A program made the position numbers and the translations under genes. The notes beneath the pieces were generated by a model. That model was given only the letters and a program-made list of their open reading frames with translations. It did no database searches and was not told the origin of the DNA. Positions 1 to 64,000 of a stretch of 64,000 bases of DNA are shown here, piece by piece (the first letter of the stretch is position 1; every line of letters begins with the position of its first letter). The DNA comes from Quercus robur (Eukaryota > Streptophyta > Magnoliopsida > Fagales > Fagaceae), in NCBI RefSeq assembly GCF_932294415.1, contig NC_065541.1, forward strand, positions 47,966,290 to 48,030,289, written 5' to 3'.

Positions 1-922
1 TTTAATGAAGATTGATTAAACTTGAAGATTTGAATGGCTAGTTTCCATACTTGAGGACTTGAACGGCTAGCTTCTAACACTTGAAAAATTAAAGGAAAGA
101 GTTGAGTTCAGTTGATGGTGACCATGTTGTTGCATTTTTTTTTTCTTTTTTGACAATTGATATTTTTCGACTTTGTATGCAATAAATTTTCTTCATTCAT
201 TTAAGGGGATAAGGGAAATTGAATGATGATTGAATCGTTGGGACTTAAAAAATTTATTTATTTATTTTTTTTTGCAAATTGTGGGTTGGCATGCTAATAA
301 ACAAAATTTGGACGATGTCCTACAGGCTATGTTGTTTTTCTGAGAAAGCCTAAGCAAATTGAAGGTGGTCTCTACTGTGTTCAATTACAAATATTTGGTT
401 TGAGAATCCTGCAAGATACTAAGAGTATCTTGAGCAAGTCAATATTCTTTCAAACAGTGAGCAAACAAATCAACTAAAAGAATTTAATAGATCAAATCCA
501 TATATTATGGCTTGTTACAATGCAAAAAGTGCATAGGTCCTTGTTTAATCGCCTTAGCTGAGGCAGTGAGAAGTATTTCAAGGATACATGGTAGACCCAT
601 TTTTAACAATAATTCACAATTCTGAAGGATCGGTTCGGTTTCATTGATGCATGGAAACTAAAAAGTAAAACTTGGGCAGAATTTTAGTATAAAATTTAAT
701 GTCATACTTTATACTAAAATATAGAGAATCGTCTTTCGTTGGTACTTGGTGTCTTCTCCAATATGCAATAGCTCACGGGCAATGACTTACACTGTAAACA
801 CGTAGTATGGCAAACAGTGGAGGGTTTCAGCACATAAGAGAATGAAGAAAAGTTTTTGGTTGGATTTACTTCAAGTGGTTAATGTTATTTGTCTATTTTA
901 TGACATACAAAGCTCAAAATAC

Positions 923-1190
923 TAGGGTGAAAATAGCCAAATAGCACCTTTTTGCAAATTATGTTGCAATTTACCACTGTTTATGAAATATGTAGTTTGA
1001 TGAAATCAAGTTTTCCATGGTACTTGAGTTCATGGAACTTGAGTACCATGGAAAAATTTCCCAACAAATTTGAAGTATATTTTTTTTAAAGAACTCGAGT
1101 TTAAAAAATGTGGTAGATTCCTACATATTTTTAAAACAATAGTAAATTGCTAATTTTTTTACCAAAATAGCTGTAGTGGACCATTTTCGT
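923..1190. mobile_element. MITE-like insertion private to A1
   Basis: Both other block A copies run straight from the CAAAAT tract into the TTTCTTGTTCAC tract (24040s and 12980s), while A1 has about 265 extra bases here. The ends are loosely inverted: GGGTGAAAATAGCC at the left, and GACGAAAATGGTCC read from the right on the other strand. An internal hairpin at about 1011-1055 has 20-base arms around CATGG. No clear target duplication is visible, so the superfamily is open. Confidence 0.55.
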
Positions 1191-1227
1191 CATGTTTTTC
1201 TTGTTCACTTCGTTTCACTATATAAAG

Positions 1228-1789
1228 CAAGGTAGTTAATACCGTACCAGTACTGGCCGTACTAACCGGTATGTATCGTACCGGTATGTATACTGATATT
1301 AAAACATCAACGTTTCATACTGGTTTAAATACCGGCCATACTGGCCAATTTCGGGCAATACCGACCAGTATCAAGTGTATCGGCTGGAACAGAAAAAAAG
1401 TTTTTTTTTTTTTTTTTTTTGTAATTTTTGAATTTTTGTTAGGGTAGAATGGTAACTTATTTGCATTAACTTATTAGTATTATTTGTTTTCTTAGTATGC
1501 AATGGTCACTTTTAAGCTTTCTATTTTTTTTTTCTTTTAATTGATACTAAAGTCTAAAACCATGAATAATTAGTTCTGAATTGAAGAAATATTTTATAGT
1601 AAACTTTTATATTTATTATAATATATATACACACATATACATATATATATATATATATTTATTTATTTATTTATAAATATAAAAAATAGCGGTAAACCCG
1701 AAACGGTACACCGGTATTGACCAGTATCCGAAATATATCGTACCGCTAACCAAACCGGTACAGCCTCTGGTATGATATTGACTCCCTCA
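1228..1789. mobile_element. hAT-like non-autonomous element
   Basis: The element is flanked by the 8-bp direct repeat ATATAAAG (1220-1227 and 1790-1797), the size expected for hAT transposons. The ends are imperfect inverted repeats: AGGTAGTTAATACCGTACCAG at the left and AGGGAGTCAATATCATACCAG on the opposite strand at the right. The interior has repeated ACCGGTA motifs, poly-T and TA-rich sequence, with no transposase reading frame. The right block A copy and the middle copy both lack it. Confidence 0.75.
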
Positions 1790-1853
1790 ATATAAAGTAC
1801 TCGTTGAAGAGTTTAAATGAGACGAGCAACGTAAGCAAGGTGGAGCAATATCA

Positions 1854-2935
1854 TAGAATCAGAGTCACATCTTTAGTCTCTCTTTCTCCACCGTTGTGCA
1901 ATCTTGAACACACTTACTGTCCACATTGCTCCATCTCACAAATCTTCATCTACCATAAATCAATTCCACGAATTAGTTCCCTGTTCAAACATAGGCCATC
2001 CGACTTGGTTGCATACTAACTTCTCTGCTTCTACGTAAAGAATCAAAGTTTTCTTAACCATGGTCCATGGCCTAGCCCAATGATGTCACCCATCCCATCA
2101 TTATTAGTCTGGATGGGTCCAATTACTATTCTTGGGCCCAAATGTGGTTATGTTCCACAAATGTAGAAAATTGTGGTGTAATGTCACTGATACAATCTCC
2201 TAGACAATTCAAAAGACAAATGAATCTGATGATGCTTTTGATGCCAGGCTTGAAGATTGGAACAACATTCATGCTCCTTCCATCAACAATCTCTTACCAA
2301 GGCTTGAGATAGCCAAGGCCGCTCGGGGCTTCCTTGCCATGTTGCCTTGGAATTTCATATCGAGACCAAAATATGTTAGATGCACCAAGAATCAAGTCAA
2401 TCCATTTTAAATTTTTATGCCTACACCTCTACTTTGTGGGAAAAAATGTAGATCCACCATTGAAAGATGCTGATGACATTGCACTCTTTGCCTAATAACA
2501 TGATCGTCTTAACTTCTGTCCTGCACTTACGCTGCCTTTTCTGTTCCCTCACGGCTCAAGTAGCAATTCCAAATTCACTGATTTTGCTTGTTGCAACCTT
2601 ATGACCTTTGATGCCTCATTATTTTCCCATAAAACATTCTTAAACTTCTAGTCCTGTCATTTATATTGTTGATGGTTTCATATGCTTGTTAGTCACATAG
2701 GGTCTATTGCTTCCTCTAGCTTGTCTATTCGTGATACTAATTCACCAGGTTCTGTCCATTACTAATTATCATTACTTCGTTGCTCTTTCCACTCCCCATA
2801 AGCATCACACTTATCATGAGACTAGTGTTGACCATCTTTGGTAGCAAGCTATGTCTAATGAATTTGACACTTTGCATAATATTACACTTGGGACATGTTG
2901 TTCCTCTCTTTCTTTCTCTCCATCTCTTTGTTTTT
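1854..2935 (+). mobile_element. Ty1/copia retrotransposon remnant (A1)
   Basis: This is a heavily decayed copia body. A primer-binding-like site (TAGAATCAGAGTC, degenerate from TGGTATCAGAGCC) lies near 1854. It is followed by gag-like sense in the LDGSNYYSWAQMW style near 2110, then pieces of the pre-integrase region (MTFDASLFSHKTFLN at about 2604-2650, then GSI and LSIRDT motifs). Next comes the start of the reverse transcriptase region (AMSNEFDTLH at about 2848). Many stops and deletions make it non-coding. It occurs in all three block A copies, so it predates the duplication. Confidence 0.6.
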
Positions 2936-3712
2936 AACAATTACACTAGAGATCATAAAAAAATAAAAATAAAAAAGCATTTCGAAGTTTACCATGAAAG
3001 CTAAAAAAAAGTTTATATAAGGTAAATTCTGAACGCTAAATTATGCATCAAAATTCAATTTCATACCCGAACTATCAACTAAAATTTAAACCCACAGATT
3101 TTTGAAAATGGTTCAATGTTGCCCTTGCCCGTCCTCTCCTTTTGGAAATGAAGTGATGCCTATGAGATTAGCTTACAGATGTGACTCAATCTATAGTTAA
3201 CTTTGATTCCTACTAACAAAACTAAATAGTTTGAAGGAAACACGACTTGTATAATTGTGGCTATTTTTTTTTTATGATAAGTAAACAAACAATGAAATAT
3301 TTTCAAAAAATTTAAGGACTATAGTGACACGATTGATTTTTTATGCACACAATTTAACCTTAAACTGTAGTTCAAAGGATAAAAATAGTAATTTGGCCTA
3401 AACAGATCGAATGAAGAATTAAGTTTTTCTCATTCAAAGCTAAATTTTTTATTAGAAAGGTAGAGGGCGGAAAAGCTCCTCTCCTATTTGTTTAATCAAA
3501 AAAGTAAAAGGTAAAAGAAAGTTTGCAAAATTGCATCATATAATGAGATTTTAAGTATTACTAGTAAGTAATACTTAAAATAAGGTAAGTGAAGGTGAAT
3601 GACAAGATGGTAAGTAACTTTTGTTTTGATAGCTATTAAGCAACACAACCAAAAAAATTAGGACCCGTTTGGTAGAGGAGTTTGAGTAATATTGTTTAGG
3701 TGTTTTTGATAT

Positions 3713-4687
3713 GAAAAAACATTAGGTCAGACTGTGGCGTAAAACTTTGGTTTTACACCATCCAATAGCCTTTCGCCACGTCACATATCACTTAAAAACA
3801 GAACGATTTCAAAAAAAAAAAAAAAAAAAAAAAATCATGCTGTTTCCCTTTGCTTCACTGCCTCTTGTCCTATATACGTGTTCCCACAAGTCTCACAACC
3901 CCTCTTCGCTTTCCTCTTTCTCTAGACTCTTCCTTTCCTCTATATCTTCCTATCTCTCTCTCTCTCGCTCTCTCTGTGTGCAAGCCATCCATGGCGGCCG
4001 ATCTAGAAATTAAGGCCAAGGAAGCCTACATCGACTTCAAGCTCGCAGTCGAGCTCTACTCCCAGGCCATCGAGCAAAACCCTGAAAACGCTAAGCTCTT
4101 CGCTAAACGCACCCAAGCCAACATCAAACTCAACTGCTTCACTGGTTTTTTAGCCTTCCTTTCCTACCCTTTTTGAGTTTTTCCCTTTCTTTTCTCTTTT
4201 GGGTACTGAAAAAAATTGTGGGTTTTTATTGATTTGACTATCTCCTTTTTTTTTATTCTTTTTTCTTGTTTGGTTGCTAAGAAAACATTAGGAAAAGAAA
4301 ATTGAAGACGTGTGGAAAATAAGTGAAGAATTTTAAGTTTGTTGTGTTGAATTGTTGTGTTTTTTTGGCATTATTATTGTTGTTGTTGTTACTGTTGTTG
4401 GGTTTTACCCCATCCTCTTGAGTAAAACTAGAAAGAGATGGGGTTTTCTTCTTCTTTTTCTTTTTCGTTTTCGTTTTTTCGGTTTCTTGGCAACCAAACA
4501 TACTTAAGAGTGTTTCGTCCTCGCGGCAGAGGACACGACGTGGTGAAGCAGAGGAAAACGGCAAGAACTTTTTTCTTGGAAATCATTTTGTTTCTCTTTA
4601 GGATTTAAGTGATGGATGACGTGGCAAATGGCTATTGGATGGCGTAAAACACTGGTTTTACGCCATAGCCTGACCTAATGTTTTCTC
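3713..4687. mobile_element. Pack-MULE (Mutator-like) carrying an SGT1 fragment
   Basis: The 975-bp element has long terminal inverted repeats of about 80 bp, starting GAAAAAACATTAGGTCAG at the left and GAGAAAACATTAGGTCAG on the other strand at the right. Both continue through a GGCGTAAAAC segment and CCATCCAATAGCC. It is flanked by the 9-bp direct repeat TTTTGATAT (3704-3712 and 4688-4696), the classic Mutator signature. The interior holds no transposase. It holds a CT-rich 5' leader, the first exon of SGT1 and intron-like sequence, which together define a Pack-MULE. It sits inside the 140-bp MITE. Confidence 0.88.
3991..4146 (+). pseudogene. SGT1: Captured SGT1 first-exon fragment
   Basis: The ATG at 3991 opens a frame beginning MAADLEIKAKEAY, followed by LAVELYSQAIEQNP, AKLFAKRTQANIKLN and CFT. 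This matches the start and first TPR repeat of plant SGT1, the co-chaperone that works with HSP90 and RAR1 to stabilise NLR receptors and also serves SCF ligases. Compared with the SGT1 sequence as I remember it, about two residues are missing where DDHFELAV would be (here DFKLAV), and several substitutions occur. The exon stops at a GT (about 4147) that corresponds to the intron 1 donor, and intron-like sequence then reads to a stop at 4176. The upstream 3900-3990 CT-rich leader was probably captured too. There is no TPR remainder, CS or SGS domain, so this is a gene fragment and not a working gene. Confidence 0.82.
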
Positions 4688-4784
4688 TTTTGATATACGT
4701 ATGATTGAAAATGTGTGTGAAAATGTGTGTAATGTTGTTTAAAATGTGAAAATGTGTGTTAGAACTTACTTGCCAAACAGGTCC

Positions 4785-6540
4785 TTAACCTTTCAAAAAG
4801 AATTTAAGCAATCATAAGTCCAATGTTTGGTGACTTGCTGTTCATCCCGCTGCAAAACCTTAATCAAGATTATAGACTCATTGAAGTGAGATGAGCTCTT
4901 CTCAATCTAGGCAATTTCATATATTTCTTCCTATTTTATGCCTCTAGTTTGTTATCTAGGCCCATAAAACTTCATCGCTAGCTCTACTACCAACTGTCAA
5001 AGCTCCTCCTAATTGATTCAAGTCATTTCCGTTAATGTTAAAGCTGTCCTATAAGAAGTATTGTAAATAAGATCCTATGCCCTTGTAAAATGGCTATCTA
5101 TGACTCACCAATATGATATCAAAGTTCTGCCCGCATCAAGTCTTGGCTAAAAAATGTCCTAGAAGTTTTATTTTCGAAGCAACAACTATATAAAAGTACA
5201 ATCTGGTTTGGAATTTTGGAGTCTATTTCAACCAAATAGATGCTTCACAGAATTTTCTCATCCATTATCACTAAACAGATATAACATGAATATGACAAAA
5301 CTTAACTACTAGCCAAATATTTTGCTGCAAACCCAACAAAAAAAACAGAGGCTTTTTTAACAAAACAAACAGCAATAAGAATTCTTCAATTACTAAATGG
5401 AAAAAATATGTAAATATGAGAACCCAATTTGAAATAGTCAAATGTAAATAAAATTTGAAGGAGCACAGATGCAGAATTCACAAAATTAGGAAAATAAAAA
5501 GGGGTTTAAATTCGAAAGAGAGATTGAACCTTCAGAGCTGTGAGAACATCATCACTAGGCCCAGAGAAGAAAGGCGAGGGTTTGAGAGAGAGGAAAAGAT
5601 GAAGAAGAAGAAGAAGGAAATACGAGCAGCAAGTGTGATTGGAAATCAGAATTCAGATTGAAAACTATATAATGGATATAAAATCATGATATCCCCTCAG
5701 GTTCAGGTAGGTTTTCGTATCCACATGTGACTGCCGCTTCTAGTATTTTCACTTCTCTCCATCATTACTACTTTTCTCTCCCTTCCTTCCCGACCCCTCC
5801 GCTCTTCTTCCCCTACCAAGTCACGGAAAATCCATCCACTTATATCCTTAGGGTTTTCACTTTTTTACTTCTTTTTTATTTATTATTTCTTTTTAATATT
5901 TGCACGAGTCTCCTCTCTTAGCAAACGGATTGAACTCGGGTCAAAAACAACTTATCTAAAACGGGTTGGATAAGGTCGGGTCACGAGTCCATCTCTAATT
6001 TTCACGTGCAAAATAATAATAATAAATGAAAAAAATACTAAATTTTAATTAAAATAACAAAATACTCAAATAATAATAATAATATTAATATGTAGCCACT
6101 TCAGTTTACACAGATCAAAGTTCACAAATGATATCATTACTATAAAAATTAGATGATTTGCCGTTAAATACCAAAAAATGATGTAGTTTTAGTTTTAAGA
6201 AAAAAAAAATACATTAAAAAATTCGTAAGATATTAAAAAAAATTACTTTTTTATTATTATTTTTTTAAATTACAACAATAAGTGGCCATAACTCGTGGCA
6301 TTTTCCAGCAACAATGCATTTCTTCAACTCCTGTCATCTTGTATAATAATAAGTAATTTTTGAACTAATAATAAGTTTTTTTTTTTGGTAAGAAAATCGA
6401 AATTGGTTTTAAATGAATTGAAAGCAGTTTCAAATGATATTTAAATAGAATAGTTAGAAGTAGTTTTAAATGCATTTAAAATAGTTTTTAAAAAATTTTG
6501 AGAAGAAAATAATTTTAAAATTGGTTAAAAGTATTACATG
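4785..6540. other. Non-coding part of block A
   Basis: No gene is seen. The sequence follows the right copy (26323-29170) until about 5915. There the right copy has about 1.1 kb of extra sequence, part of it rich in GGGTCGGGTCA-like motifs. The short frames here are not conserved as protein between the two copies. Confidence 0.6.
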
Positions 6541-6660
6541 AGTATAATTGCTTGTGTTGTGGGGAGTAAGGGTTTGAGTTCAAGTCTTCAAGTGAGAGTT
6601 TCACAAATATATACACTTAGATTAGGCTAGAATAGAATTTCTATTTTGTATGAAAATAAA
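6541..6660 (+). mobile_element. tRNA-derived SINE, 5'-deleted copy
   Basis: The sequence matches the SINEs at 29208 and 29559: the TTTGAGTTCAAGTCT box B-like motif, then CACTTAGATTAGGCTAGA and an A-rich tail. The first 50 or so bases of the full-length element are missing. The position corresponds to the 29208 copy, so this insertion predates the block A duplication. Confidence 0.65.
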
Positions 6661-6771
6661 AAAAAAGTATAATAAATTTCTATTTGATTTTTTTTAAAAA
6701 AATGTTTTACAAGTTTAGATTCATTTATTTTCATGCAAAGACACTTAACACAAGCATTAAAAACAAAGGAA

Positions 6772-6935
6772 AATGCTAGGAGCACAACTTTTTACATAAC
6801 TTGCCACATGGCAAGTTATGAGTGATAGAAAAAAAAATGTTGGGTTCATCATGTAAGTCCACATCTCTATCACTCACAACTCACCACATGGTAAGTTGTG
6901 GCAAAAATTGTGCAATAAATTGTGGTTCTAGCATT
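6772..6935. mobile_element. MITE private to A1
   Basis: The 164-bp element has inverted ends (AATGCTAGGAGCACAACTT at the left, AATGCTAGAACCACAATTT from the other strand). Internal subterminal motifs such as CTTGCCACATGGCAAG are self-complementary. The right block A copy (about 29480) lacks it. I cannot define the target duplication, so the superfamily stays open. Confidence 0.65.
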
Positions 6936-7487
6936 GCTCAGAGATGAAATGACACTTGTATGAAATTAAAACCAATTTAAAATCTAAAGACACTTGAAAT
7001 CAAATTAGAATGCAATTAGGACACTTGACGTAATATTGGAATGTAATTAGTAGAAACTAATTTGGATTTTTGAATGAATTTTCTCTTTACTATATTACCA
7101 TATATAACATGAGGTAATCCCACATTTGAAATGGTCAAATTGACTTAGAAAGACAAAGTTACAATTATCTGATTTTCAAAAGTTTGCTGGATTGATTCTC
7201 AATTTGATGACCACTTGAGCAATTATCAACCAAAAATCTAAAATCTATCAAACTTTTTTGTTTGAGGAAGTTTAAGGTTTGCTCAAGTTTCAGCCAGGTG
7301 AAGTGTAAGCAAGGTCAATCAAAGTTTTTGTTTTCTGCAAAATTAAGCAAACAAATGTGCCTTAACTTGGATTTGATTGTCATTACTACCTAATAACTGT
7401 TTTAAACCCTATTTTGAAAGTAATGACTCTTCAATTGTTCCTCTTCATTTTCTATATATGCATGTTTGTCCATATTCAGAATTCTAA

Positions 7488-9108
7488 TCTATATATATAT
7501 ATATATACACATATAAAACCGAAACTTTTGAAACTCTCACAATTTTCCACGTTAGCACAATATTAAAAAAAAAACAAAAAAAAAAACGTAATTGCACTTT
7601 TCTAAATCCCGATACTTTTTCTTTCTCTCTTCCTCTCCTCTTTAGACTCTCAAATCTGTGTCTTTGTTCATAGCCGGAAGCCTCCCACTCTGTCACTTTC
7701 TGTCCCAACTTCTCCTGGGTGCAAATACAATCTCTTCTATTTATCTCAAACCTAATCTATTGGAAGAAGTATGGGCTATCTTTCCTATCTTAGTATCTTC
7801 TCTTTTTATTCTGTGTTTTCTCTACTGCTGTTAGTTTCTTTTTCTTCGTTTACTATATGTGTTCCTCCATCTTCTATTTCTTCGTTTCTTCTTTGCCTCA
7901 GATATGTTTCTCTCTGTGACTGCTTCTCTCTATTTCTTTTTCTTTTTCAAATTTGGTTGCACTGGCCCTACAACTTTAGACATTCTGATACAAAGACCCA
8001 GAGATTTGAGGGATATAGAGATTGGGGAAATTCTTCAATGTGCTGGGGCTTTAAGTGTAAAAGATATATTGTACATTCAACTGTACATGAATTAATGGGC
8101 TCCAACAAAAGTTCCTTGGATAACTAAATCTCTAACCTCAACACTAACCATGAAAGAGAGTTCAGAGAGGCCAATAATTAAGCATCAACATGCATTGATG
8201 GTGTTGGCATCTTTTATTACAACTATGGCCTTACAAGCTAGAATAACCCTAGTGGGAACATGTGGAGGATTTTTTTTTTTAAAATTTTTTGACTGAAGAC
8301 GATAGCATGTGGAGGAGTTTAAAAGAAAGGAAAAAAATAAAAAGAAAAAAACGTTAAAAGGTTGAGAGAATAAGTGGATGAGAATAAAAGAAAGGATAAA
8401 AAAAATATTAGTAGGATAGTTAGGGTAAAAAAAAATATAAATGATGCTAAAGATATAACAAATTTCATCACTTAACCTCTAGAAACTAATGTCACCAGTT
8501 ATAAAAAATAAAAAAATTGATATTTGTTTATTATTTATTATGATAATGCCATTTACCAATCATAATTATTGTCACATCAATCCACAAAATGTTTTGTTAT
8601 TAATTTGTTGTATCTTTAGCATTTTGTAAAATAATTAGTTTAGTGTTATATATATATATATATATATATAGCTGTTTGACAACATGTCTCACTTATGCAT
8701 TAGTTTAAGTCAACTTCATGGTTTGTGCCTCTTGGTTTAGTTTCCACTGGTCTTTTTTCTTTTCTTTTTTTTTCTTTTTCATGTGCATTTAGGCATACTA
8801 GGCCATCAACATAATCTGTATTTTTAGTACATTAGAACTTTAATCATAAAAACCAAAAATGCAACATTATAATAGTAGTCTTCTTACAATGAAATTTTTT
8901 ATGAATTATGTTTTTTGTATTAATATACATTTGCAAGGACAAATAAAATGTTGGAGAAAATTATAAACTTGATAACATTCAAACATTAAGGGGCAAGATT
9001 ATTACTAAGGGAGAGATTGAGAGAAAAAATTCATTGAAAAATATTAGTTTAATTTTTTAAAAATCTCTTTAAGTAGTTTTCTCGTGCATAGCACGGGTTA
9101 GCGACTAG
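7488..9108 (+). mobile_element. Non-autonomous Helitron
   Basis: The element starts TCTATATATA and ends GGGTTAGCGACTAG, with a CGTGC/GCACG hairpin about 11 bases before CTAG. It sits between an A (7487) and a T (9109). These are the Helitron hallmarks: TC at the start, hairpin plus CTRR at the end, insertion into AT and no target duplication. The right block A copy has the exact uninterrupted site AATTCTAATTAACAAAA at 30133-30149, which confirms both ends to the base. The 1621-bp interior has no Rep or helicase frame, so it would depend on another element. The 7771-8127 frame may be part of a captured gene leader, but I do not recognise it. Confidence 0.92.
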
Positions 9109-9636
9109 TTAACAAAAAACACAAGAAAATCTTGAGAATTCTCTAGAATTGCTATTTATAGAATTCATAGGCTTTATTGTATCTTGGAGGTGATTTACCA
9201 GTAACCAATTAGTAAACTCTCTTCGAATGAGAGCAAATATCATCTTAAAAACAGCAACATAGCCAGACAAAAGCTACAAGACCCTTAAAAGTAAATAGCT
9301 AACTTGATAATGCTTAAATTCAAAGGGGCAAACAAAATTAAGAACGATTCAGAACCAAAGAGCCATTGATGCAGAGGATTTCAATTACTTATGTACATTA
9401 CAAGCAGCTCCCATGCTGCTGAAAAGTCTATAACCACAAAAATAAGATTTCCAGAACCAACACAATGAATCAATGGCCGGATACAAAACCAATACCCTTG
9501 TTCAGTTCAACGATGTAAACTTCAATTTAGGTTTTAGAAGTCACTACTAATTAATTGGCAGTATATTGGCTGCAAACCAAACTCACAACGCAATGGAGAA
9601 ACACCACCACCATCTTTCATCAGAATGAAACTACTT
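9109..9636 (-). pseudogene. Truncated 3' tail of JASON (duplication remnant)
   Basis: This stretch matches 30141-30634, which is the downstream flank, the 3' untranslated region and the last few codons of the intact JASON gene. The stop codon region of JASON (TCA at 30605-30607) has its counterpart near 9617, and the similarity stops about 20 bases further into the coding side. None of the rest of JASON is present, so no product is made. The breakpoint joins JASON to the 9661 exon. Confidence 0.8.
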
Positions 9637-9660
9637 TAGGTTATGTAATTTTCTTTGCAG

Positions 9661-9886
9661 ATCACACAATTCTAATTCAGCTGTTAATCTCTTAATTGAG
9701 ATGAGAGATCTCGGGTTGATACCAGCTAAGACAATCTGTGCCCCTTTGTCCTCTGAAGAACACGTCCCAGGTCTGAAAGTAGATGGTGAGAGCTTATTGC
9801 AGTTAAAAGGTTATATGGAAAATGATCCATTTGTGGGCACATCTGGCTCTGAGGACCTTTCTGACATGGCTGCTTCAGTGGATTGA
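9661..9886 (+). pseudogene. Orphan 3' terminal exon of an unidentified gene
   Basis: A good 3' splice site (TTTTCTTTGCAG ending at 9660) opens a clean frame. It reads SHNSNSAVNLLIEMRDLG, then IPAKTICAPLSSEEHVPG, QLKGYMENDPFVGTSGSEDL and SDMAASVD, with a stop at 9884-9886. This looks like real coding sequence: it has balanced composition and no runs. I do not recognise the family. Only the last part (SEDLSDVAASVG) recurs in the second block B at 19993-20033. No upstream exon is visible because the 9636 duplication breakpoint lies 24 bases before it. It is therefore either a remnant of a gene that converged on JASON before the duplication, or a terminal exon cut off from its gene. Confidence 0.5.
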
Positions 9887-12608
9887 GATTGAACTGATGG
9901 TACAAGTTCTTTTCTCTATAATTCAGAGATTCATCTGTATTTTTGTAAGGTATCCTGAAGGTAATGTTGTTATCTATTGAGGAGAGCAAGCTATGCCACT
10001 AAGCTACAAACCTCTTAGCAGACATCTTGAAGGTAATATTGTTATCTATGATCTCCATTCTGACTACTAGCTTATATTTAATTTTTATTTGGTCTTCTGG
10101 ATTTTTTCATGTGATATTATGTTGTCAATTCATGATTTTTGATGGCTTATATTTTTAAACCTTGGTCACATTGCTTGTTCAACTCAGTTAATACAAAAGT
10201 ATAAAAGCTTAAACTGCATCAGTTGAGATGTAAATTGTATAAAACATATCTACTGTATTTGTTCTCTCTAAATGGAAGGCTGTGTCTTAATCCTAAGACC
10301 TCTAATTTAGCACTATAATTTTGGTTATCAACTTTATTTAATTACCTTTTGTTTCGTTTTTTTTTTTTTTTTTTTTTTTTTTTTTGTTTTTGTTTTTGTT
10401 TTTTTTTTTTTTTTTTTTGAGGATGAGCTAACAGAGAGAACCATATATGCACTGTATACTATAGCTTACACAAAAGGTTAAATTGTTAAGAGCCAACTTT
10501 ATGGGACCTTCCATTGAATGTTGATCAAAAAGTTTGCTTTTAGAATACAAATAACAGCAGCTAATTTTCAAGAACTTCTTCTTTTTTTGCTTAGAAAATT
10601 TATGAAAATATGTGCTATAAGCTGATATGCATGAATTCTAGAATTTAAAGCATGCTCTTATAAATATTCTTCATGTGGTTAGCAATTGTAATTGTATAGA
10701 TTTATTTATTTTCATTTCATTTATTTGTTGCAGATTGATGCTAATATTGAAGGATGAGATTGCAAGGATGGTTGAGCTTTTTCCAGGATATATCCTTTAA
10801 ACACTAGCTTGATGGAGATGGTAGATAGAAGTATCTCAACGAAGGTACTTGTACCTGTATATATTGTCTTTATTTGGAGGTGGTATAAGTACCTCAATTC
10901 CTGCATAGCCTGCAGAGCTTATGATACATTCGTTCCGTTCTATTTGAATCAGGTTTTGTGTTGTAGTGCTCCAGTTATGATGTAGGAAGAGGCTCCTCAA
11001 ATTCTGCCTAGTTTGATTTAATTATTTGAAGGATGGTTCTCAGTTGAGAAAGGTCTAGTGCTTTACTTAAAGGGAAGGGAAACCAATAAAAAATAATAAT
11101 AAAAAAAAAAAAAAAGAGAGGAGAAAATCATTTGTTTACTATCCCTTCTTTAATGTAAGAAGTGAAGCTTGCATGGCATCATGTCAGTTAATAAGTATTT
11201 TAAAGGGAAACAGTGTTGTTAATGTAGTGAATGTAGTCTGCTAACCCCTTTTGATGTTGCTGTTAATCAAGTGTCCATAATGAAAATCCCTCTGTTTCAT
11301 CGTCTTGACAATGAACTTTACTGTTCAGTTATGCAGTAAAACTGTTGTTCTTTGTTTATTCAGCATCTAGCATCTGCTGAGAACCCTTTATACTTGACTA
11401 ATTTGCTTCACTAGGGAAAAAATGATGACTTGAGAACCGTTATAGTAGCAAGTGATTACATGAGATATCATTGGTAAACAACAATTCAGCATTTTAAGAC
11501 AACAATGAAAAAGGATGAGAATTGTGCAAGAGTTGGGTGCTTTTTTTTTTCTTTCTTTTTTTAACGCCTATAGTTTTTGAGTGGGGTTAAACTTTTACAA
11601 TAACAAGTCTGATTGGCCTGAGGTAGGTGCAAGCAATGTGCATTAGGAAAGTTGTAGATAAAGTCAGGATGGGAGGAAAAAATCTAATTGAAAGTTGTTC
11701 AATTGTATAGATTTCTGGAAAACTAAGTTTAAAACGCATAAGCGATTTAATTTCATATCATTTACTTGTTATTAATTTTATAATATTGTATATTGTTGTG
11801 TTTTATAACATTTAATTTAACAATTCTTATATTATTGTTCTTGGAGTTGTGGATCCTTTCAGTTCATGGAATTTGGAGAATATACCTAAGATTTTCATGT
11901 GGTAATCTTAGATTACCATTTTTGGTTATAACTTTTTGCGTGAGTCTTTTTTGGGCATTTGAAGCATGTGGGCACCACATTAGCACATAATATGAGAAAC
12001 TAATCACCACCACCAAAATAGGTGGTTTTCTTATTCCTAAACCCATAGGAATCTACTGGAAAAACGCCAAAATTGCAATGTAGCCCACCCCAGTCAGCTT
12101 CTTCTTCAAGTTTTTGAGCAGATAGAGCAGTGCAACATTGCTGTTGGTGTCATGTTGCCTGATGTACTCTACCCCTACTGCCACTATTTTCTCAGTGTCT
12201 TTGTATCTGATACCCTCTCTCTCTCTCTCTCTCTACTATTTGCTTTGATTTGTAGACTTGCTCAACAAGGACTGAAGTTCCCCATCACCATCTACAGCTA
12301 CGTGGAAATAGTACGACTTCTTCATCCTTTGAGTCACTTCAACTATTGTTCTTGATCACTAGCAATTTTGATAACCTTTTATCCAGTTACCTTTTTTTAT
12401 TATTATTATTATTATTTTATATATATATATTCTCAATTTGTTGCTCTACCCAAAAAACTTTTTTTGGGTTTTAAATAAGTGTTAACTCTAAAGTGTTCTT
12501 GGAGATTTGTTGATAATTTTAACTCCAATGGAGTAAATAATGTCAATTGGAAATGAAAGATTTTCTGGTTCTCGTAGGCATTCTGATTTGGTTGAACCTC
12601 TTCTTTAA
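9845..12608 (+). repeat. Segmental duplication block B, left copy (B1)
   Basis: The stretch is collinear with 19993-22935 in the same orientation, starting in the coding tail of the orphan exon and ending at GGTTGAACCTCTTCTTTA. Most of it looks like 3' flanking sequence. One exon-like shred after a TTGCAG site (about 10740) reads LILKDEIARMVELFPG, and the second copy reads LLLKDELARRVELFPG. It may be an old exon, but I cannot name it. A poly-T stretch at 10358-10418 is private to this copy. A truncated SINE head lies at about 9985-10030. Confidence 0.85.
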
Positions 12609-12719
12609 TGTTTTGGGGATGTGGTGGGGGTGGTCTAATTTCTTTGGTTCTCTCTTTTATCAAAAGTTAAATATAGAGAACAAAAATGAGGATTCGGTTG
12701 GATAGCTATAGAGAGAGAG

Positions 12720-14020
12720 CTAGTCTCTAGGGTCCAGCCTGAGTGTAACTGTCACACATGTAAAATTGTAAGCACGCAAACATTGTTATGTAGCATGGCA
12801 AAGAGTGGAGGATTGAATCCCTAACTGAGTGTCATTGGGGGAAAATGTAACGTCAAAATTTTTAGCACATATTAAAAGAATGAAGAAGAGTTTTTGGTTG
12901 GATTTCTCTATGTTAAAGCATTGCAGGGTTGAAAACTCAGGGGGTTAATGTTGTTTGTCTACTTTATGACATACAAAGCTCAAAATGCTACGTTTCTCTT
13001 GTTCACTTTGTTCCACTTTACAAAGTACTCATTGAAGAGTTTATATGAGATAAGAGCTACATAAACAAGGTGTAGTGCTATCATGGTATCAAAGTCACAT
13101 CCTTCCTTGTAGCCTTAACCTTGATACATACCTTGAGCTACATTACAAACCTACATGAATCATAGTTCCTCATTTGAAGATCTGCCACACGACTAAAGCC
13201 GGAGTTGATTCTAAGCCCTCACGAGTCCTCACACATCTCTAAGAAGTCTCTGCAAGTGAGTGGATCCATGTGCCTCTCTCTACACACCGATAGTCTCCTT
13301 CACGCACCCCACATGTTCAGTGAATGCAACAAATCTGGTTTGACCATGTGTCTAAGTTGACGACATTTTGCCATATTAGCCATAGGCAACGTCATAAGTG
13401 ACATCAATATTGGTGCCACACTAGTAGTCACATCCTGCCACATCAGCACTTTGTCACGACATTTTCATGTTAACATCTTGCCACTTATGAGGCATAAGTA
13501 CTGACACAATACGGGGTACTACATGAAATGAGATACAGTGATTCAATTCTTGAAATACTAGGATACAACACCTCAGGGATACAATAATTATTTAAATAAA
13601 TAAAAACTACTTTTAGGTATATATATTCTTTGGTATATATTATGTGTATTTTAGGTTGTAAAAATAAGTAACTTCTATCCTGTCATTTATACCATTGATG
13701 GTCTCATATGCTTGTTAGTCACGTTTGGTCTATTGCTTTCTCTAGCTTGTCTATTCCTGATATCAATTCACCAGATTTCGTCCCATAATAATTATCACTA
13801 GTTCTTTGCTCTTACCACTCATGAGGCCAATATTGGCCCTCTTTGGTAGCAAATTATGTTTGATGAACTTGATGTTTCGCATAAGAACTCACACCTGTGA
13901 CATGATCTTCATTTCTTCCTCTTTTTTTCTTTTTCTGTCTCTTTCAATTTGTTTTTCGCACTTTAGCAATAGATATTTTAAAAAAAAAAAAAAAAAAACA
14001 AAATGCATTTCCAACTTTTT
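12720..14020 (+). repeat. Older, shortened block A copy (A'')
   Basis: Parts of block A recur here in order and orientation: the 780-910 region at 12790-12990, the 1190-1240 plus 1790-1880 region at 12990-13110 (without the hAT-like element), and the 2645-2935 region at 13660-13930. Divergence is clearly greater than between the other two copies. A primer-binding-like site (TGGTATCAAAGTC, 13084-13096) and the copia reverse-transcriptase start are still recognisable. Sequence at 13120-13650 is not matched. Confidence 0.7.
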
Positions 14021-14289
14021 CAATGAAAAAGGGAAATGGCAAAACATATCTCTTGGTTATTAGCAGAAAGAACATCAAAGCATTTTATTACAAATTCAAA
14101 GGAATGGTGTTACAAATAGCTCATGTATAGATGACAAATCATTGGAAATAAAATGTTTATCTTCAAATGAGACGAAGAGTGCCTAATAGAAATACATTGA
14201 AGGTGACTGCAATACTAAAAAGAATAATGAATTGCCGTTGACTTCCAAGTCCTATATGTTTTCTTCTTGCACTCATCCTAGTATTATCT

Positions 14290-14581
14290 TCACACTTCAA
14301 TCTTTAAGGATTTGGCTCATCTTCAAGCCAACAATGGCTCGGTCCTGCCTCCTCATCATGAAGTCCTCTCTTAAACTTTATCTGCCAGGCCTGAGCTTCA
14401 ACATCCTTATTTGATGTAGAGGTATAATTAATCATTTTTCAGTCTTTTAGGTTGTGGTTCATCTTCAGGCCAACCATGACTTGCTCCTGCCTCCTTATCA
14501 TGAAGTCCTCTCTTAAACTTCATAGGCCAGGCCTAAGCTTTAACATCCTCATTTGATGTAGAGGCATAAGGAATCATTTTT
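14290..14581 (-). repeat. 143-bp tandem duplication of the TNL 3' end
   Basis: The end of the TNL coding region and the sequence after its stop (14449-14581) are repeated at about 14304-14437, offset 143 bp. On the minus strand both copies read STSN, then DV, then KFKRGLHD and EAG. The copy in the gene has TAG (14533-14535) where the downstream copy has CAG (14390-14392). Because 143 is not a multiple of 3, the second unit lies in a different frame from the first. Confidence 0.85.
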
Positions 14582-17500
14582 CCATCAAGAACCCCATCAT
14601 ATAATAGGCTGACCCCTATCTTCTTAACAATGAATCCAACCCCAAAATCTATGGTAACGTCTACTTTATCACCGCCCTCCAAATTGAACTCACCTTTAGA
14701 AACATTGCCCAGCCACAGGTGATCTTCAAGGGAGATTACAACATCAGCTGTTATTTGCCTAGAGGCCTGACTAATATTCTTCGTATGATTGACAATTGAA
14801 ATGCTAAGAAGATTTTGAGATACTATATTGTCATTGCTTGGACGTGGTGAATAAACAGTGCATACCACAAACCCTACCACATTAAGATCAATAATACGAG
14901 GCACTTCAAAACACACGGAGGGCCCTTCATCCTTATACATGAAGCAATCAGGAATATCACCACCAGGGAGGAATATGCTAAGCTCGTTACCAACTCCACT
15001 CATAGTGCATTCCTGTTCCATAAGGAGCATGATTTATCAAAGCTACACTTGAAAAAAAAAAAAGATATTCATTCATAAAAACAAAGGTGGATTGGGTTGG
15101 GGGGGGGGGGTGGTATTGAGAGAGAGAGAAAGAGAGAGAGGAAACCTGTAGGATGCTTTGCTTGAAAGAACTTGTCATATTGTTGCACTCTTCCATGTGA
15201 AGGGTTCCAAAGTACTTCAATAGTTTATATAAACCTGGAATCTCGACTAATTTGTGGCAATTAGTAAGGAACAAAGTTTGCATATTTGAGATCTCTGATA
15301 CATTTGGCATTCTTTCCAACTTCATGCAGTTTGTTGCATGCAAAATATTCAAACTTTTAGGTAAATCTGCTATTGATTGAAGTTCTGTGCAATAATCCAA
15401 AGTTAGCCTACGAAGCTTCAAAAGACCACCAAAGCTTGATGGTAGGACTTGGAACTTATTCCTTTGTAGATCTAAAGATTGAAGAGAACATAAACTCCCA
15501 AGATCTTTCAGAATTTTGTCATTTGATAGATCGCAATCATTGAGACATAATTCTTTTAGCGAGGATAAGCCTTGTAGTGAACCCGGCAAAGGTTGTAATC
15601 CTTTACACCCACCCAGAGATAAATGTTTGAGGTTCTTCAATCGTCCTATGGTAAATGGAACTGTTCTTATGGCAGTGTTGTCTATCCGAAGAGTAGTCAA
15701 GCATTCCATCTCCCCCAAGTCGTCAGCCAAATTGTCAATATTAGAACAATCACAAAGAATGAGAGTTTTAAGAGACTTCAACTTATAGAGACTCTTCGGC
15801 AGACTTCTAAGGTTTTTGCAACCTTTCAAATTTATCAAAACAAGTTTATCAAGATCTCCAATAGATTGGTGAACCTCAAACAAACTGGTACAATCTTTGA
15901 GTACTAATTTTTCAAGATTGGGGAGTCTTGAAAAGTCAGGGGTCCGGGTTAGATCATGTGAATGACTGAGATTTAGGACTTCCAACTTATTGAGCAACTG
16001 GTAAAGAGAGAGAAAATAAGGAAAACATAATATTAGCCCATAGATGATAAAAAATTATGGCTTGATGGTTAAGGTTAAATTATACCTTGGGATCTTCCCA
16101 AACTTCTTTGAGATTGCTATATCGCAAGTCAATTGCAACTATCTTTCTTAGACAAAAGTTGTTTGGTATAAACTTTAGAGGGAATCCATGCCAACGGAGC
16201 CACCGTAACTCTTTGGGAAGATATTCATAATCCCCAGTGAGTTGTGCGTGATCAAGTTGGAGTAATCTCAGCCTCTTCATCTTTTTAAATGTTTCTGTAT
16301 TGAAATCCAGCTGACTTCTTATTGTATTGAAATTCTCATCACTTCTTGACAATTTTAAAGCGAGTCCTTCAACTTGTTTCCTTCCCTGATTAAAACAAGA
16401 ACTGTGTAAGCAAATTGGTTATGTGGAAGTTGAGAGATTTAAAAAAAGAAAAAAAGAAATATAGACTTAGCAAAACAGCATGTACCACAGAACCTCATAC
16501 TATAGCAAGAAAAATGTCCCATTTTTCTAATCCCTTCATCAACATTTGAACCAAACCAATGTATTCTTATTGGCATCTATCAGACACTTTCTTAATAGAA
16601 TAATGTAAACCATGCCAAGAAGCTCAAAATCAATAGAACGATGTTAGAAAAGTAAACAAGTGTAGCAATTGATTAGAAATGAAGGGGATTACACTCTCGG
16701 GGCATATCATTGTTAGGATATAAACAAAGTTCTGTTTTACTATTAATGGTTTCCCTAGAGGAAGTTCTTACCTCATGCATTTTCAATATGTCAATTACCT
16801 CCTCATGTAGCCATAATCTACAACGTTTACCATGTTCCTTGGGGCAATTTTCACGAACAATTTCTCTTCCCATGTCTCGAAGCAAATCATGCATCATAAG
16901 TTTGTTTCTCTCATCAACTGTAAGAAGACACCGTTGAATGAGGACAGTGATTCCAATTTGGGGAAAAAAACCACAGCCATTCAATATTTGTACAACATAG
17001 TTTTTGTCCATTCCGATAAAGAAACAGGATATATCAAGGAATATATCCTTCTCTGTATCATTGCTTAGTGCATCAAAGCTTATTCTAAGTATTTTTTGAA
17101 CTTGATGATTGGGAATCCTTTTTAATCTCTCCAATGCGCAGTTCCATTCTTGCATGCTCTTGCCGAACAAAAAAGAACCCAAAACGTCAAGAGCCAGTGG
17201 CAATCCTCCTGAATAAGCAACTACACTTCTTGATATGTCCATATAACCTTCAGTTGGATATTTGTTTCTAAAGGCATGCCAACTAAAGAGCTCAAGAGAT
17301 TCACTGTCACTCATTTGTTTAGTTGTATACACTCCATCCACTATAAGATTCTTTAGCAACTGCTCATATCTAGTTGTTATAATAATTCTACTTCCCAAAC
17401 CAAACCAATCACGACTTCCAGCTATGGCATTCAGTTGGTCCAATTGGTCTACATCATCAACTATAACAAGTACCCTTTTACGACGAAGTCTTTGTTGTAT

Positions 17501-19390
17501 CATAACGATTCCGCTAGCAACACTACTTACCTTTATCTTGCTTGTCCTTAAGGTTTCAGAAAGAAGTTGTTTTTGTAGACGAACCAGACCATGTTGATTG
17601 GAAGTTTCCCTAACATTTTCAAGAAAGTTTCTACCTTCAAAATGAAGATAAAATTTGTTATAAATGGCTTTAGCAATGGTTGTTTTCCCTGTTCCGCCCA
17701 TTCCCAAAATTCCTACCATGCGAACATCATTAGCTCCAACACATAATAGTGAAGTCATGTCTTCCATGCGAGCCTCTACTCCAACTGGGTAGCGTGCTAC
17801 AAATAAGTATTTGTTGTCCAATACTGATAAAATGCAATGAATGATTTTCCGAATAAACTCGGCTTCATGCCTGGAAATTATTTTGAGCAGTTAGGAATAA
17901 TAGTGGGATTAATAGTGATAATTAATTTATCCCCAACCTAGGACAAGTGCACTGACTATATGGTTTGGTCGTTAACCGTACGTGAGTTGCAGAATATCTA
18001 TCAAAATCTTTAATGATTTGTTTCCTCAAAGAAAAATAAAAAATCTTCAGTGATTTACTGGCAATTCCAAGGTGTGGAACATATGCGCATTGGTTTTTTA
18101 TCTCTCCTTAAAAGTTTAGAGAGAGTCAGAGGGAGATATTTAACATTGTAAGAACTTTAAGCCTTACTACTGTCTTGACGTACGGTAGGGATTGAAATTT
18201 GAATTACAAAAAATTATTTTCACTAAACAGATTTTGGATAGTTTAATCTTATCATAATCTTTACAATTTCATAATCTTTATCAAATAACCAATACTTAAA
18301 TAAGAATAAGGCCATGACCATGCTAAAGAAAATCTGCAACTCAACAACCTTAGGAACAGGCACTTATGCAAGGTCAGGGATAAGTTAATTAGTAAAGAGA
18401 AAGAAAGTATTGAAGGAAATAATATAAGGTTTGTGGCTATACATTAATCATAATATATATTTTCCCAAATTAATTAGGTTAGAGCAATAAATTTTAATGA
18501 TGATTTGTGTTAGAGTGTTTTTCTATCCATTAGATCTTTGGGGGACGTTGCCCCGGCCCAATACTGGGCCGTCCCTTCAATAATTAATTAATTTTACAAA
18601 ATAACTATAAACCAAATTTTTAAAAAACTCATTAGAAAAATGAAGATAAATCGGATAAAAGAGTAATTAACGTTAGTCCTTATAAATTATAAAATTATTA
18701 TGTTTACCACCACCTATTTAAATTGACTTCTGTTTTGTATGTTCATAAGAACGCGCATTTACATTTTGATTGAATCGTTACTAAGTTAGGAAGTTCCTCT
18801 CAAAAAAAAAAGGGGGAGGGAGTTGGGTTAATAATAATATTAGACATTTACCCGTCAGCAGTGCTTCTCAGATGGAACCCGGAAATACTAGCAGCATGAT
18901 TGAGAGCTCCCCTCCACCTGAATACCTTGTCTTTATCCAACAAGTAACGCTTTTCATGTTCCACAAACGCTTGTTCATAACTACCCCTCTGATTGCGCAC
19001 ATCGCAGGGATCAACATCATAGAATAGAGGCAGAACCCAAAGACCCCGATTTCTTTGGCACTCCATGATCTCCACGAGCTCCTCCAAACACCACCTGGAA
19101 GACGCGTAGTTTTTGGAGAAGACGATGAGGGATATTCTGGACCCTCGTATTGCTGGTAAAAGCTCGAAAGAAAGATTTTCTCCTTTTCGGATCTCTTCGT
19201 CGTCTCTGAAGGTGCGGATTCCAGCCTCTGTCAAAGCGTGGTAGAGGTGATCGGTGAAGTTCTTGCGAGTGTCTTCGCCTCTGAAACTCAGGAACACATC
19301 GTACTCATAGTCGTCGGGGGGTTGGTTGGAAGAAGACGATGAAGATGAAGATGAAGAGAAGGGTTTGGAAAGAGTTGTAGTGACAGCCAT
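14533..19390 (-). CDS. TIR-NBS-LRR immune receptor with C-JID domain (TNL)
   Basis: Five exons on the minus strand join in frame with GT-AG borders: 19390-18852, 17870-16772, 16385-16086, 15997-15146 and 15012-14533, giving 1089 residues. Exon 1 is the TIR domain (about 28-179: YDVFLSFRGEDTRKNFTDHL). Glu104 in WCLEELVEIM is the likely NADase catalytic residue. Exon 2 is the NB-ARC domain: P-loop GMGGTGKTT (240-244 core), kinase-2 VLVIVDDVD (Asp318-319), GSRIIITTR, GGLPLAL (about 401-407) and MHD at 506-508. Exons 3 and 4 (547-930) are leucine-rich repeats, and exon 5 is the post-LRR jelly-roll (FLPGGDIPDCF). The set is complete, so the protein is probably a functional intracellular pathogen sensor whose TIR makes signalling nucleotides after oligomerisation. 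The exon layout is the usual TNL one. The ATG at 19390 is followed by a Ser-rich linker. An in-frame amber stop ends the protein earlier than its ancestor did. Confidence 0.93.
17871..18851 (-). other. TNL intron 1
   Basis: The 981-bp intron lies between the TIR and NB-ARC exons. It is AT-rich, with no frame of note. A compact GC-rich patch (about 18540-18580, CCGGCCCAATACTGGGCCG) is nearly self-complementary and may be the end of a small transposon. Nothing else is seen. Confidence 0.7.
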
Positions 19391-19621
19391 GGCAATTGGG
19401 CAATTGGGGAAGAATAGCTAAAACCTAGCAGTAGTAGTAGTGTAGCACAGAGCCAAGGAGACTTTATGGGGGTCATCACTCAAGTCAAGTCAATTATCAA
19501 GAGTTTCACTTTTACACTGTCCAATAAATTTTAGCCACGTTAATATTCTTCGCCCATGAAACTTTGTTCTCTTATTTGATGGGTTCTACATTTATGTGTT
19601 AAACTGTTAATCTTGTGCTCA

Positions 19622-19663
<42 letters not shown>

Positions 19664-19992
19664 GTTAATCTTGTGATAAAGAAAAAAAAAAAAAATGTTA
19701 TTGATTGATATCTAATATCCCTTTTTTTTTTTTTTAAATAAAATATTATTTTGATAACTCAACTATACGTAAGAGTTTAATTTCATTTATAAGCTATTTG
19801 ATTATATCTAGTTCCCAATGTTTAGAAATAGTGATTTTTACATGAAATTACTTTACTCCCTGCAGGCTGACTCAACCCATAGTTATTTTTTCTGAAAAAT
19901 TATAATATACTCTCTTGCTGTGGAATTATATAATGACATGCTTGACTGAGGTTTTACACCAGATAAAAATAGTTTTGTTGGATGACTAAATT
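19391..19992 (-). promoter_or_regulatory. TNL upstream region
   Basis: This is the presumed promoter and leader of the TNL, which is read leftward. No confident TATA box or W-box cluster was identified. It contains the 41-bp poly(A) insertion at 19618-19658. The region ends where block B begins, so the promoter directly adjoins duplicated sequence. Confidence 0.4.
19618..19658 (+). mobile_element. Poly(A) micro-insertion with target duplication
   Basis: The stub CTCATCTA followed by a long A run is flanked by the 17-bp direct repeat AAACTGTTAATCTTGTG (19601-19617 and 19659-19675). This is the footprint of target-primed reverse transcription in which almost only the tail was copied. Confidence 0.75.
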
Positions 19993-22935
19993 GGCTCTGA
20001 GGACCTTTCTGATGTGGCTGCTTCGGTTGGTTGAGATTCATCTGTTGGTACAGGTTATTTTCTCTATAATTCAAAGATTCATTTGTATTTTTGTAAGACG
20101 ACATCCCGAAGTTTTTTTTTTCTTGATAATTCAATAGTTACAACAAAGAGGAGATGAGGATTCGAACCCTCTTTCTCCTAATAATGGAGAGCAGTATATG
20201 TCACTAAGCTACAAATCTCTTGGCAAGCATCATGAAGGTAATATTGCTATCCATGATATCTCCATTCTGCCTACTTGCTTATATTTAATTTTTATTTGGT
20301 CTTCTGGATTTTTTGTCTTGTGATATGTGTTGCCAATTCAGGATTTACTGATGGCTTATATTTTTAAACCTTGGTCACATTGCTTGTTCAACTCAGTTAA
20401 TACCAAACTATAAAAGCTTTAAAAATTTGTATAAAACTTATCTACTGTATTTGTTCTCTCTAAATGGAAGGCTTTTTCTCAATCCTAAGACCTCTAATTG
20501 TACTATAAATTTGGTTATCAACTTTATTTAATTATCCTTTGTTCCTTGCAAGTTATTTATTTATTTGAGAACAAGCTAACGGAGAGAACCATTTATACTA
20601 TAGTATACACAAAAGGTTAAATCGTTAGAGTCAACATTATGGGATCTTCTATTGAATGTTGATCAAAAAGTTTGCTTTTAAAATACAAAAAACAGAAACT
20701 AATTTTCAATAACTTCTTTTTCGCTTAATAAATTTATGAAAATATGTTCTATAAGCTGAGATGCATGAGTTTTAGAATGTAAAACATGCTCTTATTAATA
20801 TTCTTCATGTAGTTGGCACTTCTAATTGTATAGATTTATTTATTTCCATTTCATTTATTTGTTGCAGATGGATGCTGCTATTGAAGGATGAGCTTGCAAG
20901 GAGGGTTGAGCTTTTTCCAGGATAAATCTTTCAAACACTGGCTTGATGGAGATGGTAGAAGTACCTCAGCAAAGGTATTTGCACCTGAAAATTTTTCAAA
21001 TTATAGGAAAAAGTTAAATTTCCTCAATTCCTGTGGAGTTTATGATGCATTCATTCCCTTCTATCTGACTCAAGTTTTGTGTGTAGTGCTCTAGTTATGA
21101 TGGAGGAAGAGTCTCCTCAAGTTCTGCCAAGTTTGAGCTAAATAATTGAAGGATGCTTCTCAGGTTAGAAAGGTCTGGATGTCTTTTACTTAAAGGGAAG
21201 GGAAACAAAAACAAAAAAAGAGGAGAAAACCATTTGTTTCCTATCCCCTCTTTAATGTGGGAAGTGAAGCTTGCATGGTGTCATTTCAAATAAGAAGTAT
21301 TTTGAAGGGAAATAGTGTTGTTAATGTAGTGAATGTAGTCTGCTAATCCCTTTTGATGTTCCTGTTAATCAAGTATCCATCTTGAAAATCCCTCTGCTTC
21401 ATTGTCTAGACACTGAACTTTACTGTTCAGTTATGCATTAGAAGTGTAAAACTGATCTTCTTTGATTCATCAGATTAGCATCTAGCATCTACCGAGAACC
21501 CTTTCTACTTTACTATTTTGCTCCACCAGGAAAGAAAATGATGCATGAGAACCCTCTTAGTAGCAAGTGATGCCATGAGATACCATTGCTAAACAACAAT
21601 ACAACATTTTAAGAAGGTAATGAAAGAAGGATGAGAATTGTGCAAGATTTGGGCACTTATTTTTTTTTAAGCCTCTAGTTTTTGAGTGGGGTAAACTTGT
21701 ACAATAACAAGTCTGATTGACCCGGGATAGGTGTAAGCAATTTGCATTAGGAAAGTTGTAGATAAAGACAGGATGGGAGAAAAAAATCTAGTATAAAGTT
21801 GTGCAAATGTATAGATATCTGGAAAACTTGAGTTTAAAACGTATAAGTGATTTAATTTTATGTCATTTACTTGTTATTAATTCTATAATATTGTATATTG
21901 TTGTGTTTTATAACATATAATTCTTCTTGGAGGTAGTGGATGATGTAATAATCAAATGGTTCCTAGGGGCCTTTTGGTTCATGAAATTTGGAGAATATTC
22001 CTAGGAATTCATGTGGTAATCTTAGATTACCATCTCAAGTTAAAACTTTTCGTGTGAATAATTTTTGGGCATTTGATCCATGTGAGCACCACATTAGCAC
22101 ATAACAAGAGAAACTAATCACCCCCTCCAGAACAGATGGTTCCCTTATTCCCAAACCTGTAGGAATCTACTGAAAAACGTAAAAATTCCGTTGTAGCCCA
22201 CCACAGTCAGCTTCTTCTTCAAGTTTCTGAGCATACAGAGCTGTGCAGCATTGCTGTTGGTGTCATGTGTTGCTATTGCGTGTGCTGCCACTATTTTCTG
22301 TCTTTGCATCTGATAACGTCACTCTCTCTCTCAATGTTAGTTATGGCTTTTGTTATGATATTATGTCATTATGAATCGGCTATTTTCTTTGATTTCCAGA
22401 TTTGCTCAACAAGGACTGAAGTTCACCATTACCATGTACTGCTAGGTGGAAATGGTACAGCTTCTTCTTCCTCTGAATCACTTCAACTATTGTTCTTGAT
22501 CACTAGCAATATTTTGATGAGTTTTTATCCAGTCACCTTTTTATTTCACTGCATTAATTGTTTATTTTGAATTCTTGAAAATATGAAGAAATGGAACTTC
22601 ATTCTCATTTCATTTGCTTTTAAATTGTCTCTGATTGATGAAATTGGAAATATGAACTTCAGTTCTTTGTGCTGCTCCTGTTTAATACACAAATAATGAT
22701 AAGGCGCAGACAACTATTAGTTTCTTGCTTTGTTTGGTTTCTATTCTTGTTTATATTCTCAATTTTTTGCTCTACCCAAATTTTTTTTTTGGGGGGTTTC
22801 AAATAAGTGTTAACTCTAAAGTGTTCTTGGAGATTTGTTGATAATTTTAGCTCCAATGGAATATATAATTCCGAGTAGAAATGTAAAATTTTTTGGTTCT
22901 TTTAGGCCTTCTGATTTGGTTGAACCTCTTCTTTA
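19993..22935 (+). repeat. Segmental duplication block B, right copy (B')
   Basis: This is the partner of 9845-12608, starting at GGCTCTGAGGACCTTTCTGA and keeping the same order and direction. It includes the exon-like shred LLLKDELARRVELFPG (about 20876-20925). It also includes a second exon-like shred after TTTCCAG (22401 onward), whose reading differs between the copies and is therefore probably not coding. Confidence 0.85.
20112..20227 (-). mobile_element. tRNA-derived SINE in block B'
   Basis: On the minus strand the element has a tRNA-like head (GTAGCTTAGTGACATA, then GGGTTCGAATCCTCAT as box B) and ends in an A run. It is flanked by the imperfect direct repeats CATCCCGAAG (20102-20111) and CATCATGAAG (20228-20237). 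The left block B copy keeps only part of the head (9985-10020), so the insertion predates the duplication and was later trimmed there. Confidence 0.7.
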
Positions 22936-23160
22936 TTTGAAAAATTTTCGATAGCTTTCTTAAAGTTTGTAGCTTTTAACTTTTGAGGATTCAAGCAATC
23001 AATATTTGGCAAAATGATGGTGAGCATTAGTAAGTATGGAGCTCAATTGGTAACTTTATATAATTTCAACTTGATTTCAGTATTTGAAGACTTGAATGTG
23101 AATTGAACTTACGCAAAATGATCTATCTGAAAAGATGTTCTAATGGTGGCTACTTGTAGA
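22936..23160. other. Junction between blocks B' and A'
   Basis: The 225-bp stretch includes GATGGTGAGCATTAGTAAG and leads into block A'. It has no counterpart after the left block B copy. No gene is seen. Confidence 0.5.
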
Positions 23161-24129
23161 TTTAACGAAGAATGATAAAAACTTGAAGATTTGAATGGCT
23201 AGTTTCCATACTTGAAGAATTGAATGGCTAGCTTATAATACTTGAAGAATTGAAGCAAAGAGGTGAGTTCAATTGATGGTGACCATGTTGTTGCATTTTT
23301 TTTTCTTTTTTGACTATTGATATTGTTTGACTTTGTATGCAATAAACTTTGTTCATTCATTGAAGGGGATAAGGCAAAATGTCGTTGGGACTTAAAAATT
23401 TTAATTTTTTTTTGCAAATTGTGGGTTGGCATGCTAATAAAATAAATTTGGACGATGTCCTACGGGCAAATTGAAGGTGGTCTCTACTGTGTTCAATTAC
23501 AAATGTTTGGTTTGAGAATCCTGCAAGATACTAAGAGTATCTTGAGCAAGTCAACATTCTTCCAAACAGTGAGCAAACAAATCAACTAAAAGAATTTGAT
23601 AGATCGAATTCATATACTATGGCTTGTTACAATGCAAAAAGTGCATAGGTCCTTGTCCAATCGCCCTTAGCTGAGGCAGTGGGAAGTATTTCAAGGATAC
23701 ACGGTAGACCCATTTTTAACAATAATTCACAATTCTGAAGGATCGATTTCATTCATGCATGGAAACTAAAAGGTAAAACTTGGGCAGAATTTTAGTATAA
23801 AGTTTAATGTAATATTTTATACTAAAATATGGAGAATCGTCTTTCGTTGGTACTTGGTGCCTTCTCCAATATGGCAATAGCTCATGGGCAATGACTTACA
23901 CTGTAAACAAGCAAAGATTATTACGTAGTATGGCAAACAGTGAAGGGTTTCAGCACATAAGAGAATGAAGAAAAGTTTTTGGTTGGATTTACCTCAAGTG
24001 ATTAATGTTGTTTGTCTATTTTATGACATACAAAGCAAAAAATACCATGTTTTTCTTGTTCACTTCGCTTCGCCGTATAAAGTACTCGTTGAAGAGTTTA
24101 TAGGAAACGAGCGACATAAACAAGGTGGA

Positions 24130-25180
24130 GCAATATCATAGAATCAGAGTCACATCTTTAGTCTCTCTTTCTCCACCGTTGTGCAATCTTGAACACACTT
24201 ACTGTCCACATTGCTCCATCTCACAAATCTTCATCTTTTGTAAAATCAATTCCACGAATTAGTTCCTTCTTCAAAGATAGGCCATACAACTTGGTTGCAT
24301 GCTAACTTCTCTGCTTCTACATAAAGAATCCAAGTTTTCTTAACCATGGCCTAGCCCAATGATGTCACCCATCCCATCACTATTAGTCTGGATGGGTCCA
24401 ATTACCATTCTTGGGCCCAAATGTGGTTATGTTCCTCAAATGTAGAAAATTGTGGTGTTATGTCACTGATACAATCTCCTAGACAATTCAAAAGACAAAT
24501 GAATATTGGAACAACATTCATGCTCCTTCCATCAACAATCTCTTACCAAGGTTTGAGATAGCCAAGGCAGCTCAGGACTTCCTTGCCATGTTGCCTTGAA
24601 ATTTCATATCGAGACCAAAATTTGTTAGATGCACCAATAATCAAGTCAATCCATTTTAAATTTTTATGCCTGCACCTCTACTTTGTGGGAACAAATGTAG
24701 ATCCACCATTGAAAGATGCTGACGACATTGCACTCTTTGCCTAATAACATGATCGTCTTAAGTTCTGTCCTGCACTTATGCTGCCTTTTCTGTTCCCTCA
24801 AGGCTCAAGTAGCAATTCTAAATTCATCGATTCTGCTTGTTGCAAATTTATGACCTTTGATGCCTCACTACTTTCCCATAAAACATTCTTAAACTTCTAG
24901 TCCTGTCATTTATATTGTTGATGGTTTCATATCCTTGTTAGTCACATAGGGTCTATTGCTTCCTCTAGCTTGTCTATTCGTGATACTAATTCACCAGGTT
25001 CTGTCCATTACTAATTATCACTAATTCGTTGCTCTTTCCACTCCCCATAAGCATCACACTTATCATGAGACTAGTATTAACCCTCTTTGGTAGCAAGCTA
25101 TGTCTAATGAATTTGACACTTTGAATAATATTACACTTGGGAAATGTTGTTCCTCTCTTTCTTTCTCTCTGTCTCTTTGT
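24130..25180 (+). mobile_element. Ty1/copia retrotransposon remnant (A')
   Basis: This is the same decayed copia body as at 1854-2935. The gag-like stretch lies near 24390, the pre-integrase pieces at about 24860-24960 and the reverse-transcriptase start (AMSNEFDTL) near 25101. It has lost about 30 bp relative to A1 near 24500. No intact frame remains. Confidence 0.6.
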
Positions 25181-28100
25181 TTTTAACAATTACACTAGAG
25201 ATTATAAAAATAAAAAATAAAAAATAAAAAATAAAAAATAAAAAAACGTTTCGAATTTTTACCATGAAAGCTAAAAAAAGTTTATATATGGTAAATTTTG
25301 AACCCTAAATTATGCATCAAAATTCAATTTCTTACCCGAATTATCAACTAAAATTTAAACCCATAGATTTTTGAAAATGGTTCAATGTTGCCCTTGTCCG
25401 TCCTCTCCTTTTGGAAATTAAGTGATGCCTATGATATTAGCTTACAGACGTAACTCACTCTATAGTTAACTTTGATTCCTACTAACAAAACCAAGTAGTT
25501 TGAAGGAAACACGACTTGTATAACTGTGACTATTTTTTTATGATAAGTAAACAAACAATGAAATATTTTCAAAAGATTTAAGGACTATAGTGACACAATT
25601 GATTGTTTATGAACACAATTTAACCTTAAACCGTAGTTCAAAGGATAAAAATAGTAATTTGGCCTAAACAGAACGAATTAAGAATTAAGTTTTTCTCATT
25701 CAAAGCTAAATTTTTTATTAGAAAGGTAGAGCATGGGACAGCTCCTCTCCTATTTGTTTTATCAAAAAAAATAAAAGGTAAAGAAAGTTTGCAAAATTGC
25801 ATCATATAAAGAGATTTTAAGTATTACTGGAAAAGTTATCTTTTAATAGTAAAAATAAGGTAAGTGAAGGTGAATGACAAGATGGTAACTCTCATTTTGA
25901 CAGCAATTAAGCAACACAACCAAAAAACCTTCTTTCTTTTTTTTGTTGGTAAAACAACCAAAAAGATTTCTCAACACATATAAACAGACTAATTCATGAT
26001 GGGAAGACTCTAATGCAAAACCACATGATTCTAATCCAAAACCAAAGACAAAGAGACCTCCCAAATATGTTTGATTCTTATGGAAGCCCCACTTCAAAGC
26101 TTGAAGTTCCTCCCACAAAATGAAATGAAGTCGTTTTGAACATTTTGTAACTATGTGAAACATGAGACCTTTTGTAGTTTTGTACTTCAAGGACCAGCTG
26201 CTTACTCGAAAGCATAATTCTTGATTAGGTTACTAAGGCCTTAAGGAGACTTTATCTGTAAGGAAACTCCTGACTTATTTTTGCATTTCACCCTTAAGTA
26301 AAGTCCATTCAGTCCTTATATTAACCTTTCAAAAAGAATTTAAGCAACCATAAGTTTGGTGACTTGCTGTTCATCCCGCCACAAAACATTAGTCAAGATT
26401 ATAGACTCATTGAAGTGAGATGAGATCTTCTCAATCTAAGCAATGTATTTCTTCCTATTTTATGCTTCTAGTTTGTTATCTAGACCCATAAAACTTCATC
26501 ACTAGCTCTGCTACCAACTGTCAAAGCTCCTCCTAATTGATTCAAGTCGTTTCCGTTAATGTTAAAGCTGTCCTATAAGAAATATTGTAAATAAGATCCT
26601 ATGCCCTTGTAAAATGGCTATCTATGATTCACCAATATGATATCAAAGTTGTGCCCACATCAAGTCTTGGCTAAAATGTCCTAGAAGTTATATTTTGGAA
26701 GCAACTACTATATAAAGTACAAACTGGTTTGGAATTTGGGAGTCTATTTCAACCAAATAGATGCTTCACAAAATTTTCTCATCCATTATCACTAAACAGA
26801 TATAACATGAATATGACAAAACTTAACTACTAGCCAAATATTTTGCTGCAAACCCAACAAAAAAACAGAGGTTTTTTTTTTATTATAACAAAACAAACAG
26901 CAATAAGAATTCTTCAATTACTAAATGGAAAAAATATGTAAATATGAGAACCCAATTTGAAATATTTAAATGTAAATAAAATATCAGGGAGCACAGATGC
27001 AGAATTCACAAAATTAGGGAAAATAAAAAGGCGTTTAAATTCGAAAGAGAGATTGAACCTTCAGAGCTGTGAGAACATCATCACTAGGCCCAGAGAAGAA
27101 AAGCGAGGGTTTGAGAGAGAGAGGAAAAGATGAGGAAGAAGAAGAAGGAAATACGAGCAGCAAGTGTGATTGGAAATCAGAATTCAGATTGAAAACTATA
27201 ATGGATATAAAATCATGATATCCCCTCAGGTTCAGGTAGGTTTTCGTATCCACATGTGACTGCTGCTTCTAGCATTTTCACTTCTCTCCATCATTACTAC
27301 TTTTCTCTCCCTTCCCGACCCCTCCGCTCTTCTTTCCCTACCAAGTCACGGAAAATTTATCAACTTATATCCCTAGGGTTTTCATCTTTTACTTCTTTTT
27401 TATTATTATTTTATAATATCAACGGTACATAAAGAAGGTATCTCGAGATTTTGTTAGACGCGGCAATTGGCCGGTCGAGTAAATCGAGCGTTGGATCGGG
27501 TCGACCTGTATTATACTATTATCAAACTTAGTTTTTTTTTTTTTTTGGTGGGTAAATTCAAAAACAAATCAATGGCAACCTTTTTAGTGAAAATGAATAA
27601 AATCAATCAAGGAGATTAATTGCACCTAATGCCATTCTGATAGTTTTGAGCATGACTAAAATTCTTTATAGTCATGAATCCATGATGATAAAGTCTTCAA
27701 TATTAATAACTCATTGCTAAAATGCTTGTAATTACAAATTTACAACTTTAAAAAGAGAGATAAATCTTAAAAAGTATCAAAAAGTATATAGTTTAAGTTT
27801 ACATCACTAATAATATCATTCCCACAAAAAAAAAAAAAAAAAAAAAAAAACTAAATGTCATGAACCAGGTCAAGTTATCAGCCTCCTTAGGTCCACATGT
27901 TCTTATTGCATTTAAAATAATAATAAAGTTAGATTATTTAAAAAAGATTATTTAGGAGGAGCTTGAGTAGTGGAGGCATGGAACACTGAGTGAGAGGATG
28001 GAAAACTTTTTGATTTGCTGGTTTGGACTTTTTTTTTTAGTTTAGTAACTTCAACTTAAGTTTTGTTATTTTGTGTAAGTAGACAAGTAGTGTTAGTAAC

Positions 28101-29207
28101 TTAGTAGTGTTACTGTTAGCATATAGTCAAATCTAGTGTCTTGAACTCTCACTGTTAGTCCAATTTTAATGTTTTTCTATTTGCTTTGTTTACTTGTTTC
28201 TTTTTCATTTTAACCTTTTTTTTAATAAAATAAAGGGGTTGTCATGTGACTCATGTCACTATTTACTCTTATTGGCTGCTGGCTAGGTAGTAGGCTACCA
28301 ACTTGCCATGCTTTGTATTTTACGTACCTAGTATCCAAGGGCGTAGTCTAAATATTTTTTAGCGAATTTTTTTTAAATGGGTTGGGTCACGGGTTAGCAA
28401 AGTTAGGTCGGGTTAACCCATAAAAAAATTGAGTCGGGTCATAAGTCAACCCATTTTTGTTTTGGGTCAAAAAATTTGAATTTGAGTCAAGTATTTTTCA
28501 AATCGAGTCAAAAAATTTAGACCCGTTTTGCCATGTCTAGATTTTTTCTCTCTCACAATATGTGAGACCCACTTTATGGATTCTAGACCAAGCAAATGAG
28601 TTGGGTTTGGGTCCAAAACAAGTTAACCAAAATGAGTTATAAGCGGATTAGGTCGGGTCACGAGTCAATCTGTAATTTTTTTTCACATACAAAATAATAA
28701 TAATAATAATAAATGAAAAAAAATTACTAAATGTCAAAATAACAAAAATACTATTAAAAAAAAAAAAAAAAACATAAATGCTTAAGTTCAAATAAGTTAA
28801 AGGTTACAAATGATATTATTACCATAAAAATTAGATAATTTTCTGTTAAGTACCAAACAAAAAAAAAAAGATGTAGTTTTGGGTTTTCCAAAAAAAAAAA
28901 AAATTACATTAAAAAAATTATATTTTTAGATTAAAAAATAAAATACAACAATAAGTGATCATAACTCGGGTGGCATTTTCAGGCAACAGTGACACATTCC
29001 TTCGACTCACGTCCTCTTGTATACAAACTAATAATAAGTTATATTTGAACTAATAAGAAATTTTTGTAAGAAAATCTAGATTAGTTTAAATGAATTGAAA
29101 GTAGTTTCAAATGAGATTTAAATAGAATGGTTAGAAGTAATTTTAGATGCATTTAAAATAATTTTAAAATTGGTTAGAAGTATTACATATTCAAAGTGTA
29201 CACAAAA

Positions 29208-29374
29208 ACCATTGCACACCCTTGGTGCGATGGTCACTCCACAAGTATAAGTGCTTGTGAGGTGTGGGGGGTAAGGACCGGGATTCAAGTCTCCAGAAGA
29301 GAGCTTTACACACATATACACTTAGATTAGATTAGAGTAGAATTTCTATCTTATATTTAAAAAAAAAAAAAAAA
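29208..29374 (+). mobile_element. tRNA-derived SINE, full length
   Basis: The tRNA-like head (GGTGCGATGGTCACTCCAC as box A region, GGGATTCAAGTCT as box B) is followed by CACTTAGATTAG, a T-rich end and an A run. It is flanked by the imperfect repeats AAAGTGTACACAAAA (29193-29207) and AAAGTGCACGCAAAA (29375-29389). The A1 copy at 6541 is the same insertion after a 5' deletion. Confidence 0.75.
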
Positions 29375-29558
29375 AAAGTGCACGCAAAAGTATAATAAAT
29401 TCTAATTGAGATTTTTTCTTAATGTTTTAGACATTTAAATTCATTAATTTATATGTAAAGACGCTTAAAACGACATTAAAGATGAAGCGACACTTAGTAT
29501 AAAATCAAAACCTATTTAAAACCTAAAGACACTTGAAATCAAATTAGAATGCAATTAG

Positions 29559-29727
29559 CACCATTGCATACCCTTAGTGCAATGGTCACTCCACAAGTAT
29601 AAATACTTGTGGGATATGAGGGGTAAGGGCCGAGGTTCAAGTCTCCAGAAGAGAGTTTCACACACATATACATTTAGATTAGGCTAGAGTAGAAATTTTA
29701 TCTTGTATAAAAAAAAAAAACACATAA
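29559..29727 (+). mobile_element. Second SINE of the same family, private to A'
   Basis: The same head and body as the 29208 element are present (GGTCACTCCACAAGTATAAA, then GAGGTTCAAGTCTCC, ending CTTGTAT plus A run). Its direct repeats are AATTAGAATGCAATTAG (29542-29558) and AATTAGATGTAATTAG (29728-29743). The A1 copy has the target without a SINE at about 7003-7019, so this insertion followed the block A duplication. Confidence 0.78.
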
Positions 29728-30604
29728 AATTAGATGTAATTAGAATCTAATTTGGACTATATAATTACTATATAACATGAGGTAATCCCACATTGGAAAA
29801 TAGAAATGGTGGAATTGACTTTTAAGAGACAGTTACAAATATCTTATTTTCAAAAGTTTGCTGGATTGTTTCTCCTATTTGATGACCACTCGAGCAATTA
29901 TCAGCAAAAAAATAGATCGAACTTTTCTGTTTGAGGATGTTTAAGGTTTGCTCAAGTTTCAATCGGGTGGTCAATCAAAGTTTTTGTTTTCTGCAAAATT
30001 ATGCAAACAAATGTGCCTAACTTGAATTTGATTGTCATTACCATCTAATAACTGTTTTTAACCCTATTGAAAGTAATGACTCTTCAATTGTACCTCTTTA
30101 TTTTCTATATATGCATGTTTGTACATATTCAGAATTCTAATTAACAAAAAGCACAAGAAAATCTTGAGAATTCTCTAGAATTGCTAAATATAGAATTCAA
30201 AGACTTTATTGTATCGTAGAGGTGATTTACCAGTAACCAATTGGTAAACTCTCTTTGAATGAGGGCAAATATCATCTTAATAAATAGCTAACTTCATAAG
30301 GCTTAGATTCAAAGGGGCAAACAAAATTAAGAACGATTCAGAACCAAAGAGCCATTGATGCAGAGGATTTCCATTACTTATGTACATTACAAGCAGCTCC
30401 TATGCTGCTGAAAAGTCTATAACCACAAAAATAAGATTTCCAGAACCAGCACAATGAATCAATGTCCGGATACAAAACCAATACCCTTGTTCAGTTCAAC
30501 GATGTAAACTTCAATTTAGGTTTTAGAAGTCACTACTAATTGGCAGTATATTGGCTGCAAACCAAACTCACAACACAACGGAGAAACGCCACCACTATCT
30601 TTCA

Positions 30605-33600
30605 TCAGAATGAAACTACTGACTTAGGATGGGTTGAAGATTGCAACTGAGAAAGAGCCGTATCACTTTCCTCGTTCTCATCAAAAGCTATTGGTTTCCC
30701 GTAGACAGGCTTCCTATAAATCATACAGTAATATAATCAGACTGTCTATGAAGCAAATTTAAGATGTTAAAAAAAAAATGTTTTAAAAACTCTGAACTTT
30801 TTAAACAGGAAACCAGAAAAGGAAGCTGATGAAAGCTTTGGTAACTGTTAAGCTCTCAGCTCTTAACGAAAGCATAATTCATTTTAAATGTTCTGGAGTC
30901 TTTCATTTATTTTTTTGCATCCACAGAAGCTTCCCATATTTATTTTACATTATATACAAATGATATTGAATATCCTTATTGTTAGTGGTGAAATTAACTT
31001 ATGACTTACTACTACTTTGAAATTAACATGCATATATAGAAAATGTAATAAGTAAAGATTTTTAATAACATCAGCTAACAAGTAAACGTAAATTTTTTAA
31101 GTTAAGCTGAACTCTTGGCATAATAGTGGTATGTACATTCTTTAAGTAAAAGGCCAACAACATAAACATCAGTGTTATCATACAAAACCTACATTTAAGA
31201 ATGGGAAACTTTACGATGATACATAGAACATGGAGTCAACATAATGCAAAAATAGGAATTGGTATGCCCTCCCCATACATATCATCACAATTTACCATGG
31301 TAATCAAAAGCAAGCCAAACCCTCACCCAGCAGCCACACCAAGGCTATAAGGTGAGGCGTCTTTAGAGAACTGAGCCAAGCAAGGCAAATGCCTTAAACA
31401 ATGTTTAGGGCGGTAAGACAAAAGTTCAAACACAACAAAACAAAGTATGTAAGTAACAGAACAATAAGGCTTTTATTTGATCAAAAAAATTAAACACAGC
31501 TTTTAAGACCACAACAAACAACACATTGGTATTTTTTTTCTTTCATTATTCTATTCTCTCTCTCTCTCACTCTCTCTCTTTGATTTGCAATTTGTAGAAG
31601 CTTGTTGCAGAACCTATTGTTGGATTATTAATTTACAGAAGCTTGTTGTAAAACATATGGTTAGAGACTGGATTGTATATTAACAATATGATTTAAGTTC
31701 TACATGTATATTAACAATATTTAGAATTTAGCAGCTCACATCAATAGAGTTAATGCTGTTTTGAGACCTTACACCCCAGATGATACAAGGCCTAGGCAAC
31801 TTAAGGTCACCTTTTGCCTTTGACTCCGTTGCAATTTACGTTCAAAAGCTACCAGCAATATACTTTAAATTACAGTCACACAGGACACAGTACACATCAA
31901 AGAAGGAAGCTAGCATACCTTTGAGTGATAACACTCTCTTCAGACAAAGCCTTTTCTAATCTCTCCTCAAATGGCGTAGCGTGCCAACTCACTTTCTGAT
32001 CCTGCAAGAACAACCAGCATTCCTTAAATGAAGCTTTTCATTTCAAAGGCCTCAAGCTCAAAGTAAAGAAGCCACAAGACATACCTCCTTGTATTTATTG
32101 GTCGAATTTGGGATTCCATTCCCATCCCACCACTTTGGCGAAATATGAGATTGCTCATTATCATTCCAGTGAGCAGCAACAAGCCCAATGATTGGCCTGT
32201 CCCCAGGAGTTCTACCAAAATGAGGTTTTCTAGTAGAAGCAGGGTCAAAATTTTTACTATTCTCATCCTGAATGGATGGCAGTGGCTTCAACCAAGCAGA
32301 CAGGCTTGCTTCCACCTTCAACTCTTTTCCAGACAAAGTTTCTTTTACCCCCGCTTCTGGCCTAGGGGTTGTAGTTTCGGGCAACTCATGAGATTCTCTC
32401 AGCTCACCTGAAAGTTGATGATAGTTAGGATCTTCTTCCCTCAATGACTTCCACTGAGAGTCACTCTCAACTGGGTTCATAACTGAATACACATACTGGG
32501 ACCTGATTCGGGTCTTCCCATATGGTAAATTGTCTAAGTTTGCGGGAAAAACGGTTCCAGGTGTTTGCATCTCTTCAGAAAGCTTAAGTGGGGTTGGATA
32601 AGGTGAAGGCTTTGACACACTCTGATTACCTGGTGATTCGGATTTCTTTTGATTTTGGCTAACATTTTCAGATGATGAGGAAGATGCATCAAAATCACAT
32701 TGAAAACGCACAGACTTGCTCCTGCACTGAATTTCTGTGGCTGAAATCCAAGGTGAAACTGATGTTGCAATGTTTTCAGTCTGATTATCATGAACCCTGA
32801 CAGCTGTATTAACACTTCCTGTTCCACTGCCTTCAGTTGAGCTGAAAGAGACCTTTCCAGTGTTATGTATGCTGGATATACAGCTAGAAGAGAGAGATGG
32901 CATTGGACAAATGTCAGGAAGCTATTAATCTTGTCAGGTGAATCAAAGTATTAACAAATAATTGGTGTCCACATTTCATAAATATAAACAATTAATACTA
33001 CCAAATAGCAGACAGGTTGGCATAGAAATATGGAAAATTCCCTTCCCATGACAGGTGTACTCAATAAATAATTAAAAGCATATCAATTGTTTCACAAACA
33101 TAATCATTATAGAGAGAGTGGAGAGAGTACAACCTGCTAGGTGTCTGCTCTTGCAAACCTGATCCCTTTCCCCACTCTTCACTAAGTTTAATGGGAGTAG
33201 CGGCCTGCTCAGTTTGGTTGTCTAACTGAAGTTTCTTGATGGATGTGTTGGGAAGCCATGAATGGAATTTTGGAGGCTCTGAATCTCCATCATATGAAGG
33301 TGAAAATTTCGACTTTGCAGATGCTTTCCGAATTTCTGCAGGGGTCTCTGCTAAGGTACCACAAGCTTTAAGAAACCTGGCCTGCACAATTTATTTCATA
33401 CAATCAAAAAGATACTTATCAACAGTCAATAACAACCTTGACTGAAGAAAGTTATCCATTAGTGTAACCAATGCCCTATTTGAAAAGAATGAGGATGATT
33501 CTAGTATTTTGAGGATAACTCATGTAGTAGACAGATGAAACAGCCAATAGGTTTGCAATCACACATTCAAATCTGCTGAGATTACAAATAGGGAAGGGGG

Positions 33601-35701
33601 ATAGTTCTAGAATCCAGCACCCTAAAAAGCGCCTACAAAGACGGAAAAAAATTAAATAATCTAACCAAAAAGAATATGGCAGGCCTTACAAACCATCTAT
33701 ACAACCAAAATGAAGCAAGAATTAACTACAGAATACAAACACCAGAAAATCAGTTCTGATTAAAGCTTTTATGCCACTTGTAAAATCAATATCAACGTGC
33801 CTCATAAATTTCATTTGCAATAGCATGCATATATGAATACTTTCTATATGCATGAAACCTCAACATGACTCATAAAGCTTCGGTCCCAAAACTTTGAGGA
33901 CAGCGCTATGAAACGTCCTAAGAGTTGGAGACTAATATAGGTCAGCCTATGTATTTTTTGTCATTCCATTCTATCCAAAATCATACTTTCTATCACCTCT
34001 TTAATTAACATATCCTTGCTTAAAGCATCGACCAATTTTGTTTTGGGTTCCTCTGCCTTTTTTTCATTTTCTCAACTTGAACTCATATCAAGCAGTCCCC
34101 CTCATCTTTTAATCAATAGGAGCTATCCTATCATTAAACAAATTTCTTCATTTCATATCAAATCTTTCTTGTATTTTTACTTATCCATTTAGCATTCCCA
34201 TTTCAAAATTTTCAACTTATGCCTATATGAATACCAAAAAAAACACATGCAACCCAAACACATTAGTCCATTAAGGATGAAGAAACAAACGCCTGATCTA
34301 TAATGAATAACCAGTGTTTCGCATCATATGGGAAATAGTTATTAATTTAATTAGTCATTACTAGAAAAGTAAATTCTTTGGTTCACTTAATTTGCTGTGC
34401 TTCAAAACAAAATTAGACTACCATCTCTTCCAAAAGTTGAAAAGTAACATAGCAAAAACGCACGTATAAACATGTGTTAAGCAGAGGCATAATTCTTTGC
34501 TTCTACGCATAGCTTCAACTATGCTTATTCAAGGTTTAACACTATAAAAATCATTAAAAATTTAAAATTGAACACAATTATACACACCTTCATGTAAACT
34601 ATTGTTAAAAGTTTAAAGAGAAAATGTAATCTAAATTAGCATAATTGTAACAAACGCAATCTTTAGGAGCTTTCATGTAATGTCCAAGATCAGTATACCT
34701 CATCCTTGAGTGCCTTGTGACTTTCCGGAGATCTGAAACCATGAGCTTCCCTATCAGCGTGCGGAGAATCCTCTTTCTCTATAAAAAATTGAACCAATTT
34801 CAAAAACATTAACAAATTCACAGCTTTAGATATTAATAAAAAGATCGATGTACTTAAAACAATTAGAACCAATATAATAAAAAACTCAACAGGAAAATTT
34901 TATACCTTCAGATAGAAAGAGAGACGCTAAACGATTTTGAGATATCACAGTTTCCTGATCATAACACACAGAAGAAAAGTGAGCAGGAAATCTCATAATT
35001 CACTTATTATCTGCTTGGACACTGAAAAAATGTATTCTCAAATTAAATTAAGCTTTTTGTTACCAATAAACTAAAACAACATAGATATAAAACAGACAAA
35101 ATTCATTTGTATTATTTTCTTTGATTTTTCTCAGCAGCCAAACTGAAGCTAAGTTCAAAGAATAACTCTTTTTTGTTAAATGTATCTCACGAAACCAATG
35201 TTCTGCTTGATTATTTAGAAAATGAACCAAAAACATGAAATCTTGAATCGCAGTCAACTGAACCCTAATTCGAAAAAAAAAAAAAAAACCACTAGAAGGC
35301 TCAAGACTTAATCTTGTTTTCTCTTCCATCAATTTTCTCACGGAGGATAAAGAAATGCTAAAATTTTCTAAAAGACGAAAGAAAATCCCTGTTTGGCTGC
35401 TTAGAAAGAAAGAAAGAAAGCTCATGAAAATCGAAGAAACTCAAAGAAAATCAAAATCCACCTTCAAAAACCACTACGAACCAGCACCTACTACTACATC
35501 AAGAAAGAGAGAAAGAAAGCGAGAGAGAGAGAGAGACACATTTTCTTTTATTTTCTTCTGTTAATTTTTCTCGGGAACCAAACAGAGGGCGAGAGAGAGA
35601 GAAATGACCGTAGGCTTGGTGGGATCGGAGGAGACGAGGTGAGGGCGATGGCGGTGATGGTGATCGTCTTTGACACGAAAGCAAGCGAAGAAGCAACCCA
35701 T
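30605..35701 (-). CDS. JASON: JASON-like protein
   Basis: Seven exons on the minus strand join in frame with GT-AG borders: 35701-35609, 34954-34906, 34778-34699, 33381-33134, 32883-32085, 32001-31919 and 30713-30605, giving 486 residues. I recognise the plant JASON family from MGCFFACFRVKD at the start, FLKACGTLAETPAEIRKAS (77-95), YGKTRIRSQYVYSVMNP (278-294) and KWWDGNGIPNSTNKY (407-421). The last is followed by WHATPFEERLEKALSEE. In Arabidopsis JASON keeps the two meiosis II spindles apart during pollen formation, and its loss gives unreduced pollen. The N-terminal Met-Gly-Cys would allow myristoylation and palmitoylation, which is an inference. The middle is Ser-rich and probably disordered. 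The 3' end of this gene marks the block A breakpoint. Confidence 0.87.
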
Positions 35702-37101
35702 AGCTCTGGAAACCGATCTGTCAAGAAACCCCACCACTGATCTACACACTAATCCCAACTCAAACTCACGCTTCCACAACCAGCATACCATCGATTTTTT
35801 GATAATTACTCACTACTAGTACCTATGTCCTGTCTCTTATCCTCTACACCTTTTCTTTTCTTTTTTTCTTTTTTCTTTTCTTTTCGCCTTATATACTTCT
35901 TGATTTTTAATACTCAAGTCATAATAATAAGCGAATGAGAGCAAAAATTTTAGTGTGAGAGAGAGAGAGAGAGAGAGAGAGTTGTTGGGTCGTTTTTGAA
36001 ATTTGAACTAAGAAAGCGAGGGAAAGTTACGGGTTCAGCAATGAATGTGAGTTTTTTGGGTTCGGCGCACTCGGGTTGTGTATGTTGGAATTTTGTACTC
36101 GCTGTGTGTTAGCTGTTACTTTTGTTTTTTTTGTTATTAATTAGGGGAATCCGGGGGTTTAAATGCCAAAGTAATGATTAGAGAGAGGGACTAGTGCTGT
36201 TTTGGTCGTGTACGGCAGTGGGTGTGTGTGGTGCCATGTCTTATTATTATTACCTTATTGCCCGGTTTATTTAATTTCTTGACAAATTAACGTTTCTTTT
36301 GTTTTTCTTAATTTGACTTTCCCCTTTGTTGCCTTTTGTTTACTACTTTTATGTCATTTCCTCTTTTTGATCTTTTAGGTAGATTCTATAGCCAAATCTC
36401 TGTGACAGAGAAAAATAATGCATAGGGCAATTGACTTTTGTCTTGACTCGTTAGTTTTAGTAAATTATAGTTAATTTAATTGGTAAAATATTTTGTTATC
36501 AAATAAGAGATATTTATTTATATAAAAAATGAATCAGCATCTTAGTCTGATAATTAACAATAATGATCATAGAGTAAATGTCATTATTTAAATTCTATAA
36601 TGTATCTAATAAAAAAGATCTCGTCACCCTCTATTCTTTCTCAAAAAACATTTATTTAAAAAAATTAAAAGTAAAATAAGCAAATGATTACTATGGCCCA
36701 AAAATGAAATAAAATGTATATGGCAAGTTTGCTTTCAATTATATGTGGTTTTTGAATTGACAGTTATCCATAAAACTTCTAAAAACTCAATTTTTTTTTT
36801 TTTTTTTGAGAAAGAATAAACTCAAATTTTAATTTAACAATTAAAATATTTTGAACACCAAATGATGTTGAGTTTGCTTCTCATTATAAGCTTTGTCAAT
36901 TAACAAATATTCGACAAACTTCTATAAACTCAACTTAAATTAAAAGCTACAAGTGTAATGAGAGAGAGAGAGATTTTTTTTTTTTAAATAAAATAAAATA
37001 ATGTTAAAACACCTTGATAATTTAGCAATATGTTTGGACTATAAGTTTGGTATCTCATCGTTGTATGACAAGAAGCTTTAGAAGTGATTCAGATGAAATA
37101 T

Positions 37102-37132
<31 letters not shown>

Positions 37133-37349
37133 GAATTTCGTAATTTTAAATTTAAAATAAGAATAAATGATTTTAATATTAGACATTTTTCTTAAAAATA
37201 TCAAGATTTTTGAACTACACTCTTGATCTTTTAGATGAAACTTAAGTTGTTGCTATGCTTTTTCACGTTTATTTCCGGAGAAAGTGATAAGTTAATCGTA
37301 TGGATCATATCAATGATAGATTTATATAAATAAATTAATATAATACTTA
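35702..37349 (-). other. JASON upstream region and AT-rich intergenic sequence
   Basis: The first few hundred bases hold the JASON leader and promoter, with CT-rich tracts on the minus strand and a GA microsatellite (35958-35982). Beyond that is AT-rich intergenic DNA with a TA microsatellite (37107-37130) and a poly-T insertion near 36791. No gene is seen. Confidence 0.5.
36791..36817 (-). mobile_element. Possible poly(A) micro-insertion
   Basis: On the minus strand the stub ATTCTTTCTC is followed by about 17 A. The short repeat AAACTCAA stands on both sides (36783-36790 and 36818-36825). The stub matches the CTTTCTC stub of the 54907 insertion, so the two may share a source, but the repeats here are short. 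Confidence 0.4.
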
Positions 37350-37931
37350 GAGCAACCACATCAGTCCGTGTATTTTACACATCCATTTTTAAACTAAAAA
37401 CCTATTTTTTTTATTTTACACATCACCTCTTTTATTTAAATAATCAAATTTCTCAATTTTTTTATTATTTTCTCAACTAACCCCTTATTATATGCGTGCT
37501 CTCTCTCTCTCTCTCTCTCAACCCATTTTTTCTGAACTCATTTTTTCTGATACAACTCTCTCTCTCTATACCCATCTCTCTACCCATAACCCATCTCTAT
37601 ACCCATTTCTAAATCAACTCTCCCTCTCGGTCTATACCGATCCACAGCTCCCTAGCTCCGATCATCTCTATACCGATCTCCCTAGCTCCGATCCACAGCT
37701 CCGATCAGGCAAGCACCGATCAGATCCGACCAGATCAGATTTGACCGAGATCTCCCTAGCTCCGATTCACAAGCACCGATCAGTTAGTGTATCTCCCTAG
37801 CTCCGATCAGGCAAGACCCACGAGCTCCAATTGTTTCAGTCAAGCACCGATCGTTCTGATAAGCACCAATCTCTCTTTGTTGTTTGTCCGTTTGGATTTG
37901 TTTGTGTGTGGGTGTGTTTGTGTATCTTTGT

Positions 37932-37967
<36 letters not shown>

Positions 37968-38380
37968 TTTGAGCAAGTGTATCAATATGTTGATTTGTCT
38001 GTATGGATGTGTTTGGGTTAATTTTCAGTTGATTTTGGGTTAATTTTCTATTGAGTTTAGTTAATACTCTGTGCTAGATTGCGGTGTTTGGTGGTGGCGC
38101 TATGTTTGGTGGTTGGGTGGTTATTTTGGCGCGCTAGGTTATTGTAATGGTTAGGGAAGAGAAGTAGTTTGATAGAGGAAAGAGAAAATAAAATAAAAAA
38201 ATCGTTTACACGGTGAACAGTAACCGTGTATATATACACGGTTACTGTTCATTTTGCAAGATATCATGTATATTTAGATATTTTTACAAGAACTGATGTG
38301 GAAGAATTTTGGAATAAAATATGTAAACTGGAGCACTTTTTGTATATTAGATGAATATCCACGAGTTGGTGTGGATGCTC
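37350..38380. mobile_element. PIF/Harbinger-like element with GC-rich insert
   Basis: The ends are GAGCAACCACATCAGTCCGT and, from the other strand, GAGCATCCACACCAACTCGT, flanked by TTA on both sides (37347-37349 and 38381-38383). The middle (37500-37870) is unlike its surroundings. It is CT-rich, then has repeats of CTAGCTCCGATC and GCAAGCACCGATCAG, like a captured gene leader. A 36-bp perfect palindrome sits at 38215-38250. No transposase is seen. Confidence 0.7.
38215..38250. repeat. Perfect 36-bp palindrome
   Basis: Each 18-base arm reads GAACAGTAACCGTGTATA on its own strand, with no spacer. It lies inside the 37350-38380 element and could extrude as a cruciform or fold as RNA. Confidence 0.9.
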
Positions 38381-38528
38381 TTAAACAAAAGTGAGACTTT
38401 GAAATTCGTAAAGAGAATTGGAGTTTTGAAAACAAATACTAAAAACTAAGCTATATTATTTGGGATTTATTTATAGTTCTAGTAATAACTTTTGAACCAT
38501 AATGTCACTCGAAAGCCCGAAGGACAGC

Positions 38529-38550
38529 TTTTTTTTTTTTTTTTTTTTTT
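38529..38550 (-). mobile_element. Poly(A)-only micro-insertion
   Basis: A run of 22 T is flanked by GAAGGACAGC on both sides (38519-38528 and 38551-38560), and the right repeat continues into a few T. It looks like a reverse-transcribed tail with no body, inserted on the minus strand. Confidence 0.65.
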
Positions 38551-38654
38551 GAAGGACAGCTTTTTGTAAAACACTTTAGTGATGGTCCTATATCAATCTC
38601 AGCTTTTTCAGTTTTCAACCAAAAGAAGGGAGACTTTATACTTTATAGGATAAT

Positions 38655-38677
38655 GTTTTTTTTTTTTTTTGAGGGGG
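38655..38677 (-). mobile_element. Poly(A) micro-insertion with CCCCCTC stub
   Basis: On the minus strand CCCCCTC is followed by a run of about 15 A. It is flanked by the 13-bp direct repeat TTTATAGGATAAT (38642-38654 and 38678-38690). It lies about 100 bp from the 38529 insertion. Confidence 0.7.
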
Positions 38678-38690
38678 TTTATAGGATAAT

Positions 38691-38738
38691 CTTGTTCACT
38701 CATTTTGTATTCCTTGTCTTTCTCAGCGCGCGTTTATA

Positions 38739-38778
<40 letters not shown>

Positions 38779-39686
38779 TTTGAGAAAATATATATATATA
38801 TATTGAAAAGAAAGAATCTAGGTTGTCTTAAGAAAAGCAGTGGTCTCGTGGCGATAGAGGCTTCTAATGATAATGGGATTACACTTAGCTGTGGCTTCAT
38901 GAATTTTTTCAAGATGGTTATTATAACAAGATAGATGCTTTTTGTAAAACACATTACTGATGGTCCTATAATGATAATCTCATTATTAATTCTGTAAGTT
39001 ACGTTTCTTTTAAAACTGTAGTTCAATAAAATTTGTTTTGAATTTTTTGTTTGTAAGACCTTAATATATTGTTAAAGTGATTGAAGTTTAAGGAAAAAGT
39101 TCAACTACAAACTTAGTTGTAGCCTAACTTATTAAACAAATTAACATTGCTACATATTTTGAAAATCTAACTGTTGAATTGCATTTTTTTTATATTTTTA
39201 AAACACATGTCAAATTTCATATTTATTGAATGTTATTTACTATTTGATCCATAAACATATTTTTTTACGTATAATTTTAAACTACAAAAATTTGAAATTT
39301 AAACATTTGATTGATGACATTACTATTGATTTTTGATTTTATTGAAACTTTATAAGTATGAAGGATATAAGAAGAAAATGTAATTCAATAATAGATTTGT
39401 CAAAATTCACTTCCAATAAAAAAAAAAAAATTAAGTGGAGTTGTAGCCTTAATTTACAACCAAGTTTATTACCAAATTTTTACCAAAATTTAATTATGTT
39501 GGGCCTAAAAAAATTTAGGGTGATCACAATTTTTTTAAAGGATAAAAAAATCATAAATTTTATAAATAATAATATTTTTTTTCAGATTAAAGCTGCCTAT
39601 GGCTACAATATCAAAAACTTCTGACAATAGGTTGGAGAAGGCAAAGGGACCACATATATGTCAAGGAACACATGGATACACTATTA
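38691..39686. other. AT-rich intergenic sequence
   Basis: A TA microsatellite next to a poly-T run lies at 38735-38805. GATGGTCCTATA, seen at 38583-38594, recurs at 38959-38970 after the shared phrase TTTTTGTAAAACAC, so this may be a short local duplication. No gene is seen. Confidence 0.4.
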
Positions 39687-40088
39687 GAGCATCTACATTG
39701 GTACTACAGATAAAATAGCTTTTTGTAGTGCCAAAAACTAAATTTTTTGACACCACAAAAAGTTATTTATCTACTTTACCATCTCACTTTACAAAAATAT
39801 TCAACATTAATGGACCACAAAGGTTTTATTTTAGCATTCAAAATATTAAAATAATATAAATAACATAATAAAATAATATATCCACTGCAATAAACTACAA
39901 CCACAACCACATAAAATATATTATGTTGCTTTACCATTTGAACTACAATGTATAGCTATAGATGGTTGTGCATTGTAGCTAATGAGTTAAATTTTTTACC
40001 TATAACACCACCAATGTAGCTCACTTTTTGTATATTGTGGTGCTAAAAATAGCATTTTAGCAATTTCACACCACCAATGTGAATGCTC
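39687..40088. mobile_element. MITE of the GAGCATC family
   Basis: The ends are GAGCATCTACATTGGTACTA and, from the other strand, GAGCATTCACATTGGTGGTG. The flanks are TTA at the left and TAA at the right, consistent with a three-base PIF/Harbinger target plus one change. The 402-bp interior is AT-rich with no coding sense. Confidence 0.7.
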
Positions 40089-40425
40089 TAAAGTTTACCA
40101 AGTGAGCACTTTTGGTTCTTGGAATTTCAAATGAGTGCTAAGAGCACCCACAGCAGGTGTGGTAAATGTGCCAAATGCCAAATATTTGGCACATTTACCA
40201 CACCAAACACAAAAATGGTGCTTTATGAGATGTGCTAAATCTCAAAAATTATACAACATGTCTACAGTACCGTTGCAAATTTGCAACGGTACGGATAAAT
40301 GTTGTAAAAAATTTATTATTTTATATTCTCTTTTCTCTCTCCTCTCTCTTCATTTTTTCTTTCCTCTTCTCTCTCACTCTTCGGTTCCCTCTCTCTTCTC
40401 CCTGTACCGGTTCCCTCTTTCTTCG

Positions 40426-40653
40426 GAGGTGAAGCTTCCGAGACCGACACGTTTCAAGAACAAAACTCCGGTGCCGATTCAAATTACCGTCGAGCATATC
40501 TTCCGTGAAGCACGGGAACGACAAGAGGCTGAGATTCGGCCTCTGAAGCAGAAGATCACCGACGCGACTGAACTCTCTGAGTACCGGCTTCGCAAGCGGA
40601 AGGAGTTCGAAGACCTAATCCGCCGCGTGCAATGGAATAGCAGTGTTTGGATC
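40426..40653 (+). pseudogene. Captured crooked-neck (CRNKL1/CLF1-like) exon fragment
   Basis: One uninterrupted frame of about 76 codons reads EVKLPRPTRFKNKTPVPIQI, then EARERQEAEIRP, KQKITDATELSEYRLRKRKE and FEDLIRRVQWNSSVWI. This is the conserved start of the crooked-neck protein, a HAT-repeat scaffold of the Prp19 spliceosome complex. It ends within the first HAT repeat, where KYAQWEE would follow. It then continues into unrelated sequence, with CGCCGCGTG repeated at 40621 and 40654. The usual N-terminal residues before EVKLPRP are replaced by leader-like CT-rich sequence. A frame from 40135 to 41052 runs through it but includes poly-Phe and Gly/Val-rich tracts, so I treat only the middle as gene-derived. 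Confidence 0.8.
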
Positions 40654-40727
40654 CGCCGCGTGCCGTCGATCTCACCCTCTTCCCTTTCCTCTCTGTCCGC
40701 GTTTCACTCTGCCTCTCTCTGGTTGTG

Positions 40728-40764
<37 letters not shown>

Positions 40765-40767
<3 letters not shown>

Positions 40768-41015
40768 GCAATTTGGGTTGATTTGATGGTGGTGGTGGGC
40801 TGTGGGCTATGGGTGGTGACAGTGGCAGTGGTGGTGGACTGTGGGGGTGATGGCCGGTGGTGGCTGTCGGTGTTTTTTTTTTTTTTTTTTTGCTGCAATT
40901 TGGGTTGGTTTGATGGTGGTGGTGGGCTGTGGGCTATGGGCGGTGACAGTGGCAATGGTGGTGTGGCAGTGGTGGTGGGCTGTGGGGGTGATTGCCGGTG
41001 GTGGCTGTCGGTGTC
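40765..41015 (+). repeat. Imperfect tandem repeat of a GGT-rich unit
   Basis: A unit of about 120 bp, GCAATTTGGGTTG through GGTGGCTGTCGGTGT, occurs at about 40766-40873 and again at about 40893-41013, each copy preceded by a T run. The second has about 15 extra bases. It lies inside the 40142-41201 element. Confidence 0.8.
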
Positions 41016-41201
41016 GTTGATGATAATGGGATGGGATAATATATTATTTTAATGTGTAGTAAATATTATTTTAATGTATAGAATTCAATGATAAAACATC
41101 TGATAAATGAGATGTTGTAAAATGATGTGGTAAAATAATAAAGTAGGTCTTTAGTGTGGCAAAATGACATTTTTTTTTTATAACATCTGCTGTGGATGCT
41201 C

Positions 41202-42108
41202 TAATAATCCCAAAAGTTAAAAAAAAAAAAAAAAAAGAGCATTATTGATCCTTATGTTAACTGTGGTTAGTATCCTTACCTATATGCTTAACGGAGCAAT
41301 GATGAGACTCTTTTTAGGTAATGTGGCAACGCTTTTAATATTTAAAAAAACCAACATAATATTGCCACATAAAAAAAATCCCATGACCTAACCCAAACCC
41401 ATTATAAACCGGTCTTCCATACAACAAATTTGTTTGTCTACCAAGAAAATAGGAAATTAAAAACATTGTGCTGAACCTTTTGAGTCTAAGAAGACAATGT
41501 TTCTCTTTGAATCTATTTCTCTCTCTAGAAATTCCAAGAGCCTAATGACAATGAACAAAAGGACCATAAGTTCTCACTTATAGTAAATTTCAAGAACCAA
41601 CAAAGTATTTTGGGCAACATTTTATTCGGAGGGGGTACAGTTCCACTATTTGAAGCAATGTTATTACGCTAAGCTATATGCATAAAGAGTTTTGAGAGGT
41701 TATTTGGTTTTCTTAGTGTGTGTTTGGCAAAAATTAAAAAGCCAATTTATTTTGCTATTTAGCTTATTTTTATTACTATACCTAGGCTCCACTGTACTAT
41801 TATTTTAGTTAACTTTTACTTTTATCTACAGTACTTTTAGTAAAAAAAATTCAATTTCAGCAAAATAAGTAGATTCTAAATAAGTAGATTCTAAATAGAC
41901 TCTTAGCCTACATTTGGCTTTACCAATATACGTAAACACGAAAACAATATAAATAAATTGATACAATAGCTTAGGGATGGTAGGGTTGACTCTAGTTAAA
42001 TATATGTTAAGACATTGGATTATATAAAAAAAAAGAAATTATATATAATAAAGAATTTTTGGGGGGATGTTTGCAAGTCTATCACTTGTATGTGTGTTTT
42101 TATTTATT

Positions 42109-42143
<35 letters not shown>

Positions 42144-42171
42144 TTTTAAAATGAATCTCTCTATTACACAA
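41202..42171. other. Intergenic sequence with a decayed MITE
   Basis: A degraded relative of the 49289 MITE family spans about 41718-41925 (GTGTTTGGCAAAAATT at the left; TTCAGCAAAATAAG and CTACATTTGGC at the right). CAAATAAGTAGATTCTAAAT is tandemly repeated there. A TA microsatellite lies at 42113-42134. No gene is seen. Confidence 0.45.
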
Positions 42172-44332
42172 AATTTTTTTTTTTTGATAAAAAAATCGTA
42201 ACTTTATTGAAATGAAGATAAAAATGATAAATCATGAGCCAAAACAGACTCAATTATATGCGGATTTTCTTCTATCCAAATTACATATGAATTAATATTT
42301 TTGGCATACTAATTCAAAATATGAGTTAGGCAATTGCCCTGTCTCTTTACATGAAAAAATTAAATCCTTCTGAATTCATACAACTTCACATGAATTCCTT
42401 CAATGATGTTGGTAATAACAACTAGAGGTCCAGTAGACCCTATCAAAGTAGAAATTAGAATCTGTGAGTCACTCTCCACAACCATATCACAAATATCCAC
42501 ATCCCGTGCAAATTAAATACCCTCCTCCATGGCCTTAGCTTCGGTCTCAAGTGGTCCCAAAGGTACAGGTAGGCATTTACTTAGGGTGGCCGCCACTCTC
42601 CCAGCAAAGTCACGAACAAGAACACCAATTCCCACTGTCTGAGATTGAGCAAAGGTCACACCATCAACATTAACTTTGAACCATAGATCCATCGGTGGCT
42701 GTCATTGCACAATTTCATCATGGACAAGTTTAGCTAATTTTAAGTTTGCCATTTGGAACTCATTTAGTAAGTACCGTGCCTTTTGAAAAATGGCTGAAGC
42801 TTGAGGTCTCACTTTGCCAAGCCTTACCTCATTCCTAGTGGTCCACAAGCACCAAGCAACTGTACAAACCAACCCTAGTAGCTCCTCATCTACCTGCTGT
42901 CCGAACTTAAGGTACCACAAGAAATCTTGAAATTGCCGGAATTCATGAACCCCATCACCAACCTTGTCAAAGCAAAAACCAGACAAATCCCAAACTTCGC
43001 GGGCTACAACACATACCCAAAAAACATGGCCACTGGTCTCTATTGCATCTCCACAGGCTTCACAAATAGAAGAGTCAAGAACCTATCTTTGACAAAGATT
43101 GTCTTTGGCAGGCAGAATATCTTTACTCGCCCTCCAAGCAAATGATTTTACTTTATTGGGTACATTGAGTCTCCAAATTGTCTTCTAAAAAAGCTTGTGA
43201 ATCCGAGTGGTACATGCCTGGCTAGCTGTAGCATATCAGCTAATGACATTGTGAGTTTATAGGCACTCTTGACTGTGAACAGTCCGTAGGCCTTGGGCAT
43301 GTAAGCCCACACCAAACGGTCACTAGGCAGTCTAGAACTTAAAGGTATGCTTAATATAGCCCCTACATCCTGTGGAGCAAAAAATTGTTGAACCATATCT
43401 ATTCTCTAAGCTGCTGTGTATGGGTCAATGAACAAAGAGAGCTTTGCATCTGCTGGTACCATAACAGGTCTGGAGGTAACTCAAAAAGTTGATGGTTGGT
43501 TCAACCATTTGTCATTGCATACGTTGATGGACTGGCCATTGCCCACCTGCTAGCGAATACAGTGTTGAACCACCAATTGTGCAGACATAATGCTTCTCCA
43601 AGTATTAGATGGATTGTTCCCCAATTGAGCCAAAAAGAAAATCCCCATTAGGAAAATAATAAGCCTTGAGTACTTTGTGGACGAGAATTTGTACAAGTCT
43701 GTAAACGCAACCCATGTTTTGCCAATAAAGCAAGGTTGAAGGCTTTAAGATCCCGAAAACCTAGGCCACTCTCGTCCTTGGGTACACACATTTTGTCCCA
43801 ACTCAACCAAACTATCTTATTTTTCTCATTAGCTCGACCCCACCAAAATTGACGTACCAAGCTTGTCATCTCCTCACAAATTACATTTGCAGTGTTGGAA
43901 GCTTAAAACTGCACTTTTTGTAGTGTTGGAAGTTTAAAAACATTCATAGTATATGTTGGGATTGCTTGAGCAACTATCTTGATAAGAATCTCCTTCACAA
44001 CATTAGAAAGTAATTTCTCCTTCCACCCTGATAATTTATGATTCAAACCCTCTATTAATTGATGGAAAGTATTTCGCTTATTTTCCCCCTCCAACGAAGG
44101 AAGTCAAGATATTTTTCATGCTCCCTGATTATTTCTGACCTAAAGCAATTCTTTATGTCAACTTATATGGCATAGGGGTATTGCGACTGAAAAATAGAGA
44201 TGTCTTCCCACGGTTCAATTGTTGACCTAAGACTTGCTCATACTTGTGCAAGATAGAAATCAGATTGGAACATTCATTCTATTGTAGCCCAGCAGAAAAT
44301 CAAACTATCATCCACAAAAGAGAGGTAAGAAA
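42172..44332 (-). mobile_element. 5'-truncated L1-type LINE
   Basis: On the minus strand the element begins at the reverse-transcriptase catalytic motif (ISYLSFVDDSLIF, 44300s). It continues through RT C-terminal sequence (LNHKLSGWKEKLLSNVVKE, about 44040; [19 protein letters not shown], about 43840) and a zf-RVT-like region (SRLPSDRLVWAY, about 43330). It ends with an RNase H region (VGIGVLVRDFAGRVAATL, about 42640-42590), then an A tail (T run at 42172-42185). Frameshifts break it into several frames. It is flanked by the 14-bp direct repeat TCTCTATTACACAA (42158-42171 and 44333-44346), so both ends are defined and the 5' truncation is original to the insertion. Confidence 0.88.
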
Positions 44333-44531
44333 TCTCTATTACACAATTTACACTACATATTACACAGATTTATTTTTTTAGATCTTTTGAGGGGCTACGG
44401 ATTTGGCCCCTCTAGTCTGCAATTGGCGTACGATATGCTATACACAAACAGAAAGGCTTTTGGTCAATATTTGGCCATACTACAATTTTCAAAAAATAAA
44501 GTTTTTCTTCTTCCAAAAATAAGAAAAATAA

Positions 44532-45118
44532 ATAACGTTTCTCACGACTCACATACTTATTAAAAAGAGATTGTTAGTTATAGCGATTTATTGATTTGAA
44601 AATTGAGTAACTGGATAAATCATTAATTTAATAATTATTTTATTTCAATAGATAAATAAGAGTTTAAATTTAAAAATATGAAGAAGAAAAGTTTTACAAA
44701 TAAAAATTGATTAGCTTGTACTAATTTAAGCATAAACCTATAAGCATACTGAATACTGAAAACCATACAATTTAATTTCAAAGCTAAAATAAGCCTTTTT
44801 TGTTATATTGAGTTATTGGATTCATATAACGTTTCTCACGACTCACATACTTATTAAAAAGAGATTGTTAGTTATAGCAATTTATTGATTTGAAAATTGA
44901 GTAACTGGATAAATCATTAATTTAATAATTATTTTATTTCAATAGATAAACAAGAGTTTAAATTTAAAAATATGAAGAAGAAAAGTTTTAAAAATAAAAA
45001 TTGATTAGCTTGTACTAATTTAAGCATAAACCTATAAGCATACTGAATACTGAAAACCATACAATTTAATTTTAAAGCTAAAATAAGCCTTTTTGTTATA
45101 TTGAGTTATTGGATTCAT
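44532..45118 (+). repeat. 294-bp tandem duplication
   Basis: ATAACGTTTCTCACGACTCA opens both units (44532 and 44826), and both end in GAGTTATTGGATTCAT. Only a handful of bases differ, so the duplication is recent. No coding sense is seen. Confidence 0.92.
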
Positions 45119-45229
45119 AAGTCCTTTTCGATATATACCATTGTCAGTTTTTTTAAGACTTTCTTCTCTCTTCCTGTATGTGTATGTTAAAAATACTTAG
45201 TATTCTTAAAAAAAAAAAAAAAAAAAAAA
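45119..45229 (+). mobile_element. Short retroposon with poly(A) tail
   Basis: A 111-bp insert ending TAGTATTCTT plus about 20 A is flanked by the 16-bp direct repeat GAGTTATTGGATTCAT (45103-45118 and 45230-45245). The left repeat is also the end of the 294-bp tandem unit. The body matches nothing I recognise. It could be a truncated SINE or LINE, or a processed RNA. Confidence 0.75.
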
Positions 45230-45263
45230 GAGTTATTGGATTCATTTGAGACTAGAACTGTAA

Positions 45264-45302
<39 letters not shown>

Positions 45303-45752
45303 TGTATCATTTGTATAAAAACCTTGCAGTTCAATATTATTTTCTAAAATGGTCCAGTCTTTTATTTTTCTTTTTTGGAAAATCATATATTTTTTCATAC
45401 CAAACCAAAGTTCTTCAAATGGTTCAATTGATTCGACCATATGTATAGTATGGTTTTCAACTTTTCATAATTATAATTTATTGAAAGGCATATTAGCATC
45501 TTTTGTCAAGTAACAATAAGCTTATTCATGAAACATAGTTTTTTTTTTTTTTTTTTTAAATTTTTTTTTATATATTCAAAAAAGAAAGAAAAAGAAGCAG
45601 ATAGAAGGGGAAGGTTCAAATCATAAATATGAGCACTACAAGAAATGTCATTACCTCTAGACTATCACTTAAAGCCTCATTTACAAAACAAAGTTTCACA
45701 TTTTAATTTATCCCTTGGCATTATTTCCATGAAGTACCATGTACATATTGTT
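45230..45752. other. AT-rich intergenic sequence
   Basis: A TA microsatellite lies at 45270-45298, and T runs lie near 45540. No gene is seen. Confidence 0.5.
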
Positions 45753-46810
45753 AGGGGTGTCAATGTTCGACCCAACCCGCGAACACGACACGAACCCAAC
45801 ACGGTTTTTTTCGGGTTAGGGTTAGGCCTTAATGGGTTTGGGTCATAAACGGGTCGACCCGAAAGCGACACGATAAGAAACGTGTCATAAGCGGGTCAAC
45901 CCGCGTAACCCGCAATAGACACGTTTGACACGCCAATTTATTTGTGTCAAACCTAAAATGACCCACTTAACACAACCCGTTTAACTCGTATAACAAATAA
46001 ATAATTATTTTATTTTAGATTTTTCAAATACCTTTTATATCCAACATATATTTTAAATTTAAAAAGAAAAGTAAGTAATTACAAATGAGAAAGGTAATCT
46101 TATTTGTTTCATTAGTTATTATTACTCTTACATTATTATTATTTAGTTCTTGTCAAACTGTTGAGGCATGATCATATTTTGTAACTACTAATACTTTTTT
46201 TTTTTTTGGCATAGAACTTGTACAAATGAAATTGGATGAGCTTGTGGAAGATGTTATGAACTTGGACATCAACAAAGAATCTATGGATAATAATCGTGGT
46301 CATAGTCAGAATTAGTCTACTATTTGCTCAAATTCTTTCAATATTGATACTTAGCATTTGGCGAGTTCCAAGGATATTATATTTTTGTTGAACTATGTTA
46401 TTTTGAATTTGGGTTGAAGTGTTGCACTTCATTTGGAGTCTAAAGAACTCATTTCTAGATGAATGTTATATTTTTATTGAACTATATTATTTTGAATGTG
46501 GGTCGAAGACATAAAGTGTATGCACTGGTTTTTGGGATGTAAAAAATAATAATTTATAGATGGATGTTATATTCAATATTATGCAGGTTGAAATGGGTTG
46601 TGTTACATTCGTGTCAACCCAACACGATTCGTTTATTAAACGTGTCAAATGGGTTGGGTCAGGTCAACCCGCTTTATTAACAGGTCGGGTTAGGGTTGAA
46701 GGATCCTGACACGATTATTAAATGGGTCGGGTTAGGGTTGAGCCATTTAGTCTAATACCCCTATCTTGACACGACACGAACCCGACACGCTAACCCGAAT
46801 TGACACCCCT
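45753..46810. mobile_element. DNA transposon with 10-bp target duplication
   Basis: Perfect 12-bp ends AGGGGTGTCAAT/ATTGACACCCCT are flanked by ACATATTGTT on both sides (45743-45752 and 46811-46820). The outer 200 bases on each side are full of GGGTCGGGTCAACCCG-like and CGACACGAACCC motifs in opposite orientation. A small frame near 46210-46312 (LDELVEDVMNLDINKES) may be the shred of a transposase or a captured exon. The target length fits Mutator-like elements better than hAT, but the superfamily is unproven. Confidence 0.78.
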
Positions 46811-46820
46811 ACATATTGTT

Positions 46821-47290
46821 ATATAACAACATACAAAAACAAAAACAAAAAAACAAACAAACACACACAAGTTTTATATATATAGTTCCGCACACTAGAG
46901 TCTAGACTCTAGAAACCATTCAAGGAACTCTCAAAATGCCTTAAGAAGTTTCACAAATTAATTTATTTCTTAGGCGTTCCATCAAATAACAGGTATAAAT
47001 TATATAATAACACAACAACCAAACCATTATGAGTTCCTTACAGCATGAAAATCATAATAACAACAATATTTTTGCCTCCCAGTTTCAAAATATTTACGCG
47101 AAACTGGGCTTTTACTTAAAAAGATGAAGCTGTAGAGAACTCAAAGGAACCCAACTACCCAAAGCCCAGCCCAGCCCTATATAGCTGAAGGCCAGCTCAG
47201 GTCTATGGCCCATTTCATAATTTTAAGATATATAAAGGTTCATTTGCTGTGATGGGATCCAAGTACCACACTCTATTCTGCAAGCTTGGT

Positions 47291-47334
<44 letters not shown>

Positions 47335-48451
47335 TGGACATGGAGCACTACAAAATGTGCCATTAGTGTTAGCCTATCACTTGAACCCCAAGCTTGGGTT
47401 CTTGAGTTCCAATAAATTTCACATGTATACATGCTGGAATCTTTTATTCTATGTCCATCAAACAACAATACTAAGTGCAATAATCTATGTCCAAATTCAC
47501 TAGAATAACAAGAAACTGAAATTTTCGTATATATTTTGAGAATGGGCTACCCATCCATTGTGGGTGAGGGTGCCCTTTAACCCAAGGGCAAGGGACATGC
47601 TGATCATTGACTCCATGTGGACAACATATATATAAGATTTGTTGATCCACAAATTTCATGACAGATTTTCAATATAAAATGAATCATGCACTAGAATGTT
47701 GTATAGCACGTGTTTGATTTGTCTCAAAACTATAGGGATTCCACCTCAAAGATTTCAATTTTATATACACATATCTATGTGCGTGTGTATTTGTAAATCA
47801 TGTAAATGTTTTGGACACATGATAGAAGGCGGGGGGCCAATTTGTGTCCAATAAAGCGCAAAAGCATTGACAAAGAAACGAGCATGGAGTAATAATAAAA
47901 CGACGTTGTTAATTTGTTCCCATTGGCAAGTGCCAAGTGACTTCAACGTCTACGACTCTCACTCAAGTTGTACAAAAAAAGCCAAGCATTCGAGTAGATT
48001 CCAAGCTTGGACAACCATGAAATCGAAAGGGGTTTATTGTGGCTACCAAGTGGCCTCACAAACTCACAAAGCAAACGTACAAAATAATACAAAGCTCCAG
48101 ACACAGGCCTAGGGATGGGTCATTGTCCAATGTCATAACCAAAAGAAAACACATGCATGTGTGGACCTATATGAATATGACTGTGATGAATACTAGGGTA
48201 GCAAAAGGTCCTTAAAGACGACCCAAAAAACAAAAAGTGCACTGGAAAACCCATGGTTTGTTTTGGGACACATGAATGAATTTGTGTCTCGAGATCTGAA
48301 ATTGAATATCAATCACTTGTTCAAGCTTTCAACCTCATCTTCTTCATGGTCCTCTCTAGAGAGATCTCACTTTTCTTGGCTGGAAGGTTCACACCTCTTT
48401 TCTATTTCTTTTTTTCTTTTTGACCTTTGGATTTCCAGCACAAACAAAAGT

Positions 48452-48482
<31 letters not shown>

Positions 48483-48660
48483 GTAAACTACATACGTATT
48501 CAATGATTTCATCATGTATGTCAGTTGAATCTATGACGTTATTCATTTGATCTAAAATTTTATTATTGCTATTATAAACACAAAATTTTATGAAGATTTT
48601 GAACCCTTGGCCACCGTATAATAAATATTTGATCATGTGGATATATGCTATACTACGTAC
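46821..48660. other. Intergenic sequence
   Basis: A CT microsatellite lies at about 47293-47330, and a long T run at 48449-48482. No splice-supported or conserved frame was found. Confidence 0.5.
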
Positions 48661-48830
48661 TTTTTTTTTTTTTTTTTTTAAAGAGTTTCAACCTATGGCG
48701 TCCGCTTCTGATGATTGCTCTTTATTATCAGACCAAAATACCAATCAGTTTTTGGTGTAGGCGGGGATTGAACCTCAGATCTCTTATACAACCATCAGAG
48801 ACTTTACCAATTGAGCTAACTGGAACCCAC
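48661..48830 (-). mobile_element. tRNA-derived SINE with clean target duplication
   Basis: On the minus strand it starts GTGGGTTCCAGTTAGCTCAA (box A, with TTGGTAAAG following). Box B is GAGGTTCAATCCCCGCC, and the element ends AAACTCTTT plus an A run. The 15-bp direct repeats GCTATACTACGTACT lie at 48647-48661 (last base shared with the T run) and 48831-48845. The first 70 bases resemble a tRNA in layout but contain no good cloverleaf, so I do not call it a tRNA gene. Confidence 0.85.
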
Positions 48831-49058
48831 GCTATACTACGTACTAAACCATAACTTGTTTGTGCTATTAACAACTTCTAATAATACGTTAATATTAACA
48901 ACTTGACATTAATATTTTATGAAAATTGTACTGAATATTGACTTATTGTTTCTAATTACTTGACTCTTATTTTTATTGTTTTAAATTGGTTTGAAAGTTA
49001 AATTAACTTTAGAATAATAATTATCTTATTAATTACAATATAAAAACAAGTACCATGT

Positions 49059-49079
49059 GCCTTCAAAAAAAAAAAAAAA
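49059..49079 (+). mobile_element. Poly(A) micro-insertion with GCCTTC stub
   Basis: GCCTTC plus an A run lies between AAACAAGTACCATGT (49044-49058) and AAACAGGTACCATGT (49080-49094), which differ at one base. Confidence 0.6.
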
Positions 49080-49288
49080 AAACAGGTACCATGTCTTCGG
49101 GGTGGTTCTATTGTGATGCACGTAATGATGTAAGGAAACTAGATTATTTATGGTGGTATTTTGAACAGGTAGTCACGTACCTAAAAAGAGAAAGAAAGAA
49201 GGGTGGGAGTCATTCGCATTTCATTATTATTATTTTTTAAATGTTGCTTAATTAAGGTAGGTTACAAGTTTTTTTTTAGAGTACTAAG

Positions 49289-49633
49289 GGTCCGTTTGGA
49301 TACAACTTATTTTGCTGAAAAATAAAAACTGAAAACACTATAACAAAATAATTTTTAAATGTGTGAATAGTGTTGTGAGACCCATTTTTAATTAAATTTT
49401 TGGTAAAAAAATATGTTTGTGAGTCCCGTGAACAGTGCACGGGACCCACTGACAGTGCCATTTCAGACCAATGTGTGGACGTTCAAAGTGCTGGTGGGTC
49501 CCATGCACAGTGCACGGGACCCATTAGCAGGTTTGTGTCCCACGTGAAACCAACTTCTGATAAAAAAAAAAAAAAAAAAAAGGAAACGTGAAAACTCAAA
49601 ACGCAGACATGAAACCTCTGAATCCAAACGCTC
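49289..49633. mobile_element. MITE of the GTTTGGATAC family
   Basis: The ends are GGTCCGTTTGGATAC and, from the other strand, GAGCGTTTGGATTC. ACTAAG stands on both sides (49283-49288 and 49634-49639). The interior has CAGTGCACGGGACCCA motifs. Relatives lie at 53795, 56021 and 41718, so the family is abundant locally. Confidence 0.65.
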
Positions 49634-49639
49634 ACTAAG

Positions 49640-50301
49640 TATTTTAACATACTCACCGGGAGAGAAGAGAATGTTTTTAAGAAACTGACAGTGGTATATA
49701 TCCAAAATAACCTAATTCTTGAATATACAGCACATGCTTTAAACCTTTTTTAACTCACACTCATTTTCCAAAAAGAAAAGGTAGGTTACAAGCTAGTTTG
49801 CTATTTACCAACCAAAAAAAAAACCTTGTATAAGATCATATTTTCTTAAAATGGTAAGAAGTACTCAATTTTTACACGCACATAACAAAATGTTAGAAAT
49901 AAAATAATTAATTTGATAATACAATTAAGCAAAAATAATTAAGTGGTACACAATTTTATATAGCCTAGTTCGAACTAATTAATACACTCATGGATTACAC
50001 AACAGGCACACTACTCGTATAATCAAATCCAATAATCTAAGTAGTTTATTGGGGTTTCACATCAATAAAGTGTTTTTGTTTTAATTTATAATTGAAATTC
50101 GCTTCTGGCATTCCATATACTCCATACCACAAATTAAAGAGCCATGCATCCAAAAACTTATTTTCACCTTGATAATTAATAATCTTTCCATTTTTTTTTT
50201 TTACCAATGGGTGTTTGTGGTTCATATTTACATGTCCTATACTGCTATGTCGTGAATGCACTTCCATAGGAAAAGTTTGATGGATCTCAAAGTGATAACA
50301 G
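49640..50301. other. Intergenic sequence
   Basis: The stretch is AT-rich. The 92-codon minus-strand frame at 50046-50324 lacks recognisable motifs or splice context and partly enters the neighbouring MITE, so it is not called. Confidence 0.4.
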
Positions 50302-50738
50302 GGCCAAAATGGGCTTTTACCCATTTCTTACAAACTTTTTAACAAAATGCTCTATATTTGAAACTAATTAGGGAAATACCCTTGTTTTGAAACTTGATTT
50401 TTAGAAAATTGAGTTTCAAATGTAAAACTCGATTTTTGAAACATCAAGTTTTAGTGAACGTGGACTTAGAATTTTTTTTTTTGGAACTCGAGTTCCATGT
50501 AAAGTACTCAAGTTCCACTTGAATTTTTTCAAGGAACTCGAGTTCCAGAAATTTTTTTTTTTTTTTTTTTAAATTTTCAGTTTGCTATAACTCGATTGTC
50601 CAAAAATCGAGTTTTAAATTGAAACATGATTTTTAGAAAATCGAGTTTCAAAACAGAGGCATTTTCCTAAATAGTTTCAGATATAAAACATTTTGCTGAA
50701 AAGTTTTGACGAAAGGAACAAATGCCCATTTTCTCCAG
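50302..50738. mobile_element. MITE with 8-bp target duplication
   Basis: GATAACAG flanks the element (50294-50301 and 50739-50746). The ends are GGCCAAAATGGGCTTTT and, from the other strand, TGGAGAAAATGGGCATTTG. The interior is built of inverted GAAACTCGATTTT-type and GGAACTCGAGTTCC palindromic pieces, resembling the 923-1190 insertion. The 8- to 9-bp target suggests a Mutator- or hAT-type MITE. Confidence 0.72.
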
Positions 50739-50746
50739 GATAACAG

Positions 50747-52637
50747 TGCCATATATATTATACTAAAAGCCATTTTCATGAAACGACCAAAAGTGACTCA
50801 AAACTCATTTACTTGCATTGAATATTGATATCAAAATGTATGCCATCTTAATCATCACACGTTCATGCCCACATACAAAACGACTAAAAGATGGGCATTG
50901 TCTTTATCGAAAAGTACTTAAATGTATAGGATCTTCCCCCTAATATACTCTTCTTGCGGTCTAGAAACTTTCCCCTAGTTACGTTCTCTCTATACATATT
51001 GATCATTCATACCTAATTGAAATACCAATTTTATTAATTGTTGTTGTCCTTGTGTCCTTTCCTCACTACTATCAACATGAAAAGGGAATCATGAGTCTTT
51101 ACCCTATCTATGTGGTTTCCATTATGTGTGAATTGTTAAGTCGTCCCACACGTCTAGTAAAGTCAATCTATAATTGTGAGCAATTAATTGGACATTGTTA
51201 AACCTAAAATAGTAAGTTTTTAATTTTTTTTATTAGTTTATTTTGATATTGAATAGTTAGGAGAAGAGAGATTTAAATTTCGGAAGTTTTTATTGAAAAT
51301 ACTAGGTAGTGTCAACTAGTTAAACTACTTTACAACTCTATCAATAAGTTTAGGGGCACAAGTGCGAAGGTGGTTATGATGATGATTGTGAGTAATTACA
51401 AATTTTGCTAAGTTAATTTATAAAAGTGTAATCATGATCATGATTGTGAAATCTCCCACGATGTTACCTCTAAGACATACTTAAAGCTAGTTTAAGTAAT
51501 TAGAGAATAAGGGGTTCAAACACATTATAGTGATAATGACATCCTTTGTGCTGTCTTGTAATTATATTTCAAACTTCACTCTTTCCTCTCCCTCACTATC
51601 TACTTATTTAAAAAACATAATTAAAAAAAAAAGAGTAATTATAAAAGAAAAAAAAGTTGACAGAAAATAAAATATTATAAAAAGTGTGTTGTTACTCAGG
51701 ATACTAAATGCTACATATTAATTTTCTGCAATAAATTTTTTTATTCTATGCCAATAACTTTGTAGCTCAACTGATTCCTCCTAGTTTTTGCAATACAGAG
51801 ACAACCAAGGTTCAAATCTTCACGCATCAATTAATCGTAACCGTTGATTTATATATATATATATATATATTCCGTGTAACAAAATTATTAATTTACCTTG
51901 AAGTATAAGGGAAAAAATTATGTTCAGTTTTTTAGGTGCAATGCATCAAGTTCTCCAATATTATCAAATACGTAGTTGTATACAAAATAAAAGAAGGAGA
52001 GAATATCATTCCCTTCAGATAAAATCATATTTTATTGATGTGCATTACATAAGTTGTTGATTATTTTAAATATAAATAAAAAAAACACTTGAGAATAGAT
52101 AGAATACAAAATTGATTTGGCAGGAACAAATCAAACATCAAAGTTTTACATTAAATAAATATAATACAAAAACGGCTAAAGACAATTGGAAGGTAGCCCT
52201 AACTTTATCTTCATATTCTTCTTTTCTCTCTCTCTTTTTTTTTTTTTTTATTATTTATTTTTTGGTGGGGTTGGAACAAGGCAGAGTATGGCAGTCCATG
52301 AAGAGAGCAAAAGGACAAATGGAAGCTAGGTTTTAGTTATGCAACATTATTTAGAACCTACAGGTCTTTTTGTTCATACCAATTTCTATAAAACACCAAA
52401 ATTTTAATTAACTCCCACATTTTATGCATGAAATGTCCACTCCCTATATTTTGTATACTTGAGAATCACTAAAGTAATAGTTAAATTCTACTTTTCACTT
52501 TTTATTTCTTAAAAAAATGTCATTAAGTTAATTTTATAAAAAAAATATTTATTTTTCACCAAAGTAAGATGGTTATTAATGTTCAAGGGCATTTCTATCA
52601 GTTACGAAAGTATTCGTATTGATCAAAATTATTATTA
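50747..52637. other. Intergenic sequence
   Basis: AT-rich sequence with a TA microsatellite at 51851-51870. No gene, RNA or clear transposon end was found. Confidence 0.5.
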
Positions 52638-53228
52638 GGGAAAATTACATATTGGGTCCCTAATCATTGCTATGTTTATCAATTTAGTTCCAAATATTTC
52701 AAATGCATTAGTTTAGTCCTTAGTCTTTTGGTATTGTGTCAAAATGGTCACTGCCATTAAGTGATAAATGAAAAATGTTATCATAACTAACGATAAAAAT
52801 AATATATAATTTTCATGACACATAGACTGCCACATGTATTGCCATACCTACACAAAATAATAATAATAATAATAATAATAGGGACTAAACCTTGTACTGC
52901 TGCCTGTCCTTAGTATATTTTCAGATTTAAATCTAAAATATACTAAGGTTAGGTGGCGGTTCAAGGTTTAGTCCCTAACTTTTTATTTATTATGTTTTTA
53001 TTTTTTTAGTTTGTGTTGATGTGGCAATACATGTGGTAGTCTATGTGGCATGAAAATTATATTTTATTTTTATCGCTAGTCACGTCAACATTTTCCATCC
53101 ATCGATTAATAGCAGGGACCAATTTGACATAATACCAAAAGATTATGGATTAAATTGACACATTTGAAACGTTAGGGACCAAATTGATAAACAGCGTAAA
53201 TATTAGAGACCAAATATATAGTTTACCC
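52638..53228. mobile_element. 591-bp foldback MITE
   Basis: Nearly the whole element is one inverted repeat. The left arm opens GGGAAAATTACATATTGGGT and the right arm, from the other strand, opens GGGTAAACTATATATTTGGT. The arms meet in a near-perfect 42-bp palindrome at about 52911-52952. It is flanked by TTATTATTA on both sides (52629-52637 and 53229-53237). Such a foldback would make a long hairpin RNA if transcribed. Confidence 0.85.
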
Positions 53229-53794
53229 TTATTATTATTATTTAGTTATGAAAATAATATTAAAATGATATGTATAAATTTATTTTAAACAACTAAAACT
53301 TATAATTTTAAATATAGTGCCCCACTGCTCATCTATAACATAATACTATGATATACATTCAAATTCAATTTATTTCCAAATAACATAAATTTCAACTATT
53401 ACAGATTTTAATTGAGAATGTCTAGAAACAACAAAATCTCATAACATTTCACAACATTTTTATTGTTTTGAGTTGTGGTAAAATTTTATTTTGACCTATG
53501 TTGAATTGATTCTTCACTTCTTGTGAGAATGTTGTGAGATTTTGTTATGACTATAGAATAACTCATTTTGATTCTTATGAGGTAAAACTTTACTTTCTTT
53601 TTTGTTTTTCATAGGTCGATAATGGGAGAGGGAGTTCAAGTAATAGCCCAATGATAATGTTAGGTGCCCTATATCTTATAAGATTAAACTATTAATAATA
53701 ATTTATAACTCTTATAATTCGAAATTTCCAATAGCCAAACATATATCCTAGGAGAAGGGACCATTGTGATATCGTTGTATTTTTAAATTACTAG

Positions 53795-54080
53795 TATGTG
53801 TTTGGATTCCCGTTGCGGGCATCTGCGTTTCAGATTTCAGTGTTTTTTTTTTTTTTTCTTTTCACGCGTTTCAAGGAGACAATTATCACTGTAACAGCAC
53901 TGTTTATGCATTGTAGCAGCACTGTTCACACATTGTTCATGGGACCCACAACCACTTTATTAAAAAAAATATATTAAAAATGGGTCTCACGGTACTACTC
54001 ACACATTTAAAAATTATTTTACTATAGTGTTTTCAGTTTTCAATTTCAGCAAAAATAAGTTGTATCCAAACGGAACTTAA
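53795..54080. mobile_element. MITE of the GTTTGGATAC family, second copy
   Basis: The ends are TATGTGTTTGGATTC and, from the other strand, AAGTTCCGTTTGGATAC. The internal sequence (GTTCATGGGACCCAC, TTCAGCAAAAATAAG) matches the 49289 element in reverse. The ends are approximate because no target duplication is clear. A SINE fragment directly follows. Confidence 0.6.
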
Positions 54081-54139
54081 ACCCAAAATCTCATATTCAA
54101 CCATCAGAGACTTTACCAGTTAAGCAAACTAGAACCCAC
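54081..54139 (-). mobile_element. SINE head fragment
   Basis: The sequence ACCATCAGAGACTTTACCAG, followed by CTAGAACCCAC, matches the head of the 48661 SINE on the same strand. Only the 5' portion is present. Confidence 0.6.
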
Positions 54140-54475
54140 TACCAGTTGAGATTATTTTAATAACATAATAGCAGTGGCGGAGGCAGAAATTTTGAGTTGG
54201 GGGGGGGGGGGGGCCGAATTATTGTGCCAAGATAAACTCAAATCAAAATCATAATGTTACAATTGAAGTCTCATATGAGCTTTTTTTTTTTTTTTTTTGA
54301 TAAAATCTTGAGAATAGAAAATTTCAACCAAATTGCATATATTATTAATGTTGAATGATTTGAACACATTACTAGAATTTGATATTGAGCTAAAAATTAG
54401 GGGTTCCACTATTTACTCAAAAAACTTACTATCTAATTATTTCATTTTATTGCAATTGTATATCAACTCAACTCT

Positions 54476-54551
<76 letters not shown>

Positions 54552-55761
54552 AATGATTACTAAATTAGTTGATCAATGCTTTTTTTTGGTGGGGGGGGAC
54601 CAACTCCTATTTTTTTCATATAACCTTTAAATATTGATAAAATATACCTATGTTTAAAAAAAAAAAAAAATTTGGAGGGGCTAAGCATTCATGTGGCTTT
54701 GCCACTACATAATAGATATAATATATATTTTTGGCTAAATTAAGAGAGATAAAATGGGTAAAATTATAATTTATACCTCGTAAGTTTGGTGGATTGTTAT
54801 TTTAATTAACTAAGTTTAAATTTTATCATTTAAATTTGTTAACTTTGATAACATTGTCATCTTAGTCATTCCATCCATTGTCTTTTGAATAAAGTTGTTT
54901 TAAATTCTTTCTCAAAAAAAAAAAAAAAATTGTTTTAAATTATTTTTCAATCTTACAAAAGTAAAACAATGTTGTTTTACGAGAGTTAGTGACATTTTTT
55001 GAACGACAATAGAATATAATGTCTAAAATAAAAGTATTATCAAAGTTAATGGACTAAAGTAACAAAAATTAAATCTAATGAACTATAATAACAATTTCCC
55101 AAATTTATAGGGTGTAAATTATATTTTTATTCATAAAGTGTTGAAGGAATTTAAATTTATGTAAAAAAGTTTTGGTGCATAGATTTATTTGATTCATGAT
55201 ATCTACAAAAGATATACAAAAGGATTCGTAATCTTCACCTTGTGAACAAGGCATTTGGAACTTTCAAAAACATGGGCCGCATACAGAGCACCAAATGCTT
55301 TCGGAGTCAGAATTGTTGACTCAAATACAAAGACATATGTATATAACATACATGACAAAATTTAGGTATAGTATTTTAGGTGTTTCTTTAGGTTCATCTC
55401 TTAAGATTTAACTATATGACTATTTAACTAAAAAATATACTTCTATTTCATGAGAAAAATCTATATGGCAAAATCTTAAAAAATGAACATAAAAAATAAT
55501 ATTTAAGTATTGTACCTAAATCTTGCTCTAATATATATATCGACAATTCACACGCTGTGTAGGACCAACGTCCTATGTTAAGGGACAATTGGAGGGGTAT
55601 GTGTCTTGAACTATTCTATTGAGGGGTATGCGTGTTTTTTTTTTCTTCAACCTCATCTAACATCAAGGTTACGAGTTCACTCACCTGCCTTTCCTACCTA
55701 ATCACATGGATCCCACATGTGGCCGCAAGTTAGGTCAAATAAAAGTGACGCATTCTTAACT

Positions 55762-55796
<35 letters not shown>

Positions 55797-55830
55797 TGTA
55801 TTAATTTTAATAAATACGATAAATTTTTAT
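54140..55830. other. Intergenic sequence
   Basis: A G run (54201-54213) and a pure CT microsatellite of about 70 bp (54479-54548) occur here. TTGGGGGGG at 54201 and TGGGGGGGG near 54590 are similar flanks, so a single element with G-rich subterminal parts (about 54175-54710) is possible but unproven. No gene is seen. Confidence 0.4.
54907..54929 (+). mobile_element. Poly(A) micro-insertion with CTTTCTC stub
   Basis: CTTTCTC plus about 16 A is flanked by the 12-bp direct repeat TTGTTTTAAATT (54895-54906 and 54930-54941). Confidence 0.7.
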
Positions 55831-55940
55831 TTTATGGTGTTCATTTTATGATGATTATTCTTTATTAAGTCAAGACACCAAATAATTTTTGATATAAGCA
55901 AAAATTGAACTACAAATCTGTTATTTAATGATAAGAGTTT
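55831..55940 (-). mobile_element. Diverged SINE remnant
   Basis: The order of motifs (ATGATGATTATTCTTTATTA, then GACACCAAATAATTTTTGAT, then AAAATTGAACTACAAATCTG) follows the 48661 SINE on the same strand with many substitutions, so it is an older copy. Confidence 0.6.
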
Positions 55941-56020
55941 TGATTTATTTATTTCTTTTTTGGGTGAGAAACAAGGATGAGAGAGTTAGATATGAAAAAT
56001 ATATAAATTTGAAGTACTTA

Positions 56021-56280
56021 GTACTTGTTTGGATACTAATGAAATGCATCTACGTTTGTGTGTGTGTGTGTGTTTTTTTTAAGAAGCACTTTTCTGTGGC
56101 TATGGTGGCTTTTCCAATGGGTCTCGTGCAATGTTCACGGGAGTCACAAACCTCTTTTTTCAACAAAATTTTTATTAAAAATGGGTTCCACGGTACTATT
56201 CACATATTTAAAAATTATTTTGTTACAGATTTTCAGTTTTCAATTTTCAGCAAAATAAGCGGTATCCAAACACACCTTTA
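56021..56280. mobile_element. MITE of the GTTTGGATAC family, third copy
   Basis: TACTTGTTTGGATAC at the left and GGTATCCAAACACACC at the right bound sequence similar to the 53795 copy (GGGTTCCACGGTACTATTCA, then TTCAGCAAAATAAG). A GT microsatellite at 56056-56073 is internal. Confidence 0.6.
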
Positions 56281-56737
56281 ATCTATCTATTATCCCCATT
56301 TAGAATCTTTTTAGGTATGGCCTTTAAAATTTAATAGACAGAAAATGTATTCTTAATAATAATCTATATTCTTCTAAAAAAATTTTAATAATAATCTATA
56401 TATATAATTAAAGTCAAAAATAGAGAAAATTCAATTAGATTTCAAATTAAAATTCAATTGTGGGCTAATTTTGTGCCATGTGTCCACTTAATTTTTTTTT
56501 TAATCTTTGTGCTAAGTGAGTTGATGAGTGCAAAATACTAAGAGTCTAATATTAATAAATTATAAAATAAAAATAAAAACCGTTCACAGCTACTTAATAA
56601 AAATCACCACATTCCATCAAAAATAAAATAAAAATCATCACACAATCTTCTCAAAAATAAAAATAAAAGTCACCACATAACAAAGATCACCACATGTTTT
56701 ATCTTATTAAAAATTAGAAAAAAAAAATTATAAGTAG

Positions 56738-57442
56738 TGTGGGGTGCTTAGGCCTAGATAATCAGTACCGGTCCACTTAACTAAGGCCCAAGATCGGCTT
56801 GAGTAGCCAAAGCTAGCCCATAAGATGGAAGTGGACCCAAATCCAGTTGGAGTGAGCCCAGCCCGACGGTTCGTATGTTGGGACTTAGAAATTATAATTC
56901 AAGGGAATCCTATAGTGTTCGGCCTACTACTGACTGTTGAGGCAGTGGGAAATCAATGGTGAATATTAATGATTAAATTCAAGTCGATTATCGAGAGTTG
57001 TTAATGTCTTTGGGGAGTTCGTTACTGAATGCTATTTGGCGTCTGGAACAAGTTTCAAGAGAATCCTTAGAAGACATGATGGTTTCTTAGGATTCTGGGT
57101 GAAAGTGGAATTGCATGGAAATTGGTGAAACAATAATGATTTGAACCCCACTAAAGAGAGTCTATATAAGGAGAGTGAAGACACACAATGGGGGTGGTTG
57201 CAAAAAAGAGGGAAAGAGAGAAAACGGAGAGAGAGAGAGAGTGTGTGAGTAAAGGAGGGAGAAGAATGATCAAAGGGGAAAGGGGGTGTTGGTCCAAAAA
57301 CTCACAGAAATAATAGAAATTGGACTATTTTGTTTATGTTTGAAGCCATTTCCCTAGGATTGTTTGGAAACCCACTAGTAAATAAATTGGGAGCCCAAAT
57401 ACTTTGTCTAGGACATCAGCTCTTACAGGTTTGGGGACCACA
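56738..57442 (+). mobile_element. Solo LTR of an LTR retrotransposon
   Basis: The 705-bp unit starts TGTGGGG and ends GACCACA, so it has the TG...CA form. It is flanked by the 5-bp direct repeat AGTAG (56733-56737 and 57443-57447). A TATA box (TCTATATAAGG, 57161) with a GA-rich region downstream fits an LTR promoter. No internal region is present, so it is a solo LTR left by recombination. Orientation is inferred from the TATA box. Confidence 0.75.
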
Positions 57443-57447
57443 AGTAG

Positions 57448-59060
57448 TATTAAATTTAGACAATAATTTTAATATTTGTTTAATTTTAAATGCATTCATG
57501 AGTATGCATGGTTACACCTAATTAGCTAGTCTAATTAATATCATTCACAATGGCAGCTGAGTGTGATGTTATTATTATTATTATTTTGGTCAAACTTTGT
57601 TTTCTTTTCACTTATATAATATCTAGACACAGCCCGATAAGGAATTCTATGATGTAACATAGTTGTTTGGGAATGGGATGATTCACGTGTAACGTCCCAA
57701 AAGGAAGCAACACAAATTTTCATTTACCTAATTTGGATCTAACCCTCTTTTCTTCACGTTACTAAAAAAAAAAAAAAAAAAAAAAAAAATAAATAAATCA
57801 TATAATAGAGACATTTAGAGTTTAGATCCTCCCACTTTTAATAATTATTAATTTATTAAAAAAAATTGAGTTTTCATAATTGAACCTCATTTATCATAAT
57901 AACTTTTTTATTTTGATGGTAAAATGACTCATTTTCCTACATGCAACTTTTTTATTTTGATGGTAAAATGACTCATTTTCCTACATGCATCGATTTGTAG
58001 GCTTAAACTCAATTAGTTTGATTGGATTCATTAGAATGTTTCTAATTTGAGAGATGCTATGTCCACAACATTTTTACAACAAATCACAGGTGGTTAGTTG
58101 TTATTAGTTCAAATTTGAAACTAACATTAAGATTACTTTTTTGCCCCAACAATAACAACCAGTAATAATCTGTCACTTAAGATTTATTGTAAAAATATTG
58201 TAGACATATCAATTCTCTTTTAATTTAGATCTTTTAGCTTCTGTTTTACGTTAATGGAGATGTGTACTTGGATTAGTTTATACAGTCATTTTCTTAAGTA
58301 AATGAGATGTTAAAATACTGTACATAAGTAAATATGTTAATAAACTAAGGAAAAAAAAAAAAAATCCAAATACTAGCTTAGAGCCTTAGAGGTATTTGGT
58401 GATCTCTTTTTTTTAGTGGAAAAACAGAATTCATTAAGCAAGGCTAATGAAAGGAACAACAAGAGTACCAGGACAAAGCTTGTTAGAGTACAGACCACCA
58501 AAGTCATAATTAAGAACATCAACTGATCAACAACCCCTACAGGCAAGGTATCAAAAATAAGAAAATTTACAGATAAGTTATCTCCATTTTGGTAGCCACT
58601 TTAGTCTATGGCCAAACTATACTTTTTGTTTTTAAAATAAAGGATACTTTCTAATAATTTGGTTCCTTAATTATAAATTTTTTTTGGTTTTAAGCAATGT
58701 AATTCTTCCATCCTTAAGATTGGCGATGCCTTTATAATAATTAATAATGTTATTTTTGCCTAAAATATACTATTTTTTAAACTTCATTATAAATCGGTTT
58801 GATATGAACATCTGTATTTAGGGTTAAGTCATTTCATGAAAAAAAAAAAGGTTTTTCCAAAATATGTGTAGGAACTTAAGTTGATTTTTTTTAATGAAAA
58901 ACTTAAGTGGAGATTAATTAATTTTTTTTTATCATGAATTTATTCAAATATCTTCTTCATTAATAAACAATCTTGAGTAGCTTTCAAAAAAATATAAAAT
59001 AAACAAAATTTTTAGTCAAATATTATTTTTTTGCTAAAAATCAAAAGACACCTTATAAAG
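57448..59060. other. Intergenic sequence with small repeats
   Basis: A 44-bp unit is tandemly doubled at 57901-57944 and 57945-57988. About 58408-58610 read on the minus strand resembles the 3' end of a LINE (CTTTGTCCTGGTACTCTTGT, then TTCATTAGCCTTGCTTAATG, then an A run), but this is weak. No gene is seen. Confidence 0.45.
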
Positions 59061-59132
59061 CGCCGTCTGTGGGGATCGAACCCACGACCACGTGGTTAAA
59101 AGCCACGCGCTCTACCACTGAGCTAAGACGGC
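59061..59132 (-). tRNA. tRNA-Lys (UUU anticodon)
   Basis: A full cloverleaf can be drawn on the minus strand. The acceptor stem is GCCGTCT with AGACGGC, and the D arm is GCTC with GAGC. The anticodon stem is CGTGG with CCACG around the loop CTTTTAA, and the T arm is GTGGG with CCCAC around TTCGATC. The anticodon TTT lies at 59100-59098. Box A (TAGCTCAGTGG) and box B (GGTTCGATCCC) are intact. There is no intron, and a TTTT terminator follows on the minus strand near 59046. The sequence looks like a nuclear eukaryotic gene and not an organelle insert. Confidence 0.95.
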
Positions 59133-59685
59133 TTGTTCGATCTTATACCAAATTATAAAATACCTATCTAATACTTTATGTACCTAGTGGCAACTACTTG
59201 TGTCTACGTTTGTAGATAGATAACCACCCAATCCCATCGAGTTAAAAACCTCGGTGTGGATTTTACCAAACATAGTCCACACATTTCAATTCCTTGTATC
59301 AACTAAAGGATATAATATACAGCATATTCCTCAATCCTCAAAACCACAATGGCCTGAAATACTTGTTATCTTTTCTGACTTGTCTCTTCATATGTAGCCT
59401 TCATCTTTCGATACATCGCAGTACAAACTAGAGAGTTGAAATTTTTTTATACTCTCAGCCAATTAAGAAAATTTGTAACATTGTTTTATTTTATAGACTC
59501 AAAAAAAAAAAACCTAATCTACTTTACTACTAGTTTAAGTGTCCACTCATTTGTTATAAACTAGAGCACTTTTTTCAAAGAAGCTACACCAGAGGTGAGA
59601 TCCATTGAAAAAGCCTCAAAGCTACACTAAAATCGAAGCTAGATAAAATATTCAGAAGATTCAGATTCTCTGCGCTAGTTTTGAG
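59133..59685 (+). promoter_or_regulatory. PSY upstream region
   Basis: This is the space between the divergently placed tRNA-Lys and PSY, so it probably holds the PSY promoter and 5' leader. A CACGTG G-box, common in light-regulated carotenoid genes, was not seen. No firm TATA box was chosen. Confidence 0.4.
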
Positions 59686-62600
59686 ATGTCCGCTGTTCTT
59701 CTTTGGGTGGTTTGTCCCAAGGAGAATGCTCACTCTTTGCTCAGTCTCGTGCCCAGAAATTGTTGCACACAAAGGAGGTGCAGTAGTAGTAATAAGCTGC
59801 TGAGCTCTAAGCCTAGTTTATCATCTGGGGTTGCTGCATATTCGAGTGCAGTTGCAAACCCATCAAGATCCTCGGAGGAAAGGGTGTATGAAGTGGTGCT
59901 GAAGCAAGCAGCTCTGGTGAGAGAGCAGAGAGGAGAGAGTGCACTGGGTTTGAAAAAACCAATTGAGACTGATTGTACCACCGATTGGAACCTGTTGAAT
60001 GATGCTTATGAAAGGTGTGGAGAGGTCTGTGCTGAGTATGCAAAGACATTTTACTTGGGTACTTGCTCTTTCAGCTCCTCCTCTCTCTCTGTTTGTGTGG
60101 CCGTTATCTATTCCGTTTTTAACTTTCTATCTACATAATGTTGTTGCTTTAAAAAAAAAAAAAAATTATCTGGGGTCCATTAATTCTATATTTTTTAAGC
60201 AAAAAGGTTTTGGATCTGCAGAAGAATTAGTCTTTGGTTTCATATATTCACTTTTCTATGGCCCTAAAGACTTATAATATATGTTTTTTTTTTCTCCCAC
60301 TATATATAAGTTTGTTTTTCTTTTTCTGTTTCCTGTGACACTTTTTCCTTTTGTGTGAAGAAAATATGGCAATTTTATTAATTGATAAACACTACAACAC
60401 AGTAAATTACATAGTGTTCATCCGTTTGGTTGTTAGAAAACTGGGAGAGAAGATATGAAATTTTAGAATTGTGCAGGTATATTCTGACGCCAGATTTGTT
60501 AAAAACAAATGCATGCAACATAAAAAAAATTAAAGCATGGAGCATTTTTTATATTTTATTTATTTATTTACATATTCTGGTAAAGATAAGTGGGGGGGAG
60601 GTTTCGAACTGAGTCTTCAGTCTTCACCCACCCCTTTTTTGTCTTATACTGATGCCCAAACAAATCATTTTACTATGATTAGAATACTTAGACCAACCAG
60701 CGTAAGCAATCTCTTTCAACTATGAGTACATTCTTTAAAATTGACTTAACTCAGTAATTTTTAACTTGTGCATTTTTCTTTTTGAATCTTAATTTCTTGT
60801 ACAATTGGCAAAATACAGTTTAATTGAGCTTCTTCTGGTGCAATTTTCAGGTACATTACTCATGACACCAGAACGGCGAAGAGCTGTTTGGGCAATTTAT
60901 GGTATGCACGGTTTCTTTTTTTCTGATTTAATAAGTAGTGACACAAAAGATTTTCACAAATGTTTTTTTAACAATTGTTGAGATTTCATATTGTGGTTAG
61001 TATATATTAAAAGTTGTGTTAATGGTATATCCATAAGAAAATGATGTTACACAATCTTAAGTCATCAACTTTTTTGTGTATCTAGCATTGCCCTTTTAGT
61101 TTTTCTTTTTGAAATGACAATTACTCTTGAAACTATCGATTTGTAAATGTAATTCTTGAAATGTTTAAATCGGTTCAATATTACTCTTGCCTCACTCACA
61201 GTTAAATTATGCCTTCTCTGAACTCTTTGATCCTCGTATTACTAAGAATGAAAGTTATGATTAGTTGAAAGAAAATTCTTTTTGTAGAACAATTTTACAA
61301 AATCTGTTATGTTAGGTTCTAAGACTTTAGAAACTAAATGTATTAGAACTTCAATTTATAATGTGTTGGAAAACCATGATCAAAATTTAGAGTCTAGGTT
61401 TAGGCTGTTCAAAGTGTGTCTATTTGTAAAATTAAAATCGAGTGATTGCAGAATTTATTGGACTAAATCTGCAAAGCCCGATCGATCGAAAATTAGACTT
61501 GATCGATTGAATCTCGTACAGATTTATTTTTCTGCAGAATTTCCAATTCAGCCCAAGCCTATGTGACGTGTAGGGTTTTATGTTTTACTCCAAGTATAAA
61601 AGGAAAAACCCTAGCTACGTTTTAGAAGTCTTTTGATGTGCTGTGTGTTGAATTTCTTGTGAGATCTAGAAGTGTTTACCTTCATACACATTTAGAGTTA
61701 TCAAGATTAAGATTCATGTCAAGAACTTGGTGATCGTTTTAGTTGCTTCATAAAGAACTTAAAGAAGATCTAAAACCTTTGAGTGTAGTCTTAAAGTCAC
61801 AAGTAGGAGAACTTGTGATTGTAGTGGATCAAAGAAATAAGTAGTCAGTGGAATCGGAGCTGTCACGTAGTCATGGTAGTAAGTTTTCTACTCGAGGTAG
61901 CAATAGGATGTTAGTGGTCTAAGTCTTATTGTACAAACTTCAATTCTTTCATAGTGGATTTGTTTTACCTTGAGGATAGTTAGGTTAAATCCTCCCTAAG
62001 TTTTTTACTAGTTTGATTTTCCTGAGTTATCATATCGTGTGTTCTTCATATTTCCGCATTATTTACATGATATGAGTTTATTGTGATAACCTAGATTTGA
62101 ATAATTTATCTAATTAATCACTTGGCTAAATAATTAGGTTAAAAAATTTGTGTTTTAAGGGGTCTAAAAACGAACAAGTGGTATCAGAGCCAAGGTCATG
62201 GGTATGAGTCACGAGAGTGTCATTGTGAGGGAGGGATTGTTGGGGGGACTACAATTTGGCTCCCTACAACCACTCTAAAAATAGGTCCGCGTGGCGTGAT
62301 GTCGAATGCTATAAAAGATTTGAGTGTGTCTTGCTCATTACCAATTGGTTTTGAGGTGGAATGGTACAGCTCACAGTCCGATATATTGACTTCTAGAATG
62401 AAAATGGGTTTGAGGGTAATACTGAATCATTTTCAAAATTTAAGGGATTAAACATTTAAAATGATACAATTGATAGGTTAGACACAAAATGAACTCTTAT
62501 GGATTGTTCAAGGCCAAATTCATAATTCTCACTATCCCCACTTTTTTCTATATCCATTTGGGAAATCAATAATCATTTCTCTTGATTATTATTATTAAAT

Positions 62601-63291
62601 ATCTAATATTTCTTTTTTGAGATTGTATGTTGACTCTCAAACATAGCCAAGATTGCCAACAAAAATGTTTTTCTCATTTTACATGTTTTACTTTGCCGTG
62701 GATATTTATTGTGCTTAGCTAGAGTTAGATAATTATAATTGCTGATTGAAGGATGCATTACTTTCTGCTCTGTAGTGTGGTGCCGGAGAACTGACGAGCT
62801 TGTGGATGGGCCTAATGCTACACACATCACACCCAAGGCTCTGGAAAGATGGGAGACAAGGTTAAATGACCTTTTTGAAGGTCGACCATATGATATGTAT
62901 GATGCTGCCCTATCTGATACTGTCTCAAAGTACCCTGTTGATATACAGGTAAATTCCAAATGGCTGAACAAACTGGCTTGATCACTTGTATATTAGATAA
63001 AATGTCTATTTTCGTTAAGATTGACCAATTTACTATAACTTGTCTCATTGGACAGCCCTTCAAAGACATGATAGAAGGAATGAGGCTAGACTTGAGAAAA
63101 TCAAGATATGAGAACTTCGATGAGCTCTACCTTTACTGCTACTATGTTGCCGGGACTGTGGGGCTTATGAGTGTTCCAGTAATGGGGATAGCACCAGAAT
63201 CAAAGGCTTCAACAGAGAGTGTTTACAATGCTGCATTGGCCCTTGGAATTGCTAATCAACTCACCAACATACTCAGAGACGTTGGAGAAGA
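59686..63291 (+). CDS. PSY: Phytoene synthase, 5' portion (runs off the window)
   Basis: Four exons are visible: 59686-60058, 60851-60901, 62776-62948 and 63056-63291. They join in frame with GT-AG borders and give the first 277 residues. Phytoene synthase condenses two geranylgeranyl diphosphates to phytoene in plastids, the first committed carotenoid step. The start [19 protein letters not shown] and the Ser-rich stretch to about residue 60 look like a chloroplast transit peptide. The conserved core includes [20 protein letters not shown], the first Asp-rich motif DELVD (148-152) and [20 protein letters not shown]. It reaches NILRDVGE (271-277), where the second Asp-rich motif begins. Its last Asp is completed by the next exon. 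PSY proteins usually exceed 400 residues, so the remaining C-terminal exons lie beyond the right edge. The exon pattern is that of plant PSY genes. Confidence 0.95.
61310..62190 (+). mobile_element. LTR retrotransposon LTR plus primer-binding site in PSY intron 2
   Basis: A unit starting TGTTAGGTTCTAAGAC and ending GAACA (62176) is followed after two bases by TGGTATCAGAGC (62179-62190). This is complementary to initiator tRNA-Met and is the standard primer-binding site of plant copia elements. TATAAAAGGAAAAACCC (about 61595) fits an LTR promoter. Sequence after the site lacks gag or pol, so most of the element is gone. The left end is approximate, and no second LTR is seen in the intron. Confidence 0.6.
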
Positions 63292-64000
63292 GTAAGTTTC
63301 TTAGAATGCACAATCGCATATATACCATACAAATTTGATATGATGTTTTCCATATCTATTAATTTTCATAGTCAAGTAAACATGTAATACAAATTCGGTT
63401 TAGTAAATTAATACAATTTTTACTTAATAAACTTAAATGCATGCCTTTGATGTTGCATTCGCCCAAACTATAATCTAATGATTATCTAATTATTCCATTT
63501 ACGCTTCAATAGTAATGATTTTATTAAACATGAAATGAAAATGCAGTTTTAAGTTTTTTTTCATTTTAGTTGTACATGTTAATGATGGCTGTACCCAATG
63601 CACAAAGCTTCCACTTTTGTGGGGTCTGGGAGAGGTCATAGACTCATAGCTTGCAGCCTTACATCATATTTTTTTGGAGAGGCTGATTGGGTTTGTTTAA
63701 GCTTAATTCTTATGTACTTGAGCTTTTAACTTGAGTTAGAATTTAAACAAGCTTCACAAATTGAAGTTGAGCTATTCAGGAACAACTTGATTCATTTTAC
63801 CGCTATATATCGTGTCTATAAAGCACATGTATTTGACTTTATTCTAGGTGGTTATTATGAAACCTTTTTTTTGCACCCCTTCAATAGATACTTTGATTTA
63901 AGTTTATCACTTTTGATGATGATTCCAACTCTTGAGATTGGCTTCATGTAATTTAGGGAGAGAGGTGGATTGACATTTTATTTTTTAGTCTTGGATACTT
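63292..64000 (+). other. Start of PSY intron 4
   Basis: After the donor GTAAGT at 63292 the sequence is AT-rich intron to the window edge. The next PSY exon is not reached, and no transposon end was recognised. Confidence 0.7.

Follow-up and report, generated by a model that had tools for sequence, protein, structure and literature searches.

An otherwise intact TIR-NB-LRR (TNL) immune receptor gene of Quercus robur ends at an amber codon that probably arose by a derived C-to-T change (CAG to TAG) and cut off a nuclear-signal-like tail, which was probably already losing constraint. We take the amber codon to be derived because its counterpart is CAG in all three close paralogs found, because the tail continues in two of them, and because the tail, which lies in copy 1 of a tandem duplication, resembles the tails of four distant TNLs; the removal of a basic, nuclear-signal-like tail by a C-to-T change had been suggested in the original prediction, and these comparisons support it. 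Given that the three paralogs damaged their tails by other lesions, the tail appears to have been losing constraint already, and because its pattern of two basic clusters is intact in no close paralog, the amber codon may have had little effect. The case looks like the ordinary loss of a receptor tail that can be dispensed with, and variation of this kind is known.

The TNL gene and the silent tail behind its stop

In the window (the whole stretch of 64,000 nucleotides that was analyzed), the TNL gene occupies five exons of the minus strand (Table 1). In our exon model, all exons are open, all four introns have GT..AG ends, and the product of 1089 amino acids terminates at the TAG at 14535-14533, exactly where the original prediction had placed it. 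The TIR, NB-ARC, WHD_ROQ1, LRR, and C-JID domains all score above their Pfam cut-offs. The C-JID match in exon 5 (PF20160) is weak but accepted (28.4 bits versus a cut-off of 24.1), and its end is 21 residues away from the amber stop. Motifs that we take to be the P-loop, MHD, and TIR motifs appear intact in the translation when judged by eye. By sequence, the best solved-structure match of the TNL is ROQ1 (7jlv_A, E = 1.2e-201). A PDB search with the C-JID alone as the query yielded no credible match, and the structure predicted for exon 5 together with the tail has a mean pLDDT of only 32.6.

Table 1. Features of the TNL gene, its silent tail, and the tandem duplication at its 3′ end, in window coordinates.
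Feature	Position	Strand	Basis
TNL exon 1, TIR domain, donor GTAAAT	18852..19390	-	Pfam TIR PF01582, 167.4 bits; exon model
TNL exon 2, NB-ARC and winged helix	16772..17870	-	Pfam NB-ARC PF00931, 107.1 bits, and WHD_ROQ1 PF23282, 78.8 bits; exon model
TNL exon 3, NB-LRR linker	16086..16385	-	Exon model; matches no Pfam family by itself
TNL exon 4, leucine-rich repeats	15146..15997	-	Pfam LRR families, PF23598 (71.4 bits) and others; exon model
TNL exon 5, C-JID/post-LRR domain, up to the amber codon	14533..15012	-	Pfam C-JID; exon model
Amber stop TAG; CAG in 3/3 close paralogs found	14533..14535	-	Sequence and paralog alignment
Silent 34-codon tail past the amber codon, with basic clusters KFKR and PKRLK	14431..14532	-	Paralogs and distant tails
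TAA closing the silent tail, just within copy 2 of the duplication	14428..14430	-	Sequence
Copy 1 (first 142-bp unit), still coding over the 14 full codons that precede the amber codon	14438..14579	-	Self-comparison
Copy 2 (second 142-bp unit), lying in the 3′ flank and not in the TNL frame	14296..14437	-	Self-comparison
CAG in copy 2, counterpart of the amber codon	14391..14393	-	Sequence
Copy 2 stop (TAA) replacing the first K of PKRLK; first base common to L019	14304..14306	-	Sequence
46-codon stretch past the copy 2 TAA, open in the copy 2 frame and containing a hydrophobic segment toward the end	14163..14303	-	Sequence
AATAAA, likely poly(A) signal	14084..14089	-	First AATAAA after the stop

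Past the amber codon, the frame stays open for 34 residues (AWPMKFKRGLHDKEAGASHGWPEDEPQPKRLKND) up to the TAA at 14428-14430, as had been predicted. This basic tail after the C-JID is not translated in the TNL; the amber codon at 14535 comes first. Exon 5 measures 480 bp to the amber codon and 585 bp to the TAA, and the post-LRR exons of peach are reported to have a mean length of 578 bp (PMC4851768). Pfam returned no match for the 34 residues of the silent tail. In parts of the window taken as gene-poor, 9.3% of 59,414 start points open for at least 34 codons, and 12.8% of those contain a K[KR]x[KR] cluster. Because 9.3% of chance starts open that long, openness alone is weak proof of a real tail. 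We take the tail to be real because two of the three close paralogs continue into it and because it aligns with the tails of four distant TNLs.

Plant transcripts with long 3′ ends can become targets of nonsense-mediated decay, and the likely poly(A) signal of the TNL lies 443 nt past the amber codon. Nonsense-mediated decay is reported to hold the basal expression of TNLs low (PMC9153377).

Elsewhere in the window, a phytoene synthase-like gene lies at 59647-63295 (plus strand), and its exon at 62942-63295 matches SQS_PSY (Pfam, 90.3 bits). The frame at 59647-60138, which has no Pfam match, presumably belongs to the same gene. On the same strand, an exon at 3988-4153 resembles the first exon, the TPR part, of what we take to be the SGT1 family; its Pfam TPR_11 match is below the cut-off. 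This exon seems isolated; no further exons were recognized beside it by eye in the open frames to 8 kb.

Tails of close and distant relatives

A search of the 786-Mb assembly with the TNL exon as the query returned three close paralogs, L019, L020, and L021 (in gene regions L015, L017, and L016, respectively), and two remote matches. L019 is on the same contig as the TNL, about 30 kb away and in the same orientation; L020 and L021 are on another contig, some 13 kb apart. An alignment with relatives had been proposed as a check on the amber codon, and, when run on these paralogs, it revealed CAG at the amber position in all three and a frame that continues into the tail in two (L019 and L021). 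Given CAG in all three close paralogs, parsimony indicates that the T of TAG is the derived base in the TNL. Past the CAG, L019 reads DQAWSIKFKRGLHDEKAGPSHCWLEDEPNPL, with 31 residues between the last shared K and its TGA stop, and L021 reads DQAWPMQFEGGLHDEEAGPSHGWLKDEPKPKILKCEDNTEMGVAEE, with GVAEE directly before its stop. In L020, the CAG is followed by one more codon and then a stop, where the sequence departs from the family. In the region containing this paralog (L017, 8675-8740), the 3′ end diverges from the family no more than two codons from the amber-position codon, apparently by rearrangement.

The lesions of the tail are therefore of four kinds: the amber codon in the TNL, the TGA in L019, the replaced 3′ end in L020, and substitutions in both basic clusters in L021. 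No close paralog of the three retains an intact two-cluster basic pattern. The L017 gene also has a stop in its NB exon, just after the MHD motif. In the L016 region, the NB and LRR parts are spread over two frames, and no TIR was found within the 1.8 kb fetched before the NB match. That two of the three CAG-bearing paralogs (L017 region/L020 and L016 region/L021) are themselves damaged counts against our preferred explanation.

The LRR exon of the TNL (15146-15997, minus strand) is 852 bp long, and the matching stretch is 918 bp in L015 and 915 bp in L017, that is, 22 and 21 codons longer.

We picked 18 further TNL loci (L029-L046) from 150 TIR matches, as a chosen sample and not a census. 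A profile of the C-JID exon was built from 10 sequences (7 of the 18 loci, the window, and two paralogs). A C-JID-like exon is present in 13 of the 18 loci, a count that includes the 7 training loci; the other six matches range from 6e-25 to 5e-5. Four of these 13 (L031-L034) have a tail with KxKR or KxK plus PKR/TKR clusters, and the remaining nine lack a two-cluster tail there, with ends that are different or short (read by eye). When the copy 1 tail of the TNL was compared with the tails of L031-L034, 0, 8, 7, and 0 of 1000 shuffles, respectively, scored as high. In the control comparison, which comprised five of the nine distant tails without two clusters, 220, 447, 88, 702, and 644 of 1000 shuffles scored as high (L035, L036, L040, L041, and L042, respectively). 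The copy 2 tail matches well only L034 (0/1000 shuffles) and L033 (24/1000), and the L021 tail matches well only L034 (35/1000). No relatives were found in prokaryote and viral contigs (one query each), and a literature search for EAGPS with LRR gave no title about plant receptor tails.

We propose that the last exon of the TNL would formerly have extended beyond the C-JID and encoded a short basic tail, as it does in part of the Quercus robur TNLs. A change of CAG to TAG in the TNL, not common to its close paralogs, would then have left a protein that ends 21 residues past the C-JID match. The lost tail may have acted as a nuclear-import signal or added to one, and the truncated receptor may still fold and signal, with less dependence on nuclear import via the tail. 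If the tail imports receptors into the nucleus, this small gene cluster offers naturally tail-less and tail-damaged TNLs whose remaining parts are similar, usable to ask if TNL signaling needs nuclear entry. Gene models that stop soon past the C-JID may also conceal a lost tail.

The tandem duplication and constraint on the tail

The original prediction had described a 143-bp tandem duplicate downstream of the stop, with CAG at 14390-14392. The duplicate exists, but its unit is 142 bp long (122 of 142 positions are identical between the copies); the CAG is indeed present in copy 2, but at 14391-14393, one base off. Sense had also been claimed for the duplicate. CAG does stand there at the place of the amber codon, but because 142 = 3 × 47 + 1, copy 2 is in a different frame than the TNL, and because of its own TAA at 14306-14304, the PKRLK basic cluster is not preserved as sense. 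The stops are reciprocal, each copy having one where the other reads sense.

The 142-bp unit is single-copy in L019 and L021; the sequence of L020 diverges too soon for a copy count. Up to and including the amber codon, copy 1 and L019 differ at 2 of 47 sites, and beyond it at 16 of 95; for copy 2 and L019, the corresponding counts are 6/47 and 8/95. Five quartet sites group copy 2 with L019 and copy 1 with L021, versus one site for each of the other two groupings (bootstrap 0.90, 2000 replicates). The duplication thus appears to predate the split of the TNL from L019, with the caveat that the counts are small and that gene conversion could yield the same pattern. Recombination between the two 142-bp units would later have removed one of them from L019, and the amber codon would have arisen in the TNL after both the duplication and this loss. 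A recent duplication that simply records the lost codon, the role in which copy 2 had originally been cast, is disfavored: copy 2 is out of frame, has its own stop, and is seemingly older than the paralog split.

Past the TAA of copy 2, the 46-codon stretch ends with a hydrophobic segment, FIILFSIAVTFNVFLLGTL. A similar hydrophobic segment is present in L019, and L021 has stops in between. Pfam gave no match for the 46 residues. Of the chance starts, 3.5% open for at least 48 codons, a threshold two codons stricter than the actual 46, and 0.75% also have such a hydrophobic segment, a feature that was picked post hoc. On this weak evidence, the stretch is possibly a former membrane-type C-terminus.

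The amber codon could also be one neutral lesion among several in a tail that was already functionless in the subfamily, leaving the behavior of the receptor unchanged. We see an even chance of this. The different tail lesion in each of the four genes favors it, as do the polarized changes, which are equal in number in the two copies (7 in copy 1 and 7 in copy 2). Divergence from L019 points the same way: the post-amber value of copy 1 (16/95) exceeds that of introns 2-4 (37/577) and of intron 1, compared in four pieces (84/1150), although the excess may stem from the older duplication and not from decay. The copies differ at 20 nucleotides, of which 3 are silent; neutral drift gave a mean of 4.7 of 20 in 300 runs, and in another simulation 3 or fewer silent differences occurred in 56% of neutral runs. 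An equally low silent share was also seen in 9.5 to 13% of the runs in which copy 1 was held at dN/dS of 0.1 to 0.2. On the other side, only 14.5% of neutral runs gave a stop in both copies. The 3 of 20 silent differences therefore fit neutral drift but do not settle the matter, as constraint on copy 1 is also compatible with them, and both the silent share and the stop counts are low in power. Against a functionless tail, both basic clusters are kept in copy 1, the copy closest to the distant TNL tails, unlike what long neutral decay would leave. A functionless tail is a statement about the effect of the amber codon, not about its history, and can hold alongside the history that we prefer.

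Because the tail has been lost or damaged differently in each of the four genes, we give about equal odds to a functional switch and to a loss of constraint that preceded the amber codon. That the four-gene subfamily lost or damaged its tail in parallel through selection to keep the receptors out of the nucleus, and not through decay, strikes us as quite unlikely.

Fate of the receptor and its known counterparts

The original prediction had allowed for a pseudogenizing step, and the TNL could be turning into a pseudogene with the amber codon as the first lesion, which we judge unlikely. The dN/dS values are near 1 in all comparisons (1.16 versus L015 and 1.12 versus L017, both full-length paralogs, and about 0.8 to 1.0 for the NB exon against the same two), and, given the first two values, constraint on the whole gene is possibly weak. 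Two of the three paralogs are broken. In addition, the three post-LRR signatures of peach are all altered in the C-JID exon: at 14536-15012 (minus strand), none of IPxWF, GxAxCxV, and VKKCGxxL is exact, and each is one residue off (IPDCF, W to C; GFVVCTV, A to V; VKKIGVSL, C to I). In peach, these signatures are reported in 95, 89, and 83% of sequences, frequent but not universal (PMC4851768). However, the TNL has no stop in 1089 codons, where a lineage evolving fully neutrally since it split from L015 should have gained about 5.5 (P = 0.004), and with its four GT..AG introns it does not have the disabled reading frame of a pseudogene. Its P-loop, MHD, and TIR motifs, as noted above, look intact by eye, and peach transcriptome data have been used to argue against incomplete TNLs being pseudogenes (PMC4851768). 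Given the absence of stops despite dN/dS near 1, we suggest that the TNL is probably retained, with diversifying or relaxed selection on its amino acids.

It is very improbable that the gene yields two products, through readthrough of the amber codon or splicing around it, so that part of the receptor carries the tail. A G follows the TAG, the 34 codons are open to the TAA, and the 103 nt past the stop have a somewhat more favorable fold than shuffled versions (z = -1.98; 6 of 200 shuffles did equally well). Exon 5 also contains a donor, AAG/GTGAGT (14688-14696, with GT at 14693), that scores 9/9 versus 5 to 7 for the gene's own donors; it is present in L019 and L020 and was not found in L021. 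Nevertheless, we know of no readthrough motif that matches the amber context, and no convincing acceptor lies downstream of the exon 5 donor, as none with a pyrimidine tract like the TNL's own was evident by eye in 14540-14260. Because this donor is inside the C-JID, splicing from it would cut off the end of the domain. C-terminal splice variants are described for other TNLs and NLRs, for example RCT1 (PMC4100160).

That the post-amber stretch was never coding is scarcely credible: 9.3% of random starts do open 34 codons, but CAG in all three paralogs rules out the TAG as an old stop, and the frame continuing in two of them, together with the likeness of the copy 1 tail to four distant tails, rules out a frame open by chance.

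Among known systems, the TNL has the same domains in the same order as the C-JID TNLs (RPP1, ROQ1, RPS4, and N type), of which ROQ1 is the nearest solved. The TIR, the NB-ARC with its ROQ1-type winged helix, the LRR, and the C-JID are all over their cut-offs, the C-JID weakly. The TNL also shares the one-domain-per-exon plan of the Prunus Ma and peach TNLs, some of which are described with duplicated post-LRR parts (PMC4851768), and its own C-terminal end is duplicated too. However, the piece duplicated here is a 142-bp, non-triplet one that extends into the 3′ flank and adds no extra domain. A microsatellite is reported in the LRR/PL intron of about 60% of the peach genes (PMC4851768), and the TNL likewise has one in that intron, with CT repeats.

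Truncation by an early stop, as in the TNL, has a counterpart in Arabidopsis, where the TNL RRS1-S is described as shortened in this way relative to the RRS1-R allele (PMC4207616). The two RRS1 states are alleles that differ in recognition, whereas our comparison is between paralogs in one assembly. RPS4 carries at its C-terminus a bipartite nuclear localization sequence that is needed for nuclear accumulation, and its truncated forms without this sequence are thought likely to remain extranuclear (PMC4100160). The putative ancestor of the TNL would have resembled RPS4 in that a basic, bipartite-like tail followed its C-JID. In RPS4 the tail is lost via splicing, whereas in the TNL the loss of a tail with a presumed nuclear role would be fixed in the gene by a stop.
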